Both the position numbers and the translations under genes were made by a program. From Phyllobacterium myrsinacearum (GTDB lineage: Bacteria; Pseudomonadota; Alphaproteobacteria; Rhizobiales; Rhizobiaceae): a DNA stretch of 64,000 bases. Of the stretch, positions 1-64,000 are shown piece after piece (position 1 is the stretch's first letter; each line of letters starts with the position of its first letter). Below the pieces are notes generated by a model, which was given only the letters and a program-made list of their open reading frames with translations, made no database searches and was not told where the DNA came from. The stretch covers positions 151,256 to 215,255 of the forward strand of contig NZ_PVBT01000010.1 of assembly GCF_002980555.1 (NCBI RefSeq), given 5' to 3'.

Positions 1-1
1 G

Positions 2-1627
2 GAAATCCTGTTCTATATCGGCGATACCGCCGGTGCCACCGAGGCACGGCGTGTTCTCGCAGAACAACTCAAGCGCCCGTTTGAAAAGACGCTTGCGGCC
101 TCCAAGGCGATCTGGACCGGCTTCCTCGATGGCCTGCAGGTGGATACGCCTGACGATGCATTCGACGTGATGGTCAACCGCTGGCTGCCCTATCAGAGCC
201 TTGCCTGCCGCATCTGGGCACGCACGGCCTTCTATCAGGCCAGCGGTGCCTTCGGCTTCCGCGATCAGCTGCAGGACACGCTGTCCATGCTGGTGCTCGA
301 CCCGTCGCTGGCCCGGCATCAGATCCTGAATGTCGCCGCGCGCCAGTTCAAGGAGGGCGATGTCCAACACTGGTGGCTGCCGACATCGGGCGCCGGTGTA
401 CGGACGATGATCTCCGACGACGTGGTATGGCTCGGCTATGCCATTGCCCACTATACCTCGGTAACCGGCGATATGAGCATCCTCGATGAGCAGATCGCCT
501 TCATCGAAGGCAAGGCTCTTGAAAACGGCGAGCACGATGCGTTCTACCAGCCGGCAATCACGACGGAGAACGTCACCGTATACGAACATGCGGCGCGCGC
601 GCTCGATCTGGCGATCGCCCGCACCGGCGCGCATGGGCTTCCGCTCATGCTCACCGGCGACTGGAACGACGGCATGAACCGCGTCGGCGAAGAGGGCAAG
701 GGCGAAAGCATCTGGCTGGGCTGGTTCCTGATCAGCACCCTGCGCGATGTCCTGCCGCTTGCCCGCCAGCGCAAGGATGGCGACCGCATCAAGCGCTGGG
801 AAGCCCATATCGAAAGCCTCAAGGCGGCATTGGAAAAGGATGGCTGGGACGGCGAATGGTATCGCCGCGGCTATTTCGACGACGGGTCGCCGCTGGGCTC
901 CAAGACCAGCGACGAGTGCCGGATCGACTCCATCGCCCAGTCCTGGAGCGTTCTCTCCGGCTATGGTGATCCTGATCGCGCCAAGCAGGCCATGCAGTCC
1001 GTGGCGACGCATCTCGTCGATGACGAGGTTGATATCATCAAACTGTTCACACCGCCGTTCAACAAAACGCGGCATGAGCCCGGTTACATCAAGGGCTATC
1101 CGCCGGGTGTGCGTGAGAATGGCGGGCAATATACCCACGCGGCAACCTGGGCCGTGCTGGCCATGGCCAAGCTTGGCAATGCCGACGAAGCCTATCGCTG
1201 GTTCAGCAAGCTCAATCCGGTGAACCATTCACTGGATGCCGGCAAGGCCGAGTCCTACCGGGTTGAGCCCTATGTGGTTGCTGCTGATGTCTATTCGGTT
1301 GATCCGATGCGCGGGCGCGGCGGCTGGACCTGGTACACGGGTTCTGCCGGCTGGCTCTACCGCGTGGCAACGGAAGGCATTCTCGGCATCAGCCGCAGGA
1401 ATGACCGGCTGTTCGTCGATCCTGCCCTGCCCACTGCGTGGACCGGCGGCTTCAGCTTCGTGCTGCGCAACGGCAAGGCGCGCTATACCGTCGAGGTGAA
1501 ACCGGCCGCCAAGGGCGGCAGGAAGATCACTGTCGACGGCAAGAAACTGGCCAAGGCCGATGCGGGCATTCCGCTCGAGACATCGGGCGAACACACGGTG
1601 CTCGTCGAGGTCGTTCCGGGAAAATAG
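2..1627 (+). CDS. ndvB: Cyclic beta-1,2-glucan synthase, C-terminal part (partial)
   Basis: This is the 3' end of a very large inner-membrane enzyme that makes periplasmic cyclic beta-1,2-glucan, used in osmoadaptation and host interaction. The frame is open from base 2, so the start lies outside the window; the GTG at 140 is only an internal codon. The visible part of about 541 residues matches the GH94 phosphorylase-like C-terminal domain that controls ring size: the segments QHWWLPTSGAGVRT, LMLTGDWNDGMN, PGYIKGYPPGVRENGGQYTHAA and GRGGWTWYTGSAGWLYR are typical of cellobiose-phosphorylase-like (alpha/alpha)6 barrels. TGDWNDGMN holds the Asp expected in the active site. Names in use are ndvB, chvB and cgs. 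The family is certain; only the symbol is a matter of choice. Confidence 0.95.
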   Translation, partial: EILFYIGDTAGATEARRVLAEQLKRPFEKTLAASKAIWTGFLDGLQVDTPDDAFDVMVNRWLPYQSLACRIWARTAFYQASGAFGFRDQLQDTLSMLVLDPSLARHQILNVAARQFKEGDVQHWWLPTSGAGVRTMISDDVVWLGYAIAHYTSVTGDMSILDEQIAFIEGKALENGEHDAFYQPAITTENVTVYEHAARALDLAIARTGAHGLPLMLTGDWNDGMNRVGEEGKGESIWLGWFLISTLRDVLPLARQRKDGDRIKRWEAHIESLKAALEKDGWDGEWYRRGYFDDGSPLGSKTSDECRIDSIAQSWSVLSGYGDPDRAKQAMQSVATHLVDDEVDIIKLFTPPFNKTRHEPGYIKGYPPGVRENGGQYTHAATWAVLAMAKLGNADEAYRWFSKLNPVNHSLDAGKAESYRVEPYVVAADVYSVDPMRGRGGWTWYTGSAGWLYRVATEGILGISRRNDRLFVDPALPTAWTGGFSFVLRNGKARYTVEVKPAAKGGRKITVDGKKLAKADAGIPLETSGEHTVLVEVVPGK

Positions 1628-1628
1628 C

Positions 1629-1669
1629 CAGCGGCGAACTGGCCGCTGACTGAATAAGCCATCTTATTC
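1629..1669. terminator. Convergent terminator region between ndvB and sitD (two small hairpins)
   Basis: Two perfect 7-bp inverted repeats lie between the convergent stops: CAGCGGC (1629-1635) with GCCGCTG (1642-1648), and GAATAAG (1652-1658) with CTTATTC (1663-1669). The second overlaps the sitD stop codon. Neither has a strong T-tract, so the terminator role is inferred mainly from position. Confidence 0.4.
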
Positions 1670-2515
1670 CGCCGCCTGTGCTTGCGCGCTGGCGGCGGTT
1701 GCTTTTCTGGAGAAGACAAAGGCCAGGATGAAGCTTGCCGTCAGCAAAAGCACGATGGTCGGCGCCGGGGCGCTGTCGAGGAAGAAACTCAGATAGATGC
1801 CGGCCAGGGAGGTTGCCACCGCGACAAGTGCCGAGACCAGCAGCATCCGCTCGAACCGTTTGGTCAAGAGGAAGGCGATGGAGCCTGGCGCAATCAGCAT
1901 GGCGACGGCAAGGATGATGCCAACGGCCTTGAGCGCGCCGACGATGGTCAGCGACAGGATGCACAGCAGGCCATAATGCAGGAATTTGACCGGCAGACCG
2001 ATGGCCTGCGCGTGCTGCGGATCAAAGGCATGCAACAGCAAATCCCGCCGCCAGATGCCAAGTGCCAGCAAGGTCACGGCTGCTATCGCCCCGGTTTCGG
2101 CGACATCGCGCCATGCCACGCCGAGCATATCGCCGAACAGGATGTGGTCGAGATGCACGTCGGACTGGATTTTGGTGTAGAGCACAATGCCAAGGCCGAA
2201 CATGCCGGAAAACACTACGCCCATGACCGTGTCTTCCTTCACCCGGCTGTTCTGCTTGAGGAAGCCGGTGGCGAGCGCACAGATCATGCCTGCCGCAAAG
2301 GCCCCGATGGCCAATGGGATACCCGCGATATAGGCGAGCACCACGCCGGGCAGCACCGCATGCGAGATCGCATCTCCCATCAGCGACCAGCCCTTCAGGA
2401 CGAGAAAGGGCGAGAGCAGACCCATGGGAATTGCCACGAGAAGCGTGATGACAAAGGCCTGCTGCATGAAGCCGAAGCTGAACGGCTGCAGCAAAAGCTG
2501 GATCAGGTCGCTCAT
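1664..2515 (-). CDS. sitD: Manganese/iron ABC transporter permease (SitD/TroD type)
   Basis: Integral membrane subunit of a metal-ion ABC importer of the ABC-3 (ZnuB/TroCD) family, 283 residues with about eight hydrophobic segments. The conserved stretch LVLKGWSLMGDAISHAVLPGVV near residues 38-60 is the family hallmark (GD-SH-PG). It is the last gene of a four-gene operon read on the minus strand. Its start overlaps the end of the upstream permease gene by four bases, so the two are translationally coupled. Two different permeases beside one ATPase is the SitCD/TroCD arrangement rather than the single-permease ZnuB system, which favours Mn/Fe over zinc. The C-terminal 20 residues are Ala/Gln-rich and probably cytoplasmic. 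Confidence 0.9.
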   Translation of the reverse strand: MSDLIQLLLQPFSFGFMQQAFVITLLVAIPMGLLSPFLVLKGWSLMGDAISHAVLPGVVLAYIAGIPLAIGAFAAGMICALATGFLKQNSRVKEDTVMGVVFSGMFGLGIVLYTKIQSDVHLDHILFGDMLGVAWRDVAETGAIAAVTLLALGIWRRDLLLHAFDPQHAQAIGLPVKFLHYGLLCILSLTIVGALKAVGIILAVAMLIAPGSIAFLLTKRFERMLLVSALVAVATSLAGIYLSFFLDSAPAPTIVLLLTASFILAFVFSRKATAASAQAQAAE

Positions 2516-3372
2516 AGTCCCTCCTCCAGTGCCAGGCGGGCGCGGCGGCGCGCGGCGAGCGTTCCGTGCTTGGGCGCGAAAACAAAGGCGGTGAGAAAGA
2601 CGAGCGTCTGCAGCACCACGATGATGCCGCCCGTCGCCCCGTCGAGAAAATAGCTGAGATAGGCGCCGATGAAACTGGTCGAGGTACCGATCAGCACACT
2701 GGTCTGGATCAGGCGTGGAAAACGGTCATGCAGGAGGTAGGCTGTTGCGCCGGGGGTGACGACCATCGCCACCACCAGAAACGCCCCCACCGTCTGCATG
2801 GCAGCCACCGTCGACGCGCTGAGCAGCGTAAAGAACAGGATTTTCAAAAATGGCGGATTGAGCCCGATGGAACGGGCATGATTTTCGTCGAAGAATGTCA
2901 CCATCAAATCCTTCCATTTGACCAGGAGGACGGCCAGCGACACCCCGCAAATAATTACCAGCTGCAGCGTATCCTCCGGCGTGATCGCCAGGATATTGCC
3001 GAGCACGATGGTCTGGATATTCACCGAGGCGGGGGACAGCGACATCATGAACAGGCCGAGCCCGAAGAAGGAGGTGAAGATCAGGCCGATGATGGCGTCC
3101 TCCTTCAGCTTTGTCCGCTGGTTGAGAAACAGCATGGCGACTGCGGCGAGACCGCCGGAAAAGAACGCGCCGATGGAAAACGGCAGGCCGAGCATGTAGG
3201 CGCCGGCAACACCGGGCACGATGGAATGGGAGAGCGCATCGCCGATCAGCGACCAGCCCTTCAGCATCAGATAAGCCGACAGGAAGGCGCAGACGCCGCC
3301 GACCAGCGCACTGACCCACATGGCATTGATCATGTAGCTGTAGGAAAAGGGTTCGAGAAGCAGCTGCATCAT
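2512..3372 (-). CDS. sitC: Manganese/iron ABC transporter permease (SitC/TroC type)
   Basis: Second ABC-3 family permease of the operon, 286 residues. It carries the same family signature as its neighbour ([20 protein letters not shown], about residues 37-57), followed by alternating hydrophobic helices. The end is charged ([12 protein letters not shown]) and cytoplasmic. It overlaps sitB by four bases upstream and sitD by four bases downstream. The two permeases share the same fold and motif but differ clearly in sequence, as expected for a heterodimeric channel rather than a recent duplication. A role in Mn(II) uptake is inferred from the binding protein and the nearby Mur-type box. Confidence 0.9.
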
Positions 3373-4265
3373 GATTGCGGCTTACCTTTCCCCTTGGGTT
3401 CGCCATAGATCACGAAGGGGCGTTCATCGTCGCTGAGCACCGTCACGCTGCGCGGATCCGCGTCGGCATGCAGATCAACGCCACCGAGGATGAAGTGCCG
3501 CAGCACGCCGCCGAAGGTCATTTCCAGATTGGCCTGCGTGAATACCTCCGCGGTCGGACCGGAAGCCAGGACGGTACGGTTGACCAGCACGGCCCGGTCA
3601 CAGAATTCGGGCACGCTGCCGAGATTGTGGGTGGAGACCAGCATGACCTTGCCGTCATCGCGCAGGGATCGCAAAAGGCCGATAATGGCCTCCTCCGTGC
3701 GCACGTCGACGCCGGTGAAAGGCTCATCCAGAAGAATGATATCGCCTTCCTGCGCCAACGCGCGGGCAAGGAAGACACGCTTCTTCTGACCGCCCGAAAG
3801 CTCGCCGATCTGGCGCTTGCGGAAATCCGTCATGCCGACCCGCTCCAGCGCGGCCGTCACCATGTGCTGGTCGCGCTTTTTCGGCATGCGCAGAAAATTC
3901 ATATGGCCATATCGTCCCATCATCACGACGTCTTCGACCAGAACCGGAAAATTCCAGTCGACATCCTCGCTCTGCGGCACATAGGCCACCACATTGCGTT
4001 TGAGCGCCCGTCCCGCCTGTTCACCCAGAATCGACACCGATCCCCTGGCGAGGGGCACGAAACCCATGATGGCCTTGAACAGGGTGGACTTGCCGCTGCC
4101 GTTGACGCCGACCAGCGCGGTTATGGACCCGCGCGGGATATCGAAGCTGGCATTGCGCAGGGCCGTGTGGCCATTGCGATAGGTCACGGTCACGTCATGC
4201 ACGGAAAGACCAGCCCCCCGCTTTGCAGCGGAGGGGCCGGCGAGCGCTTGGGAGGACGCGCTCAC
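3369..4265 (-). CDS. sitB: Manganese/iron ABC transporter ATP-binding protein
   Basis: Cytoplasmic ATPase that powers the SitCD permease. The single ABC domain shows Walker [10 protein letters not shown] (about residues 53-61), the signature LSGGQKKR (156-163), Walker B IILLDEP (176-182) and a switch His in [18 protein letters not shown] is characteristic of metal-type ABC ATPases of the ZnuC/SitB class. At 298 residues it is longer than the roughly 250 of ZnuC; the extra length is an N-terminal stretch of about 20 residues and a C-terminal tail ending KGKGKPQS. The start overlaps the end of sitA by four bases, so translation is coupled. Nothing is missing from the catalytic set. Confidence 0.93.
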
Positions 4266-5155
4266 TGGGTAAAGCCTTTGGCAACGGTTTGTGCCGTGAC
4301 GCGCAGGAGATCGAGGTAGGTGGGCACCGGACCATCGGGATCGCTGAGCGAATCGACATAGAGAACACCGCCATATTTGGCACCGGTCTCGCGGGCGACC
4401 TGTTTGGCGGGCGAAGCGGAAATCGTGCTTTCACTGAAAACCACCGGGATTTTCTCGGCGCGAACCTTGTCGATCACTTTACGAACCTGCTGGGGTGTAC
4501 CCTGCTGATCGGCATTGATCGGCCAGAGATAAAGCTCCTTCATGTCGAAATCGCGCGCGAGATAGCTGAAGGCGCCTTCACTTGTCACCAGCCAGCGGCG
4601 CTCTGCGGGAACAGCCGCCAGGCTTTCGCGGATAGGCGCAACCGTTGCCCGGATCTTTTCCGCATAGGCGGCGGCATTGCGGTCATAGATGGCGGCATTG
4701 GCCGGATCATATTTGCCAAGCGCCTTGCGGATATTTTCCACGTACACCAGCGCGGCATTGGGCGACATCCAGGCATGCGGGTTCGGCTTGCCCTCGTAGG
4801 GGCCTTCCGAAATGCCCATCGGCTCCACACCCTCGCTGACGATGGCGCTCGGAACATTCTTGACGTTGCCGAAAAATTTCTCGAACCAGCGTTCCAGACC
4901 CAGGCCGTTCCACAGGACAAGATTGGCATCCTGCGCCTTCAGGATGTCACCGGGTGTCGGCTGATAATCATGAATTTCCGCATTGGGCTTGGTGATCGAA
5001 TCCACATTCGCCGCGTCCCCCGCAACATTGCGGGCCATGTCGGCGATGATCGTAAAGGTCGTGACCACCTTGAATTTCTTGCCATCGGCGGCGGACGCCG
5101 GGCCAAGGATCGTCAATAGAGCAAAAACAGCAATCAACAGTCGGGAAAATCTCAT
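4262..5155 (-). CDS. sitA: Periplasmic metal-binding protein of the SitABCD importer
   Basis: High-affinity periplasmic receptor of the cluster A-I (TroA/PsaA) family, 297 residues, with a Sec signal peptide probably cut after about residue 22 (GPASA). The four metal ligands of the Mn-binding branch can be placed: His62 (EIHDYQ), His127 (NPHAWM), Glu193 (SEGAFSY) and Asp268 (YVDSLSDP). There is no His-rich loop of the kind found in zinc-specific ZnuA, which supports Mn(II) or Fe(II) as substrate. It is the first gene of sitABCD; an AGGCG element lies close upstream of the ATG. The 235-bp gap to the divergent Fur-family gene holds a sigma-70-like promoter and a Mur-type palindrome. Confidence 0.93.
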
Positions 5156-5177
5156 ATCGCCTCCAGCAAACCGGGAA

Positions 5178-5202
5178 AATGGTGAGCTTTTTCGTCACCA
5201 TT
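5178..5202 (-). promoter_or_regulatory. Hairpin in the sitA 5' leader
   Basis: Perfect 8-bp inverted repeat AATGGTGA (5178-5185) / TCACCATT (5195-5202) with a 9-nt loop. It falls right after the predicted sitA transcription start, so the leader RNA would begin with this stem. A role in RNA stability or in regulation is inference. Confidence 0.4.
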
Positions 5203-5207
5203 GTTAC

Positions 5208-5236
5208 TCCATAACGGCTCGCGGGAGGCGCGTCAA
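5208..5236 (-). promoter_or_regulatory. Predicted sitA promoter
   Basis: On the minus strand, -35 TTGACG (5231-5236), a spacer of exactly 17 bp and -10 TATGGA (5208-5213). The predicted start is near 5201. The -35 box directly abuts the Mur-type palindrome at 5237-5257. Confidence 0.6.
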
Positions 5237-5257
5237 TGCAAATGCGAATGATTTGCA
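5237..5257. promoter_or_regulatory. Mur/Fur-type operator (21-bp palindrome)
   Basis: TGCAAAT (5237-5243), 7-bp spacer, ATTTGCA (5251-5257): a perfect inverted repeat between sitA and the Fur-family gene. Rhizobial manganese-responsive (MRS) boxes bound by Mur are TGCAA-rich palindromes of this size upstream of sitA and mntH; that comparison is from memory of the literature. Touching the -35 box, it is well placed for Mn-dependent repression. Confidence 0.75.
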
Positions 5258-5354
5258 AAAAGAAATCCATTCCGGTTTCCCGCAGTATGCGGAAGGTCCG
5301 GCGCTGAAATTCTGTGTACCAATGCGCGTATTTCCCGAGGCCAGTTGAGAATCT

Positions 5355-5383
5355 TTGCAACTGAGCGCGTTCTGGCGCATAAT
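5355..5383 (+). promoter_or_regulatory. Predicted promoter of the Fur/Mur gene
   Basis: -35 TTGCAA (5355-5360), 17-bp spacer, -10 CATAAT (5378-5383). The expected transcription start is about 5390, next to the ATG at 5391, so the mRNA may be leaderless. Confidence 0.55.
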
Positions 5384-5390
5384 CCCGTCT

Positions 5391-5825
5391 ATGAAACATG
5401 CTCTCAATCAGAAGCCGGATTACGAGAAGGAACTGCGCAAGGCAGGCGTTCGCATCACCCGTCCGCGCCGAATCATTCTCGATATTCTGACCTCCACGGA
5501 AGACCACCCGGATGCGATGAAGATTTTCCATCGCGCCATCGAGATCGATGACAGCATTTCGCTCTCGACCGTCTACCGGACCATGAATCTCCTCGAAGAA
5601 ATGGGCGCCATTCATCGCCACGCCTTCAATGGCGGCCCGTCGCGCTTCGAACAGGCGCATGGCGAGCATCACGACCACCTGATCGACGTCGATACGGGAG
5701 ATGTGATCGAATTCCAGTCGGACAAGATCGAAAAGCTGCAGGAAGAGATTGCCCGCGCGCTTGGCTATGACATCATCCATCACCGGCTCGAACTTTATGG
5801 GCGGAAATCCAAGCGGCCGGAATAG
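5391..5825 (+). CDS. mur: Fur-family metalloregulator, probably Mur (manganese uptake regulator)
   Basis: DNA-binding metal sensor of the Fur superfamily, 144 residues. The winged helix covers about residues 15-80, with the recognition helix [14 protein letters not shown] at 58-71. The dimerisation/metal domain follows, with HHDH at 93-96 and the segment [12 protein letters not shown]. The CxxC zinc motifs of many Fur proteins are absent, as in rhizobial Mur. Its position divergent from sitABCD across a Mur-type palindrome supports a Mn sensor. I chose the ATG at 5391; an in-frame ATG at 5355 would lie inside the promoter, and no Shine-Dalgarno is visible before either. A broader Fur role cannot be excluded. 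Confidence 0.85.
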
Positions 5826-5872
5826 CTGGCATCTTTGCGCACAAACGTCCAAGACGTCTGCTTTCGCGTGAA

Positions 5873-5910
5873 GCATAACTTCCGCTGGCATTTGCCCGAG
5901 GGAGTTATGC
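5873..5910 (+). promoter_or_regulatory. Hairpin that could hide the cupin gene ribosome binding site
   Basis: GCATAACTTCC (5873-5883) can pair with GGGAGTTATGC (5900-5910) over 11 bp with one G-U pair. The 3' arm contains the GGGAG Shine-Dalgarno and ends immediately before the ATG at 5911. The same sequence is also a palindrome in DNA (GCATAACT / AGTTATGC) and might bind a regulator. Confidence 0.5.
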
Positions 5911-6294
5911 ATGCAAACGGTCCAATCGAAATCCTACAAGGCCATCAATTTCTCCGAAAAGTTCAAGCTGTTTTCTGAACAGTGGACACCCAAAGTGGTG
6001 GCGGAACTCAACGATTATCAATTCAAGATCGTCCGCATCGAAGGCGACTTCGTCTGGCACGATCATCCGGAAACCGATGAGGCATTCATTGTCCTGGACG
6101 GGGAACTGCGCATCGATTTCCGCGACGGGTTCGTGACGATCAAGCCGGGTGAAATGTATGTCGTCCCCAAAGGGGTTGCGCACAAGCCCTATGCCGAAAC
6201 GGAAGTCAGACTGATGCTGATTGAGCCGCGCGGGGTTCTCAATACCGGCCATGAGGGCGGTGAGCGGACAGCACAGAACGACGTGTGGGTCTAA
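5911..6294 (+). CDS. Cupin-domain protein
   Basis: Small single-domain cupin of 127 residues, predicted cytoplasmic with no signal peptide. Cupin motif 1 is GDFVWHDHPETDEAFIVLDGELRI (written here from about residue 45 to 68), with His-Asp-His and a Glu as likely metal ligands. Motif 2 is KPGEMYVVPKGVAHKP, with its conserved His near residue 91. Such proteins are often metal-dependent enzymes or sensors, but the substrate cannot be told from the sequence. A clear Shine-Dalgarno (GAGGGAG) lies inside an RNA hairpin just before the ATG. The gene ends six bases before the convergent LysR gene, so it forms a unit of its own downstream of mur. Confidence 0.75.
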   Translation: MQTVQSKSYKAINFSEKFKLFSEQWTPKVVAELNDYQFKIVRIEGDFVWHDHPETDEAFIVLDGELRIDFRDGFVTIKPGEMYVVPKGVAHKPYAETEVRLMLIEPRGVLNTGHEGGERTAQNDVWV

Positions 6295-6300
6295 CAGCTC

Positions 6301-7158
6301 TTACGCAATCTGTGCCAATTCGCGGCGCAGAAAATCGTTCAGCCGGTCAATGGCCGGGCTGGACGACACCGGGCTGCGCATGATGCCGATTTCCAGATCA
6401 CGCAGCGGCGGCAGGCCCTCATTCTCACCGATAATGCGCAGGGTCGACGGCACGCTGCAGGCGGCAAGCGCTGCCACAGCCAGCCCGGCCTGCACCACAG
6501 CGATTAATCCGAGCAGGCTGGCGCTGGAATAGGTGCAGCGATAGCTGCGATCCGCATCCCCCAGCGCGTCCAGCACATTCATGCGCGCGGCACAACCGGG
6601 CTCAAACAGGGCAATGCGCAGCGGATCGTTTTCCCAGGCAACGTGGGTTGGCGATGCAACCCAGATCAAACGCTCCCGGCGGATCACCTCCAGCGGCTGG
6701 GTGGCCCCGCGGGTGACAATCGCCAGGTTGACACGGTCCTCATCGATCGCCTTGACCAGCGAAGTCGATTGCTCGCAGACCAGTTCGACAGTGACCAGCG
6801 GATGCTCCTCGGCAAACCGCGACAGAACAGGCGGCAGCAGGAACGCCGCATAGTCATCGGGCACACCAAGCCGCACACTGCCAGTTTCCTCGGGGCGAGT
6901 GACATTGGCCCAGGCCTCATCGGACAACCGCAGCAACCGCCGCGCATAATTGAGAAAATTCTCACCGGCCAGATTCGGCTCGACGGAGCGGGGATTGCGA
7001 ATGAGGAGCTGTTTGCCCACCGCCTGTTCCAGCCGCTGCATCTGCATGCTGACGGCCGACTGGCTGCGGCCGACGCGCGGGGCGGCAGCCGACAGGCTGC
7101 CGGTTTCAATGACGGTTACAAACGTCCGCAAGAGATCGAGGTCGAGGGGTGCAGCCAT
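6301..7158 (-). CDS. LysR-family transcriptional regulator
   Basis: LysR-type regulator of 285 residues. The N-terminal winged helix-turn-helix covers about residues 5-64 (DLLRTFVTVIETGSLSAAA, then RSQSAVSMQMQRLEQ), followed by a periplasmic-binding-protein-like effector domain (from about VRLGVPDDYA). It is divergent from an EamA transporter gene with a 101-bp gap that holds a good LysR-type palindrome, so the likely target is that transporter plus autoregulation. Many LysR/EamA pairs handle efflux of amino acids or metabolites; the effector here is unknown. The start fits the HTH position, though the Shine-Dalgarno is weak. Confidence 0.85.
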   Translation of the reverse strand: MAAPLDLDLLRTFVTVIETGSLSAAAPRVGRSQSAVSMQMQRLEQAVGKQLLIRNPRSVEPNLAGENFLNYARRLLRLSDEAWANVTRPEETGSVRLGVPDDYAAFLLPPVLSRFAEEHPLVTVELVCEQSTSLVKAIDEDRVNLAIVTRGATQPLEVIRRERLIWVASPTHVAWENDPLRIALFEPGCAARMNVLDALGDADRSYRCTYSSASLLGLIAVVQAGLAVAALAACSVPSTLRIIGENEGLPPLRDLEIGIMRSPVSSSPAIDRLNDFLRRELAQIA

Positions 7159-7174
7159 AATGCCATCAACATAG

Positions 7175-7200
7175 CGAATAGTTCATTCCAAATCTATTCG
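7175..7200. promoter_or_regulatory. LysR-type operator between the divergent LysR and EamA genes
   Basis: Perfect inverted repeat CGAATAG (7175-7181) / CTATTCG (7194-7200) with a 12-bp spacer, the T-N11-A style interrupted dyad that LysR proteins bind. It starts 17 bp upstream of the lysR start codon. Confidence 0.6.
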
Positions 7201-7259
7201 TTTGTTTGCTGGCAATCAATGGCGCTAACTGAATGCTCTTTACATACAGGGACGCCCGC

Positions 7260-8156
7260 ATGACCGAACCCATTTCGGAACGTTTTCCGGCAGCACGGCT
7301 GGCCGTTGCCATGGCCATCATCGGGACCGTCGGTGCCTTTGCAACGGAGACCCGGCTCGATCCGGTCACGATCGTCTTCTGGCGCTGTGTTTTCGGCACG
7401 GTCTTCCTCGCCGCATGGTGTTTCCTGCGCGGTTATCTCCCCGACCGGACGCTCTCCTGGCCGCGGCTGGGCCGGGCAGCGCTCGGCGGCATCTGCATGG
7501 TGCTCAGCTGGGTGTCGTTTTTTGCCGGCTTCCGCATGACGTCGATTGCGACCACCACCATCATCTACCACATCCAGCCGTTCTTCGTTGTTCTCATCGG
7601 CGCGACCCTTTTGAAGGAGCGCATCACCGTCGATCAGATCATCTGGATGCTCGGCGCCTTTCTCGGCGTCGTCCTGGCCAGCGGCCTTGTCGGCGCGGCG
7701 GCACCGGTCAGCACGCTATGGGTTCTTGGGATCGTCATGTCGCTCGGCGCAGCGGTGCTTTATGCCGCCGCTACTATTCTCGCCAAGGGCCTCGGCGAGC
7801 AACGGCCGGAAATCACGGTGCTCTGCCAGACCATCGTCGGCATCGTCATGCTCGCGCCCTTTGCCAATTGGGCGGAGCCCGTGCCGCTGGCGTCCTGGGG
7901 CTGGCTGGCCAGTATCGGCATCCTCCACACGGGCATTGCCTATATCCTGATCTATTCCGCCTATCCCCGCCTGTCGACACCGGTCATCGGCGTCCTGACC
8001 TTCATTTACCCCATCGTCGCCATCATCGTGGACTGGGCGATTTACGCGCATCCCCTGGGAATGGCGCAAGCCGCCGGCATGCTGCTGATTGCCTGCGGGA
8101 CGCTGGGCGTGCGGCTCGGATGGCAGATTCCCTGGCGGCGGACTTCGCCGGCCTGA
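7260..8156 (+). CDS. EamA/DMT-family permease
   Basis: Drug/metabolite transporter of the inner membrane, 298 residues from the chosen start, with about ten transmembrane helices in two EamA repeats (roughly residues 10-140 and 150-285). The segment TSIATTTIIYHIQPFFVVLIG matches the conserved helix end of EamA repeat 1, and FIYPIVAIIVDW the one in repeat 2. I chose ATG 7260 because AGGGA lies seven bases upstream; an in-frame ATG at 7233 has no Shine-Dalgarno. The gene is probably controlled by the divergent LysR protein. Family members export amino acids, metabolites or drugs; the substrate cannot be read from sequence. A bidirectional terminator follows. Confidence 0.85.
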   Translation: MTEPISERFPAARLAVAMAIIGTVGAFATETRLDPVTIVFWRCVFGTVFLAAWCFLRGYLPDRTLSWPRLGRAALGGICMVLSWVSFFAGFRMTSIATTTIIYHIQPFFVVLIGATLLKERITVDQIIWMLGAFLGVVLASGLVGAAAPVSTLWVLGIVMSLGAAVLYAAATILAKGLGEQRPEITVLCQTIVGIVMLAPFANWAEPVPLASWGWLASIGILHTGIAYILIYSAYPRLSTPVIGVLTFIYPIVAIIVDWAIYAHPLGMAQAAGMLLIACGTLGVRLGWQIPWRRTSPA

Positions 8157-8175
8157 CTCCCCCAACACATGAAAA

Positions 8176-8193
8176 AGCCGCCCGGAGGCGGCT
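8176..8193. terminator. Bidirectional intrinsic terminator (EamA gene / ptsN)
   Basis: Perfect 7-bp stem AGCCGCC (8176-8182) / GGCGGCT (8187-8193) with loop CGGA. On the minus strand it is followed by TTTTTC, a good intrinsic terminator for ptsN. On the plus strand the tail is CTCTTTCG, which is weaker. Confidence 0.85.
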
Positions 8194-8217
8194 CTTTCGT
8201 CAAAGGATGCAAAAGAA

Positions 8218-8682
8218 TCAGGCGGCGTTGGAAGCCGGCTGCGCCGTCAGCAATTCATAGATAAGGGTCGCATCATGGGCGGTGCGCAGTTTGGCAATCC
8301 GCTCGGGATCGCGCAGCATGCGGGCAATCCGCGACAAGGCCTTCAGATGATCGGCGCCAGCATTCTCCGGCGCCAGCAGAAGAAAAACAATATCAACGGG
8401 CTGATCGTCCAGCGCTTCGAAATCCACGGGGGTTTCGAGCTGCGCAAAGACCCCGGTGATGCGTTTGACGCTGTTGATCTTGCCATGCGGAATGGCAATG
8501 CCATTGCCAACGCCAGTCGAACCAAGGCGTTCGCGCTGCAGGACGGTGTCGAACACCTCCCGCTCCGTCAAACCGGTCAAGGCGGCAGCCTTCTCCGACA
8601 TGATCTGCAAAAGCTGCTTTTTGGAATTGACTTTCAATGCGGGCAGGACAGCGTCGGGCTGAATGAGGTCACCCAGATCCAT
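8218..8682 (-). CDS. ptsN: PTS IIA-like nitrogen regulatory protein EIIA-Ntr
   Basis: Terminal phosphoacceptor of the PTS-Ntr regulatory phosphorelay, 154 residues, a single cytoplasmic EIIA (fructose/mannitol type) domain. The phosphorylated His is His66 in GIAIPHGK, and the flanking ERLGSTGVGNG is conserved. In rhizobia EIIA-Ntr links nitrogen and carbon status to potassium transport, succinate use and ABC transporter activity. It is the last gene of the rpoN-hpf-ptsN order. A perfect 12-bp hairpin separates it from hpf, and a strong terminator follows. Length and motifs are typical; nothing is missing. Confidence 0.95.
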   Translation of the reverse strand: MDLGDLIQPDAVLPALKVNSKKQLLQIMSEKAAALTGLTEREVFDTVLQRERLGSTGVGNGIAIPHGKINSVKRITGVFAQLETPVDFEALDDQPVDIVFLLLAPENAGADHLKALSRIARMLRDPERIAKLRTAHDATLIYELLTAQPASNAA

Positions 8683-8700
8683 TATTCTCTTCCTTCCTGT

Positions 8701-8732
8701 TACCGTCCGCGCTTTTGGGGGCGCGGACGGTA
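8701..8732 (-). promoter_or_regulatory. Perfect 12-bp hairpin between hpf and ptsN
   Basis: TACCGTCCGCGC (8701-8712) pairs perfectly with GCGCGGACGGTA (8721-8732) around an 8-nt loop. No T-tract follows on the minus strand, so it looks like an mRNA-processing or stabilising stem, or a partial terminator, between hpf and ptsN. Confidence 0.6.
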
Positions 8733-8745
8733 GTTCAAATTTCGC

Positions 8746-9339
8746 CTAAGACCCGGCGCCGTTCTGACCGGCCACGGCCGATGGATCGATCCAGCCGATG
8801 TTGCCGTCAGCGCGGCGGTATACGATATTCACCTGCGTACTGCCAGAGTTGCGGAAGACAACCACTGGACTATCTTTCAGATCGAGCTCAACCACAGCGG
8901 ATGCGACACTCATGCTCCTGAGCGCCATCGATGTCTCGGCCACGATTGTCGGCGCGTAATCCTCCGGAATATCCTCATCTTCATCCGGTACAGGGGCTAC
9001 GACCCGGTAGGAAATATCGTCGAAAACACCGTTCGAGCCGGGCGCCTGATGCGATTTCAGACGCCGCTTGTAACGGCGAAGGCGCTTGTCCACGCGTTCT
9101 CCGGCTGCATCAAAAGCAAGCTGAGGATCCTGTGCCTCGCCCGCCGCCTGCAGCACCGTGCCGGTATCGAGACGGATCAGGCAATCGGCGATAAAGCGCG
9201 ACCCCTGTTTCTCCACTGTGACGTGGCCTGTATATCCGCCATCGAAATACTTGGTCACCATCTCACCGATCCGTTCGTCAATGCGAATGCGGAAAGCGTC
9301 ACCAATGTCCATATGTTTCCCAGATACACGCAGACTCAT
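8746..9339 (-). CDS. hpf: Ribosome hibernation promoting factor, long form
   Basis: Long HPF that binds the 30S subunit and promotes 100S ribosome dimers in stationary phase, 197 residues. The N-terminal HPF/YfiA domain (about 1-110) starts MSLRVSGKHMDIGDAFR and includes the basic stretch RVDKRLRRYKRRLKSH. A linker of about 25 residues with an acidic patch (DEDEDIPED) leads to the C-terminal dimerisation domain (about 140-190: PVVVFRNSGSTQVNIVYRRADGNIGWIDP). The two-domain form is the usual one outside enterobacteria. It lies between rpoN and ptsN, the classical rpoN-operon order, with GAGG ahead of the ATG. Confidence 0.93.
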   Translation of the reverse strand: MSLRVSGKHMDIGDAFRIRIDERIGEMVTKYFDGGYTGHVTVEKQGSRFIADCLIRLDTGTVLQAAGEAQDPQLAFDAAGERVDKRLRRYKRRLKSHQAPGSNGVFDDISYRVVAPVPDEDEDIPEDYAPTIVAETSMALRSMSVASAVVELDLKDSPVVVFRNSGSTQVNIVYRRADGNIGWIDPSAVAGQNGAGS

Positions 9340-9545
9340 GATACCTCACCTTCGTTGTGACTTTTCATTGCCCGAGCCAATCTACACTGTTGTTGAGAGA
9401 CGAGCAAAGACATCCCGCACATTCCATGCGAGCGATCCATCACATTTCACTTTCTGATTCTTCATCTCCAAAGGCGCGCTTTCGCTTCAATCGATGCAAA
9501 TTACCGGCGCTTCACTCTCCCTTGACCAAGCTTCTATGGCCCGGT

Positions 9546-11201
9546 TCATTTACCCACTCGCCCGGATTCTACACCTGTGCGCCGGATGAATCCAGAGTTT
9601 CCGTCGCCCTTGCGAGCAGAAGCCTCCGCTTTTTTCTCCCGGCGCCTTTGCACTGAGGACGCGATGTTCATCGCCTCGCGGTACTTGGCGACGGTGCGCC
9701 GTGCAATATCAACGCCCTGGCCCTTCAAAAGATCCACGATCGTGTCATCCGATAAAACATCGTCCGGCTTTTCATTGTCGATCAGCAGCTTGATCTGATG
9801 CCGTACAGACTGCGAAGAGTGCTGCTCGCCACCTTCGGTGGCCGAAATCGCCGCGTTGAAAAAATAGCGCAACTCGAACACACCGCGCTTCGTCAGCATG
9901 TATTTGTTGGCGGTGACGCGGCTGACGGTCGATTCGTGCATGCCGATGGCGTCGGCCACATTCCTTAAATTGAGCGGTTTCAGATGGGCGACGCCGAGCT
10001 GCAGGAACTCCGCCTGCTGGCGCACGATTTCCGTCGCCACCTTCAGGATCGTCTGGGCGCGCTGATCCAGGCTGCGCGTCAGCCAGTTGGCGTTTTGCAG
10101 GCATTCGCTGAGAAACCCCTTTTCGGCGGGGGATGCCGTTACCTTTGCAATGGTCGCATAATAGATGTTGTTGACGAGGACCCGCGGCAGCGCATCCGGA
10201 TTAAGCTCGATATTCCACGTCCCGTCCGGCGCCCTATCGACATGCACGTCCGGGATGATGCTGTCGGCCACACCCGAGGAGAAGGCCGTTCCGGGCTTTG
10301 GATCAAGCAGGCGAATCTCCTGCAGCATATCGAGAAGATCGGTATCGCCGACGCGGCACAGCTTTCTCAGGCTCTGAAAATCACGCTTCGCCAGGAGCTC
10401 CAGATTCTGCAGAAGCATCGCCATTGCCGGATCAAGCCGGTCTTTCGCGCGCAGCTGCAGAGCCAGGCATTCAGCCAGATCACGGGCAAACAGGCCCGCC
10501 GGTTCGAACGTCTGCAACACGGCAATCAGCCTCCCGATATGGGCCGTATCGGTGCCAAGCCGCGTGGCAATCTCATCAGCATCGACGCGCAGATAGCCCA
10601 TCTCGTCGAGATGATCGGCAAGCTCCGCGGCAATCAGGCGGTCCGCGGCATTTTCGAAGGCGAAAATGATCTGCTCGCCGACATGATCGCGCAGCGTCAA
10701 TGGCGATGCGGTCACCTGTTCAAGATTGAAGCCCTCGCCGCCGGTCGACACATAGCCATCGCCCGAGGAAGACTTCCATTGCGAGGCAAGATCGCCGGCA
10801 ATGAAGTCATGCGTTCCCGGATCGTCCGGGAAAATGTTTTCCAGCGAGCTGTCGAACGTCTCGGACATGGAGCCGGAACTGGTCGACTCGCCGCTGACAA
10901 GCCAATGGTCGTTCTGTTCATTGCCGCCCGAATCGTCCGGGCCGTCATCAATGCCGGCATTGCGAGGGAAATCGCCACCATCCACCGGCCCGCGCCCATC
11001 GGAAATATCCCTGCCCTCAAAGGAAAAACCGTCTCCCGACGCTTCGTCGCGTTCCAGCAGCGGATTCTTTTCTATCTCCTGTTCGATGAATTGCTCAAGT
11101 TCGACATGGGACAATTGCAGCAGCCGAATCGACTGCATGAGCAGCGGCGTCATCACCAGAGACTGGGTTTGTCTCAAATCGAGTTTTGGCGACAGGGCCA
11201 T
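9546..11201 (-). CDS. rpoN: RNA polymerase sigma-54 factor
   Basis: Alternative sigma factor for -24/-12 promoters, which drive nitrogen assimilation, dicarboxylate transport and related genes with enhancer-binding activators; 551 residues. The Gln/Leu-rich activator-interaction region I is at residues 1-50 (LDLRQTQSLVMTPLLMQSIR). An acidic, low-complexity region II follows (about 55-140). The core-binding region spans about 150-350, and a helix-turn-helix lies near ADAIGMHESTVSRV. The RpoN box ARRTVAKYRE is at about 499-508. The C-terminal basic tail after the box (RRREKKAEASARKGD) is longer than in E. coli. It lies downstream of lptB with a 13-bp perfect palindrome in the gap. Confidence 0.97.
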   Translation of the reverse strand: MALSPKLDLRQTQSLVMTPLLMQSIRLLQLSHVELEQFIEQEIEKNPLLERDEASGDGFSFEGRDISDGRGPVDGGDFPRNAGIDDGPDDSGGNEQNDHWLVSGESTSSGSMSETFDSSLENIFPDDPGTHDFIAGDLASQWKSSSGDGYVSTGGEGFNLEQVTASPLTLRDHVGEQIIFAFENAADRLIAAELADHLDEMGYLRVDADEIATRLGTDTAHIGRLIAVLQTFEPAGLFARDLAECLALQLRAKDRLDPAMAMLLQNLELLAKRDFQSLRKLCRVGDTDLLDMLQEIRLLDPKPGTAFSSGVADSIIPDVHVDRAPDGTWNIELNPDALPRVLVNNIYYATIAKVTASPAEKGFLSECLQNANWLTRSLDQRAQTILKVATEIVRQQAEFLQLGVAHLKPLNLRNVADAIGMHESTVSRVTANKYMLTKRGVFELRYFFNAAISATEGGEQHSSQSVRHQIKLLIDNEKPDDVLSDDTIVDLLKGQGVDIARRTVAKYREAMNIASSVQRRREKKAEASARKGDGNSGFIRRTGVESGRVGK

Positions 11202-11332
11202 GGTGAACGCGGGTACTCCTGTACGAAATTCTTCTCAATGTACAGAAATGGCCCAATCCTTGCTTGTCAATTCCAGCAGGGCAAAAAACGACTCTTTTGG
11301 GCAAGATTCATCTGGATTGAACGGAGGGAAAG

Positions 11333-11362
11333 CAATTTCTGGCAAAAACTTGCCAGAAATTG
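11333..11362. promoter_or_regulatory. Perfect 13-bp palindrome between lptB and rpoN
   Basis: CAATTTCTGGCAA (11333-11345), spacer AAAC, TTGCCAGAAATTG (11350-11362). It begins seven bases after the lptB stop and about 130 bases ahead of rpoN. It is AT-rich at its base and has no T-tract, so a protein-binding site or an mRNA stem is as likely as a terminator. Confidence 0.6.
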
Positions 11363-11368
11363 ACAAAA

Positions 11369-12250
11369 TCACAGTTTGAACTGGTCACCGAGGTAGAGAC
11401 GCCGGACATCCGGATTGGCAATAATCTCGTCCGGACGGCCGTGGGTCAGGACCTGCCCTGCATGAATGATGTAGGCGCGATCGATCAGCTTCAGCGTTTC
11501 GCGCACATTGTGGTCCGTGATCAGCACGCCGATGCCGCGGCTGGTCAGATGACGGACGAGCTGCTGGATGTCGGAGACCGCAATGGGATCAACGCCGGCA
11601 AACGGTTCGTCGAGCAGCATGAAATTGGGCCGCGAGGCCAAAGCCCGGGCAATTTCCAGCCGTCGGCGTTCACCGCCGGAGAGCGAAAGCGCCGGAGCCT
11701 TGCGCAGATGGGCGATATGGAATTCTTCCAGGAGGGAATCGAGTTCCTGCGCCCGTGCGGTGCGGTCCTTCTCGACCACTTCGAGCACGGCCTTGATGTT
11801 GTTTTCCACGGACAGGCCGCGGAAAATCGACGCTTCCTGTGGCAGATAGCCGATGCCGAGGCGCGAGCGGCGATACATCGGCATCGTCGTCACGTCAAAG
11901 CCATCGATTTCGATATTGCCCTTGTCGACCGGCACCAGGCCGGTGACCATGTAGAAACAGGTGGTCTTGCCGGCACCGTTGGGGCCGAGAATACCAACCG
12001 CCTCGCCGGCGCGCACGCCGAAGGAAACGCCATTGACCACCTGGCGGCCATTATAGCTCTTGGTGATACCGCGGGCGACCAGCGTGCCTTTCATCCGGTC
12101 CGTTGCCAACGGGTCGGCGGCGCGCATCTCCTGCGAAATGCGCGCGTCTGGCGACGTGGGAGTCTTGGTGGATCGACGGGAAAACAGGGACACGTATACC
12201 GCCGGCCTAGTTCTTCGGAGCGCTCTTTGGCGCAACAACGATAGAGACAC
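11369..12250 (-). CDS. lptB: LPS export ABC transporter ATP-binding protein
   Basis: ATPase of the LptB2FG complex that extracts lipopolysaccharide from the inner membrane. Walker A is GPNGAGKTT, the signature LSGGERRR, and Walker B MLLDEPFAGVDP. The text VVNGVSFGVRAGEAVGILGPNG and YLPQEASIFRGLSVENN are diagnostic of LptB. From the GTG at 12250 the product is 293 residues and overlaps lptA by 44 bases. The first 40-52 residues are not family-like, so the true start may be ATG 12127 or ATG 12094. It follows lptC and lptA on the same strand and precedes rpoN, the standard alphaproteobacterial order. Confidence 0.93.
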   Translation of the reverse strand: MSLSLLRQRALRRTRPAVYVSLFSRRSTKTPTSPDARISQEMRAADPLATDRMKGTLVARGITKSYNGRQVVNGVSFGVRAGEAVGILGPNGAGKTTCFYMVTGLVPVDKGNIEIDGFDVTTMPMYRRSRLGIGYLPQEASIFRGLSVENNIKAVLEVVEKDRTARAQELDSLLEEFHIAHLRKAPALSLSGGERRRLEIARALASRPNFMLLDEPFAGVDPIAVSDIQQLVRHLTSRGIGVLITDHNVRETLKLIDRAYIIHAGQVLTHGRPDEIIANPDVRRLYLGDQFKL

Positions 12251-12842
12251 GGCCTGTCTGTCCGTTCTTGCAGCTTTCCAGCTGTGCCTGGCCGCTCTTC
12301 ATCTGGACAGTCAGCTTGCAGCCAACACCAACATTATCGCCCTGCGAGAGAACAACCTTGCTGCCGGTCAGGACCAGAACCTGCGTCTTCATGTCGAAGG
12401 TACCGTGGTCGCCGGTGGCAACCTGATCTTCGGACTTTACGTAAACCTTGTCGTTGACCTCGATGTGGTCGATGTCCTGGGCGCCTGCCCCGGCAGGTCC
12501 GGCTGACTTGGCCTCCGTTTTGGCAGCGGCCTTGTCGGCGGCTTTTTCCGCGTCGGTCTTTTCCGGCTTCTTGACGTAGTAGACGATCATGGAACCCGCC
12601 TTCATCAGCGTCGTTCCCTGGGTGACCGTTACATTGCCGGTGAAGGTGGCGGTTCCCACATCGTTATGCACGTCGAGGCGATCGGAATCGATCTGAATGG
12701 GCTGATCACTCGACAGTTTCATGCCGTTGTTCAGGGCGCCGGCCTTGCTCGCATCCTGCGCTGCGACAGGACCAATCATGGAGGATGCCCAAATACCCAA
12801 TGCAACAGTCGAAATGCTGATCAGTCTTGTCCCGCGCGACAT
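12207..12842 (-). CDS. lptA: LPS transport periplasmic bridge protein LptA
   Basis: Periplasmic OstA-like protein that polymerises into the beta-jellyroll bridge carrying LPS to the outer membrane, 211 residues. A Sec signal peptide ends near residue 28 (GPVAAQ). The OstA core is in two parts (DQPIQIDSDRLDVHNDVGTATFTGNV and KVYVKSEDQVATGDHGTFD), with the motif VLTGSKVVLSQGDN. A low-complexity insert rich in Ala, Lys and Glu (about residues 90-120) interrupts the jellyroll; such inserts are common in rhizobial LptA. It lies between lptC and lptB and overlaps lptB if the upstream lptB start is used. Confidence 0.92.
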   Translation of the reverse strand: MSRGTRLISISTVALGIWASSMIGPVAAQDASKAGALNNGMKLSSDQPIQIDSDRLDVHNDVGTATFTGNVTVTQGTTLMKAGSMIVYYVKKPEKTDAEKAADKAAAKTEAKSAGPAGAGAQDIDHIEVNDKVYVKSEDQVATGDHGTFDMKTQVLVLTGSKVVLSQGDNVGVGCKLTVQMKSGQAQLESCKNGQTGRVSIVVAPKSAPKN

Positions 12843-12886
12843 TGTCTCAATCTCCTAAATCCGGGATATCCCCACCTGGCCGGCAA

Positions 12887-13624
12887 TCACTGCGGTGATT
12901 TGGCTTCGTTGCGACCTTCATGCAGCTTTGCGGGCTGAATGACAAGCCTGACACCCTTTTCAAAGACCATTACTTTGCCACTCTGAGTAATTTTCATACT
13001 GTCTGCGACGATACTGGCGCTGCTATTCTCGATCCTGACCGGCTGATCGCTCGATACCGAATTTTCTTGTATATTGATATCCGCAGATTTCAACTGTGCT
13101 TTCATGCCGTCCGAGGTTGTCAGCGTTATGTCATTGTCCAGCTTCAACTGACGGTTGGCATTGTCGTAAAGGCCGCCCTTGGCTTTGACCTGCGCCCGCA
13201 GATCCTGGCCAACCGGAATTTCCGCGCTGATGTTCTCCAGCGTGATCAGCGAGCTGTTGCCGACATCCTGCAATGCCCGTTCCGCACTCATCTTGTAGGG
13301 GAGCTTATCCTTGGTAAAGCCGTCCAGCTTGGGATTGGTCATGACCAGCTTGCCATCCTGAATGCCGGCACTGTCCAACGTGATATTGCTCGGGATGTTC
13401 GTCGTGGAGAAAAACGTGAACCACGAGAAAACCGCAGCACCGATGACGGCGACGGCAGGCAGGGCAAATTTCATGAAGCGCACGCGCCGCGAATGGCGTT
13501 CCGCTGCGCGAAAAACGTGCGAATCCTTCTCGGTGGCAGAAAATTGCCGCGCAACTTCCGCATGCTGCGCAGCAGCCGCTGTTGCATCACCGTTTGGATG
13601 CGAATGTTTCAATTCAATGGACAT
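12887..13624 (-). CDS. lptC: LPS export protein LptC
   Basis: Single-pass inner-membrane protein that hands LPS from LptB2FG to LptA, 245 residues. A cytoplasmic N-terminus of about 52 residues is followed by one transmembrane helix (FALPAVAVIGAAVFSWFTFF, about 53-72) and a periplasmic LptC-type beta-jellyroll domain (about 85-235), with repeated GGLYDNANRQLKLDNDI-like strands. The cytoplasmic N-terminus is longer than in E. coli, as is usual in this order. It is the first gene of the lptC-lptA-lptB-rpoN run; the 249-bp gap upstream holds nested inverted repeats and separates it from the divergent sppA. Confidence 0.9.
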   Translation of the reverse strand: MSIELKHSHPNGDATAAAAQHAEVARQFSATEKDSHVFRAAERHSRRVRFMKFALPAVAVIGAAVFSWFTFFSTTNIPSNITLDSAGIQDGKLVMTNPKLDGFTKDKLPYKMSAERALQDVGNSSLITLENISAEIPVGQDLRAQVKAKGGLYDNANRQLKLDNDITLTTSDGMKAQLKSADINIQENSVSSDQPVRIENSSASIVADSMKITQSGKVMVFEKGVRLVIQPAKLHEGRNEAKSPQ

Positions 13625-13704
13625 GTATTGGCTATGCTACCGATTACGATCTGTTGGCGCCCTGTTAGTTAAACGCCAATATGGTTATTTTTCGATGAAA
13701 TGAA

Positions 13705-13821
13705 CCAGAGCCCCTGGGACAAGTTGCATTTGACCGAACAAATATGCCGTCATCCCCCCATATACAAGGTGCAGTGCCGATTGCCTATATGGGGGTCATG
13801 TGTTGAAGCCCAGGGGTCTGG
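13705..13821. repeat. Nested inverted repeats between lptC and sppA
   Basis: Outer arms 13705-13718 and 13809-13821 pair over 13 bp with one bulged base (core CCCCTGGG / CCCAGGGG). Inner arms CCCCCATATA (13755-13764) and TATATGGGGG (13786-13795) are a perfect 10-bp dyad with a 21-bp centre. The whole covers 117 bp of the divergent promoter region. It could be operator sites or a small palindromic element. Confidence 0.5.
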
Positions 13822-13873
13822 ACTTCGTCTGAATGTTGCCGCAGAAGAATGCTTGCACTGAATTGGACAGGAA

Positions 13874-14872
13874 ATGGACGATACGATGGCAAACACAGCT
13901 GACGCAATCATCGACAGGCGGCGTCTCCGGCGCAAGCTGACGTTCTGGCGTATCCTTTCCCTTCTGGTTGTGGCGCTTGCCCTGATCGGGCTTTACGGAT
14001 TTCTCGCCGGTTCCGACCGTCTTTCCGGCAAAACCGCGGCGCATATTGCCAAGATCCGCGTCGAAGGCACGATTTTCGAGAACGACGAACTCATCAAGCG
14101 TCTGGGCGAGGTCGCCGATTCCACCGCGGTGAAAGGCGTTATTCTTTCGGTGGATTCACCCGGCGGCACCACGGCGGGCGGGGAAGCCATCTATGAGGCT
14201 GTGCGCAAGATTGCGATGAAAAAGCCTGTCGTTGCACAGGTTGGAACACTGGCAGCCTCGGCAGGCTACATGATTGCCAGCGGTTCAGACCATATTGTCG
14301 CACGCCAATCCTCCATCGTCGGGTCCATCGGCGTGCTGTTCCAGTATCCCGATATTTCGGAGCTGCTGACAAAGGTCGGCGTCAAGGTGGAAACCATCAA
14401 ATCCAGCCCGCTGAAGGCCGAACCGAACTTTTTCAACCCCGCCAGCGACGAAGCCAAAGCCATGATCCATCGCATGATCATGGATTCCTATGACTGGTTT
14501 GTCGGTATCGTTCAGGAACGGCGGAAATTCACCCGCGAACAGACGCTTGCCCTGGCGGATGGATCGGTTTTCACCGGCAGGCAGGCCCTGGCCAACAAAC
14601 TCATTGATGAACTTGGCGGGGAAGACAAGTCGATTGCCTGGCTGAAAACCAAGGGAATTGATGAGAAATTACCGGTCATTGAATGGAAACCCGCACAAAA
14701 GACAGCCTTCAGCTCGCTTCTGTCCCAATCCGCATTGAAAATGCTGGCACAATATCTCGGTATTCCGCAGGAAAGCACGGGGTTGCTGCGCGATTTGACC
14801 GGTGATCGCATCTTCCTTGACGGGCTCGTTTCTGTTTGGCACGTTGACGGCAGGCCGGTAGGGGCGCAATAG
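13874..14872 (+). CDS. sppA: Signal peptide peptidase SppA (S49 family)
   Basis: Membrane-anchored serine protease that degrades released signal peptides, 332 residues. The N-terminus is basic, with one transmembrane helix at about 30-50 (ILSLLVVALALIGLYGFLA). One S49 domain follows, with SVDSPGGTT, the nucleophile Ser in AASAGYMIASGSD and the general-base Lys in IKSSPLKAEPNFF. This is the short single-domain form typical of alphaproteobacteria, not the double-domain enzyme of E. coli. The start at 13874 has AGGA almost abutting it; ATG 13886 is a possible alternative. It is followed on the same strand by ihfB. Confidence 0.92.
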   Translation: MDDTMANTADAIIDRRRLRRKLTFWRILSLLVVALALIGLYGFLAGSDRLSGKTAAHIAKIRVEGTIFENDELIKRLGEVADSTAVKGVILSVDSPGGTTAGGEAIYEAVRKIAMKKPVVAQVGTLAASAGYMIASGSDHIVARQSSIVGSIGVLFQYPDISELLTKVGVKVETIKSSPLKAEPNFFNPASDEAKAMIHRMIMDSYDWFVGIVQERRKFTREQTLALADGSVFTGRQALANKLIDELGGEDKSIAWLKTKGIDEKLPVIEWKPAQKTAFSSLLSQSALKMLAQYLGIPQESTGLLRDLTGDRIFLDGLVSVWHVDGRPVGAQ

Positions 14873-14949
14873 AATATTTAAGCTTACAGGATCAGTGACA
14901 TAGTCATGATGGCCGTGTCGCTCGAACCTGAACCAGAAGGGATTATGCC

Positions 14950-15231
14950 GTGATCAAATCAGAGCTCGTCCAGATCATTGCCAACCGCAATCCGCACCTG
15001 TTTCAACGCGATGTCGAGAATATCGTCGGCGCCATTTTTGACGAGATCACCGACGCCCTTGCGGAAGGAAACCGGGTCGAGCTTCGGGGCTTCGGGGCTT
15101 TCTCGGTGAAAAACCGTCCCGCCCGCAGCGGCCGCAATCCCCGCACCGGCGACAGTGTCGAGGTCGAGGAAAAGTGGGTGCCATTTTTCAAGACCGGCAA
15201 GGAATTGCGCGACCGGCTGAACGCCGACTGA
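14950..15231 (+). CDS. ihfB: Integration host factor beta subunit
   Basis: Sequence-specific DNA-bending protein that pairs with IHF-alpha; it assists sigma-54 activators, recombination and nucleoid structure. At 93 residues it is a full-length HU/IHF fold with the arm [28 protein letters not shown]. The minor-groove-intercalating Pro lies in RNPRTG, and the conserved FGAFSV ends the core. The start is GTG 14950, with AAGGGA eight bases upstream. It is followed by lapA at a 69-bp spacing. The presence of rpoN in the same window fits the usual cooperation of IHF with sigma-54 promoters, but no target is visible here. Confidence 0.96.
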
Positions 15232-15300
15232 GCGCTGTCACAAGCCGGGGCGGCTTCATAGCCTGATGATACATGAAGTGCCGTTACCCTGGAGAGAGAT

Positions 15301-15630
15301 ATGATCAATCGCGTCGTTGTCGTCCTCATTCTCGTGCCGCTGGCAGTCATCCTGATTGCGTTGTCCGTGGCCAATCGCGGGCTGGTGACCTTTACGATTG
15401 ATCCGTTCAATCCGGGCAATCCCGGCCTCTCCTATGCCGCGCCCCTCTTCGTCTGGCTGTTTCTTGCCCTCTTCGTCGGGCTGATCCTTGGCAGTTTCGC
15501 CACCTGGATCAACCAGGGCAGGCACCGCAAGCTGGCACGCCAGCGCAAGCAGGAAACCGAGCTTCTGCGCATGGAGGCGCGGAAATCGGCAGCCACACAG
15601 TCCACTCCCAATCTCCCATCCCTGCATTAA
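15301..15630 (+). CDS. lapA: LapA-type inner membrane protein (DUF1049)
   Basis: Small membrane protein of 109 residues with two transmembrane helices (about residues 3-23 and 45-68) and a C-terminal cytoplasmic helix rich in Arg, Lys and Glu (HRKLARQRKQETELLRMEARK). This layout matches LapA (YciS), which in E. coli acts with LapB in assembly and quality control of LPS synthesis. The position directly after ihfB is conserved in many proteobacteria. Start ATG 15301 is preceded by GGAGAGAT. The loop between the helices contains a short FNPGNPG stretch. The function is by homology only. Confidence 0.75.
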   Translation: MINRVVVVLILVPLAVILIALSVANRGLVTFTIDPFNPGNPGLSYAAPLFVWLFLALFVGLILGSFATWINQGRHRKLARQRKQETELLRMEARKSAATQSTPNLPSLH

Positions 15631-15654
15631 GCGGCATATTTTCAAGGATTTGCA

Positions 15655-16629
15655 ATGAAACTGGTCTCTCCGGCTGATGTCGACGGGCTGCTGAACTGGC
15701 CGGACATGATCAACGCTATTGAAACGGCGTTCCGTCAGGGTGTTATCCAGCCGGTGCGCCACCATCACACGGTCGATCGCCCCGATGGCGCCGCATCGAC
15801 GCTTCTGCTGATGCCAGCCTGGTCGGATTTCGACGCGCTCGGCGATTCGTCGAAAGGCTATATGGGCGTCAAGATCGTCACGGTATCGCCTGACAATGGA
15901 GCCATTGCGAAACCGGCTGTCATGGGCGTCTATCTGCTGCTCGACGGCAAGACCGGGGAACCCAAGGCTCTCATCGATGGCCAGCGTTTGACCACATGGC
16001 GCACCGCAGGCGCGTCCGCTCTTGCCGCCCGCTATCTCGCCCGCGACGATGCCTCCAAACTCGTTATCCTCGGCGCCGGCGCGCTCTCGGGTTTCCTCGC
16101 CCGCGCGCACAGCGCCGTCAGGCCGATCCGCGAGATTTCCATCTGGAACCGCAACATCGACAATGCGCGCAAAGTAGCGGCGGACCTTGTTGCCGATGGC
16201 TTCAATGCCAAGGCCGTCACCGACAAGGACGCGGCCATCGCCGATGCCGACATTGTCGCCGCGGGCACACTTTCGACCGAACCGCTCATTCTTGGCAGAC
16301 ATCTGAAGAAGGGCGCCCATGTCGATCTCATCGGTGCCTTTACCCCCACCATGCGGGAAAGCGACGATGAGTGCGTCAAGCGCGCGCGGGTGTTTGTCGA
16401 CACCAGGGATGGTGCGCTGAAGGAAGGCGGCGATCTCGTCCAGCCAATCAAGGCAGGCGTGATCAGCGACAGCCACGTGATCGGCGACCTCTTCGATCTC
16501 ACCCGCGGAACGGTGAAAGGGCGCGAGTCGCCCGATGAAATCACCCTGTTCAAGTCGGTCGGTGCGGCGCTCGAAGACCTGGCCGGAGGCATTCTGATCT
16601 ATGAAAAGGCGATTGCAGCCTCTGCCTGA
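15655..16629 (+). CDS. Ornithine cyclodeaminase / mu-crystallin family protein
   Basis: NAD(P)-binding enzyme of the OCD/mu-crystallin superfamily, 324 residues, cytoplasmic. The Rossmann segment is LVILGAGALSGFLARAH (about 135-151); the glycines follow the GAG form seen in this family. The substrate region includes RTAGASALAARYLAR and DLIGAFTPTMRESDDE, with the conserved Asp. Members are ornithine cyclodeaminases, alanine dehydrogenases, or imine reductases such as pyrroline-2-carboxylate reductase; the choice cannot be made from sequence. It follows lapA by 24 bp and could be in the same transcript. A clear AAGGA lies ahead of the ATG. Confidence 0.82.
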   Translation: MKLVSPADVDGLLNWPDMINAIETAFRQGVIQPVRHHHTVDRPDGAASTLLLMPAWSDFDALGDSSKGYMGVKIVTVSPDNGAIAKPAVMGVYLLLDGKTGEPKALIDGQRLTTWRTAGASALAARYLARDDASKLVILGAGALSGFLARAHSAVRPIREISIWNRNIDNARKVAADLVADGFNAKAVTDKDAAIADADIVAAGTLSTEPLILGRHLKKGAHVDLIGAFTPTMRESDDECVKRARVFVDTRDGALKEGGDLVQPIKAGVISDSHVIGDLFDLTRGTVKGRESPDEITLFKSVGAALEDLAGGILIYEKAIAASA

Positions 16630-16712
16630 GTGTTTTTGCTTTCGCCTTTCCTCATCTTGGCATAGGAAACCACCATTGAACGATGGCCAAGGGCATATGA
16701 GGGCATAACGGT

Positions 16713-17819
16713 TTGAAATCGTCTGGCGGAAAAATCAGGAAGGCCAAGGGCACTGGCCCGAAAGGCGCAGGACCAAAAGCTGCGCCGCACAGGCAGCAGG
16801 CAACAAAGCCCCGCCCGCAATTTGCCAAGCCCTCCACCCCGGCGGACAGTGACGCGCGCGTAAAGCCAGCACCGCGTTCCGAACCGCTGCCCAAGCGGGT
16901 CCTGACCAGACGGACTGGCGCGCGCCCGGCGGAAAAGACCGGGCTCATCCTCGAAACGCTGCCTTCCGATGACTACGCCCTGCTTGACAGCGGCAATGGC
17001 CTGAAACTCGAACAGTACGGCCCCTACCGGATCATCCGCCCGGAAGGCCAGGCTATCTGGCTCCCGGCCTGGAGCAAGGCGGAATGGGACAAGGCGGACG
17101 CCATTTTCACCGGCAATACGGACGAAGAAGGTGTCGGCCGCTGGCATTTCCCCAACGTACCGCTCGGCGAGACATGGCCGATGGCCTATGACGGCATTCC
17201 CTTCTTCGGCCGTTTCACCTCCTTCCGGCATGTGGGCGTGTTTCCCGAACAGGGAACGCACTGGTCGCATATGGATGCGCTTATTCGCAGCGCGAAGCGC
17301 CCGGTGAAGGTGCTCAATCTTTTCGGCTATACCGGCGTCGCCTCCCTCGTTGCCGCCCGCGCTGGCGCCGAGGTGACCCATGTCGATGCCTCGAAAAAGG
17401 CCATTGTCTGGGCACGCGAAAACCAGGAAATGGCCGGCCTTTCCGGCAAGCCCATCCGCTGGATTTGCGAGGATGCGATGAAATTCGTCGCCCGCGAAGA
17501 GCGGCGCGGCAGCGGTTATGACATCATCCTGCTGGATCCGCCCGCCTATGGCCGCGGCCCGAATGGCGAGGTCTGGCAGCTGTTCGACAATCTGCCCGAC
17601 ATGGTCGATCTGTGCCGGTCGATCCTCACACCCGATCCGCTCGCCGTGGTGCTGACCGCCTACTCCATCCGTGCATCGTTCTTCGCCATTCACGAGCTGA
17701 TGCGCGACGCCTTTACCGGCCTTGGCGGCGAAGTGCAGTCGGGTGAACTGATCCTGCGCGAACGGTCTTCCGGGCGCGCCCTTTCCACGTCCCTGTTCAG
17801 CCGCTGGGGTGCCAAATGA
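16713..17819 (+). CDS. Class I SAM-dependent RNA methyltransferase (RlmI-like family)
   Basis: Predicted cytoplasmic methyltransferase of 368 residues acting on RNA, probably 23S rRNA. The first 70 residues are basic, Pro/Ala-rich and likely disordered. The catalytic Rossmann domain shows the SAM motif VLNLFGYTGVASLVAARAGA (about 206-225), the acidic loop VDASKKAIVWARENQ, and DIILLDPPAYGRGPNGE, where the DPPAY block is typical of N- and C5-methyltransferases of the COG1092 type. There is no visible PUA domain, unlike E. coli RlmI, so the exact target is uncertain. The start is TTG 16713 with GAGGG upstream. The stop overlaps the start of the next methyltransferase gene (ATGA). Confidence 0.8.
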   Translation: MKSSGGKIRKAKGTGPKGAGPKAAPHRQQATKPRPQFAKPSTPADSDARVKPAPRSEPLPKRVLTRRTGARPAEKTGLILETLPSDDYALLDSGNGLKLEQYGPYRIIRPEGQAIWLPAWSKAEWDKADAIFTGNTDEEGVGRWHFPNVPLGETWPMAYDGIPFFGRFTSFRHVGVFPEQGTHWSHMDALIRSAKRPVKVLNLFGYTGVASLVAARAGAEVTHVDASKKAIVWARENQEMAGLSGKPIRWICEDAMKFVAREERRGSGYDIILLDPPAYGRGPNGEVWQLFDNLPDMVDLCRSILTPDPLAVVLTAYSIRASFFAIHELMRDAFTGLGGEVQSGELILRERSSGRALSTSLFSRWGAK

Positions 17820-18694
17820 CCAGACATGACGACCGCCAGCACGGCAGCTCCATCGCCCGCCCCGGCAAGGTCAAGGAAGTCACCAGCCTGACCAATCCGA
17901 TCGTCAAGGATCTGCGGTCCCTGGCGCTCAAGAAGTTCCGCGACCAGCAGGGCGTGTTCCTGGCGGAAGGCCTCAAACTCGTCATCGATGCGCTCGATCT
18001 CGGCTGGGTTATCAAGACTCTGGTCTATTCCAAGGCCGGCAAGGGCAATTCCCTTGTCGAGCAGGTGGCGGCCCGCACGATTGCCAAGGGCGGCGACGTG
18101 CTTGAGGTCAATGAGAAGGTGATTTCCGCCATCACGAGGCGCGACAACCCGCAAATGGTCGTCGGCGTGTTCGAACAGCAGCTGCAGCCCCTGTCGGCCA
18201 CGCGAGCGCAAGGCAACGACGTTTACGTGGCACTCGACCGGGTGCGCGATCCGGGCAATCTCGGCACCATCATCCGCACGGCCGACGCGGCCGGCGCAAA
18301 AGGCATCATCCTGATCGGCGACACGACGGACCCGTTTTCGCTCGAAACCGTGCGCGCCACCATGGGTTCGGTTTTTGCCGTGCCGTTGATACGCACGAGC
18401 GAAACGGAATTCCTTTCCTGGCGAAAGGGATTTTCGGGGCTCATCGTCGGCACGCACCTGAAAGGCGCTGTCGACTACCGGACGATCCCCTACGGGGGCA
18501 AGCCCGTCATTCTGCTGATGGGCAATGAGCAGCAAGGCCTCCCCGACACGCTGGCATCAACCTGTGATAAGCTGGCCCGCATTCCCCAGGAAGGCCGGGC
18601 GGATTCGCTCAATCTCGCCATAGCCACCGGCGTCATGCTGTTTGAGATCCGCCGCGAGGCGTTGACACTCGATGGCGGCAAACAGGACAAATGA
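17816..18694 (+). CDS. TrmH/SpoU-family RNA 2'-O-methyltransferase
   Basis: SPOUT-class methyltransferase with a trefoil knot, 292 residues. The N-terminal SpoU substrate-binding domain starts near residue 22 ([31 protein letters not shown]). The three SpoU motifs follow: [33 protein letters not shown], and [21 protein letters not shown]. These are the residues that form the knot and the SAM pocket. It is probably a 23S rRNA ribose methyltransferase of the RlmB/TsnR kind. It overlaps the upstream methyltransferase by four bases and lspA downstream by four bases, so the three genes are translationally coupled. Confidence 0.87.
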
Positions 18695-19203
18695 CCCCTA
18701 TGAAAAGCAAATCCTTCTTCGGCCTGCTTGCAATCGTGGTGCTTGCCGTGGCGAGCGACCAGATCATCAAATATCTCGTCGAGACCGGCATGGACTATCA
18801 GCAGCAGATTGATCTGCTGCCATTTCTGGCGCTGTTCCGCGTTCACAATAATGGCATCGCATTTTCGATGCTCAGCGGTATGCACGACCTCGCCCTGATC
18901 GGCCTGACCGTCGTCGTCATCGCTTTTGTCAGCTATCTCTGGTGGAGCACCGTACCGGCACGCTGGATCTCCCGCATCGGCTTTGCGCTGATCATCGGCG
19001 GTGCCATCGGCAATCTGATCGATCGCAGCCTGCTTGGCTATGTCGTTGATTATATTCTTTTCCATCTGCCATCATGGTCATTTGCCGTCTTCAATCTGGC
19101 GGATGCCTACATTTCCGTCGGCGCAGCGCTGGTGGTGCTCGAAGAAATTTTTGTCTGGCTGCGCGAGCGCAAGACACCGAAGGGGCAAGCTGGGGAAAAC
19201 TGA
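18691..19203 (+). CDS. lspA: Lipoprotein signal peptidase (signal peptidase II)
   Basis: Inner-membrane aspartic protease that cleaves prolipoprotein signal peptides after diacylglyceryl transfer, 170 residues with four transmembrane helices. The two catalytic aspartates are Asp120 in GYVVDY and Asp138 in FNLADAYI. The conserved NNGIAFSML and GNLIDR motifs are present. The start overlaps the upstream gene by ATGA; ATG 18700 is an alternative three codons later. The small lipoprotein at 44746 would be one substrate. Nothing unusual is seen. Confidence 0.95.
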
Positions 19204-19309
19204 GGAAAACCCAGCATCCGCGGCATGTCCCGCGTCATGTGCTCGTCATCCAATTGTTGTATTCAAGCATCTAGTGATTGCCGATCAACCATGATGAGAG
19301 CGAATCGTT

Positions 19310-20200
19310 ATGAGCTTCGCCTTGCTTGAACCTGCGTCTATCTTTAAAGATCAGCACACGATGTCGCAGGTTGATTCAACACCCTCGCCGTTTACGGCGC
19401 CACACCTTGTCGCGGTGCTTGGACGCATTGGGACGATGGAGGTTTGCCTTGCGCAGACCGAAGCCGAAATCGTCTCTGCCCAGCAGCTGCGTTTCAAGGT
19501 ATTTTTCGATGAACTCGGCGCCAAGGGCTCGGCTTCCCTGGAACAACGCGACGCAGACCGCTTCGATCCCGTATGCGATCACCTCCTGGTTTATGACACC
19601 TCGATCATCGGCCCCAAGCACAAGCAGATCGTCGGCACTTACCGGTTGATGCGTTCGGAAGTTGCACACAAGACTGGCGGCTTTTACTCGGCTAGCGAAT
19701 ATACGATCGACAGTCTGGTGGCAGCCAAGCCGCAGATGCACTTTCTTGAGCTGGGCCGGTCCTGTGTTTTGCCGGAATACCGTTCGAAGCGCACGGTCGA
19801 ACTGCTCTGGCAGGGCATCTGGAGCTATTGCCGTTATCACTCCATCGATGTGATGTTCGGCTGCGCATCCTTCCAGGGAACGGTGCCAGCAGCGCATGCC
19901 CTGCCATTGTCATTCCTGCATCACAATTGCCGCGCAACGCCGGACTGGGACGTCAAGGCCCTGCCCTCGCTGTATCAGCCGATGGATCTTGTTCCCAGCG
20001 AAGCGGTCAATCCGAAGGTTGCCCTGTTCGCCATGCCGCCCCTGATCAAGGGCTATCTGCGCCTTGGCGCCATGATTGGCGACGGTGCCGTGGTGGATCA
20101 TGATTTCGGCACCACCGATGTGCTGATCATTCTGCCGGTCAGCCGTATTTCCACCCGCTACGTCAGCCACTACATCTCGAACGCCAAGCGTTTCGACTGA
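19310..20200 (+). CDS. olsB: Ornithine N-alpha-acyltransferase (ornithine-lipid synthesis)
   Basis: Acyl-ACP-dependent N-acyltransferase that adds a 3-hydroxy-fatty acid to ornithine, giving lyso-ornithine lipid; 296 residues, a GNAT-like fold related to autoinducer synthases. Family text includes QQLRFKVFFDELGA, LLVYDT, VGTYRLMR, FLELGRSCVLPEYRSKRTVELLWQGI and MFGCASFQGT. Older databases often call such proteins hemolysin-like. It lies just upstream of mutS on the same strand, an order I recall from Brucella relatives. olsA is not in the window. The start at ATG 19310 is preferred; an internal ATG at 19361 has no Shine-Dalgarno. Confidence 0.85.
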   Translation: MSFALLEPASIFKDQHTMSQVDSTPSPFTAPHLVAVLGRIGTMEVCLAQTEAEIVSAQQLRFKVFFDELGAKGSASLEQRDADRFDPVCDHLLVYDTSIIGPKHKQIVGTYRLMRSEVAHKTGGFYSASEYTIDSLVAAKPQMHFLELGRSCVLPEYRSKRTVELLWQGIWSYCRYHSIDVMFGCASFQGTVPAAHALPLSFLHHNCRATPDWDVKALPSLYQPMDLVPSEAVNPKVALFAMPPLIKGYLRLGAMIGDGAVVDHDFGTTDVLIILPVSRISTRYVSHYISNAKRFD

Positions 20201-20338
20201 AATTCTCCTTTCGCCTCATACGGAACGAACATCATCTGTGGAGAAAACCGCCGATGATGCGCCTGCACGGTGTGTAAAATTTCCGATAGCGCATAGATTG
20301 GTCTTCTGATCGGAATCGGTCAAAATCAGGAGAACGTC

Positions 20339-23068
20339 TTGGCCGACATGCCATTCACCGCAGAAACACCATCCTTTGAGCCTGACAGCCCGGCGCGCCC
20401 AACGCCGATGATGGAGCAATATATCGAGATCAAGGCGACCAATCCGGACAGCCTGCTGTTTTACCGGATGGGCGATTTCTACGAGCTGTTCTTCGACGAT
20501 GCGATTGCTGCGTCGCGTGCACTCGGAATCACGCTGACCAAGCGCGGCAAGCATCTGGGCGAAGATATCCCCATGTGCGGCGTGCCGGTGCACGCGGCGG
20601 ACGATTATCTGCAGAAGCTGATCATGCGCGGCTTCCGGGTGGCGGTCTGCGAACAGGTGGAAGACCCGGCCGAAGCACGCAAGCGCGGGTCGAAATCCGT
20701 GGTGAAGCGCGATGTCGTGCGGCTGGTCACCCCCGGCACGCTCACTGAGGAAAAGCTGCTCGACCCCTCCGAAGCGAACTATCTCATGACGCTGGGCCGG
20801 GTGAAAGGCGCGGCGCAGGGGCAGTTCGCCCTCGCCTGGATCGATATTTCCACCGGCACCTTCCGGGTCAGCGAAACCGATCCGTCGCGGCTTCTGGCTG
20901 ATATTCTGCGCGTCGATCCGCGGGAACTGATTGTCGCCGATCCGGTGTTTCATGATCCGGACCTGCGCCCGGTATTTGATGTCATCGGGCGCTCGGTCAG
21001 CCCGCAGCCGCCAAGCCTTTTCGACAGCGCCACAGCGGAAAACCGCATACAGCGCTATTTCGACGTGGCCACGCTCGACGGCTTCGGTCACTTTTCGCGC
21101 GCCGAACTGTCCGCCATATCAGGCGCTATCGCCTATGTGGAAAAGACCCAGATTTCCGAACGCCCGCCACTGATGCGGCCCGAGCGGGAATCGGAAGGCT
21201 CCACGCTTTTCATCGACCCTGCCACCCGCGCCAATCTGGAAATGCTGCGCACCTTGTCGGGCAATCGCGACGGCAGCCTGCTCAAATCCATTGACCGCAC
21301 GGTTACCGGCGGCGGTGCGCGGCTGCTGGCCGAGCGGCTGACCTCGCCGCTGACAAATCCTGCCGCCATCGCCGAGCGGCTCGATTCTGTCTCCTGCTTT
21401 CTCGCGGGCCAATCCCTCGCCGATCTGACCCGCGAAGCGTTGAAGGGCGTGCCGGACATGCCCCGCGCCCTGTCGCGTCTTGCCGTGGGACGCGGCGGCC
21501 CGCGTGATCTCGGCGCGCTGGCACGCGGCCTTGAAGCCGCAGCGCAGATCGCTTCATTCCTAGGCAGGGAAGTGCTTCCTGCTGAACTCTCTGCCGTTCG
21601 CGATTGTCTTGCCGGCCTGCCGGGCGATTTTGCCAGCCATCTGGACCGCGCACTCGACGATGAACTGCCTCTGCTCAAGCGTGACGGCGGCTTCGTGCGG
21701 CCCGGCTATCACGCTGAACTCGATGAGATGCGCGCGTTGCGCGACCACTCCCGCCGCATCATTGCCGGGCTCCAGGCCGATTACATGGACCTGACGGGCA
21801 TCCGCTCGCTCAAGATCAAGCACAACAATGTGCTGGGCTATTTCATCGAGGTCACGGCGAACAATGCATCCGTGATGACCGGCACGGACGAGGCCAAGGG
21901 CAAGTTCATCCATCGTCAGACCATCGCCAATGCGATGCGGTTTACCACGACGGAGCTCGCCGAACTTGAAACCAAGATCGCCAATGCCGCCGAACGGGCG
22001 CTGTCGATCGAGCTTGGCATTTTCGACGTGCTGACCGGGGAAACGGTTGCCAATGCCGATGCAATCCGCGCCGGTGCCGCCGCGCTGGCAACCCTCGATG
22101 TCTCGGCGGGCCTCGCCGCCCTTGCCGAAGAGCAGGGCTATTGCTGCCCGCTGGTCGACAACAGTCTTGCCTTCGAGATCGTTGCCGGGCGTCACCCCGT
22201 TGTCGAACAGTCGCTGCGCCGTCAGGCCGCCAACCCGTTCGTTGCCAATGACTGCAATCTCACGCCCGAGGGTGCAGCCAAGGGGGCCATCTGGCTCCTG
22301 ACCGGCCCGAACATGGGCGGTAAATCGACATTCCTGCGCCAGAACGCGCTGATTGCCATTCTGGCGCAAATGGGGTCGTTCGTTCCGGCCGGTTCCGCCC
22401 ATATCGGCATTGTCGACCGCCTGTTCTCGCGTGTCGGCGCATCGGATGATCTGGCGCGCGGCCGTTCGACCTTCATGGTGGAGATGGTGGAAACCGCTGC
22501 CATCCTCAATCAGGCCAGCGACCATTCCCTGGTCATTCTCGATGAGATCGGCCGCGGCACGGCCACCTTCGACGGTCTTTCCATCGCCTGGGCAGCGGTG
22601 GAATATCTGCACGAAAAGAACCAGTGCCGGGCGATTTTTGCCACGCATTTCCACGAAATGACCTCACTCTCGGAAAAGCTGACGCGCCTGAGCAATGTCA
22701 CCATGCGGGTCAAGGAATGGGACGGCGACGTCGTCTTCCTGCATGAGGTGGCCAAGGGCGCCGCTGACCGCTCCTACGGCGTGCAGGTGGCCCGGCTGGC
22801 CGGATTGCCGGAAGCCGTGGTCAATCGTGCCCGCGACGTTCTGCATCAGCTGGAAGCCGGAGAGACATCGGGGAAGGCCGACAAGCTGATCGATGACCTG
22901 CCGCTGTTCTCGGTTGAGGTCAAACACGAGGCGAAAGCGCCTGCCAAGGGCAAGGACAGCGCGCTGCTGGCGGCCCTTTCGACAGTCAATCCCGATGAAA
23001 TGACGCCGCGCGAAGCGCTTGATGCGCTCTACCGGTTGAAAGGCCTCGCCACAAACCCGACATCCTGA
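20339..23068 (+). CDS. mutS: DNA mismatch repair protein MutS
   Basis: Mismatch-recognition ATPase of 909 residues. Domain I holds the mismatch-contacting Phe-X-Glu in [12 protein letters not shown] (about residues 43-54). Connector, core and clamp domains follow. The ATPase has Walker [10 protein letters not shown] near residues 656-664, Walker [16 protein letters not shown], and a helix-turn-helix dimer region near the end ([19 protein letters not shown]). The start is TTG 20339, chosen because CAGGAG lies upstream at the right distance; an ATG three codons later is also in frame. Length is as expected for MutS1. No truncation or frameshift is seen, so repair is probably intact. Confidence 0.97.
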
Positions 23069-23174
23069 ACGTATTGGGGGCACACTTGCCCCTGGCGGAC
23101 ACAGTGTCTTCAAAGGTAAGCATTTCGTTTATGGCAAATACAGGCTATAGCGTGCGGCCATCATTCATAAAGTC

Positions 23175-25991
23175 GTGTTCATGAGCGCAGACCTGAAACT
23201 GGAACAGATCGTCAGTCCGGCCAAACTTCATCGTCAGTTTGAAGACCTGGTCAAGGCGGCAAAGACACAAGGCGCCGCTTCCGTCAATCGCAATGACGTG
23301 CTGCAGCTCCTGAAAGAGACGCTTGGTTCGGGTCGCAAGACCGCCGAGGAGATGCTGAAAAAGGACGGCGGCGGCACACGCTGCTCCGTGCGCCTGTCCT
23401 ATCTCATGGATCAGATCATTTCGGCGCTCTACGATTTTGCGATCACCCATGTCTATCATTCGGTCAATCCATCCACGGCGGAACGGATGACCGTGGTGGC
23501 CGTTGGCGGCTACGGCCGCGGTGGACTGGCGCCCGGTTCCGATATCGACCTTTTGTTCCTGCTGCCCTACAAGCAGACCCCGTGGGGTGAGCAGGTGGTC
23601 GAGTATATCCTCTACATGCTGTGGGATATGGGCCTGAAGGTCGGGCATGCCACACGCAATGTCGATGAATCCATCCGCCAGTCGCTCGCCGACATGACCA
23701 TCCGCACCAGCATCCTTGAAGCACGCTATGTCTGCGGCAATGACGAGCTTTTCACCACATTGGTGCGCCGCTTCGATACGGAAGTCGTCAAGGGAACGGG
23801 ACCGGCCTTCATCGAGGCCAAGCTGACCGAGCGCAACGAACGGCACCGCAAGGCCGGTGCGACCCGCTATCTCGTCGAACCGAACGTCAAGGAAGGCAAG
23901 GGCGGCCAGCGTGACCTGCACACGCTTTTCTGGATCGCCAAATATTATTACCACGTCAAGACCAGCGACGAACTGGTCAAGCTCGGGGTGCTGTCGCGCG
24001 CCGAGCACAATATTTTCCGCAAGGCCGAAGACCTCTTATGGGCCGTGCGCTGCCATATGCACTTCTACACGGGCAAGGCAGAGGAGCGCTTGTCCTTCGA
24101 CATCCAGAGCGAGATTGCCCAGCGGCTCGGCTATACGGCACATCCGGGCCAGCGCGATGTCGAGCGCTTCATGAAGCACTATTTCCTCGTCGCCAAGGAA
24201 GTGGGCGACCTCACACGCATCATCTGCGCCGCGCTCGAAGAAGAGCAGGCAAAACATGTTCCCGGTTTCAACCGGATTTTCCTCACCTTCTCGCGCCGCA
24301 AGCGCAAACTGCCGGGAACGTCGGATTTCGTCGTCGACAACCACCGCATCACCATTGCCAATGACGGTGTTTTCCAGAAAGACCCGGTCAACCTTATCCG
24401 CCTGTTTCATCTGGCCGACCTGCATGGCCTTGAGCTTCATCCCGATGCGATGCAGCTGGTGACCCGGTCCCTGTCGCTGATCAAGGCGGATTTGCGCGAA
24501 AATCCCGAGGCCAACCGCCTGTTCCTTGAAATCCTGACCTCCGAGCGCAACCCGGAGCTTATCCTGCGGCGCATGAATGAATCCGGTGTTCTCGGCAAGT
24601 TCATCCCGGATTTCGGCAAGGTCGTCGCGATGATGCAGTTCAACATGTATCATCACTACACGGTCGACGAGCATCTCTTGCGCTGCATCGCCGTGCTTTC
24701 GGAGATTGATCACGGCGACCTCAGCAATGAACATCCGCTGGCCAACCAGATCATGCCGGCGCTGAAAAAGGACCGCAAACTCCTCTATGTCGCCCTGCTG
24801 CTGCACGATATCGCCAAGGGCCGGCCGGAAGACCACTCCCTCGCCGGTGCGCGCATCGCCAAACGCATCTGTCCGCGCCTGGGCCTGTCCAAGTCCGACA
24901 CGGAAACCGTGTCGTGGCTGGTCGAACAGCACCTGACCATGAGCATGGTCGCCCAGTCGCGCGATCTCAACGACCGCAAGACCATTGAGGACTTTGCTGA
25001 AATCGTCCAGACGCTTGACCGGATGAAACTGCTCCTGATCCTCACCGTCTGCGATATCAAGGCGGTCGGGCCGGGCGTGTGGAACGGTTGGAAGGGCCAG
25101 CTGCTGCGCACCCTGTTCTACGAAACCGAACTGATGCTGACCGGCGGCTTCTCGGAAGTGTCGCGCAAGGAACGCACCGACCACGCCCGTGCACAGTTGG
25201 AGCACGCCCTGTCATCCTGGCCGCAGGTCGAGCGCCAGTCCTATCTTGCCCTGCATTATCAGAACTATTTGCTGACGGTCAGTCTTGATGACCAGATTCG
25301 CCATGCCACTTTCGTGCGCGAATCCGACAGTTCGGAAAAGACGCTGGCGACCATGGTCAAAACCCATGACTTCGAGGGCGTTACCGAAATCACCGTGCTT
25401 TCGCCCGACCATCCGCGCCTTCTGTCGATCATTGCCGGTGCCTGCGCTGCGGCCGGCGCTAATATTGTCGACGCGCAGATTTTCACCACCAGTGATGGCC
25501 GTGCGCTCGATACGATCCTGATCAGCCGCGAATTTCCGACCGACGACGACGAGCGCCGCCGCGCCATGCGGGTGGGGCGCCTGATCGAGGATGTGCTGTC
25601 CGGCAAATCCTACCTGCCGGAGATGCTGGCGTCGCGCACCAAGCCGAAACGCGCGGTCAAGGCGTTCCGCATCACGCCACGCGTCGAAATCAACAACACG
25701 CTGTCGAACAAGTTTACCGTCATCGAGGTCGAAGGGCTGGACCGTCCGGGCCTGCTCTCCGAGATAACAGGCGTCATTTCCGATCTGTCGCTCGACATCG
25801 CCTCGGCGCATGTGACGACATTCGGCGAAAAGGTCATCGACGTGTTCTACGTGACCGATCTTGTCGGCCACCAGGTCACCAATGGGGCGCGGCAGAACCG
25901 CATCCGCAAGAAGCTGCTCGCCCTGTTCGGCGAAGGCGATATCACCACGGCCCAGCCACAGCGGCATAACATCCTGATGTCGGCAGAATAG
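23175..25991 (+). CDS. glnD: PII uridylyltransferase / uridylyl-removing enzyme
   Basis: Bifunctional nitrogen sensor that uridylylates PII when glutamine is low and removes UMP when it is high; 938 residues. The nucleotidyltransferase domain carries [19 protein letters not shown] (about 111-129). A GlnD-type linker leads to the HD hydrolase domain with [14 protein letters not shown] (about 541-554). Two C-terminal ACT domains start near 737 ([15 protein letters not shown]) and 846 ([17 protein letters not shown]). All catalytic motifs are intact. The start is GTG 23175 or ATG 23181. It sits between mutS and murJ, a conserved order. With rpoN and ptsN it gives the window three parts of nitrogen control. 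Confidence 0.97.
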
Positions 25992-26028
25992 GTTCAGCAC
26001 CCATGTTTATTCGGAATCTGGAACAGAT

Positions 26029-27627
26029 ATGAGTCTGGTCAAAAAATTCGCGACGGTGGCCTCCGGCACCCTGATGAGCCGTGTCTTCGGGCTGACGCGT
26101 GAAATGCTGATGGCAGCGGCCCTTGGCACCGGCCCCGTCGCCGATGCCTTCAACGCCGCCTTCCGTTTCCCCAACACCTTTCGCCGCCTGTTTGCCGAAG
26201 GCGCGTTCAACGCCGCCTTCGTCCCGCTGTTTGCAAAGGAGATCGAAGCCAACGGCATGGAAGGCGCAAAGCGCTTTTCCGAAGAAGTGTTCGGCGTCCT
26301 GTTCACCGTCCTGATGGCACTGACCATTCTGATGGAATTGTCGATGCCGCTGATCGTGCGCACGGTGATCGCGCCGGGCTTCCTCGACGACCCGCTGAAG
26401 TTCGGCAATACGGTATCGATGGCGATCATCATGTTTCCCTATCTCGCCTGCATGTCGCTGGCAGCCATGATGAGCGGCATGCTGAATTCGCTGCACCGCT
26501 ATTTTGCAGCCGCCGTCGCGCCGGTTTTCCTCAATGTCATCCTGATCGGCGTGCTTGCCTATGCCTGGTACAAGGGCCATGACGGCATCAAGATCGGTTA
26601 CGGCCTGTCCTGGGGCGTCATGGCTGCCGGACTGGTGCAGCTGGCAATCGTCTGGTTTGCCGTGCGCAATGCCGGCATTTCCATCGGCTTCCGGCTGCCG
26701 CACTTCACGCCGAATGTGCGGCGCCTCTTGGTGCTGGCCCTGCCCGCCGCCATCACCGGCGGCATTACCCAGATCAATCTTCTGGTGAACACCAACATCG
26801 CCTCCGGCAAGGAGGGTGCGGTAACCTCGCTCGCCAATGCGGACCGCGTCTATCAGTTGCCCCTCGGCGTGGTGGGCATTGCCGTTGCAACGGTGCTGCT
26901 GCCCGAGCTTGCCCGTGCATTGCGCTCCGGCAATCTCAGGGAGGCCGGCAGCCTGCAGAACCGGTCGGTGGAGTTCATCCTGTTTCTGACACTCCCTGCG
27001 GCGGCGGCGCTGCTTGTCATGTCCGAACCGATCATCCGCCTGCTGCTCGAGCGCGGCGAGTTCACCGCCGAATCGACGCGGCGCGTGTCCAACATTCTCG
27101 CCGTCTATGGCCTTGGCCTGCCTGCCTTCGTGCTGATCAAGGCGTTCATTCCCGGCTTCTTTGCCCGCGAAGACACCAAGACACCGATGATCTACGCGGC
27201 GGTTTCCGTGGTGATCAATGTCGGCATGGCACTGACGCTGTTTCCGCTGATGGCCGAAACCGGCATTGCCACGGCTGAGGTGACGGCCGGGTGGGTCAAC
27301 GCCGTTCTTCTCTTCGCAACACTGGTGTGGCGGGGGCACTGGGGCCGCGATATTCCGCTGCTCACGCGTATTCCGCGCCTGATCTTTTCGGCGGGCGCCA
27401 TGGCTTTTGCCCTGTATTACGCCATCCATTGGGCAGCACCCTATCTCGCATCGCATACGCCGGTGCATATCCAGGCGCCGGTCGTCTTCGGCCTGATCCT
27501 TCTGTCGATGGTCGTCTACTTCGCGTTGGCCTTTGCAACCGGCGGCGCCAGTTTCGGCATGATCCGCCGCAATGTGAAACGCGGTTCCAAGGCGCCGCCA
27601 CCGCCGCCGGAGGGCCCCGCAGCATGA
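26029..27627 (+). CDS. murJ: Lipid II flippase MurJ
   Basis: MOP-superfamily flippase that moves lipid II to the periplasmic face for peptidoglycan synthesis, 532 residues with about 14 transmembrane helices. Start-proximal text SGTLMSRVFGLTREMLMAAALG, with its Arg-Glu, is diagnostic for MurJ/MviN, as is FRFPNTFRRLFAEGAFNAAFVPLF. The C-terminus ends in a short basic and Pro-rich tail (KAPPPPPEGPAA), cytoplasmic. It follows glnD by 37 bases and overlaps the next gene by ATGA. The glnD-murJ-trpS order is typical of Brucella and rhizobia. Essential in most bacteria; no defects are seen. Confidence 0.95.
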   Translation: MSLVKKFATVASGTLMSRVFGLTREMLMAAALGTGPVADAFNAAFRFPNTFRRLFAEGAFNAAFVPLFAKEIEANGMEGAKRFSEEVFGVLFTVLMALTILMELSMPLIVRTVIAPGFLDDPLKFGNTVSMAIIMFPYLACMSLAAMMSGMLNSLHRYFAAAVAPVFLNVILIGVLAYAWYKGHDGIKIGYGLSWGVMAAGLVQLAIVWFAVRNAGISIGFRLPHFTPNVRRLLVLALPAAITGGITQINLLVNTNIASGKEGAVTSLANADRVYQLPLGVVGIAVATVLLPELARALRSGNLREAGSLQNRSVEFILFLTLPAAAALLVMSEPIIRLLLERGEFTAESTRRVSNILAVYGLGLPAFVLIKAFIPGFFAREDTKTPMIYAAVSVVINVGMALTLFPLMAETGIATAEVTAGWVNAVLLFATLVWRGHWGRDIPLLTRIPRLIFSAGAMAFALYYAIHWAAPYLASHTPVHIQAPVVFGLILLSMVVYFALAFATGGASFGMIRRNVKRGSKAPPPPPEGPAA

Positions 27628-28010
27628 GCCGCCACATCGGCATGGTCACGCTTGTCGTGCGCGATTACGACGAGGCGATTGCCTGGTACACCGGGGTACT
27701 CGGCTTTTCCCTGATCAGCGACACCGCCCTGTCCCCGGCCAAGCGCTGGGTTGTCGTGGCGCCGGAAAAAGACGGGGCAAAAATCCTGCTTGCACGGGCC
27801 GATAACCCTGCGCAAACCGCCAGCATCGGCAATCAGACCGGCGGCCGGGTTGCGCTGTTTCTCCATACGGACGATTTCGCCGCAGATCACGCCGCGATGG
27901 TCAGGGCCGGCGTGCATTTTCTCGAGGAACCGCGCCATGAGACCTATGGCAGCGTCGCGGTGTTTGAAGATCTTTATGGCAACACCTGGGATCTCTTGCA
28001 GCTCAAATAG
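27624..28010 (+). CDS. VOC (glyoxalase/bleomycin-resistance fold) family protein
   Basis: Small cytoplasmic protein of 128 residues with one VOC module of paired beta-alpha-beta-beta-beta units (MVTLVVRDYDEAIAWYTGVLGFSL, then VALFLHTDDFAADHAAMVRAGVHFLE, then VAVFEDLYGNTWDLLQ). Metal ligand positions are partly recognisable: the Glu in the last strand is replaced by the Asp-rich stretch EDLYGN, and the usual first His is not obvious. This makes a glyoxalase I function unlikely; such short VOC proteins are mostly uncharacterised. The start at ATG 27624 overlaps the murJ stop, implying translational coupling. Do not extend it upstream; the longer frame runs inside murJ. Confidence 0.8.
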   Translation: MSRHIGMVTLVVRDYDEAIAWYTGVLGFSLISDTALSPAKRWVVVAPEKDGAKILLARADNPAQTASIGNQTGGRVALFLHTDDFAADHAAMVRAGVHFLEEPRHETYGSVAVFEDLYGNTWDLLQLK

Positions 28011-28119
28011 CCTTCGCCGCCCCGATAGGGCTTGAATAGAGCGCCCTGCTCTGCCAAAACCTCCTCTCCATTGCCACCGGGCCGGAACGGCCTGGTCCCC
28101 GAACGATCAAGGACTGTTC

Positions 28120-29199
28120 ATGAGCACGTTTGAGCCGCTCGTCTTTTCCGGTGTCCAGCCAACCGGTAATCTGCATCTCGGTAATTATCTGGGAGCGGTG
28201 CGGCGTTGGGTTGCCTTGCAGGAAAACAACAATTGCATTTACTGCGTGGTCGACCAGCATGCCATCACGCAGGCGGTTTCCGTCTGGGGCGGCCCGGCTG
28301 AACTGCAGCGCAACACGCGCGAAGTAACCGCCGCGTTCCTTGCCGCCGGCATCGATGCCAGGAAGCATATTGTCTTCAATCAGAGCCGCGTGCGTCAGCA
28401 TGCCGAGCTTGCCTGGGTGTTCAATTGCGTCGCGCGCATGGGCTGGCTGAACCGCATGACCCAGTTCAAGGACAAGGCAGGCAAGGACCGCGAGAACGCC
28501 TCGGTCGGCCTCTTCGCCTACCCCAACCTGATGGCGGCTGATATTCTCGTCTACCGCGCCACCCATGTGCCGGTGGGCGAAGACCAGAAGCAGCATCTGG
28601 AGCTGACGCGCGACATCGCCCAGAAGTTCAACACGGACTTCTCCGATCGCATTGCGGAACTCGGCCTTGGCATCGAGACCCAGTCCGGCGATGAAACGAT
28701 CCGCAGCTTTTTCCCGCTGACCGAGCCGGTCATCGGCGGTCCGGCGGCGCGGGTGATGAGCCTGCGCGACGGCACGAAGAAGATGTCGAAATCCGATCCG
28801 TCTGACCTGTCGCGCATCAACCTGACCGACGACGAGGACACGATTTCGAAAAAAATCCGCAAGGCAAAGACGGATTCCGAGCCCTTGCCATCCGATATCG
28901 AGGGGCTGAACGACCGCCCGGAAGCCGACAATCTCGTCGGAATCTATGCCGCCCTGACCGATACGGACAAGGCCGGCGTCATCCGCGATTTCGGTGGCCA
29001 GCAGTTCTCCGTGTTCAAGCCGGCGCTGGCCGATCTGGCCGTGGCGAAGCTCGCGCCGATTGCCAGCGAGATGCGCCGTCTGTCGGCCGATACCGCCTAT
29101 ATCGATTCCGTCCTCAAGGATGGCGGCGAGCGTGCAGCTATATTGGCGGAGAAGACGATGCGCAATGTGCGTGATATTGTCGGATTCCTTCAGGATTAG
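28120..29199 (+). CDS. trpS: Tryptophanyl-tRNA synthetase
   Basis: Class I aminoacyl-tRNA synthetase charging tRNA-Trp, 359 residues. The HIGH-type signature appears as [13 protein letters not shown] (about 11-23) and the KMSKS loop as KKMSKSD. The [11 protein letters not shown]-like segment ([14 protein letters not shown]) and [16 protein letters not shown] are conserved TrpRS motifs. An AAGGA Shine-Dalgarno lies six bases before the ATG. A 109-bp gap separates it from the VOC gene, so it may have its own promoter. The next gene, a universal stress protein, follows by 27 bases and is probably co-transcribed. No anomalies. Confidence 0.97.
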
Positions 29200-29226
29200 G
29201 CTCAACAGTCAGGGCAGGTTGAACAG

Positions 29227-29715
29227 ATGGTATCAAGACGTCTCAGCCGCGAAGCAGGACATCGCCGCAAGTTTCTGGCGATCATCGACGAAACGCCGGA
29301 ATGCGAGCGGGCGGTTGCCTATGCCTCGCGCCGCGCCAAGACCACGAACGGCGTGCTGGTCCTGCTGTTTGTCATCGATTCCGCCGACTTCCAGCAGTTT
29401 CTCGGGGTCGAGCAGATCATGCGGGCGGAAGCCGAGGAACGGGCGCATTCGACACTGAGCAAGTTTGCCGCTTCGGTGCGGGAAACCATCAATATCGAAT
29501 CCGAGCTTGTGGTGCGGGAAGGCATTACCTCCGAACAGATCCAGAAGCTCATCGAGGAAGACCAGGATATCGCCATTCTGGTTCTGGCGGCCGGTTCCGG
29601 CAAGGAGGGCCCGGGCCCGCTGGTCCAGACCCTGGCCGGGCGTGAATCCTTCTCCATTCCGGTCACCGTTGTGCCCTACAATCTCTCAAACGAGGATATT
29701 GATGCAATCACATGA
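29227..29715 (+). CDS. Universal stress protein family
   Basis: UspA-fold protein of 162 residues with an alpha/beta nucleotide-binding-like core. It starts RKFLAIIDETPECERAVAYASRRAK, and the C-terminal glycine-rich loop corresponds to ILVLAAGSGKEGPGPLVQTLAGRESFSIPVTVVP (read in pieces from about residue 118). The loop deviates from the ATP-binding G-2x-G-9x-G-S/T consensus, so ATP binding is uncertain. It directly follows trpS with GCAGG upstream of the ATG. This trpS-usp-nfu order is common in Brucella and rhizobia. The role in stress survival is by homology only. Confidence 0.82.
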   Translation: MVSRRLSREAGHRRKFLAIIDETPECERAVAYASRRAKTTNGVLVLLFVIDSADFQQFLGVEQIMRAEAEERAHSTLSKFAASVRETINIESELVVREGITSEQIQKLIEEDQDIAILVLAAGSGKEGPGPLVQTLAGRESFSIPVTVVPYNLSNEDIDAIT

Positions 29716-29745
29716 TTGCATCTTGAAACCGTGATACACTCTTGC

Positions 29746-29774
29746 CTTGAAGAGACTGGCCGAAAGGCCTATAT
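29746..29774 (+). promoter_or_regulatory. Predicted promoter of the Nfu gene
   Basis: -35 CTTGAA (29746-29751), exactly 17 bp, -10 CTATAT (29769-29774). This is 11 of 12 matches to the alphaproteobacterial housekeeping consensus CTTGAC-N17-CTATAT. A GGCC-GAAA-GGCC dyad fills the spacer end. Expected start near 29781, 35 bases ahead of the ATG. Confidence 0.8.
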
Positions 29775-29815
29775 GCCTTTGAACCGTTCTAAACTAGACA
29801 CGCGAGATATCCGCC

Positions 29816-30394
29816 ATGTTCATTCAGACAGAAGCAACGCCCAACCCGGCGACCTTGAAATTCCTGCCTGGCAAGGTTGTGCTTGAGGAAGGCACGGCGG
29901 ACTTCCGCGATGCGGCAACCGCTTCGGAAGCGTCGCAGCTTGCCGCCAAGATTTTTGCCGTTCCCGGCGTAACCGGCGTGTTCTTCGGTTATGATTTCGT
30001 TACCGTCACCAAGGCCGAAGGCCCGGAATGGCAGCATCTGAAGCCTGCCATCCTCGGCGCGATCATGGAACACTTCATGTCCGGCGCGCCTGTCATGGCA
30101 AGCGCGACATCGGTTGCGGCGACAGCCCAGCTCGAAGGCGACGGCGAGTTCTTCGACACGGCGGACACCGAGATCGTCGATACGATCAAGGAACTGCTGG
30201 AGACCCGCGTACGCCCTGCCGTGGCGCAGGATGGCGGTGACATCACGTTCCGCGGCTTCGAGAACGGCACGGTTTACCTGCACATGAAGGGCGCCTGCTC
30301 CGGCTGCCCGTCGTCAACCGCAACGTTGAAACACGGCATCCAGAACCTCCTGAAGCATTTCGTGCCCGAAGTTCAACAGGTCGAAGCGATCTAA
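29816..30394 (+). CDS. Nfu-type iron-sulfur cluster scaffold protein
   Basis: Fe-S carrier/scaffold of 192 residues. The N-terminal Nfu_N domain covers about 1-88 (MFIQTEATPNPATLKFLPG). The C-terminal NifU-like domain covers about 115-185 and has the cluster-binding CxxC in KGACSGCPSSTATL near residues 160-163. This two-domain layout is that of alphaproteobacterial and mitochondrial NFU1 proteins, not the nitrogen-fixation-specific NifU. It would deliver 4Fe-4S clusters to targets such as lipoate synthase and aconitase. It has its own strong promoter and a perfect bidirectional terminator, so it is a monocistronic unit. Confidence 0.92.
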   Translation: MFIQTEATPNPATLKFLPGKVVLEEGTADFRDAATASEASQLAAKIFAVPGVTGVFFGYDFVTVTKAEGPEWQHLKPAILGAIMEHFMSGAPVMASATSVAATAQLEGDGEFFDTADTEIVDTIKELLETRVRPAVAQDGGDITFRGFENGTVYLHMKGACSGCPSSTATLKHGIQNLLKHFVPEVQQVEAI

Positions 30395-30411
30395 CGCGCT
30401 TCCCGATATTG

Positions 30412-30448
30412 ATAATGAAAAGGCCGCTTGATGCGGCCTTTTCATTAT
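30412..30448. terminator. Bidirectional terminator between the Nfu gene and xylG
   Basis: Perfect 16-bp stem (30412-30427 with 30433-30448) and a 5-nt loop TTGAT. The core GGCCGC / GCGGCC is flanked by AAAA on one side and TTTT on the other, so a T-tract follows the stem core on either strand. It serves both convergent transcripts. Confidence 0.92.
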
Positions 30449-30470
30449 TCACCTATAGCGGTTGCAATTG

Positions 30471-31250
30471 TCAGTTGACGGCGCCGGGTCCGGGTATCGC
30501 GCCGGGCGGGCATTTGCCGAGGATGATCATCCCAAGCACTTCATCCTCGGTGACATCCCCTACCTTGGCGGTACCAACCACCTGGCCGTTTTTCATGACG
30601 GCCACCCGGTCGGCGAGATGAAAGACATCGTGGATGTCATGACTGATCAGGAAGATGCCGATGCCTTCGCTCTTCAGCTGCTTGATCAGCTCGCCCACCT
30701 GCGCGGTTTCCTGCGGCCCAAGCGCCGCCGTCGGCTCGTCCATGATCAGGATGCGGGCGTTGAACAGGATCGCCCGGGCGATGGCCACGGACTGGCGCTG
30801 CCCGCCGGACAGGGCCTTGACCGGATCCTTGAAGCGCTGGAAGCGTGGATTGAGCCGCCCCATCACTTCGCGCGCGCTGTGCTCCATGGCCACGTCATCG
30901 AGCGTGCCCCACGGCGTCATCAGTTCACGCCCGAGATAGAGATTGGCGGCCGTATCGACATTGTCGGCCAGCGCCAGCGTCTGGTAGATCGTCTCGATGC
31001 CATAGGCCTTGGCATCGCGCGGATTGCCGATCGAGGCTTCCTCGCCATTGACCTTGATCGTGCCGCTGTCGCGCTTGTAGGCGCCGGACAGGATCTTGAT
31101 CAGTGTCGATTTGCCGGCGCCGTTGTGGCCGAGCAGGGCCACGACTTCGCCGGGGTAGAGATTGACGGACGCACCGTCGACCGCGCGGATACCGCCGAAT
31201 GCGATCGAAATATTGTCCATGTCGATGAGGGGTGTCTGTGCAGTGGTCAT
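30471..31250 (-). CDS. xylG: Xylose-type sugar ABC transporter ATP-binding protein
   Basis: Cytoplasmic ATPase of a CUT2-class sugar importer, 259 residues with a single ABC domain: Walker [10 protein letters not shown], the Q-loop region [13 protein letters not shown], signature LSGGQRQS, Walker [13 protein letters not shown] and switch LISHD. Most CUT2 ATPases, including E. coli XylG, are about 500 residues with two fused ABC domains; this is the single-domain type seen in rhizobial systems such as FrcA. It is the last gene of xylFHG, 13 bases after the permease gene. Xylose as substrate is inferred from the adjacent xylR-xylB-xylA. The C-terminus ends in a Pro/Gly-rich tail. Confidence 0.87.
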
Positions 31251-31263
31251 GATCTTTCCTCCC

Positions 31264-32571
31264 TCACGCGGTGCGGCGGCGATAGATGGTGTCGAGCCAG
31301 ACGGCGATCACCAGAACGATACCGACAACGATATTCTGCAGCGGCGTATCGAGGCCGAGAAGCACCATGCCCGAACTCAGTGACTGCATGAGCAGCGCGC
31401 CGATCATCGCACCGGCAATGGTGCCGACGCCGCCGGCCAGCGATGTTCCGCCAATCACCGCGGCAGCAATGGTCAGAAGCTCGTCCAGCGTGCCCTGGGC
31501 ATTGGTTGCCGCGTTGAGGCGGGCGGTGGAGACCGCACCGGCGATGGCGCAGAGAATGCCCATGATGATGAAAATCTTCATGGTAACCCAGCGTGTGTTG
31601 ATACCGGCGAGATCGGCAGCCTCGGGATTGCCGCCCATGGCGAAGACATAGCGGCCAAAGCGCGTGCGCGTGGTCACGAATGTCATGATGATCCCGGTTG
31701 CCACGGCAATCAGCACCGGAATGGCAATGCCATGCGAGATGAACAGGCCGCCGTCGGGAATGGTGATGTTGTTGGCCTCGGCATATTTACGCACGATGCC
31801 GATGGGCCAGTAATAGGCATTGGCAATCGCGACAGCCCCAAGCACCAGACCGCAGCTGATGGCGGCCATGAACACTTCGGCCCAGACAGGACGGCGCGGA
31901 AAATTGAACCGCTGGCGCTGGCGGCGGCTGTTGGCCACCATGATGACGATGGCAATGCAGGCGAGAATACCGAGAATCCAGCTCCACATGGAGCCGATGG
32001 ATCCTTCCGGGCCGCCGCCCATCAGGCGGAAGGTCGAGTCCATCGGGGCAACCGTGCGGCCCGATGTGACCCACCAGGCGGCGCCGCGCCAGACGAGCAG
32101 ACCGCCAAGGGTCACGATAAAGGCGGGAACCCCGAGGAAGGCAATGATAAAACCCTGAAAGCCGCCGATGACGGCACCGGCGACAATGCCGATGCCCAGC
32201 GCGATGATCCAGGTGGCGGGATGTTCGAAACCGATGAGTTTCGGCAGCATTTCCGTCTGCATGACACCCATGATCATGCCGATGAAACCGAGCAGCGAGC
32301 CGACCGACAGGTCGATGTTGCGCGTCACGATGATCAGCACCATCCCGGTCGCCATGACGGCAACGGATGAGGTCTGGACGGAAAGATTCCACAGGTTGCG
32401 CGGTGTGAGGAACTGACCGCCGGAGAGAATCTGGAAAGCGATCCAGATGACAACCAGCGCACCGATCATGCCCAGAAGCCGGGTATCAAGTTCGGTGGCT
32501 CTGAAGAAGCGGGCAACAAAGCCAAGTTCGGAGGCGCGGGCCCGGTCAAGACTGACTGCCGGATCACTCAT
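31264..32571 (-). CDS. xylH: Xylose-type sugar ABC transporter permease
   Basis: CUT2-class (RbsC/XylH-like) inner-membrane permease, 435 residues, longer than the RbsC type of about 320 and close to XylH of about 390. About ten to twelve transmembrane segments are visible. The EAA-like loop region and the family signature [25 protein letters not shown] appear near the C-terminus. [17 protein letters not shown] is the characteristic cytoplasmic loop that contacts the ATPase. The gene is separated from xylF by an 86-bp gap with a stable hairpin and followed 13 bases later by xylG. Substrate assignment rests on the neighbouring xylose genes. Confidence 0.88.
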
Positions 32572-32604
32572 TTATCTCTCCCCAGTTTCAGGTTCTTTTT
32601 AAAA

Positions 32605-32631
32605 CGCCGCCGATCCAGTGGACCAGCGGCG
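32605..32631 (-). promoter_or_regulatory. Hairpin between xylF and xylH (attenuator or stabilising stem)
   Basis: CGCCGC (32605-32610) pairs with GCGGCG (32626-32631), with an inner TCC/GGA stem. On the minus strand it is followed by TTTTAAAAAG, so it can act as a partial terminator downstream of xylF and protect the xylF 3' end. Confidence 0.6.
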
Positions 32632-32657
32632 CTCAAGTTTAGCAGATTATTCAGGAC

Positions 32658-33698
32658 TTACTTGCAGGCCGCGACCGAACCGGCCTTGACGCCCTGGCAG
32701 ACAACATCCTTCTTCACCCAACCCGCGTCGATGATGACGTTGAGGTTGTCCTTGGTGATCGGAACCGGCGTCAGGAACACGGCATTGACCTCGACCTTGT
32801 TGGCACCGCCAGCAAATTTCTGGACCTTGGGAATGTCGGTCATCTTCTTGCCGTCGGCGAGAGCAGCGGCAATACCGGCGGCTTCCTTGCCCAGCTCACG
32901 CGAGTCTTTCCAGACCGAAACGGTCTGGGTACCGAGCGCGATGCGGTTCAGCGCCGCAAAGTCCGCATCCTGGCCGGAAACGGGAACCGTACCGGCAAGC
33001 CCCTGGGCCTGCAGGGCAGCGATGGCGCCACCGGCCGTGCCGTCATTGGCGGCAACGACAGCGTCTATCTTGTTGTCGTTCTTGGTCAGGAACTGTTCCA
33101 TGTTCTTCTGCGCATTGGCTGGCAGCCAGCCGTCCGTATAGGCTTCGCCGACATTCTTGATCTTGCCGGACGCAATGGCGTCCTTCAGAACTTCCTGCGC
33201 GCCGGAGAAGAGGAAATCGGCGTTCGGATCAGCCGAGCTGCCCTTGATGAAGGCGTAGTTGCCTTCCGGCTTCACGGCGAGGACACCGCGCGCCTGCATG
33301 CGGCCAACTTCCTTGTTGTCGAAGGTGATGTAGAACGCATCCTTGTTTTCGATGAGGCGGTCATAGCCGACGACCGGAATACCTTCAGCCACGGCCTTTT
33401 CAACGGCAGGTCCGATTGCGCTCGAATCCTGGGCAAGGATGATCAGGGCATTGGCGCCCTGCGAGATCAGGCTTTCAACGTCGGTGAGCTGCTTGGAAGC
33501 GGAAGACTGCGCATCGGCGGAAATATACTTGTCGCCATTGGCTTCAAGCGCCTTCTTGATGGCGGCTTCATCGGTCTTCCAGCGCTCTTCCTGAAAGTTG
33601 GACCAGGATACGCCAATGATCTTGTCTTTCGCCAGCGCCGGGCCAGCCAAAGAAACGGCAAGGGCAACACCCGCCAAAGCGGTTGCGTATTTTTTCAT
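32658..33698 (-). CDS. xylF: Periplasmic D-xylose-binding protein
   Basis: Receptor of the xylose ABC importer, 346 residues. A Sec signal peptide ([19 protein letters not shown], cut after ALA near residue 23) precedes a type I periplasmic-binding fold. Family text includes [57 protein letters not shown] and [14 protein letters not shown], which closely follow XylF. Two Cys residues near the C-terminus could form a disulfide. I chose ATG 33698 because GGGAGGA lies four bases upstream; a frame seven codons longer has no signal. It is the first gene of the operon, with a sigma-70-like promoter in the gap to xylR. Confidence 0.92.
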
Positions 33699-33799
33699 GA
33701 TAATCCTCCCAGTGCACATGGCACGTTGATCCCGTCAGATGTCTGGCCTTTCACCTCCAGCCAGGCACCCAAACCTCTTTATTTCGAGGCTCGAAAAAA

Positions 33800-33828
33800 A
33801 TAGTGACTTAATTTGATTTCCATGTCAA
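33800..33828 (-). promoter_or_regulatory. Predicted xylF promoter
   Basis: On the minus strand: perfect -35 TTGACA (33823-33828), 17-bp spacer, -10 CACTAT (33800-33805). The predicted start is near 33793, giving a leader of about 95 bases. The XylR-type palindrome lies 26 bp further upstream. Confidence 0.6.
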
Positions 33829-33854
33829 CATAGAATCTGATCTGCTAAGTTATT

Positions 33855-33880
33855 GCGATGCAACAATATTTTTGCATCGC
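33855..33880. promoter_or_regulatory. Candidate XylR operator (26-bp palindrome)
   Basis: GCGATGCAA (33855-33863), 8-bp spacer, TTGCATCGC (33872-33880): a perfect 9-bp dyad in the divergent xylF-xylR gap, 28 bp before the xylR start. The size and layout suit a ROK-family dimer. Confidence 0.7.
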
Positions 33881-33908
33881 ATCAAAAAAGACTTCGGGAG
33901 GAGATCGA

Positions 33909-35156
33909 TTGTTGGTTGACGAGATAGCCCGTCCGGACGACGTCCGGCGCCAGAATCGCAGGCTGGTTTTGGCCGCATTGCGCGGCCATGATCTTCTCTC
34001 GCGCACCGATATCGTGGCGCAAACCGGCCTCAGCGCATCGACGGTTTCGGCCATCACCACGGCACTCATCGCCGAAGGTATTGTCAATGAAAGCCGCGAC
34101 GGCGATGTTACCGCCAATCGCCGAGGCCGTCCGCAGGTGGCGCTGACGCTCAACCCGGAAATTGCGACAATCGCCACGGTTGAACTGGCACTCAACCTCG
34201 CCCACACGGTGCTGTTCGACTACAAGGGACAGGTGATCGCGCAGGAAATCCGCCGCATCCCGACGCTCGATGCAACCGCCGGCGACTTGACCCGGGCGAT
34301 CTGCGAAATGCTTGACGGCCTGCTCGCCGGCATGCCGGGCAGCGCGGGCCGGCTCATGCACATCTCCATGGGCGTCCAGGGTGTCACCGATGCCGCCAGC
34401 GCGACCATGCTCTGGTCGCCGATCACACCCGACATCAACGTGGCATTCGGCGACATCCTCTGCGCCCGCTATGGCGTCAGCGTTGCCGTTGCCAATGATT
34501 GCAGCATGATCGCCGAGGCGCTGCGCTGGACCGATCCGGAACACTACACCGAAGACTTTGCCGCCATTCTCCTGTCGCACGGCATCGGCATGGGCCTTTA
34601 TCTCAAGGGTAAGCCGTTTCTCGGCGTCCAGTCTTCCGGTGCCGAATTCGGCCATATGCTGCATGTTCCCAATGGCGCGCTGTGCCGCTGCGGCCGCCAC
34701 GGCTGCATCGAGGCCTATGCCAGCGACTATGCCATCCTGCGCCGCACAGCCGGCGAGGATGAACAGGCCCAGCCGGCCCAGGATGTCGACGCCGCGTCGT
34801 TCAACGCCGTTGCCGACCGTGCCCGCAGCCGCGACGGCGCGGAGCGGGCGGCATTCCGCAAGGCAGGGCAGGCCATCGGTTCCGGTCTGCGCAGCCTTTT
34901 CTCGCTGATCGACCCCGTGCCCATCGCGCTTGTCGGGCCCGGTGCCGGTGTCTTCGACCTCATCGAGCCGGATTTGCGGGAAATCGTATCGGGCACGACC
35001 GGCTGGGGCGGCAAGCCCGACCTGACCATCCGCTGCTATCCCGACGAGCATCCGCTCATCCTGCAGGGCTGCATGATGACTTCCCTGCTGCACCTCGATA
35101 CCCAGCTTTTCGCCCCCGGCGATCTGCGGGAAGCACCGCTGCGGCGTGCGATCTAG
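33909..35156 (+). CDS. xylR: ROK-family transcriptional regulator, probable XylR
   Basis: Repressor of the ROK (NagC/XylR) family, 415 residues from the chosen start. The N-terminal winged helix covers about residues 15-75 (RRLVLAALRGHDLLSRTDIVAQ, then ASTVSAITTALI). The sugar-kinase-like domain follows, with the zinc motif CRCGRHGCIEAYAS from about residue 259. A TTG at 33909 (or 33912) follows a strong GGGAGGAG element at 33896-33903. An ATG at 33858 is in frame but lies inside the palindromic operator and has no Shine-Dalgarno. It is divergent from xylFHG and upstream of xylB-xylA, so xylose is the likely inducer. Confidence 0.88.
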   Translation: MLVDEIARPDDVRRQNRRLVLAALRGHDLLSRTDIVAQTGLSASTVSAITTALIAEGIVNESRDGDVTANRRGRPQVALTLNPEIATIATVELALNLAHTVLFDYKGQVIAQEIRRIPTLDATAGDLTRAICEMLDGLLAGMPGSAGRLMHISMGVQGVTDAASATMLWSPITPDINVAFGDILCARYGVSVAVANDCSMIAEALRWTDPEHYTEDFAAILLSHGIGMGLYLKGKPFLGVQSSGAEFGHMLHVPNGALCRCGRHGCIEAYASDYAILRRTAGEDEQAQPAQDVDAASFNAVADRARSRDGAERAAFRKAGQAIGSGLRSLFSLIDPVPIALVGPGAGVFDLIEPDLREIVSGTTGWGGKPDLTIRCYPDEHPLILQGCMMTSLLHLDTQLFAPGDLREAPLRRAI

Positions 35157-35180
35157 CCTCCATATTTCAAAGGATATTCC

Positions 35181-36635
35181 ATGTATCTCGGTCTCGATCT
35201 AGGCACATCCGGCGTCAAGGCGCTGTTGATTGACGACAAGCAATCCGTCATCGGTTCCGGCACGGGATCGCTGGACGTCTCGCGGCCGCATTCCGGCTGG
35301 TCGGAACAGGACCCGGCGCACTGGATCGGCGCAACGGAAGATGCCATTGCCGCACTGAAGGCCAGTCATCCCAAAGAATTGGCTGCTGTGAAAGGCATCG
35401 GTCTTTCCGGCCAGATGCATGGCGCAACGCTGCTTGACGGCAATGACGGCGTGCTGCGGCCCTGCATGTTGTGGAACGACACGCGCAGCCATGCGGAAGC
35501 AGCCGAACTCGACGGCAACCCGATCTTTCGCGCGCTCAGCGGCAACATTGTTTTTCCCGGCTTTACCGCCCCGAAAGTGATGTGGGTGAAGAACAACGAA
35601 CCGGAGATTTTCGCAAAACTCCGGCGGGTGTTGCTGCCGAAGGATTATCTGCGGCTCTGGCTGACCGGCGAGCACGTCTCCGAAATGTCCGATGCGGCGG
35701 GAACCTCCTGGCTGGATGTCGGCAAACGCGCCTGGTCGGACGAGCTGCTCGGCGCATCCGGACTGGACAGAAGCCACATGCCGTCCCTCGTCGAGGGAAC
35801 CGCTGTTTCCGGCACGCTGAAAGCCGGTCTGGCCGCGCGCTGGGGCATGGGCAACGGGGTGGTTGTTGCCGGGGGCGCCGGGGACAATGCCGCTTCCGCC
35901 TGCGGCATGGGCACCGTGGCGGAAGGCCATGCCTTCGTCTCGCTCGGCACATCCGGCGTGCTGTTTGCTGCCAACAATGCGTATCTGCCCAACCCGGCCA
36001 GTGCCGTTCACACGTTCTGCCATGCCCTCCCCGATACATGGCACCAGATGGGCGTGATCCTCTCCGCCACCGATGCACTCAACTGGTATGCGGGCATCAC
36101 CGCGCGCAAGCCGGCGGAACTGACCGGCGAGCTGGGCGATACGCTGCGGGCCCCTTCCGGCGTCACCTTCCTGCCTTACCTCTCCGGCGAACGCACCCCG
36201 CACAACGATTCCGCCATCCGCGGCTCGTTCCAGGGACTGGAGCATGCGAGCGACAGGGCAAGCCTGACCCAGGCCGTCCTCGAAGGCGTCGCCTTTGCCT
36301 TCCGCGACTGCCTGCATGCACTGGCCAGCGCCGGCACCAGGCTTGACCGGGTGACTGCCGTCGGCGGCGGTTCGCGCTCCATCTACTGGCTGAAAACCAT
36401 CGCCACGGCTCTCGGCATCCCCGTCGACATTCCTGCCGATGGGGATTTCGGCGCAGCCTTCGGTGCCGCGAGGCTGGGATTGATCGCGGCGGAAAACGCC
36501 GATCCGCGCGCCATCTGCACGCAGCCCGCAACGGAAAAGACCATCGAGCCCGACAAGGGACTCACTGCCGATTTTGACGCCGCCTACCGGCGCTACCACA
36601 ACCTCTATCCAGCATTAAAGGGAGTTCAATCATGA
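35181..36635 (+). CDS. xylB: Xylulokinase
   Basis: FGGY-family sugar kinase that converts D-xylulose to xylulose-5-phosphate, 484 residues. The N-terminal [18 protein letters not shown] holds the first phosphate motif. [21 protein letters not shown] and [12 protein letters not shown] are xylulokinase-specific blocks. The catalytic Asp region is near [12 protein letters not shown], and the adenosine motif [11 protein letters not shown] follows. AAGGA lies six bases before the ATG. It starts 24 bases after xylR and overlaps xylA by ATGA, so xylR-xylB-xylA is one transcript with coupled translation of the last two. All kinase motifs are intact. Confidence 0.95.
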
Positions 36636-37942
36636 GCAGCGGATTTTTTGGTGACATCAAACCAGTCAAATATGAGGGGCCGGACAGCACCAATCCGCTT
36701 GCCTATCGCTTTTACAATCCCGAAGAGCTGATCAACGGCAAGCGCATGGAAGACCACCTGCGCTTTGCCGTGGCCTACTGGCATTCCTTCACCTGGCCGG
36801 GTGGCGATCCCTTCGGCGGCCAGACCTTCGAACGCCCGTGGTTCAATGACTCGATGCAGGGCGCGAAGCTGAAAGCCGACGTGGCTTTCGAGATGTTCTC
36901 GCTGCTGGGCGCGCCCTATTTCTGCTTCCACGATGCGGATGTTCGCCCGGAGGGCGAGACTCTTGCCGAAAGCAACAAGCGCCTTTACGAGATTGCGGAC
37001 TATTTCGCGGGCAAGATGGAAAAGACCGGAACAAAACTGCTCTGGGGCACCGCCAATCTGTTCTCAAACCGGCGTTACATGGCCGGAGCTGCCACCAATC
37101 CCGATCCCGATGTCTTCGCCTATGCGGCAGCGACAGTCAAAACCTGTATCGATGTCACGCAGAAGCTGAAGGGCGAAAACTATGTGCTCTGGGGCGGCCG
37201 CGAAGGCTACGAAACCCTGCTCAACACCGACATGAAGCGCGAGCTCGACCAGATGGGCCGTTTCCTCAGCCTCGTCGTCGACTACAAGCACAAGATCGGC
37301 TTCAAGGGCGCTATCCTCATCGAGCCGAAGCCGCAGGAGCCGACCAAGCACCAGTATGACTACGATGCGGCGACGGTCTATGGCTTCCTCAAGCGTTTTG
37401 GCCTGGAGAACGAGGTCAAGGTCAATCTCGAGCAGGGCCACGCCATTCTTGCCGGTCACTCCTTCGAACATGAGCTGGCAACCGCTGCGGCACTCGGGAT
37501 TTTCGGTTCCATCGACATGAACCGCAACGACTACCAGTCCGGCTGGGATACGGATCAGTTCCCCAACAACGTGCCCGAGGTGGCGCTGGCCTACTACGAA
37601 ATCCTCAAGGCAGGCGGCTTCACCACGGGCGGCACCAATTTCGACTCGAAACTGCGCCGCCAGTCACTCGATCCGCAGGACCTGCTGATCGCTCACATCG
37701 GCGGCATGGATACATGTGCCCGCGGCCTCAAGGCAGCGGCGAAGATGGTCGAGGACAAGGCCCTCACCGGCTTTGTCGACGAGCGCTATGCGGGCTGGGC
37801 TAAGCCGGACGCGCAAGCCATGCTATCGGGCAAACTGTCGCTCGAAGACATTGCCAAACATGTCGAGGACAAGAAGATCCAGCCGCAGCCGCGCTCCGGT
37901 CGCCAGGAATATCTGGAGAACGTGGTCAACCGCTACGTTTAG
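36632..37942 (+). CDS. xylA: Xylose isomerase
   Basis: Isomerises D-xylose to D-xylulose, 436 residues, a class II TIM-barrel enzyme. The ring-opening His lies in [12 protein letters not shown] near residue 100. Metal ligands and the catalytic Lys lie in [35 protein letters not shown] and [22 protein letters not shown] hold further ligands. The class II length (about 435-440) and these motifs match enterobacterial and rhizobial XylA. The start overlaps the xylB stop (ATGA). A mosaic palindromic repeat follows 12 bases after the stop codon and may end or stabilise the transcript. Confidence 0.97.
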
Positions 37943-37954
37943 AGGAGAGTTTTT

Positions 37955-38113
37955 ACCCCCCTCTGGGCTACCGCCCATCTCCCCCACAAGGGGGGAGATC
38001 AGCCTGCATTAAGATTTCGACCAGTTCTGAGACATCGCAAAGTAAGCAAAAATGTCGATGTCGATGTGATCTCCCCCCTTGTGGGGGAGATGTCCGGTAG
38101 GACAGAGGGGGGT
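37955..38113. repeat. Mosaic palindromic repeat, copy 1 (159 bp)
   Basis: Two 47-bp arms (37955-38001 and 38067-38113) form an inverted repeat with four mismatches, around a 65-bp unique centre. Each arm starts ACCCCCCTCTG, has a short self-complementary block (GGGCTACCGCCC on the left, GTCCTACCGGAC on the right as read inward), then CTCCCCCACAAGGGGGGAG, itself a hairpin. A second copy lies inverted at 62934-63091. It belongs to the class of short intergenic palindromic elements common in Hyphomicrobiales genomes (such as Bru-RS in Brucella); the exact family name needs a search. Confidence 0.85.
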
Positions 38114-38134
38114 GTTCAAAGCCCCCCTCAAACA

Positions 38135-38884
38135 TCAGACGTGCTGGCCGCCATTGATGTGGATTTCCGAGCCCGTCACATAGGACGATGCCTCGGAGCA
38201 CAGGAAATATATCGTCTCGGCAACCTCAGCGGTTTTGCCGAGACGGCGCAGCGGCAGCTGTTCCACCAGCTTGTCGGTGCCCGGCGACAGGATCGCCGTA
38301 TCGATCTCTCCGGGCGCGATCGCGTTGACGCGAATACCGTGCGGGCCGAAATCCGAGGCCATTTCCCGGGTCAGGGATGCCAATGCGGCCTTTGACGTTG
38401 CATAGGCCGTTCCGGCAAAGGGATGCACGCGGCTTCCGGCGATGGAGGTGACGTTGACAATCGAGCCCTTGCCCGCTTCCAGCTCCTTGAACAGGCCGCG
38501 CGCCAGCATGATGGGCGCGAAGAAATTCACCTGAAACACGGTCGACCATGTGTGCATGGGTGTCTCGATCGAATCCAGCCGGTCACCGCCCGGATTCTTG
38601 GGCGAGATACCGGCATTGTTGATCAGGGCATGCAGCCTGCCGCCTTCGATCTCCAGCCTCTGGCGAATTTCCAGGACGGCATGGTCGACATCGGCGGGAT
38701 CGGCGAGATCCACCTTGATATGATCGTCGGGACCGGCCGGCCAGGGACAATCATCGGAAAAATCCTGGCGCGAACAGGTGATGACGCGCCAGCCAGCGCG
38801 GGAAAACCGCTTGACCGTGGCGTGGCCGATGCCACGGCTTGCGCCAGTCAAGACAAGGACTTTGCGTGCTTCATCGCTGCTCAT
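38135..38884 (-). CDS. SDR-family oxidoreductase
   Basis: Classical short-chain dehydrogenase/reductase, 249 residues. The cofactor loop TGASRGIGHATVKRF is at about 13-27, NNAGIS in the fourth strand, and the active-site Tyr-x-x-x-Lys in AYATSKAALASL (Tyr about 160, Lys about 164). The C-terminus ITGSEIHINGG-like (YVTGSEIHINGGQHV) is typical. The first strand is followed by a basic Arg near the glycine loop, which hints at NADP. I chose ATG 38884 because GGAG lies seven bases upstream; the longer frame runs into palindromic repeat DNA. The substrate is unknown. It follows xylA convergently, so no functional link to xylose is implied. Confidence 0.83.
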   Translation of the reverse strand: MSSDEARKVLVLTGASRGIGHATVKRFSRAGWRVITCSRQDFSDDCPWPAGPDDHIKVDLADPADVDHAVLEIRQRLEIEGGRLHALINNAGISPKNPGGDRLDSIETPMHTWSTVFQVNFFAPIMLARGLFKELEAGKGSIVNVTSIAGSRVHPFAGTAYATSKAALASLTREMASDFGPHGIRVNAIAPGEIDTAILSPGTDKLVEQLPLRRLGKTAEVAETIYFLCSEASSYVTGSEIHINGGQHV

Positions 38885-38902
38885 GGGAAAACTCCGTTTG
38901 CA

Positions 38903-38977
38903 AGTGGAACGAATTTGACATTCGCATCCCATTTGACATGACGCGCAGCATGCGAATGTCAAATTCAAAGTTCCACT
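38903..38977. repeat. Large palindrome A upstream of the SDR gene
   Basis: Outer arms AGTGGAAC (38903-38910) / GTTCCACT (38970-38977) and inner arms of 17 bp (38911-38927 / 38950-38966, core TTTGACATTCGCAT) pair perfectly. The only defect is a three-base AAA bulge at 38967-38969. The centre is 22 bp. It starts 19 bases before the SDR start codon. Confidence 0.8.
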
Positions 38978-38992
38978 AGAATCTTATAGTTG

Positions 38993-39069
38993 CTAGTGGT
39001 CCTTTGATTCTGACATTTGCCTGAATGGCCTGTATCAACGGGGTGCAAATGTCAGAATCGGACCACTAG
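38993..39069. repeat. Large palindrome B, related to palindrome A
   Basis: Outer arms CTAGTGGTCC (38993-39002) / GGACCACTAG (39060-39069) and inner arms GATTCTGACATTTGC (39006-39020) / GCAAATGTCAGAATC (39045-39059) pair perfectly apart from a TTT bulge at 39003-39005. The centre is 24 bp. One arm matches palindrome A at 23 of 28 positions, so the two are relatives. Confidence 0.8.
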
Positions 39070-39148
39070 AGCCATAGAGCAAGCGCCGCCCAAAGGGAAC
39101 TGTTCACGCCGGTATTTTGACGTGTGCCGCAAACGGACATTCCGGACT

Positions 39149-39919
39149 TCAGGAAAAACCCGACGTCTTCAAAAACTCGGCCAGGCGCTCGCTCTGCGGC
39201 TTGTGGAACATGTCGCGCGGATTGCCTTCCTCGCCGATAAGCCCCTGGTTCATGAAAATCACCCGGTTGGAGACCTCGTAGGCAAAGCGCATCTCATGGG
39301 TGACAAGCAGCATGCTCATGCCGTCCTGCGCCAATGTCTTGATCACCTGCAGCACCTCGTTCACCAGTTCCGGATCGAGCGCCGAGGTGACTTCGTCGAA
39401 CAGCATCAACCGGGGATTCATGGCAATGGCACGGGCAATGGCGACACGCTGCTGCTGGCCGCCGGACAATTGCCCCGGGAAATGATCGGCACGGGCGAGC
39501 AGGCCGACACGATCCAGCCATTTCAGCGCAATGGTGCGCGCCTCGTCCCTGTCCAGCTTCTTCACCTTGACCAGGCCAAGCATGACATTGTGAACGGCAC
39601 TCATATGCGGGAACAGGTTGAATTGCTGGAAAGCCATGCCGGTCAGGGCGCGCTGGCGGGCGATTTCCTTCTCCTTCTTGCGCCGGCGCTGACCGCCGGC
39701 CATCTCATAACCGATCTCCTGACCGTCTATGCTGATCGACCCGCCCTGGAACTCTTCCAGCATGTTGATGCAGCGCAGCATGGTGGTCTTGCCGGAGCCG
39801 CTCGACCCGATGATGCTGACCACGTCGCCCTGCTTCATGCTGCAGTCGACGCCTTTGAGGACTTCCACCTCGCCATAGCTTTTGTGCAGGTTGCGGATTT
39901 CAAGAAGATTGTCTGGCAT
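39149..39919 (-). CDS. Polar amino-acid ABC transporter ATP-binding protein
   Basis: ATPase of a PAAT-family (GlnQ/GltL/AapP-like) importer, 256 residues. Walker A is GSSGSGKTT, the signature LSGGQQQR, Walker [15 protein letters not shown], and switch [20 protein letters not shown] is diagnostic for polar amino-acid systems. The insert [20 protein letters not shown] after strand 3 is longer and more basic than usual. It is the last gene of a four-gene operon (binding protein, two permeases, ATPase), 12 bases after the permease. The amino acid specificity is unknown. Palindromes A and B lie downstream. Confidence 0.9.
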
Positions 39920-39931
39920 CCCGGAATCTCC

Positions 39932-40594
39932 TTAGGATGGAACCGCCATCTTGCGTTCGACATAGCGGCCGAAACGCTCGATGGCGTAATTGATGACGAA
40001 ATACAGGAAGCCGGCGAAGAAATAGAATTCGAGGCTCATGAAGGTTCTGGAAATCAGTTCCTGCGTGCGCAGCAGCAGTTCGGCCACGCCGATGATGGAC
40101 AAAAGGGTCGAGGCCTTGACCATTTCGGCTGAGGTGTTGACCCAGGCCGGCAGCACCTGGCGCAGCGCCTGCGGACCGAGCACATAGGCGAAGGTCTGCG
40201 GAAAGGTCAGGCCGATGGCCTTGGCGGCTTCCGTTTGCCCCTTCGGAATGGATTGCAATGCGCCCCGGACAATTTCCCCCACATGCGAACTGCAGAACAC
40301 GGCGAGCGCCAGAATGCCCGCCTGGAACGGCCCGAGGTCGAGGCCGATGGTGCCGAGCACGTAATAGCTGGCGAGAACCAGAACCAGAACCGGCGTGCCG
40401 CGGATGAAATCCGTATAACCGCGCACGATCCAGCGCAGCGGTGCCCTGGCATAGGTCAGGGCCAGACCGACGCCGACCCCGAGCAGCGTGCCGCAGCAGA
40501 TCGCCAGCAGCGAAATCGACAGGGTGACGCCGATACCTTTGAGGATCGGCCAGCGCGCCAGCCAGAGTACATCGGCAAAATGAACAATATCCAT
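39932..40594 (-). CDS. Polar amino-acid ABC transporter permease (second)
   Basis: Inner-membrane permease of the HisM/GlnP (BPD_transp_1) family, 220 residues with five transmembrane helices. The cytoplasmic EAA-type loop reads EAAKAIGLTFPQTFAYVLGPQALRQVLP and docks to the ATPase. I chose ATG 40594, with GAGG (overlapping the upstream stop) seven bases ahead; a GTG one codon earlier is possible. It sits four bases after the first permease gene, so both are produced together and probably form a heterodimer. Length and fold are normal for the family. Confidence 0.88.
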   Translation of the reverse strand: MDIVHFADVLWLARWPILKGIGVTLSISLLAICCGTLLGVGVGLALTYARAPLRWIVRGYTDFIRGTPVLVLVLASYYVLGTIGLDLGPFQAGILALAVFCSSHVGEIVRGALQSIPKGQTEAAKAIGLTFPQTFAYVLGPQALRQVLPAWVNTSAEMVKASTLLSIIGVAELLLRTQELISRTFMSLEFYFFAGFLYFVINYAIERFGRYVERKMAVPS

Positions 40595-40598
40595 CACA

Positions 40599-41267
40599 TC
40601 ACCTCGGCAGGGCCAGACGGCGTTCGACGATGCGCATCAACGCGGCGAGGATCGAACAGGTAAAGACATAGAGGCAGCTTGCCACCATCCATGTCTCGAT
40701 GACGCGAAAGGTTTCGACATTGATCTTGCGCGTTTCAAACGTCAGTTCCGGCACGGCAATGGCCGCGGCCAGCGACGTATCCTTGAGCAGCGAGATGATC
40801 GTGCTGCTGAGCGACGGCAGGATATTGCGGAACATCAGCGGCGCGATGATCGACGTGCGTATCTGCATTTCCGTCAGGCCGATGGCAAGACCAGCCTCGC
40901 GCAGCCCGGCCGGGATCGACAGCAGTCCGGCCCGGAACACCTCGGCCAGATAGGCGCCGGAATAGAGAGCGAGCGTGAAGACAAAACTTTCAATCTTGCC
41001 AAGACGCAGTCCCCATTGCGGCAGCGCGAAATAGGTGAACAGCACGAGCACGAGGATCGGCGTGTTGCGGATGATGGAGACGTAGGCCCCGGCCGGACGC
41101 TTTATCAGGCCGTTTCTGGATATCAGGCCAAAAGCCGTGCACAGCCCGATGACCGCGCCGATGAGGATGGCGCCGAAGGCAAGAGCAAGGCTGAGCGCCA
41201 GCCCCAACAGCAGATCATCGAAGCTGCGCCAGACGGCAGCAAAATTCAGCGTATAGCCCATGAACAA
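40599..41267 (-). CDS. Polar amino-acid ABC transporter permease (first)
   Basis: BPD_transp_1-family permease of 222 residues with five transmembrane helices. The coupling loop is EAGLAIGLTEMQIRTSIIAPLMFRNILPSL. YVSIIRNTPILVLVLFTYFALP is the conserved RNTP block of amino-acid permeases. It is the first of two different permeases, which points to the GltJK or HisQM style of channel. A 9-bp perfect hairpin lies between this gene and the upstream binding-protein gene. The substrate is a polar or acidic amino acid by family; it cannot be narrowed from sequence. Confidence 0.88.
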   Translation of the reverse strand: MFMGYTLNFAAVWRSFDDLLLGLALSLALAFGAILIGAVIGLCTAFGLISRNGLIKRPAGAYVSIIRNTPILVLVLFTYFALPQWGLRLGKIESFVFTLALYSGAYLAEVFRAGLLSIPAGLREAGLAIGLTEMQIRTSIIAPLMFRNILPSLSSTIISLLKDTSLAAAIAVPELTFETRKINVETFRVIETWMVASCLYVFTCSILAALMRIVERRLALPR

Positions 41268-41296
41268 TGTCCCCGTGATCGCAAGACAAGGCGAAA

Positions 41297-41319
41297 CGGC
41301 TCCAGATTATCTGGAGCCG
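41297..41319 (-). promoter_or_regulatory. Intercistronic hairpin after the amino-acid binding protein gene
   Basis: Perfect 9-bp stem CGGCTCCAG (41297-41305) / CTGGAGCCG (41311-41319) with loop ATTAT. On the minus strand it is followed by TTTCG. It lies eight bases after the binding-protein stop and suits partial termination or 3'-end protection. Confidence 0.7.
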
Positions 41320-41327
41320 CCCTTTGA

Positions 41328-42173
41328 CTATTTGTATTCGACGGGGAAGCCGATCTGCGGCGGCGTCAGATCCTTGCCGAACCAGGTCTTGAACGATTTC
41401 GCATAGGTATCGAACTCGACGCCGGTCATGGCTTCATGCAGTGCCGTGTTGACGAAATTCAGCCAATCCTGATCGCCGCGCTTGACGCCGCAGGCATAGG
41501 TCTGCGGATTCCAGCCATAGCCGGCATCCTTGTAGCGGCCCTTGTTCTGGGTCATGTACCAGGCAAGCGACGACTGATCCGTGGCGACCGCATCGGCGCG
41601 GCCGGATTCCAGCGCCTGATAAATCAGATCGACCGATTCATACTGGTCGACCTTGGCCTCCGGCAGGGCCGCATGCACCATCGATTCGGCATAGACATTC
41701 TGCAGCACCGAGATTGTCACCGCGGAACCCGCCGCCTTGAGTGCGGCGTAGTCGGCATATTTGCTGTCGGCCTTCAGCATCAGCCCGACACCTTCCCGGT
41801 AATACGGTATGGTGAAGGCGATCTGCTGTGCCCTCTCACCCGTGACCGTCATGAACTGGCAGGTGATATCCACCTTGTTGGTGGTGATGTTGGGAATGCG
41901 GGCATCGGACGACTGGTTGACGAACTCGACCTTGTTCGGATCGCTGAACAGCGCCTTGGCGATGATATGACCCATGTCGATATCAAAACCCTGCAGCGTG
42001 TCGTCAGCGCCCTTGAAGTGCCATGGCGCATTGGTGCTGCCGGTGCCGACAACCAGATGGCCGCGGGCCAGAACCTCATCGAGCTTGCTTTTGCTGTCCT
42101 GCGCGGCAGCCTGATTGAACGGCAATGCGAGCAGCGCGGCCACAACGGCCGCCGCGTAAAATCCTTTAGACAT
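41328..42173 (-). CDS. Polar amino-acid-binding periplasmic protein
   Basis: Type II periplasmic receptor (SBP_bac_3 family), 281 residues, with a Sec signal peptide ending near residue 24 (NQAAAQ). Family blocks are RGHLVVGTGSTNAPWHF, LQGFDIDMGHIIAKALF, VDITCQFMTVTGERAQQIAFTIPYY, and SGRADAVATDQSSLAWY. The DITCQFMTVTxER block is the ligand alpha-carboxylate clamp. Two Cys residues (in DITCQ and TYACGV) may form a disulfide, as in GltI-type glutamate/aspartate receptors. It is the first gene of its operon, with a promoter overlapped by a 12-bp dyad that suggests a dedicated repressor not encoded next to it. Confidence 0.9.
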   Translation of the reverse strand: MSKGFYAAAVVAALLALPFNQAAAQDSKSKLDEVLARGHLVVGTGSTNAPWHFKGADDTLQGFDIDMGHIIAKALFSDPNKVEFVNQSSDARIPNITTNKVDITCQFMTVTGERAQQIAFTIPYYREGVGLMLKADSKYADYAALKAAGSAVTISVLQNVYAESMVHAALPEAKVDQYESVDLIYQALESGRADAVATDQSSLAWYMTQNKGRYKDAGYGWNPQTYACGVKRGDQDWLNFVNTALHEAMTGVEFDTYAKSFKTWFGKDLTPPQIGFPVEYK

Positions 42174-42211
42174 TTTTCGTTCCCCTATCCGTCAAGCGAA
42201 TATTATGGTTT

Positions 42212-42249
42212 AATCCATTATTATAGAATAGAATATCTAATAATGGATT
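42212..42249. promoter_or_regulatory. Operator-like dyad upstream of the amino-acid ABC operon
   Basis: AATCCATTATTA (42212-42223), 14-bp spacer, TAATAATGGATT (42238-42249): a perfect 12-bp inverted repeat. The right arm covers the predicted -10 box, so a repressor bound here would block transcription. Confidence 0.65.
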
Positions 42250-42268
42250 TTTATAATACGAGGACAAG
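42240..42268 (-). promoter_or_regulatory. Predicted promoter of the amino-acid ABC operon
   Basis: On the minus strand: -35 CTTGTC (42263-42268), 17-bp spacer, -10 CATTAT (42240-42245). The start would fall near 42233, in the middle of the 12-bp dyad. Confidence 0.55.
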
Positions 42269-42366
42269 AGCCGCGACTTGTCAAGCGACATTTGGAATCG
42301 CCGCGTCAGGGGGTTTTCAGAAGCTGTATGGGCGCGAGGGGAAGCACGGACCGGGCGGCTTGCCGG

Positions 42367-44553
<2,187 letters not shown>

Positions 44554-44689
44554 TGACTGAAATACCCGCCCCAATCGGTGCCGCGAAATCTTTTGCGACG
44601 CGTTGCAGGGTAAATGCGGCGATTTAAGGTGCGGTTAAATTCCGCCGATGGAACCGAACTGACGCATGCGTGACCGTGCGCGGTTCACG

Positions 44690-44718
44690 CTTGAGAATTC
44701 CGCGCCGGGCCGCTAGCT
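44690..44718 (+). promoter_or_regulatory. Predicted promoter of the small lipoprotein gene
   Basis: -35 CTTGAG (44690-44695), 17 bp, -10 CTAGCT (44713-44718), against the CTTGAC-N17-CTATAT consensus. Predicted start near 44725, 21 bases before the ATG at 44746. Confidence 0.55.
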
Positions 44719-44745
44719 TCCCATTCGTCGAAAATGGAGTGGAAG

Positions 44746-44943
44746 ATGCGATTTGTGGTCCTTGCCTGCACTGCGATCATACTCAGCGGCTGTGGCGGCG
44801 GCGCCATTGCCAGACTGAATCCCGCGCCTGAATCCGAAGCGCAATATCGCCTCGGCGGCTGCCAGCTGCGCGGTCACGGAACGTGCAAGGAACCCCTCGA
44901 TGCAACAGGCGCTCCTGTCGCGGCGGGTGCCGCCGTCAACTGA
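44746..44943 (+). CDS. Small predicted lipoprotein
   Basis: Short secreted lipoprotein of 65 residues. A type II signal peptide (MRFVVLACTAIILSGCGGG) has the lipobox LSGC, with the lipidated Cys near residue 16. The mature part is only about 50 residues, with two further Cys residues (GGCQLRGHGTCKE) that could form a disulfide, then an Ala-rich end. ATG 44746 is chosen because GGAG lies six bases upstream; an ATG four codons earlier is less well placed. It is divergent from the class A PBP gene, which may hint at an envelope role, but no family was recognised. Confidence 0.72.
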   Translation: MRFVVLACTAIILSGCGGGAIARLNPAPESEAQYRLGGCQLRGHGTCKEPLDATGAPVAAGAAVN

Positions 44944-45023
44944 CGCCGCGCTTGCAACCGCCGCAAAGCCGCTGTCGTTTTCTGTCAAATCTTGGCGCGC
45001 GAAAAGATTATTATTCTTGCGCC

Positions 45024-45052
45024 CTTGAAAATTGAACACAGCAGGCATATTT
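45024..45052 (+). promoter_or_regulatory. Predicted promoter of the candidate small RNA at 45059
   Basis: -35 CTTGAA (45024-45029), 17 bp, -10 ATATTT (45047-45052). The expected start is about 45059, exactly where the first hairpin of the candidate RNA begins. Confidence 0.5.
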
Positions 45053-45058
45053 TGGTGT

Positions 45059-45159
45059 TGCGTAACGAGCGGTTCTCCTCCCATTTTTTCGCTCGTTACG
45101 TGTTCCCCTCTGGACGCATTTGCGTTCACAATTCGCCGGGCTCCTGCCCGGCATTTTTG
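45059..45159 (+). ncRNA. Candidate small regulatory RNA with anti-Shine-Dalgarno loop
   Basis: An intergenic transcript of about 101 nt is suggested by a promoter, three stems and a terminator. Stem 1 is CGTAACGAGCG (45061-45071) / CGCTCGTTACG (45090-45100), perfect over 11 bp, with an 18-nt loop containing CUCCUCCC. Stem 2 is small, at 45111-45126 (GGACGC / GCGTTC). The terminator stem GCCGGGC (45135-45141) / GCCCGGC (45146-45152), loop UCCU, is followed by ATTTTTG. Between stems 1 and 2 lies a single-stranded UUCCCCUCU. This resembles rhizobial trans-acting sRNAs with anti-Shine-Dalgarno motifs (the alpha-r14 and AbcR/alpha-r15 type). No coding frame fits. The 325-bp gap 44944-45268 holds nothing else. 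Confidence 0.65.
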
Positions 45160-45268
45160 TATCCGCGTGCGGCAAGGCGGCATTTTTGCAGCCCATCACC
45201 TGAATTTTACTTCCCGTTTTGAAATATCGCGTATCAAAGAGAGTAAAACGCGGGGAAACAACACAACG

Positions 45269-46396
45269 ATGAGCACGGGCGAAAAAACACGTGTCGATTG
45301 GGTCGATATCGCCAAGGGCATCTGCATTATTTTCGTGGTCATGATGCATTCGGTGCTTGGCGTCGAAGAGGATGCCGGCGCCCGCGGCTGGATGCACCCG
45401 GTTGTATCCTTCGCCCAACCGTTCCGCATGCCGGACTTCTTCCTGATCTCGGGCCTGTTCCTTGGACTGGTGATCGATCGGCCGTGGCTGCGCTACGCCG
45501 ACCGCAAAATCATCCATTTCGCCTATTTCTACCTGCTGTGGCTGACGATCCAGTTCCTGTTCAAGGCACCCGGCATTATCGCAGAAAGCGGCCCCGGCGG
45601 CGCTCTCAGCGCCTATCTCCTCGCCCTTGTCCAGCCTTTCGGCACCCTGTGGTTCATCTACCTGCTGCCGGTGTTCTTTGTTGTCACGCGGCTGGTCCGC
45701 TCCGTCAATGTCTGGATCATCCTAGCCATCGCCGCCGCTCTTGAAACCGTCCCGATCCATACGGGATGGCTGGTCCTTGATGAATTCTGCAGCCGCTATG
45801 TCTTCTTCTTTGCCGGCTATGCCTTTGCGCCTGTTATTTTTGACCTGGCTCAGTGGCTGCGGCAGCGACCGCGCACCGCCCTTGCCATCCTCGGCGCCTG
45901 GGCGCTCGCCAATGGCTGGCTGGTGTTTCACCCGGCGTCGCAACCCTTTGCCGCCTGGATACCGCTGGAGGCCTATACGTCAGGCGGTCTTGGCGGCTGG
46001 AGCAATGTGCCCGTCATCTCGCTGCTTGCCGGTTTTGCCGGGGCATTGGCCATTGTTTCCGTCTCGGCGCTGCTCGCCCGGCTGGGTTCGGTGCCCGTCG
46101 CCCGCTCGGCCGTGCACGCCCTGCGCTGGCTCGGCGGCCATTCCATTGTGGTTTATCTGGCGTTCTTCCTGCCCATGGCCGTGGCGCGAACCATTCTGCT
46201 CAAATCAGGTGTCATCACGGATATCGGCACGATATCGTTGCTGACCGTCGTCAGCGGGGTCCTGGGGCCGGTGATCCTGTATGGGCTGGTGCAATGGACC
46301 GGCTATGGCCGGTTCCTGTTCAAACGGCCGCAATGGGCCCATATTGACCGCGCGCCCACACCGCATGGCAGGGGCGCGCTGGCATCAGCCGAATAA
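45269..46396 (+). CDS. Membrane acyltransferase (Acyltransferase 3 family)
   Basis: Integral membrane protein of 375 residues with about ten transmembrane helices, of the Acyl_transf_3 (OafA/NodX/OpgC-like) family. The start-proximal VDWVDIAKGICIIFVVMMHSV contains the conserved His after the first helix that is thought to be catalytic. RMPDFFLISGLFLGL is the typical second-helix block. Members O-acetylate or O-succinylate surface polysaccharides or periplasmic glucans. A link to the cyclic glucan synthase at the window start is possible but is only a guess. ATG 45269 is chosen because GGGGA lies upstream and the family alignment starts here; frames reaching further left run into the candidate sRNA. 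Confidence 0.85.
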   Translation: MSTGEKTRVDWVDIAKGICIIFVVMMHSVLGVEEDAGARGWMHPVVSFAQPFRMPDFFLISGLFLGLVIDRPWLRYADRKIIHFAYFYLLWLTIQFLFKAPGIIAESGPGGALSAYLLALVQPFGTLWFIYLLPVFFVVTRLVRSVNVWIILAIAAALETVPIHTGWLVLDEFCSRYVFFFAGYAFAPVIFDLAQWLRQRPRTALAILGAWALANGWLVFHPASQPFAAWIPLEAYTSGGLGGWSNVPVISLLAGFAGALAIVSVSALLARLGSVPVARSAVHALRWLGGHSIVVYLAFFLPMAVARTILLKSGVITDIGTISLLTVVSGVLGPVILYGLVQWTGYGRFLFKRPQWAHIDRAPTPHGRGALASAE

Positions 46397-46414
46397 CAGA
46401 GGCTGCTTTGCCGT

Positions 46415-47032
46415 TTAGCTGTGAGCAAAAATATCCTGTTCCTCCCAGCCCATCAGATCGAGCTTGGCCCGTGTCGGCAGAAACTGGAAACAGGCGGCGG
46501 CTTCCTCCGCCCGCCCGTCCCGCTTCAGGCGCTCGATCAGAATGGCGCTCAGCCGGTGCAGGTAGAGAACGTCGGATGCCGCATATTCCAGCTGAGCCTG
46601 CGACAGTTCCGGCGCCGCCCAGTCCGAGGACTGCTGCTGCTTGGACAGGTTGATATCCAGCAATTCGCTGCAGATCTCCTTCAGGCCATGCCGGTCCGTA
46701 TAGGTGCGGGTCAGGCGCGAGGCGATCTTGGTGCAGAAGACCGGTTGCGGCATCACACCGAAGGCGTGGTAGAGCACCGCAAGATCAAACCGGCCAAAAT
46801 GGAAAATCTTGGTGATGGCCGCATCACCAAGAAGTTTCACCAGATTGGGGGCAGATGTCTGCCCCTTGTCGATCTGGATGACATCGGCCGAACCGTCACC
46901 GGGTGAAATCTGCACGACGCACAGCCGGTCGCGATGGGGGTTCAGCCCCAGCGTCTCCGTATCAATGGCAACGGCATTGACCTGATAGTTTGCAAGGTCG
47001 GGCAGATCATTGCGGTGAAAGCGGATGGTCAT
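46415..47032 (-). CDS. rnd: Ribonuclease D-type 3'-5' exonuclease
   Basis: DEDD-superfamily 3'-5' exoribonuclease, 205 residues. The four acidic residues and the Tyr are present: Asp and Glu in AVAIDTETLGL, Asp in HFGRFDLAVL, and Tyr with Asp in EYAASDVLYLHRL (the DEDDy form). It lacks the C-terminal HRDC domains of E. coli RNase D (about 375 residues); the short form is usual in this order. It would trim tRNA or other RNA 3' ends. ATG 47032 is chosen for its GGAG seven bases upstream. It is convergent with the acyltransferase gene and 15 bases downstream of the dipeptidase gene, so probably co-transcribed with it. Confidence 0.9.
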   Translation of the reverse strand: MTIRFHRNDLPDLANYQVNAVAIDTETLGLNPHRDRLCVVQISPGDGSADVIQIDKGQTSAPNLVKLLGDAAITKIFHFGRFDLAVLYHAFGVMPQPVFCTKIASRLTRTYTDRHGLKEICSELLDINLSKQQQSSDWAAPELSQAQLEYAASDVLYLHRLSAILIERLKRDGRAEEAAACFQFLPTRAKLDLMGWEEQDIFAHS

Positions 47033-47046
47033 CAAATCTCTCCGGT

Positions 47047-48435
47047 TTATTTCGTCAGCACGTCAAGAATGCGTGCCCAGGAACGCTGGCCCTTGTGAAA
47101 GGAACTCAGCTCGTATTTTTCGTTGGGCGAATGGATGCGGTCGTCCTCGAGGCCGAAGCCGACGAGCAGCGATTCCATGCCAAGCATGTTCTGGAAGTCG
47201 CCGACAATCGGGATCGATCCGCCCATGGCGATCAGCACGGCGGGTTTTGGCCATTCGTCGCTCAAGGCCGTCTTGGCCTTGGCCAAAAGCGGCGAGTCAT
47301 AGGACAGCTGGATGGCGGGCGAGCCGCCATGCTCATGGAACTCCACCGAGCAATCGGCAGGGACGCGTTCCCGGACAAAGGCGCGGAAGGCTTCACGGAT
47401 CTTGGCGGGGTTCTGCTTGTGCACGAGGCGGAACGACACTTTGGCCGATGCCTGCGCGGCAATAACGGTCTTGAAGCCCTGCCCGGTATAGCCGCCGATC
47501 ACGCCGTTGATCTCGGCGGTCGGGCGGGCCCAGACCAGTTCCAGGATGGAGCGGCCTTTTTCACCCGAAGGAATGGAAAGACCGATGGGACCGAGAAAGT
47601 TTTCCGGCGTGCAGCCAAGCCCGTTCCAGGTCTGCAGGATCTGCGTCGGGGTTTCCTCGACACCGTCATAGAAGCCGGGAATGGTCACGGCACCGGTTTC
47701 GTCGTGCAGGTCGGCCAGAATCTTCGTGAGAATGTGGATCGGGTTTGCCGCCGCACCGCCGAAGGAACCGGAGTGCAGGTCGCGATCGGCGGCCTTGATG
47801 ACGATTTCCTCGCCGACCAGCCCGCGCAGGCCGACGGAAATCGCCGGGGTCTGCCTGTCCCACATGCCGGTATCGCACACGAGGGCGAAGTCGGCCTTCA
47901 GCTCGTCCTTGCAGGCATCGAGGAAAGGCTTCAGCGATGGCGATCCCGACTCTTCTTCTCCTTCAAACAGGATGGAAATCTTGACCGGCAGCTTGCCATG
48001 CACGTCCTTGTAGGCGCGGCAGGCTTCGACGAAGGTCATCAGCTGGCCCTTGTCATCGGCCGTTCCGCGGCCGGTCAGAATCTTGCGGCCATTGCCCATA
48101 TCCTTGATGGCAGGGGCAAAGGGGTCGTTCTCCCACAGTTCGAGCGGATCAACCGGCTGCACGTCGTAATGGCCATAGAAAAGGACATGGGGTGCATCGG
48201 CACTCGGACCTTCATGATGGGCCACCACCATCGGATGACCCGGCGTGTCGCGCACGCTGGCGTCGAAACCGATGGTTTTCAAATCGGCAACCAGCCATTC
48301 GGCGGCCTTGCGGCATTCGGCCTTGAATGCCGGATCGGTCGAGATGGATTTGATCTTCAACAGTTCGAACAGACGCTCCAGGCTTTTATCGAGATTGGCA
48401 TCAAGGGCATTCAAGACAGGTTCAAGCGCTGACAT
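47047..48435 (-). CDS. M20-family dipeptidase/metallopeptidase
   Basis: Zinc-dependent dipeptidase of the M20 (DUG1/CNDP-like) family, 462 residues. Metal-binding and catalytic blocks are LFYGHYDVQPVDP (His and Asp), GRGTADDKGQ (bridging Asp), EGEEESGSPSL (catalytic Glu pair) and VCDTGMWD. The lid/dimerisation domain lies between about residues 190 and 350. The size and the GRGTADDKGQ block fit cytosolic nonspecific dipeptidases rather than DapE or ArgE. It is followed 15 bases later by rnd on the same strand. The 378-bp region upstream carries a candidate sRNA in the same direction. Confidence 0.9.
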   Translation of the reverse strand: MSALEPVLNALDANLDKSLERLFELLKIKSISTDPAFKAECRKAAEWLVADLKTIGFDASVRDTPGHPMVVAHHEGPSADAPHVLFYGHYDVQPVDPLELWENDPFAPAIKDMGNGRKILTGRGTADDKGQLMTFVEACRAYKDVHGKLPVKISILFEGEEESGSPSLKPFLDACKDELKADFALVCDTGMWDRQTPAISVGLRGLVGEEIVIKAADRDLHSGSFGGAAANPIHILTKILADLHDETGAVTIPGFYDGVEETPTQILQTWNGLGCTPENFLGPIGLSIPSGEKGRSILELVWARPTAEINGVIGGYTGQGFKTVIAAQASAKVSFRLVHKQNPAKIREAFRAFVRERVPADCSVEFHEHGGSPAIQLSYDSPLLAKAKTALSDEWPKPAVLIAMGGSIPIVGDFQNMLGMESLLVGFGLEDDRIHSPNEKYELSSFHKGQRSWARILDVLTK

Positions 48436-48524
48436 GGTAATTCCTGAATTTGTTGGACCGGGATTCGTGAAGGGAATTCTTCTTAGCCCATTTTCGGCAA
48501 AGCGGCAGAAAAAAAGTGGAGCCG

Positions 48525-48675
48525 GAAAAGAAATGGCCGCCGTGGCGGGGGGACCACAGGCGACCAGATCACTACACTCAGATGCGGCGACCCGGAGAGG
48601 GGGGATGAGGCCACCGCAAGTCCGGGGCAGGCGGGGGACGAGCCTGAAATCCCGGACATCGATCTAACGTCGACA
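48525..48675 (-). ncRNA. Candidate small RNA with three C-rich-loop hairpins near polA
   Basis: Reading the minus strand, about 150 nt form three regular hairpins. Stem 1 (48620-48657): GTCCGGG / CCCGGAC with inner CAGGC / GCCTG and loop UCGUCCCCC. Stem 2 (48583-48618): 11 bp with three G-U pairs and loop CAUCCCCCCUCUCC. Stem 3 (48535-48565): GGTCGCC-GTGG / CCAC-GGCGGCC with one bulge and one G-U, loop UCCCCCCG, then the U-rich tail ATTTCTTTTCC. A promoter sits at the right distance upstream. Three C-rich loops in a row are the mark of anti-Shine-Dalgarno sRNAs. From memory, the rhizobial alpha-r7 sRNA (Smr7C, about 150 nt) is encoded next to polA, which is near here. The 378-bp gap 48436-48813 has no credible gene. 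Confidence 0.62.
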
Positions 48676-48681
48676 AGGTGG

Positions 48682-48710
48682 ATTTGGGTCTCAAACCATG
48701 GCAATTCAAG
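48682..48710 (-). promoter_or_regulatory. Predicted promoter of the candidate small RNA at 48675
   Basis: On the minus strand: -35 CTTGAA (48705-48710), exactly 17 bp, -10 CCAAAT (48682-48687). The predicted start is near 48675, 18 bases before hairpin 1. Confidence 0.45.
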
Positions 48711-48813
48711 GGCACGGAACATTACATCTTTGTAACAAACGCGTGATGGGCAGGTGACATGTTCAAGACCCGTCCGATCTGGCATAGAGCGTTCTCGAAC
48801 GGAGGCGAATCCG

Positions 48814-49419
48814 ATGACGAAAGCAGCGATAGAATTGCCGGTCCTGTTCTTTCCGGCAGGCGCCGACTGGGAAGCCTGGCTGGCGGCCAATCACGCGGCA
48901 TCGCCGGGCGTATGGCTCAAATTTTCCAAGAAGACGGCGACCATCAAAAGCCTGTCCAAACAGGATGCGATCGATGGCGCGCTCTGCCACGGCTGGATCG
49001 ACGGCCAGATCGACGCATTCGATGAAGACTACTGGCTCATCCGCTTCACATCGCGCAAGGCCGCAAGCCGCTGGTCCGACATCAATCGCAAGCGCGCCCT
49101 CGAGCTGATCGACCAGGATCGCATGACGCCGGCCGGCCTTGCGGAAATCGAGAAGGCCAAGGCCGACGGACGCTGGGACAAGGCCTATCTTTCGCAAGGC
49201 AAGGCCATGATACCCGCTGATCTGCAGGCGGCCCTCGATGCGAACGCCGAAGCAAAGCAGATGTTCGGGACATTGAGCAGCGTCAACCGCTACGCCATCA
49301 TCTACCGTGTCAACGACGCCAAGAAGCCCGAGACGCGCCTGCAGCGCATTGAAAAATTCGTGGCCATGCTGGCGCGCGGTGAAACCATCCATCCGCAGAA
49401 GGCCAAGCCCTCCCGGTAA
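48814..49419 (+). CDS. YdeI/OmpD-associated family protein
   Basis: Soluble protein of 201 residues of the YdeI (bacteriocin-protection, OmdA) family. Recognisable blocks are WEAWLAANHAASPGVWLKFSKK, DAIDGALCHGWIDGQIDAFDEDYWLIRFTSRKAASRWSDINRKRALELI (in pieces from about residue 45) and IYRVNDAKKPETRLQRIEKFVAMLARGE at the end. The biochemical role is unknown; in some bacteria homologues affect resistance to antimicrobial peptides. ATG 48814 is chosen because GGAGGCG lies six bases upstream; the frame extends further left without a ribosome site. It lies between the candidate sRNA and polA. Confidence 0.8.
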   Translation: MTKAAIELPVLFFPAGADWEAWLAANHAASPGVWLKFSKKTATIKSLSKQDAIDGALCHGWIDGQIDAFDEDYWLIRFTSRKAASRWSDINRKRALELIDQDRMTPAGLAEIEKAKADGRWDKAYLSQGKAMIPADLQAALDANAEAKQMFGTLSSVNRYAIIYRVNDAKKPETRLQRIEKFVAMLARGETIHPQKAKPSR

Positions 49420-49532
49420 GCGGCGGCCGCCCGGCGGATTTGTCAGGAGGAGTCGGCTATCCCGCGATCTTTCGGTGCATGGGAAAGACAGATCATTTCC
49501 TTTTTATGGATGATCATTTAATCGTAGGCACC

Positions 49533-52463
49533 ATGAAAAAAGGTGATCATCTCTTTCTCGTCGACGGCTCCGGCTATATCTTCCGGGCCTATCATGCGCT
49601 GCCGCCCCTCACCCGCAAGTCGGATGGTCTGCCGGTTGGTGCGGTATCGGGTTTCTGCAACATGCTGTGGAAGCTGCTGCGCGAAGCCAGGGACACCTCG
49701 GTCCGGGTGACGCCGACGCATTTCGCCGTCATCTTCGATTATTCGTCGAACACGTTCCGCAAGGAAATCTATCCGGAATACAAGGCAAACCGCTCGGCCC
49801 CGCCGGAGGATCTCATTCCGCAGTTCGGCCTGATCCGCCAGGCCACCAAGGCCTTCAACCTTCCCTGCATCGAAAAGGAAGGCTACGAGGCGGACGATCT
49901 CATCGCCACCTATGCCCGCATGGCGGAAGCCGTGGGCGCGGAAGTCACCATCATCTCCTCCGACAAGGACCTGATGCAGCTCGTCACTCCGCTTGTGTCG
50001 ATGTATGACAGCATGAAGGACAAGCAGATCGGCATTCCCGACGTCATCGAGAAATGGGGTGTGCCGCCGGAAAAGATGATCGACCTGCAGGCCTTGACCG
50101 GCGATTCCACCGACAATGTGCCCGGCATCCCCGGCATCGGCCCGAAGACCGCCGCACAGCTTCTGGAAGAGTTCGGCGATCTCGATACGCTGCTGTCACG
50201 CGCCGGTGAAATCAAGCAGCAGAAACGCCGCGAAAACATCATCGAATTTGCCGAACAGGCGCGCATTTCGCGCCAGCTCGTCACGCTGAAGACCGACACC
50301 CCCGTCGATACCGGGCTTGACGATTTCGGGCTTGAGCCACAGGATGGACCGAAGCTCGTCGCCTTTCTCAAGGCCATGGAGTTCACCTCCCTTACCCGGC
50401 GCGCTGCGGAAGCGACCGGCATCGATGCCGCCGCGATCGAACCATCCGAGGTAGCCGTGGACACGGTTGCCGAGGCACACGGACCGGATGTTGAAATCCC
50501 GGATGGAACTGCTCCCGCTGCCACGGCCGAAAAGCCACAGAACAAACCAGATGGTGGTGTCATGCTGCCCGCCGATCTGGTCAAGGCACGCGCCGACGAA
50601 GCGCTGGCGTCGAAGATCGACACGACGGCCTATACCTGCATCCGCGATCTTGCCACGCTGCAACTGTGGATCGACGAGGCAATGGAAGCCGGACTGGTGG
50701 CGTTCGACACGGAAACGACGTCGCTCGATCCGATGCAGACCGAGCTGGTGGGCTTCTCCCTGGCCATCCGGCCGGGCCATGCCGCCTATGTCCCGCTCAA
50801 CCACAAGTCAGGCAATGGCGATCTCCTCGGCGGCGGCACCGTCGAAGGCCAGATCCCGCTCGACGACGCCTTGCGCGTGTTGAAGCCGCTGCTCGAGAAC
50901 CGTTCGGTGCTCAAGATTGCGCACAACATGAAATATGACTGGCTGGTCATGCACCGCTACGGCATCGATCCGCACCCGTTCGACGATACGATGCTGATCT
51001 CCTACGTGCTTGACGCCGGTGAAGGCACCCATGGCATGGATGCCCTGTCCGAGCGCTGGCTGGGCCATACGCCCATCGCCTACAAGGACGTGGCGGGTAG
51101 TGGTAAGTCATCGGTTACATTCGACATGGTCGATATCGACCGCGCCACCGCCTACGCCGCCGAGGATGCGGATGTGACCCTGCGCCTGTGGCGCCTGCTC
51201 AAGCCGCGTCTGGTCGAGGATGGGCTTGTCTCGGTCTATGAACGGCTGGAGCGCCCGCTTGTCGCGGTACTGGCGCGGATGGAAGAACGTGGTATTTCCG
51301 TCGACCGGCAGATCCTGTCACGGCTTTCCGGCGACCTGGCCCAGGCGGCGGCAGCCATCGAGCATGAAATTTACCAGCTTGCCGGGGAAAAGCTCAACAT
51401 CGGTTCGCCCAAACAGCTGGGCGACATCCTGTTCGGCAAGATGAGCCTTCCCGGCGGCTCAAAGACCAAGACCGGGCAATGGTCGACATCGGCGCAGGTG
51501 CTGGAAGACCTCGCCGCGGAAGGTCATGAACTGCCGCGCAAGATCGTCGACTGGCGCCAGCTGACCAAGCTCAAATCCACCTATACCGACGCCCTGCCCG
51601 GCTATATCCACCCCGATACCAAGCGGGTGCACACGTCCTACGCCATGGCCGCGACCTCCACGGGGCGGCTGTCCTCGTCGGAACCGAACCTGCAGAACAT
51701 TCCCGTGCGCACCAGCGAAGGCCGCAAGATCCGCACAGCCTTCATCGCCGCACCGGGCAACAAGCTGATTTCCGCCGATTACAGCCAGATCGAGTTGCGG
51801 GTCCTGGCGCATGTCGCCGAGATTCCCCAGCTCACCCAGGCTTTTGCCGATGGCATCGACATTCATGCCATGACCGCATCGGAAATGTTCGGCGTTCCGG
51901 TCAAGGACATGCCCTCGGAAGTGCGCCGCCGCGCCAAGGCGATCAATTTCGGCATCATCTACGGCATTTCCGCCTTTGGCCTTGCCAACCAGCTGTCAAT
52001 TCCGCGCGAAGAAGCGAGCCAGTATATCCGCACCTATTTCGAGCGCTTTCCCGGCATCAAGGACTATATGGAGGCGACCAAGGCCTTTGCCCGGCAGAAC
52101 GGTTATGTCGAAACCATCTTCGGGCGGCGGGCGCATTATCCTGAAATCCGCTCGTCCAACCCGCAGGTGCGCGCTTTCAATGAACGTGCATCGATCAATG
52201 CGCCGATCCAGGGTTCGGCCGCCGATATCATCCGCCGCGCCATGGTGCGCATGGAACCGGCGCTCAACGCGGCAAAGCTGTCGGCCCGCATGCTGTTGCA
52301 GGTGCATGACGAGTTGATCTTTGAAACCGCCGACGGCGAAGTCGACGCAACCATTCCGATCATTCGCGACGTCATGGAAAATGCGGCGATGCCGGCAATT
52401 TCGCTGTCCGTGCCGCTGCAGGTGGATGCGCGCGCCGCCAACAACTGGGACGAAGCGCACTAG
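49533..52463 (+). CDS. polA: DNA polymerase I
   Basis: Family A polymerase for repair and Okazaki-fragment maturation, 976 residues. The 5' nuclease domain (about 1-300) starts HLFLVDGSGYIFRAYHALPPL and includes YEADDLIATYA and the H3TH block GIPGIGPKTAAQLL. The 3'-5' exonuclease is intact, with Asp-x-Glu in VAFDTETTSLDP near residue 390. Polymerase motifs are A (DYSQIELRVLAH, about 748), B (RRAKAINFGIIYG, about 798) and C (QVHDELIFE, about 923). A 90-residue variable stretch joins the 5' nuclease to the exonuclease. ATG 49533 starts at the family N-terminus; the frame is open for 31 codons further upstream. Confidence 0.97.
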   Translation: MKKGDHLFLVDGSGYIFRAYHALPPLTRKSDGLPVGAVSGFCNMLWKLLREARDTSVRVTPTHFAVIFDYSSNTFRKEIYPEYKANRSAPPEDLIPQFGLIRQATKAFNLPCIEKEGYEADDLIATYARMAEAVGAEVTIISSDKDLMQLVTPLVSMYDSMKDKQIGIPDVIEKWGVPPEKMIDLQALTGDSTDNVPGIPGIGPKTAAQLLEEFGDLDTLLSRAGEIKQQKRRENIIEFAEQARISRQLVTLKTDTPVDTGLDDFGLEPQDGPKLVAFLKAMEFTSLTRRAAEATGIDAAAIEPSEVAVDTVAEAHGPDVEIPDGTAPAATAEKPQNKPDGGVMLPADLVKARADEALASKIDTTAYTCIRDLATLQLWIDEAMEAGLVAFDTETTSLDPMQTELVGFSLAIRPGHAAYVPLNHKSGNGDLLGGGTVEGQIPLDDALRVLKPLLENRSVLKIAHNMKYDWLVMHRYGIDPHPFDDTMLISYVLDAGEGTHGMDALSERWLGHTPIAYKDVAGSGKSSVTFDMVDIDRATAYAAEDADVTLRLWRLLKPRLVEDGLVSVYERLERPLVAVLARMEERGISVDRQILSRLSGDLAQAAAAIEHEIYQLAGEKLNIGSPKQLGDILFGKMSLPGGSKTKTGQWSTSAQVLEDLAAEGHELPRKIVDWRQLTKLKSTYTDALPGYIHPDTKRVHTSYAMAATSTGRLSSSEPNLQNIPVRTSEGRKIRTAFIAAPGNKLISADYSQIELRVLAHVAEIPQLTQAFADGIDIHAMTASEMFGVPVKDMPSEVRRRAKAINFGIIYGISAFGLANQLSIPREEASQYIRTYFERFPGIKDYMEATKAFARQNGYVETIFGRRAHYPEIRSSNPQVRAFNERASINAPIQGSAADIIRRAMVRMEPALNAAKLSARMLLQVHDELIFETADGEVDATIPIIRDVMENAAMPAISLSVPLQVDARAANNWDEAH

Positions 52464-52478
52464 GACGGGAGCCTCGGC

Positions 52479-54062
52479 TTATTGCAGCGTGTCCAGCACT
52501 TTGCGCTGGGCATGCATTTCGAGGAAAATGCGGTAATCCCGGTCGAAGCGCTGGCGCGCCTTTGGCTCGGGCTGGCGCGGCCGCCCGCCCTGCTTCATCG
52601 CCATGCTGGCGGCCGGCAGATCGGGATAAAGCCCGGCTGCCGTTGCCGCCACCATCGCCGTGCCGAGAAGCACGGCATCTTCGGCCGCCGACGTGATGAC
52701 CGTGCAGCCCGTCGCATCGGCATAAAGTTCCATCAACAGCGGGTTTTTGGTGTGGCCGCCCGTCACATGCATGGTGTCGATGGCATAGCCGCGCTCGTTC
52801 AGCGCATCGAGAACATGCCGCACGCCAAGCGCAATGCCGACGGAGGTGCGCCAGTAGAGGCGGCACAGGCTGTCAAAGGAGGCGTCCAGCGTCAGCCCGC
52901 TGATGACGCCGACCGCATGCGGATCAGCCAGCGGCGAGCGGTTGCCATGAAAATCCGGCAGGACATGCAGGCGCCCGGCCAGATCAAGCCCCTCCTTTTC
53001 CCGCAGCTCCATGACGCGGTCGGTGATCTTCTTGTGCAGGGCAGCGTTGGGTTCGCCCGCAGCCCCGTGCCAGCGGATGATATGATCGAGAAGCGCGCCG
53101 GAAACCGACTGCCCGCCCTCGCTCAGCCAGCAATCCGGCAAAGCCGCACCGAAATAGGGTCCCCAGACGCCGTTGAACGAGATCGGCTCCAGTGACAGCG
53201 CCATCAGGCAGCTGGAGGTCCCGGCAATCAAAGCCAGATGGCGGTCGATTTCAGAGAGATCGCCGGCAAAGCCGCCGAGGACACCGAGTGCGCCCGCATA
53301 GGCGTCGATCAGTCCGGCGCCGACACGGCAACGGGTGGTGAGCCCAAGAGCCTTTGCAGCCTCGGGCGTCAGCGGTCCGACATCGGTGCCCACCGGGCTT
53401 GCCCGTTCCGGCAGATGGCCGCGTTCCACCATGTCGGCGATGCCGACGTCCTTGAGATAATCGCTCTGCCAGCCCGGCTCTTCATGCGCGAGGTACGTCC
53501 ATTTGCAGGTGATCGTGCATTGCGACCGTGCGAGCGATCCCGACGCCTTCCAGCTGAGGAAATCGGCAAGGTCGAAAAAATATCCGGCTTTGTCCCAGGA
53601 GTTGGGCAGATGCCGCTTGAGCCACATCAGCTTTGGCGTCTGCATTTCCGGCGACATGACACCGCCGAGATATTTGAGCACGTCGTGGCCCGTTGCCGTG
53701 CATTCATCCGCCTCGTTGAGCGCCCGGTGATCCAGCCAGACGATCGTGTCCCAGCGGTTGTCGCCCCCCGTCGAGACAGTCAGCGGCTTGCCATCCCTGT
53801 CGCGTACCACCAGCGAGCAGGTGGCATCAAAGCTGATGCCGACAATATCGGAGGGATCGACCTTGGACGCCGCGATAGCTCCCTGCACCGCGATGCAGAC
53901 CGATTTCCAGATGTCTTCTGAATCGTGTTCGGCATGGTCAGGCAGCGGGCGGTTCATCAGGATCGGGTGTTCCACCCGCCCCAAAAGATTGCCCCTGGTA
54001 TCAAGAATGCCCGCCCGGGCGCTTCCCGTTCCCACATCCACAGCACATACGAAATCTGGCAT
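52479..54062 (-). CDS. FGGY-family carbohydrate kinase (ribulokinase-like)
   Basis: Sugar kinase of the FGGY superfamily, 527 residues. The first phosphate motif is VDVGTGSARAGILD; GISFDATCSLVV and WLDHRA are blocks of the D-ribulose/YDR109C-type subfamily. ALIAGTSSCLMALS is phosphate 2, and HVTGGHTKNPLLMELYAD is the adenosine site. It is the last gene of the polyol operon, so its substrate may be a pentulose or hexulose made by the dehydrogenases upstream. Xylulokinase or fructokinase activity cannot be excluded. ATG 54062 is chosen because GGAAGG lies five bases upstream; frames extending left are not conserved. It is convergent with polA, 15 bases away. Confidence 0.85.
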   Translation of the reverse strand: MPDFVCAVDVGTGSARAGILDTRGNLLGRVEHPILMNRPLPDHAEHDSEDIWKSVCIAVQGAIAASKVDPSDIVGISFDATCSLVVRDRDGKPLTVSTGGDNRWDTIVWLDHRALNEADECTATGHDVLKYLGGVMSPEMQTPKLMWLKRHLPNSWDKAGYFFDLADFLSWKASGSLARSQCTITCKWTYLAHEEPGWQSDYLKDVGIADMVERGHLPERASPVGTDVGPLTPEAAKALGLTTRCRVGAGLIDAYAGALGVLGGFAGDLSEIDRHLALIAGTSSCLMALSLEPISFNGVWGPYFGAALPDCWLSEGGQSVSGALLDHIIRWHGAAGEPNAALHKKITDRVMELREKEGLDLAGRLHVLPDFHGNRSPLADPHAVGVISGLTLDASFDSLCRLYWRTSVGIALGVRHVLDALNERGYAIDTMHVTGGHTKNPLLMELYADATGCTVITSAAEDAVLLGTAMVAATAAGLYPDLPAASMAMKQGGRPRQPEPKARQRFDRDYRIFLEMHAQRKVLDTLQ

Positions 54063-54096
54063 TCGAACCTTCCGGCTTGTCGTGAACCGGAACGCT

Positions 54097-54783
54097 CTAA
54101 TGAACGTTTGTTCGGGCCTGCAGCGATGACAACAGGCCTGGCAATTCCAGCATGTCGCCGAATATAAGGTCTGGCTCGAGAGACGCAAGCGCCGCTTCCA
54201 GCCGGCCGCCGCGCGCATGGGTGCCACCGGTGAAGGCGAAGACACGCATGCCCGCCCGTTTGGCGGCTTCAATGCCCGCAGGGCTGTCTTCGATGACCAC
54301 GCAATCTTCCGGCGGCGTGTTCATGACCTGTGCCGCATACAGGAACAGGTCCGGCGCCGGCTTGCCGTGCTTGACCATGGTGGCGCTGAAAATATTCGGC
54401 TCCAGCAGATCAAGCAGCCCCGTCAGCTTGAGCGACAGCCGAATCCGGTCCGGCTGGCTCGACGAGGCAACACAGCGCGGCAGATCGAGCTGGTGCAATG
54501 TCTCGGCTATGCCGGGAATGGGCTTCAGGTCGGCGCGGAAGCGCGCATAGAGATTGGCGCGCATGTCTTCCAGGTCGGCCGCGCTGGCGGCAAAACCATA
54601 GTCCTCATGCAGGATTTTGCTGATCGTCGCCATGCTGCGCCCGAGAAACATCTCATATGCTTCTTCCTCGGACAGCGTCGTGCCGCTGCGGGCGATCATG
54701 TCGAGCAGGACCGCGATGGAGATCGGCTCGCTGTCGACGAGGACACCATCGCAATCGAAAATGACAAGAGCGGGCTTGGTCAT
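54097..54783 (-). CDS. HAD-superfamily hydrolase (phosphatase / phosphoglucomutase-like)
   Basis: HAD subfamily IA phosphatase of 228 residues. Motif I is FDCDGVLVDSEP, with the nucleophile Asp and the acid/base Asp two residues later. The helical cap covers about residues 18-80. Motif II lies in CVASSSQPDRI, motif III at the Lys of VKHGKPAPDLFLYAA, and motif IV in CVVIEDSPAGIEAAKRAGM. The Lys-Gly-Pro-style motif and cap are those of beta-phosphoglucomutase-like and sugar-phosphate phosphatases. Its place between mtlK and the kinase gene suggests removal of phosphate from a polyol or sugar phosphate. It starts four bases after mtlK. Confidence 0.85.
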   Translation of the reverse strand: MTKPALVIFDCDGVLVDSEPISIAVLLDMIARSGTTLSEEEAYEMFLGRSMATISKILHEDYGFAASAADLEDMRANLYARFRADLKPIPGIAETLHQLDLPRCVASSSQPDRIRLSLKLTGLLDLLEPNIFSATMVKHGKPAPDLFLYAAQVMNTPPEDCVVIEDSPAGIEAAKRAGMRVFAFTGGTHARGGRLEAALASLEPDLIFGDMLELPGLLSSLQARTNVH

Positions 54784-54787
54784 GGCG

Positions 54788-56266
<1,479 letters not shown>

Positions 56267-56300
56267 CGGGCCTAACCCCTTTTTTCAAATGAAGCTGCGT

Positions 56301-56323
56301 CTGCGCCCGTTTTCAGGGCGCAG
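56301..56323 (-). promoter_or_regulatory. Intercistronic hairpin between smoS and mtlK
   Basis: Perfect 8-bp stem CTGCGCCC (56301-56308) / GGGCGCAG (56316-56323) with a 7-nt loop in the 75-bp gap. No T-tract on the minus strand, so processing or stabilisation of the upstream smo mRNA is more likely than full termination. Confidence 0.5.
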
Positions 56324-56341
56324 CAGGAGCCGGGCTTTCGC

Positions 56342-57118
56342 TCAGCTCATCCAGTTGCCGCCATCGACATTGTATGTCTGCGCCACCACGTAATCGCTGT
56401 CGCTGCTGGCGAGGAACACCGCCATGCCGGTCAGGTCTTCCGCCGTGCCCATGCGGCCATAGGGAACCGCCTCGCCGACCAGACGCTTCTTCTCGCCAAG
56501 CGGCCGGTTCTCGTATTTGGCAAAGAGCGCGTCGACCCCGGCCCAGTGCTCGCCATCGACAACACCCGGTGCAATCGCATTGACGTTGATCCCGTGCTTG
56601 ATCAGGTCCTGGCCCGTGGACTGGGTCAGGCTGATCACGGCGGCCTTGGTGGCGCAATAGATGGCAACCAGCGCCTCGCCCCGGCGCCCGGCCTGGCTCG
56701 CCATATTGATGATCTTGCCACCCTTGCCGCGTGCGATCATGGTTTTGGCCACGGCCTGCAACGTGAACAGCGTGCCGGAAAAATTCACGGCGAACAGTTT
56801 TTCATAGCTGGCGCGGGTGATTTCGACAGTGGGCGCCATATCGAACAGCGCCGCATTGTTGACGAGGATATCGATGCCGCCGAACAGATCGACCGCCTCC
56901 TTGACCGCGGCGTCGATGGAAGCCTGATCCGTCACATCCAGCTTGACCGCATGCGCGCCCTTGCCGAGTTCCGCCGCGGTCTGCTGCGCCCGCGCCAGAT
57001 CGATATCGGCAATCACCACATGGGCCGCGCCTTCCTTGAGATAGGCCTCCGCGAAGGCGCGGCCGATACCCCGTGCCGATCCTGTGATGAATGCCGTCTT
57101 GCCTGCCAGTCTGCTCAT
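56342..57118 (-). CDS. smoS: Sorbitol dehydrogenase (L-iditol 2-dehydrogenase), SDR family
   Basis: NAD-dependent SDR that oxidises sorbitol to fructose and galactitol to tagatose, 258 residues. The glycine loop is TGSARGIGRAFAEAY (about 11-25). VVIADID at the end of strand 2 has the Asp that selects NAD. NNAALF is strand 4, and the catalytic Tyr and Lys lie in IYCATKAAVISL (Tyr about 154, Lys about 158). These features match rhizobial and Rhodobacter SmoS. It lies one base after smoK and 75 bases before mtlK. Together the two dehydrogenases let the operon use both sorbitol and mannitol. Confidence 0.93.
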   Translation of the reverse strand: MSRLAGKTAFITGSARGIGRAFAEAYLKEGAAHVVIADIDLARAQQTAAELGKGAHAVKLDVTDQASIDAAVKEAVDLFGGIDILVNNAALFDMAPTVEITRASYEKLFAVNFSGTLFTLQAVAKTMIARGKGGKIINMASQAGRRGEALVAIYCATKAAVISLTQSTGQDLIKHGINVNAIAPGVVDGEHWAGVDALFAKYENRPLGEKKRLVGEAVPYGRMGTAEDLTGMAVFLASSDSDYVVAQTYNVDGGNWMS

Positions 57119-57119
57119 G

Positions 57120-58118
<999 letters not shown>

Positions 58119-58160
58119 AATATTCTTCCCATCTCTTTTGGCTGCGCCAAAGGCTGAAAC

Positions 58161-58991
58161 CTATTTCACTGCGCCGAAGGTCAGGCCGCGCACCAGCTGC
58201 TTTTGCGAGAACCAGCCCATGATCAGGATGGGCGCAATGGCCATGGTGGATGCGGCGGAGAGTTTGGCCCAGAACAAGCCCTCGGGACTTGAATAGGATG
58301 CGATGAAGGCGGTGAGCGGCGCGGCGTTGGCGGCGGTCAGGTTCAGTGTCCAGAAGGCCTCGTTCCATGCCAGGATGATGTTGAGCAGCATGGTCGAGGC
58401 GATGCCGGGAACGGCCATGGGCGTGAGCACATAGACGATCTCCTTCATCAGCGATGCGCCATCCATGCGCGCCGCTTCAAGAATCTCGCCGGGGATTTCC
58501 TTGAAATAGGTGTAGAGCATCCAGACGATGATCGGCAGGTTGATCATGGTCAGCACGGCGACAAGGCCAAGACGCGTGTCGAGCAGGCCCCAGTCGCGGA
58601 AAATCAGATAGAGCGGCACCAGCACGCCGACCGCCGGCATCATCTTGGTGGACAGCATCCACATCAGGATGTCCTTGGTGCGCTTGGTCGGCGAGAAGGC
58701 CATGGCCCAGGCGGCGGGAATGGCCAGCGCCAGGCCGATCAGGGTGGAGCCCACCGAAATCACCACGGAATTGGTGAAATGCTTGAAGTAGTCGGAGCGG
58801 CTCTGCACCTCGCGGTAGTTTTCCAGCGTCCAGTCAAAGAACAGGAACTGCGGCGGCGTTGCCACCGCGGCTCCCTCCGACTTGAAGCTGGTGAGGAACG
58901 TCCACAGGATCGGAAAGAAGATCAGGAAACCGATGGTCCAGCCAATGACGGTGAAGATGACTTTGCTGCGTGTCGTGGTTGCGCGGGCCAT
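58161..58991 (-). CDS. smoG: Polyol ABC transporter permease SmoG (MalG-like)
   Basis: CUT1-class inner-membrane permease, 276 residues with six transmembrane helices. The EAA loop is EAARMDGASLMKEIVYVLTPMAVPG. The N-terminal WTLENYREV and the C-terminal QKQLVRGLTFGAVK are typical MalG-type blocks (the latter contacts the ATPase). ATG 58991 is chosen because AGGA lies close upstream and the family alignment starts here; a longer frame to the left runs inside smoF. It begins four bases after the smoF stop. It forms a heterodimer with SmoF. Confidence 0.92.
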   Translation of the reverse strand: MARATTTRSKVIFTVIGWTIGFLIFFPILWTFLTSFKSEGAAVATPPQFLFFDWTLENYREVQSRSDYFKHFTNSVVISVGSTLIGLALAIPAAWAMAFSPTKRTKDILMWMLSTKMMPAVGVLVPLYLIFRDWGLLDTRLGLVAVLTMINLPIIVWMLYTYFKEIPGEILEAARMDGASLMKEIVYVLTPMAVPGIASTMLLNIILAWNEAFWTLNLTAANAAPLTAFIASYSSPEGLFWAKLSAASTMAIAPILIMGWFSQKQLVRGLTFGAVK

Positions 58992-58995
58992 AATC

Positions 58996-59868
58996 CTACC
59001 TCTCCAGGTTCTTGCCGATGAGGCGAATGAGGAAGAAGGCGACGATATTGGCAAGGACCACCGCGACGATACCGCCGGCGGATGCGCCGCCCACATCGAA
59101 CTGCAGGAGTGCCTGCATGTAGATGAGATAGGTGATATTGGTCGTCTGGATGCCCGGCCCGCCATTGGTCGTCACCAGAATTTCGGCGAAGACGCTGAGC
59201 AGGAAGATCGTCTGGATCAGGATAACAACGGTGATCGCCCGCGACAGATGCGGCAGCACCAGATAGATGAAGCGCGAGATCGCCCCGGCGCCATCCATTT
59301 CGGCGGCTTCCTTCTGCTCGCCGTCGAGCGATTGCAGGGCGGTCAAAAGAATGAGCGTGGCGAAGGGCAGCCATTGCCAGGCGACAATGAGAATGATCGA
59401 AAACAGCGGCATCTGCGCGAACCAGTCGATCGGCTGGAAGCCGAACAGGCGGGCAATCCAGGCGAAGAGGCCGTTGACCGGATGCATCAGCATGTTCTTC
59501 CACACCAGCGCCGACACCGTCGGCATGACGAAGAACGGCGCGATGACCAGAAGCCGCACGATGCCCTGGCCGAAGAACGGCTGATCCAGCACCAGCGCCA
59601 GAAGAATGCCGCCGATAACGGTGATGAGCAGCGTGCCGCCCACCAGAATGAGCGTATTGGCCAGCGCGGTGAAGAAGGCGGGGTCGGTCAGAAAATACTG
59701 GTAGTTGAGAAAGCCGATATATTCCTCGGTTCCCGGCATCAGCAGATTGTAGCGCAGGAACGAGAAGTACAGCGTCATGACAAGCGGCACGATCATCCAC
59801 AGGAAGAGCAGGATGACGGCGGGCGACATCATGATACGGGCCGTTGCACGTGTCTGAAGCGTAGCCAT
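58996..59868 (-). CDS. smoF: Polyol ABC transporter permease SmoF (MalF-like)
   Basis: CUT1-class permease, 290 residues with six transmembrane helices. The EAA-type coupling loop reads EAAEMDGAGAISRFIYLVLPHLSR (from about residue 190). The TTNGGPGIQTTNITYLIY segment is typical of the last periplasmic loop in this family. It follows smoE by 101 bases; that gap contains a 13-bp stem, as in the other two ABC operons of the window. smoG begins four bases after its stop. Function in mannitol/sorbitol uptake is by operon context. Confidence 0.92.
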   Translation of the reverse strand: MATLQTRATARIMMSPAVILLFLWMIVPLVMTLYFSFLRYNLLMPGTEEYIGFLNYQYFLTDPAFFTALANTLILVGGTLLITVIGGILLALVLDQPFFGQGIVRLLVIAPFFVMPTVSALVWKNMLMHPVNGLFAWIARLFGFQPIDWFAQMPLFSIILIVAWQWLPFATLILLTALQSLDGEQKEAAEMDGAGAISRFIYLVLPHLSRAITVVILIQTIFLLSVFAEILVTTNGGPGIQTTNITYLIYMQALLQFDVGGASAGGIVAVVLANIVAFFLIRLIGKNLER

Positions 59869-59919
59869 GGTCAGGTTCCGATACGGTAATTATCAAAAAC
59901 GATAATGCAAAAGGAGGCC

Positions 59920-59955
59920 CGGGCGGCATCCGGCATTCGCGTCGGATGCCGTCCG
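59920..59955 (-). promoter_or_regulatory. Intercistronic hairpin between smoE and smoF
   Basis: 13-bp stem (59920-59932 with 59943-59955, core GGCATCCG / CGGATGCC) with one wobble pair and a 10-nt loop, starting 14 bases after the smoE stop. On the minus strand it is followed by CCTCCTTTTG. It fits partial termination or protection of the smoE 3' end. Confidence 0.65.
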
Positions 59956-59969
59956 GAGCCAGGAGGATT

Positions 59970-61280
59970 CTACTTGATGTAGCCGCCCTTTGTCATCTCG
60001 CGGGTGGTCAGCGCCTGGGCGCCCTGCAGGGCCTGGTCGACGCTCATCGAACCGGCGAGCGCAGCGGAGAACTGCTGGCCCACGGCGGTGCCGATGCCCT
60101 GGAATTCAGGGATGGCGACGAACTGGCCGCCCGTATAGGGCACCGGCTTGACGGTCGGCTTGCTGGTGTTCGCGGCGGTCATCGCATCGAGCGTGATCTT
60201 GGCGAAAGGCGCGGCCTTCTGGTACTCGGCATTGGCATAGAGCGAGGTGCGCGTGCCCGGAGGAACGTTGGCCCAGCCTTCCTTGGATGCAACGAGTTCC
60301 GTATAGGCCTTGTCGGTCGCCCAGGAGATGAACTTCTGCGCGGCTTCCGCCTTCTTGGTGCCGGCGGGAACGCCGAGGTTCCAGGCCCACAGCCAGTTGC
60401 CATGGTTTTCAACGCCGCCGGTCGGGAAGAGCGCATAGCCCACCTTGTCGGCAACCTTGGATTCCTTCGGGTTGGTCACGAAGGACGCGGCCACCGTCGC
60501 ATCGATCCAGATGCCGCACTTGCCGGTCTGGAACAGCGCGAGGTTTTCATTGAAGCCGTTGGAGGATGCACCGGGAGGTCCGGCTTCCTTCATCAGGTCG
60601 ACATAGAACTTCAGCGCATGCTTCCATTCCGGCTGGTCGAACTGCGGATGCCACTTCTCGTCGAACCAGCGCGCGCCGAAGGAATTGGCAGTTGCGGTCA
60701 GGAGCGCCATGTTCTCGCCCCAGCCGGCCTTGCCGCGCAGGCAGATGCCATAGGTCTCTGTGGACTTATCGGTCATCTTCTTCGCCGCTTCGGCGATCTG
60801 GTCCCAGGTCGGCTTTTCCGGAATGGTCACGCCAGCCTTTTCAGCCAGGTCCTTGCGGTACATGACCATGGCGCTTTCGCCGTAGAAGGGCGAGGCATAG
60901 AGCTTGCCGTCAACCGAAACCGCATCGCGGATCGCCGGCAGCAGATCGTCCTTGTTGTAATCCTTGGCAAGGCCATCAAGCGGCAACAGCCAGCCCTGCT
61001 TGGCCCAGATCGGCACTTCATAGGTGCCGATGGTCATGATGTCGTACTGGCCGCCCTTGGTGGCGATATCGGTGGTGACACGCTGGCGCAGCACGTTTTC
61101 TTCGAGCGTGACCCATTCCAGCTTGATGTCGGGATTTTTCTTGGTGAAGTCGTCGGTCAGTTTCTGCATGCGAACCATGTCGCCATTGTTGACCGTGGCA
61201 ATGGTCAGCGTTTCAGCATTGGCAAAACTTACCATAGCCAGAGCTGACGCAGCGCCGAGCAGAAGCGTTCTCGTTAACAT
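59970..61280 (-). CDS. smoE: Periplasmic polyol-binding protein SmoE
   Basis: CUT1-class (SBP_bac_1) receptor for sugar alcohols, 436 residues. The Sec signal peptide MLTRTLLLGAASALAMVSFA is cut after ANA near residue 22. Conserved blocks include ETLTIATVNNGDMVRMQKLTDDF, YASPFYGESAMVMYRKDL, TWDQIAEAAKKM, and GGWWLWAWNLGVPAGTKK-like text (NWLWAWNLGVPAG). It is the first gene of the eight-gene polyol operon. GGGAGGAA lies upstream of the ATG. Upstream are a consensus promoter, two SorC-type operators and a 13-copy heptanucleotide repeat. Confidence 0.93.
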   Translation of the reverse strand: MLTRTLLLGAASALAMVSFANAETLTIATVNNGDMVRMQKLTDDFTKKNPDIKLEWVTLEENVLRQRVTTDIATKGGQYDIMTIGTYEVPIWAKQGWLLPLDGLAKDYNKDDLLPAIRDAVSVDGKLYASPFYGESAMVMYRKDLAEKAGVTIPEKPTWDQIAEAAKKMTDKSTETYGICLRGKAGWGENMALLTATANSFGARWFDEKWHPQFDQPEWKHALKFYVDLMKEAGPPGASSNGFNENLALFQTGKCGIWIDATVAASFVTNPKESKVADKVGYALFPTGGVENHGNWLWAWNLGVPAGTKKAEAAQKFISWATDKAYTELVASKEGWANVPPGTRTSLYANAEYQKAAPFAKITLDAMTAANTSKPTVKPVPYTGGQFVAIPEFQGIGTAVGQQFSAALAGSMSVDQALQGAQALTTREMTKGGYIK

Positions 61281-61302
61281 CTCATTCCTCCCGTGAATGT
61301 TT

Positions 61303-61335
61303 TGAGCAATTGCTTATCTTATGAGCAAATACTCA
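61303..61335. promoter_or_regulatory. Tandem SorC-type operators at the smoE promoter
   Basis: Two similar 14-bp sites, TGAGCAATTGCTTA (61303-61316) and TGAGCAAATACTCA (61322-61335), repeat at 19 bp centre to centre. Both are near-palindromes of the type TGAGCA-N2-TGCTCA. The second covers the -10 box and the first lies just after the predicted start, as expected for repression by the nearby SorC-family protein. Confidence 0.7.
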
Positions 61336-61357
61336 CACAATCCCGAAGCAAGTCAAG
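61329..61357 (-). promoter_or_regulatory. Predicted smoE promoter
   Basis: On the minus strand: perfect -35 CTTGAC (61352-61357), exactly 17 bp, -10 GAGTAT (61329-61334). The predicted start is near 61322. The -10 box lies within the upstream SorC-type operator. Confidence 0.65.
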
Positions 61358-61383
61358 AGGCAATCGATGCTGCGCTGCAGCAT

Positions 61384-61474
61384 TGAGTGGTGAGTGGTGA
61401 GTGGTGAGTGGTGAGTGGTGAGTGGTGAGTGGTGAGTGGTGAGTGGTGAGTGGTGAGTGGTGAGTGGTGAGTGG
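61384..61474. repeat. Heptanucleotide tandem repeat, 13 x TGAGTGG
   Basis: Thirteen perfect uninterrupted copies of TGAGTGG (91 bp), followed by a partial TGG. It lies in the 242-bp gap between the SorC-type regulator gene and smoE, 27 bp upstream of the smoE -35 box. Perfect arrays of this length are prone to slippage, so the copy number probably varies between strains. Confidence 0.97.
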
Positions 61475-61522
61475 TGGATTTCAGGCAGGACGCCAGGTCA
61501 ACAACGAACTACTCACAACTGA

Positions 61523-62488
61523 CTACTTTCTATTCACTATCCCCAACAGCGCCTCGGCGGTTCGTTCGTCCGTGATCAAGCCATTGATAAGACTGCCCTT
61601 TATCGCAGCGACAATACCGGGCAGCTTCTTGGCGCCCATGGCGATGGCGATCACCGTCGCCGTCTCGCGCGAGGGAATATGCGCACTGGCCACACGATCA
61701 TTGGTGAGGCCCTCGATGGGCACGCCGTTGCGGTCGAACGCCCGCCCGACGATCTCGCACACCGCACCGGCCCGGCGCAAAGCCAGGAGTTCATCGCGTG
61801 AAATGAAGCCGTCGACGAAGAGCGGCGCGTCGTCCTCAAGGTCGCCGATGCCGAGAAAGGCGACATTGGCCTTGGCCGACAATTCCAGCACCGGGCGGAT
61901 CATCGCCTGCGCATGCAAAAGCTCGCGCTCCTCCGGCGAGGAGGCGATGACAGGCAGCGGCATCGGGAAAGAGCGCGCCTTGATCTTGTCGGCGATGTTG
62001 AAGATGACGTTGTAATACGCAGCAGAACCATCCGGTGAAATATTGCCGGTGAGCGACACCACCTTGTGCTGCGGACATTCGATCGGCGACAGCCGCTCGA
62101 TAGCGGCCTTCAGCGTACGGCCGGTGCCGATGCCGAGGACGATCGGCGCCTCGGATTTCAGCCAGCGGGTCATTTCATCCGCCGCCGCATCGGCCACGCC
62201 GAGCGTGGTAGAGGTCGAGCCCGGATCGGTCGGCACCACTTCCACCATCTTGAGGCCGAAACGCTTTTTCAACTGCGCGGCAAGGTCGAGGCAGTGGGCG
62301 ATGGGATGGTCGAGCCGCACCTTGACCAGCCCTTCCGACACGGCCAGCGACACCATGCGCTGCGCCGACTGGCGCGAAATGCCAAGCTTGGCGGCAATCT
62401 CGTCCTGGGTGTTACCGGCGACGTAATAGAGCCAGCCGGCCCGCGCCGCATCGTCCAGCCTTGATGTGGTAATCTCCGGCTTACTCAA
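61523..62488 (-). CDS. SorC/DeoR-type sugar-binding transcriptional regulator
   Basis: Regulator of the SorC family, 321 residues. The N-terminal helix-turn-helix covers about residues 10-55 (AGWLYYVAGNTQDEIAAKLGISRQ and SAQRMVSLAVSEGLVKV). The sugar-phosphate-isomerase-like effector domain follows (VLGIGTGRTLKAAIERL, VVSLTGNISPDGSAAYYNV). It lies upstream of smoE on the same strand and is the likely controller of the polyol operon through the tandem operators. The effector is probably a polyol or sugar phosphate. Its start codon overlaps the SelW-like gene by four bases and lies within a 30-bp direct repeat. Confidence 0.9.
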   Translation of the reverse strand: MSKPEITTSRLDDAARAGWLYYVAGNTQDEIAAKLGISRQSAQRMVSLAVSEGLVKVRLDHPIAHCLDLAAQLKKRFGLKMVEVVPTDPGSTSTTLGVADAAADEMTRWLKSEAPIVLGIGTGRTLKAAIERLSPIECPQHKVVSLTGNISPDGSAAYYNVIFNIADKIKARSFPMPLPVIASSPEERELLHAQAMIRPVLELSAKANVAFLGIGDLEDDAPLFVDGFISRDELLALRRAGAVCEIVGRAFDRNGVPIEGLTNDRVASAHIPSRETATVIAIAMGAKKLPGIVAAIKGSLINGLITDERTAEALLGIVNRK

Positions 62489-62865
62489 TTATCTGCCCCG
62501 CCCTTAAGCGCCTCGCTCCGCTCGTTGCTGGCGGGGACCCCATTATCTGCCCCGCCCTTAAGCGCTTCGCTGGCGACAGCGGTCTTGTGCCCGTCGGAAT
62601 GGCCGAGATCGCGCTCGGGCCAGACGATGTCGCGCACCTTCTGCTTGAGCACCTTGGCTTCGGGGAAACCGCCATCGCGCTTGCGCTCCCAGATCAGGTC
62701 ATCCTCGACGCGGATTTCGAACACGCCGCCGGTGCCGGGGATCAGGGCCACCTCGCCGAGATCGGCGCCAAAGGTGGACAGCAGCTCCTGCGCCATCCAG
62801 GCGGAGCGGAGGAGCCAGCTGCATTGGGTGCAGTAAAGGATGGTGATGCGCGGTTTCGTTGTCAT
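62485..62865 (-). CDS. SelT/SelW/SelH-family (Rdx) protein with duplicated C-terminus
   Basis: Thioredoxin-like Rdx-family protein of 126 residues. The core (1-92) matches bacterial SelW homologues: ITILYCTQCSWLLRSAWMAQELL has the redox CxxC (Cys11-x-x-Cys14, a Cys form rather than selenocysteine). GGVFEIRVEDDLIWERKRDGGFPE and LKQKVRDIVWPERDLGHSD are diagnostic. The last 30 residues are not family-like: they contain SEALKGGADN twice, encoded by a 30-bp direct repeat that also carries the start of the SorC-type gene. The two genes overlap by four bases. The function of bacterial Rdx proteins is not well known. Confidence 0.85.
   Translation of the reverse strand: MTTKPRITILYCTQCSWLLRSAWMAQELLSTFGADLGEVALIPGTGGVFEIRVEDDLIWERKRDGGFPEAKVLKQKVRDIVWPERDLGHSDGHKTAVASEALKGGADNGVPASNERSEALKGGADN
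62488..62571. repeat. 30-bp direct repeat at the SelW-like / SorC gene junction
   Basis: Copies at 62488-62517 and 62542-62571 differ at one base (C/T). Each encodes SEALKGGADN in the minus-strand SelW-like frame. The left copy includes the start codon of the SorC-type gene. A 24-bp spacer separates them. Confidence 0.9.
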
Positions 62866-62933
62866 GCCGAGCTTCTTAGCATTTCCGCTTGGGGATGTAA
62901 GCTGTTGTGTTGGGATGCTGTTGGATAGGTTTC

Positions 62934-63091
62934 ACCCCCCTCTGTCCTGCCGGACATCTCCCCCACAAGGGGGGAGATCAGCTGTCATTGCTGCTTCAGC
63001 TAATCTTCAACATTGAAGACAACGGAAAGCCGTTGATGCCAATGTGATCTCCCCCCTTGTGGGGGAGATGGGCGGCAGCCCAGAGGGGGGT
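62934..63091. repeat. Mosaic palindromic repeat, copy 2 (158 bp)
   Basis: Two 47-bp arms (62934-62980 and 63045-63091) around a 64-bp centre. Its left arm equals the right arm of the copy at 37955-38113 (reverse complement) with one difference, and its right arm equals that copy's left arm with one difference, so it is inserted in the opposite orientation. The centre is unrelated. Short frames across it give peptides such as PPISPTRGE that have no coding support. Confidence 0.85.
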
Positions 63092-63486
63092 GAAATGTCA
63101 TTTGGATAAAACTTATCCACGTTCTCCCAACCTCGCTTATCCTTCTCCTCGTCCTTTCCGGCGGGAATGCTTCCGGAAACCTTCGAAAGTCGGGAAAGGA
63201 TCGGCGCTTTGGCTTCACGAGGGAAAAAACCTCGTGCGGTCGGGGAGGTTTGGCTCAGTGGTGGACCATCGGGCAAAAACCTGAAAACGCCGGGGCGGGT
63301 GGTCCTTGGATCGCAAGCATCGCATACAGCATACCCCAAGACCCGCGTTCCAAGGACCGCCCGTCATTCTCCTCTCTCAACAGCCAGACGCAATTGCGGG
63401 CGTGGCAAGGGTTGCTCCTGACAGAAGGTTGTCAGCAGCCCTGCGCTATACCGCGCGCCCGGCAGACAGGCGCGAGGGAGGGCATC
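63092..63486. other. Gene-free stretch with several inverted repeats
   Basis: No credible coding frame is seen. It holds TCCTTTCC (63152-63159) / GGAAAGGA (63193-63200), a CACGAGG (63216-63222) / CCTCGTG (63230-63236) hairpin, a 15-bp inverted repeat with one mismatch (63296-63310 / 63349-63363, core GGTCCTTGGA), and CTGACA (63418-63423) / TGTCAG (63430-63435) about 50 bases before the next gene. It may be a second intergenic element next to the mosaic repeat. Confidence 0.5.
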
Positions 63487-63963
63487 ATGGAAAGCAGGGA
63501 ACAGATAACCGGCAGCGCAGCGGATTTCGATTTTCTCATCGGCGACTGGACCATCCGCAATCTGCGGCTGAAACGGCGGTTTGCCGGTTGCGACGACTGG
63601 GATGAATTTCCCGCCACGTCGCGCGTGCGCAAACTGTTGCAGGACACGGCCAATCTGGAAGAGATGGACATTCCGGCCAAGGGCTTTGCCGGGATCACGC
63701 TGCGCCTGTTCAACCCGCGCGACGGCTCGTGGTCGCTGCACTGGGCGGACAGCCGGAGCAACCGCCTGTTTGCGCCGGTTATCGGCCGGTTCGACCAGGA
63801 TGAAGGCCTGTTCTACGGCGACGACACCGATGACGGCAGGCCGGTGCGCGTGCGGTTTCTCTGGGAACCCTGCCAGCACACCCCATGCTGGGAACAGGCA
63901 TTTTCCCGCGATGGCGGCGAAACCTGGGAAACCAACTGGATGATGCGGTTCACCCGGACGTGA
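63487..63963 (+). CDS. Hypothetical protein, lipocalin/DUF1579-like
   Basis: Soluble protein of 158 residues with no signal peptide. FDFLIGDWTIRNLRL near the start, the alternating polar/hydrophobic strands, and the final GGETWETNWMMRFTR resemble the DUF1579-like group of small beta-barrel proteins, in which an N-terminal FDFLxGxW is common. The middle is rich in Trp, Asp and Arg (DGSWSLHWADSRSNRL). ATG 63487 is chosen because GGGAGGG lies upstream; the frame is open for 79 codons to the left, but these read through inverted-repeat DNA. The biochemical function is unknown. Confidence 0.75.
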   Translation: MESREQITGSAADFDFLIGDWTIRNLRLKRRFAGCDDWDEFPATSRVRKLLQDTANLEEMDIPAKGFAGITLRLFNPRDGSWSLHWADSRSNRLFAPVIGRFDQDEGLFYGDDTDDGRPVRVRFLWEPCQHTPCWEQAFSRDGGETWETNWMMRFTRT

Positions 63964-64000
63964 TGCTGCCATGCTGAGATTGGATCGTGTTCTCACCCCC

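Follow-up and report, generated by a model that had tools for sequence, protein, structure and literature searches.

The genome of Phyllobacterium myrsinacearum has, in an intergenic gap near polA, a stretch that folds on its minus strand into successive hairpins with C-rich loops. What kind of RNA is encoded there, what would govern its transcription, and on what could it act? The window, that is, the whole stretch of 64,000 nucleotides analysed, had been the subject of an earlier note made from the letters alone, which guessed at a small RNA of the alpha-r7 (ar7) type and proposed a search with cmscan and the Rfam models. The guess was borne out: positions 48531-48675 of the minus strand match RF02342 (ar7) over the full model (1-145 of 145) with 72.8 bits, above the curated cut-off of 60 bits. 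Judged by this match, the Phyllobacterium RNA is of a known kind and belongs to the ar7 family, as does SmrC7/SmelC023 (also named sra03) of Sinorhizobium. What is added here is a test of covariation, the reading of the promoter as RpoH-like and a phased upstream element, of which each Phyllobacterium genome has a single occurrence.

Identity and neighbourhood of the RNA

The genes at the locus are the following:

47047..48435, minus strand: M20 peptidase gene (PF01546), downstream of ar7 and on the same strand
48531..48675, minus strand: ar7 small RNA gene (RF02342, full model, by cmscan), with a predicted start near 48675
48754..49419, plus strand: YdeI/OmdA-like gene between ar7 and polA (PF13376; longest frame, ATG at 48814)
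49440..52463, plus strand: polA, encoding DNA polymerase I (PF00476 and exonuclease domains), the usual neighbour in the family

The window's genome carries a single, divergent ar7 copy, whose 72.8 bits compare with 100-139 bits for the ar7 model in many relatives within the family. A second Rfam small RNA, ar15 (RF02345), which we take to be of the AbcR family, lies about 3.4 kb away at 45060-45156 on the plus strand (55.6 bits; cut-off 40). Smr7C, another name of ar7, has been called widespread in rhizobia (PMC5596092). In those parts of the literature found under ar7 and its synonyms, neither targets nor a function are given.

The RNA shares with ar7 of S. meliloti its position near polA and its set of conserved-loop hairpins followed by a terminator. 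In S. meliloti, the genes flanking smrC7 are polA and SMc02851 (PMC2780559), and SmelC023/SmrC7 is described as lying beside polA, with the A. tumefaciens C58 copy as the exception (PMC3927594). Among 54 loci fetched with the ar7 model, polA lies within 1.5 kb of the RNA in 51. Unlike the usual ar7 locus, that of the window has a gene between the RNA and polA, which the earlier note had described as YdeI-like and which the PF13376 match now supports. Such a gene adjoins ar7 in four of the 54 loci (L001, L037, L038 and L039), all from the window's genus, and is missing from two others of that genus (L035 and L036), so we regard it as a local insertion. The M20 protein is 97% identical to its homologue in Phyllobacterium sp. 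OV277. At most other loci of the genus, ar7 and the M20 gene are close together; L062 (946 to 3501) departs from this, with some 2.5 kb between them.

The three loci with no polA within 1.5 kb (L024, L027 and L033) have, as read from their frames, a transglycosylase-like gene on the upstream side; downstream comes a MarR-like gene, and after it the M20 gene. Since the C58 copy is reported not to adjoin polA, we would guess, without much assurance, that these loci are Agrobacterium-like; contrary to that guess, the named Agrobacterium loci in our set have polA within the locus.

Structure, covariation and distribution

The predicted structural elements, all on the minus strand, are given in the order in which they would be transcribed:

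48658..48674, minus strand: small 5' hairpin, the least conserved (fold; 87.6% of cells paired)
48620..48657, minus strand: hairpin 1, with GUCCCCCGCC in its loop (fold)
48583..48618, minus strand: hairpin 2, with AUCCCCCCUCUCC in its loop (fold)
48534..48566, minus strand: hairpin 3, a probable Rho-independent terminator with the loop CCCCCC (fold)
48525..48533, minus strand: U-rich tail (sequence)

Folding of 48531-48675 returned the three C-loop stems that had been read from the letters (48657-48620, 48618-48583 and 48566-48534), with the U-rich tail after hairpin 3, and added a fourth, small hairpin at the 5' end of the RNA. In the ensemble, CCCCC at 48637-48633, CCCCCC at 48604-48599 and CCCCCC at 48552-48547 are unpaired at 98-100%, while the CCCC at 48627-48624, a fourth such run, is for the most part in pairs. 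The energy z-score is -4.62 for 48525-48675 and -3.35 for 48531-48675, and in neither case did any of 200 shuffles fold as well. When both strands of the whole window were scanned in stretches of 145 nt with a step of 50 nt, only two of 2556 stretches contained more than one hairpin loop with a run of five or more C, and both of these overlap ar7. A simple terminator scan of the intergenic gap gave no match, which we ascribe to a bulged U in hairpin 3.

Covariation of the stems, which had been proposed as a check, is present in all three, and the C-rich loops are conserved. Over 18 sequences, standard pairs occupy 96.0% of 427 cells at 24 pairs, and 12 pairs have changed on both sides (4 of 10 in hairpin 1; 6 of 9 in hairpin 2, where 100% of cells are paired). 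The covariation score is 0.371, against 0.183 in shuffles (none of 500 as high). This comparison is a flattering one, since the aligned sequences are kin to one another and a single one of them supplied the structures; the slid controls, however, reach at most 0.123, which is much lower. Hairpin 3, aligned in 22 sequences, has 98.0% of cells paired, both-sided changes at 10 of its 12 pairs and a score of 0.516, to be read with the same reserve against 0.223 in shuffles. The number of further pair types did not exceed that of shuffles in the 18 sequences (466 of 500 as high), and for hairpin 3 in the 22 sequences 41 of 500 were as high. In a test in which the energies of swapped arms were compared, an arm's own partner was best for 2 of 83 arms of hairpin 1, which makes the test uninformative there, and for 13 of 69 of hairpin 2, which makes it weak; we therefore rely on the pair counts.

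The motif of loop 1, GTCCCCCGCC, and that of loop 2, three to seven C followed by TCTCC, each occur in 54 of the 54 loci found with the ar7 model, a model that itself rewards the letters of these motifs. Both are likewise present across the whole set of 131 loci, 75 of which had been selected by the two motifs and some of which are repeats from the same contig, the distinct 230-nt stretches numbering 119. The terminator loop reads CCUCC in 64 of 71 distinct hairpins and is a run of at least four C in the other seven; the window's copy, with six C, departs in this from most ar7 elsewhere. In sum, the three stems covary whereas the C-rich loops hardly vary.

The linker UGAGUGUA...UGAUCUGG is confined, among the ar7 loci compared, to Phyllobacterium. 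In its form UGAGUGUAGUGAUCUGG (48564-48580, minus strand), it is matched with small changes by 29 of the 131 loci, all from that genus, and is reduced to GATCTG in L067 and L069. The GAUCU of the linker could pair with an AGAUC near the 5' end of the RNA.

The ar7 model matches all 21 Phyllobacterium genomes (17 over the cut-off). In the family as a whole it matches 251 of 297, which represent 94 of 109 genera (209 genomes over the cut-off). In the large searches across the order, whose strict filters lose weak matches, it matched six of 199 genomes, all six from within the family. Of 80 named loci located through the M20 gene, 75 contain the two loop motifs in their expected order; in L067 and L068 an ar7 is present whose loop 1 has a single change, which brings the count to 77, and the RNA was not seen in L106, L116 or L133, the last of which ends at a contig edge. 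Smr7C has been reported as not found in Mesorhizobium huakuii 7653R (PMC5596092); ar7 is present in many of the Mesorhizobium loci examined here. The two-loop pattern matches nine of 10 genomes of the family and three of 239 genomes outside it; the latter are at chance level, since the backward control gives more (seven matches in six genomes). Two of these three, loci from one genus of another family (L231 and L232, near position 1500), show two C-loop hairpins and then a terminator-like hairpin, the latter with a G-rich loop in L231, and may be chance resemblances; neither has the upstream dyad described below, a nearby CTTGA or a polA match.

Promoter and upstream element

Two further features precede the RNA:

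48682..48712, minus strand: RpoH-like promoter CCCTTGAA-N17-CCAAAT (motif search)
48721..48746, minus strand: upstream element TCAC-N6-GTTACNNANNTGTAAT, with its core dyad at 48721-48736 (motif searches)

The earlier note had placed CTTGAA-N17-CCAAAT just upstream, and it is there at 48682-48712 without a mismatch. With up to one mismatch allowed, CCCTTGAA-N17-CCANAT has this single match in the window, against 0.11 expected, and at least one match arose in 11 of 100 shuffles. A simple sigma-70 scan of the intergenic gap found nothing. In its letters, the motif resembles a heat-shock (RpoH) promoter. The RpoH1 consensus of S. meliloti is given as CTTGAA-N15-16-CCTATAT (PMC4843759) and also as CTTGAA-N16-CCTATAT (PMC8844928); measured against it, the window has an exact -35 CTTGAA, a spacer of N16 and a -10 of CCCAAAT, which agrees with CCTATAT at five of seven positions. 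The table of a review lists SmelC023 under both RpoD and RpoH1/2 (PMC7143759). Because even a wider -10 pattern is found in only 83 of the 131 loci, the -10 is evidently less constant than the -35.

About 10 bp upstream of this promoter sits TCAC-N6-GTTACNNANNTGTAAT. A dyad of the form RTTAC-N6-KTAAY precedes CTTGAA in 129 of the 131 loci, the exceptions being L079, which begins too close, and L119, which has no match; TCAC-N6 stands before the dyad in 127 of these 129. The distance from dyad to CTTGAA is 9 bp in 61 loci, 10 bp in 38, 11 bp in three, 19 bp in three, 20 bp in 15 and 21 bp in eight, and is never 12-18 bp (L015, L079 and L119 yield no distance). With repeats removed, the counts in the same order are 59, 28, 3, 3, 15 and 8, with three loci giving none (n = 119). 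When the distance class is followed over a polA tree (117 rows: 99 of the short class, 17 of the long class and one unlabelled), it changes three times, at least two of these changes being backed by strongly supported branches. Thus the spacing appears to have shifted by one full turn of the helix on two or three occasions, a small number of events. Shifts of a full turn suggest a protein bound at the dyad and in contact with the polymerase, and so strictly kept a signal suggests a regulator of ar7's own.

TCAC-N6-GTTACNNANNTGTAA occurs once in each of the 21 Phyllobacterium genomes, and in all 21 it precedes the ar7 match, with about 45-50 bp between its near edge and the match. RTTACNNANNTGTAAY is found once in the window's genome, where the pattern read backward gives four matches. 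As to the kind of protein, site repeats of about 10-11 bp are a general trait of OmpR-type proteins, and the repetition of TCAC, TTAC and GTAA at that interval would suit one of them; the T-N11-A spacing in the element, a spacing quoted for LysR-type sites, would suit a LysR-type protein. ChvI and CenR were considered as owners of the dyad and set aside, as their quoted motifs do not fit; further ChvI motifs are mentioned without letters. Del Val and colleagues noted conserved, unannotated stretches upstream and a predicted UlaR site in the smrC7 promoter (PMC2780559). The upstream conservation itself is therefore not wholly new, and the predicted UlaR site may be the same as our element. The description of ar7 reportedly also mentions conservation over some 80 bp of promoter sequence. 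The element, together with its helical-turn spacing, offers a direct handle on the binding protein and on the timing of ar7 expression.

Proposed function and competing readings

Three groups of small RNAs with C-rich stretches invite comparison. CcsR1-4, the cuckoo RNAs of Rhodobacter sphaeroides, share C-rich loops with the RNA of the window and have an RpoH-type promoter, which the motif upstream of ar7 resembles; they are made from an RpoHI/RpoHII promoter and act on mRNAs (PMC10253847, PMC8307010). They differ in being four RNAs in a row beside a DUF1127 gene, whereas the window has one RNA with three C loops beside M20 and YdeI genes, and as an identity CcsR was rejected (17.6 bits against a cut-off of 65.3; CCUCCUCCC, the motif of the Rfam name, is absent here). 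BjrC80 (RF02354) of the Bradyrhizobiaceae also has three C-rich stretches in succession, and its end resembles a terminator. The window scores 20.8 bits against its cut-off of 80, and the BjrC80 loci L055-L058 have no polA or M20 match; the low score and the other neighbours lead us to keep it apart from ar7 despite the similar layout. At L055 (1500-1665), BjrC80 lies between frames that read as a degP-like and a response-regulator-like gene. PmaR of Agrobacterium tumefaciens, described as confined to Agrobacterium and Rhizobium sp. IRBG74, needs an accessible C-rich loop for target control, mostly activates, and mostly does not act near the ribosome site (PMC6234868); it has one spoon-like hairpin where the window's ar7 has three with C loops.

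On the analogy of CcsR1-4 and PmaR, the C loops are likely pairing sites, and we infer Shine-Dalgarno regions as what they would pair with. The best candidates are ribosome-binding regions, given their richness in G and the CCUCC that most relatives have in the terminator loop; it counts against such pairing that loops 1 and 2 are C runs and not the textbook anti-Shine-Dalgarno CCUCC. We consider it somewhat probable, on balance, that ar7 is a stress-controlled, trans-acting small RNA of this sort. Under stress, RNA polymerase of the RpoH type would begin a separate transcript, about 145-150 nt long, and a protein on the upstream dyad would assist or restrain this start; three hairpins would hold the C-rich loops open, the third presumably also terminating transcription; and the loops would pair with the G-rich ribosome-binding regions of several mRNAs, changing their translation or stability, mostly downward. 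A more far-reaching version, in which a dedicated, helix-phased transcription factor with a 26-bp site once per Phyllobacterium genome joins an RpoH-type core to turn ar7 into a stress-gated brake, its three C loops masking many ribosome-binding sites, is one we put forward with considerable doubt.

In S. meliloti, ar7 starts at 201679/201681 and has a processed end at 201723, with forms of 148-150 and 106 nt, and is about 13-fold more abundant in nodules (PMC2780559), so that the conditions of ar7 expression could, for instance, be studied in this species. Counted on locus L007 and not on the S. meliloti sequence, nucleotide 43 lies within the run of C in loop 1, a hint that loop 1 may be the site of the processing cut. 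When the 21 Phyllobacterium genomes were searched, in front of ATG codons, for strings perfectly complementary to loop 1 or loop 2 over nine bases, no shared target came out; among the complement strings listed, ar7's own complement aside, none occurs in more than five of the 21. Loop 1 complements before an ATG number 120 against 32 for the pattern read backward, from which nothing is drawn because that control ignores the G-rich ribosome sites that precede any ATG. In 11 stretches of the window's genome at complement sites, inspected by eye, five frames of more than 40 residues lie behind a site, none of them remarkable.

Do the structure and its signals belong to a free RNA at all? Hairpin 3 looks like a terminator, and ar7 ends some 95 bp before the M20 gene in the same orientation; both would fit a cis-acting leader or attenuator of the codirectional downstream gene (M20, or the MarR-like gene in some relatives). 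We think this very unlikely, as the downstream genes vary while ar7 stays: eight of 54 loci of about 3 kb have no M20 match, the M20 gene is remote in L062, the MarR-like gene comes next in L024, L027 and L033, and in S. meliloti the RNA is discrete, with its own start (PMC2780559). Nor is it at all probable, although less remote than the leader, that the upstream element works for the promoter of the divergent polA and not for ar7. The frequent nearness of polA (51 of 54 loci) speaks for that reading, as does the loss of TCAC in L027 and L033, two of the three loci without polA. Against it, ar7 retains the dyad even at the loci that lack a nearby polA (L024, L027 and L033) and, despite the intervening YdeI gene, in L001 and L037-L039; moreover, it is to the -35 of ar7 that the distance of the dyad is phased.

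Even as a free RNA, ar7 might not act on mRNA ribosome sites in general: its C loops might have a single G-rich RNA, or an RNA-binding protein, as their partner, ar7 being then a sponge or a scaffold. Loops 1 and 2, nearly invariant in the loci examined, are steadier than many drifting mRNA sites might predict, and the complement searches disclosed no shared mRNA target; on the other hand, loop 3 alternates between CCUCC and C runs, which ribosome-site pairing fits better than one fixed partner does, and we hold the sponge or scaffold to be improbable, if the least so of these three alternatives. It also draws on a repeat nearly complementary to loop 2 in two Phyllobacterium species, which is abundant in only two of the 21 genomes. 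This near-complement, GGAGAGGGGTGATG, accounts for most of the matches listed in the genomes of L038 (G495) and L039 (G343), where the pattern complementary to loop 2 has 39 and 55 matches, respectively, against one to eight in the other 19 Phyllobacterium genomes; GGAGAGGGGTGATG looks like a dispersed repeat.
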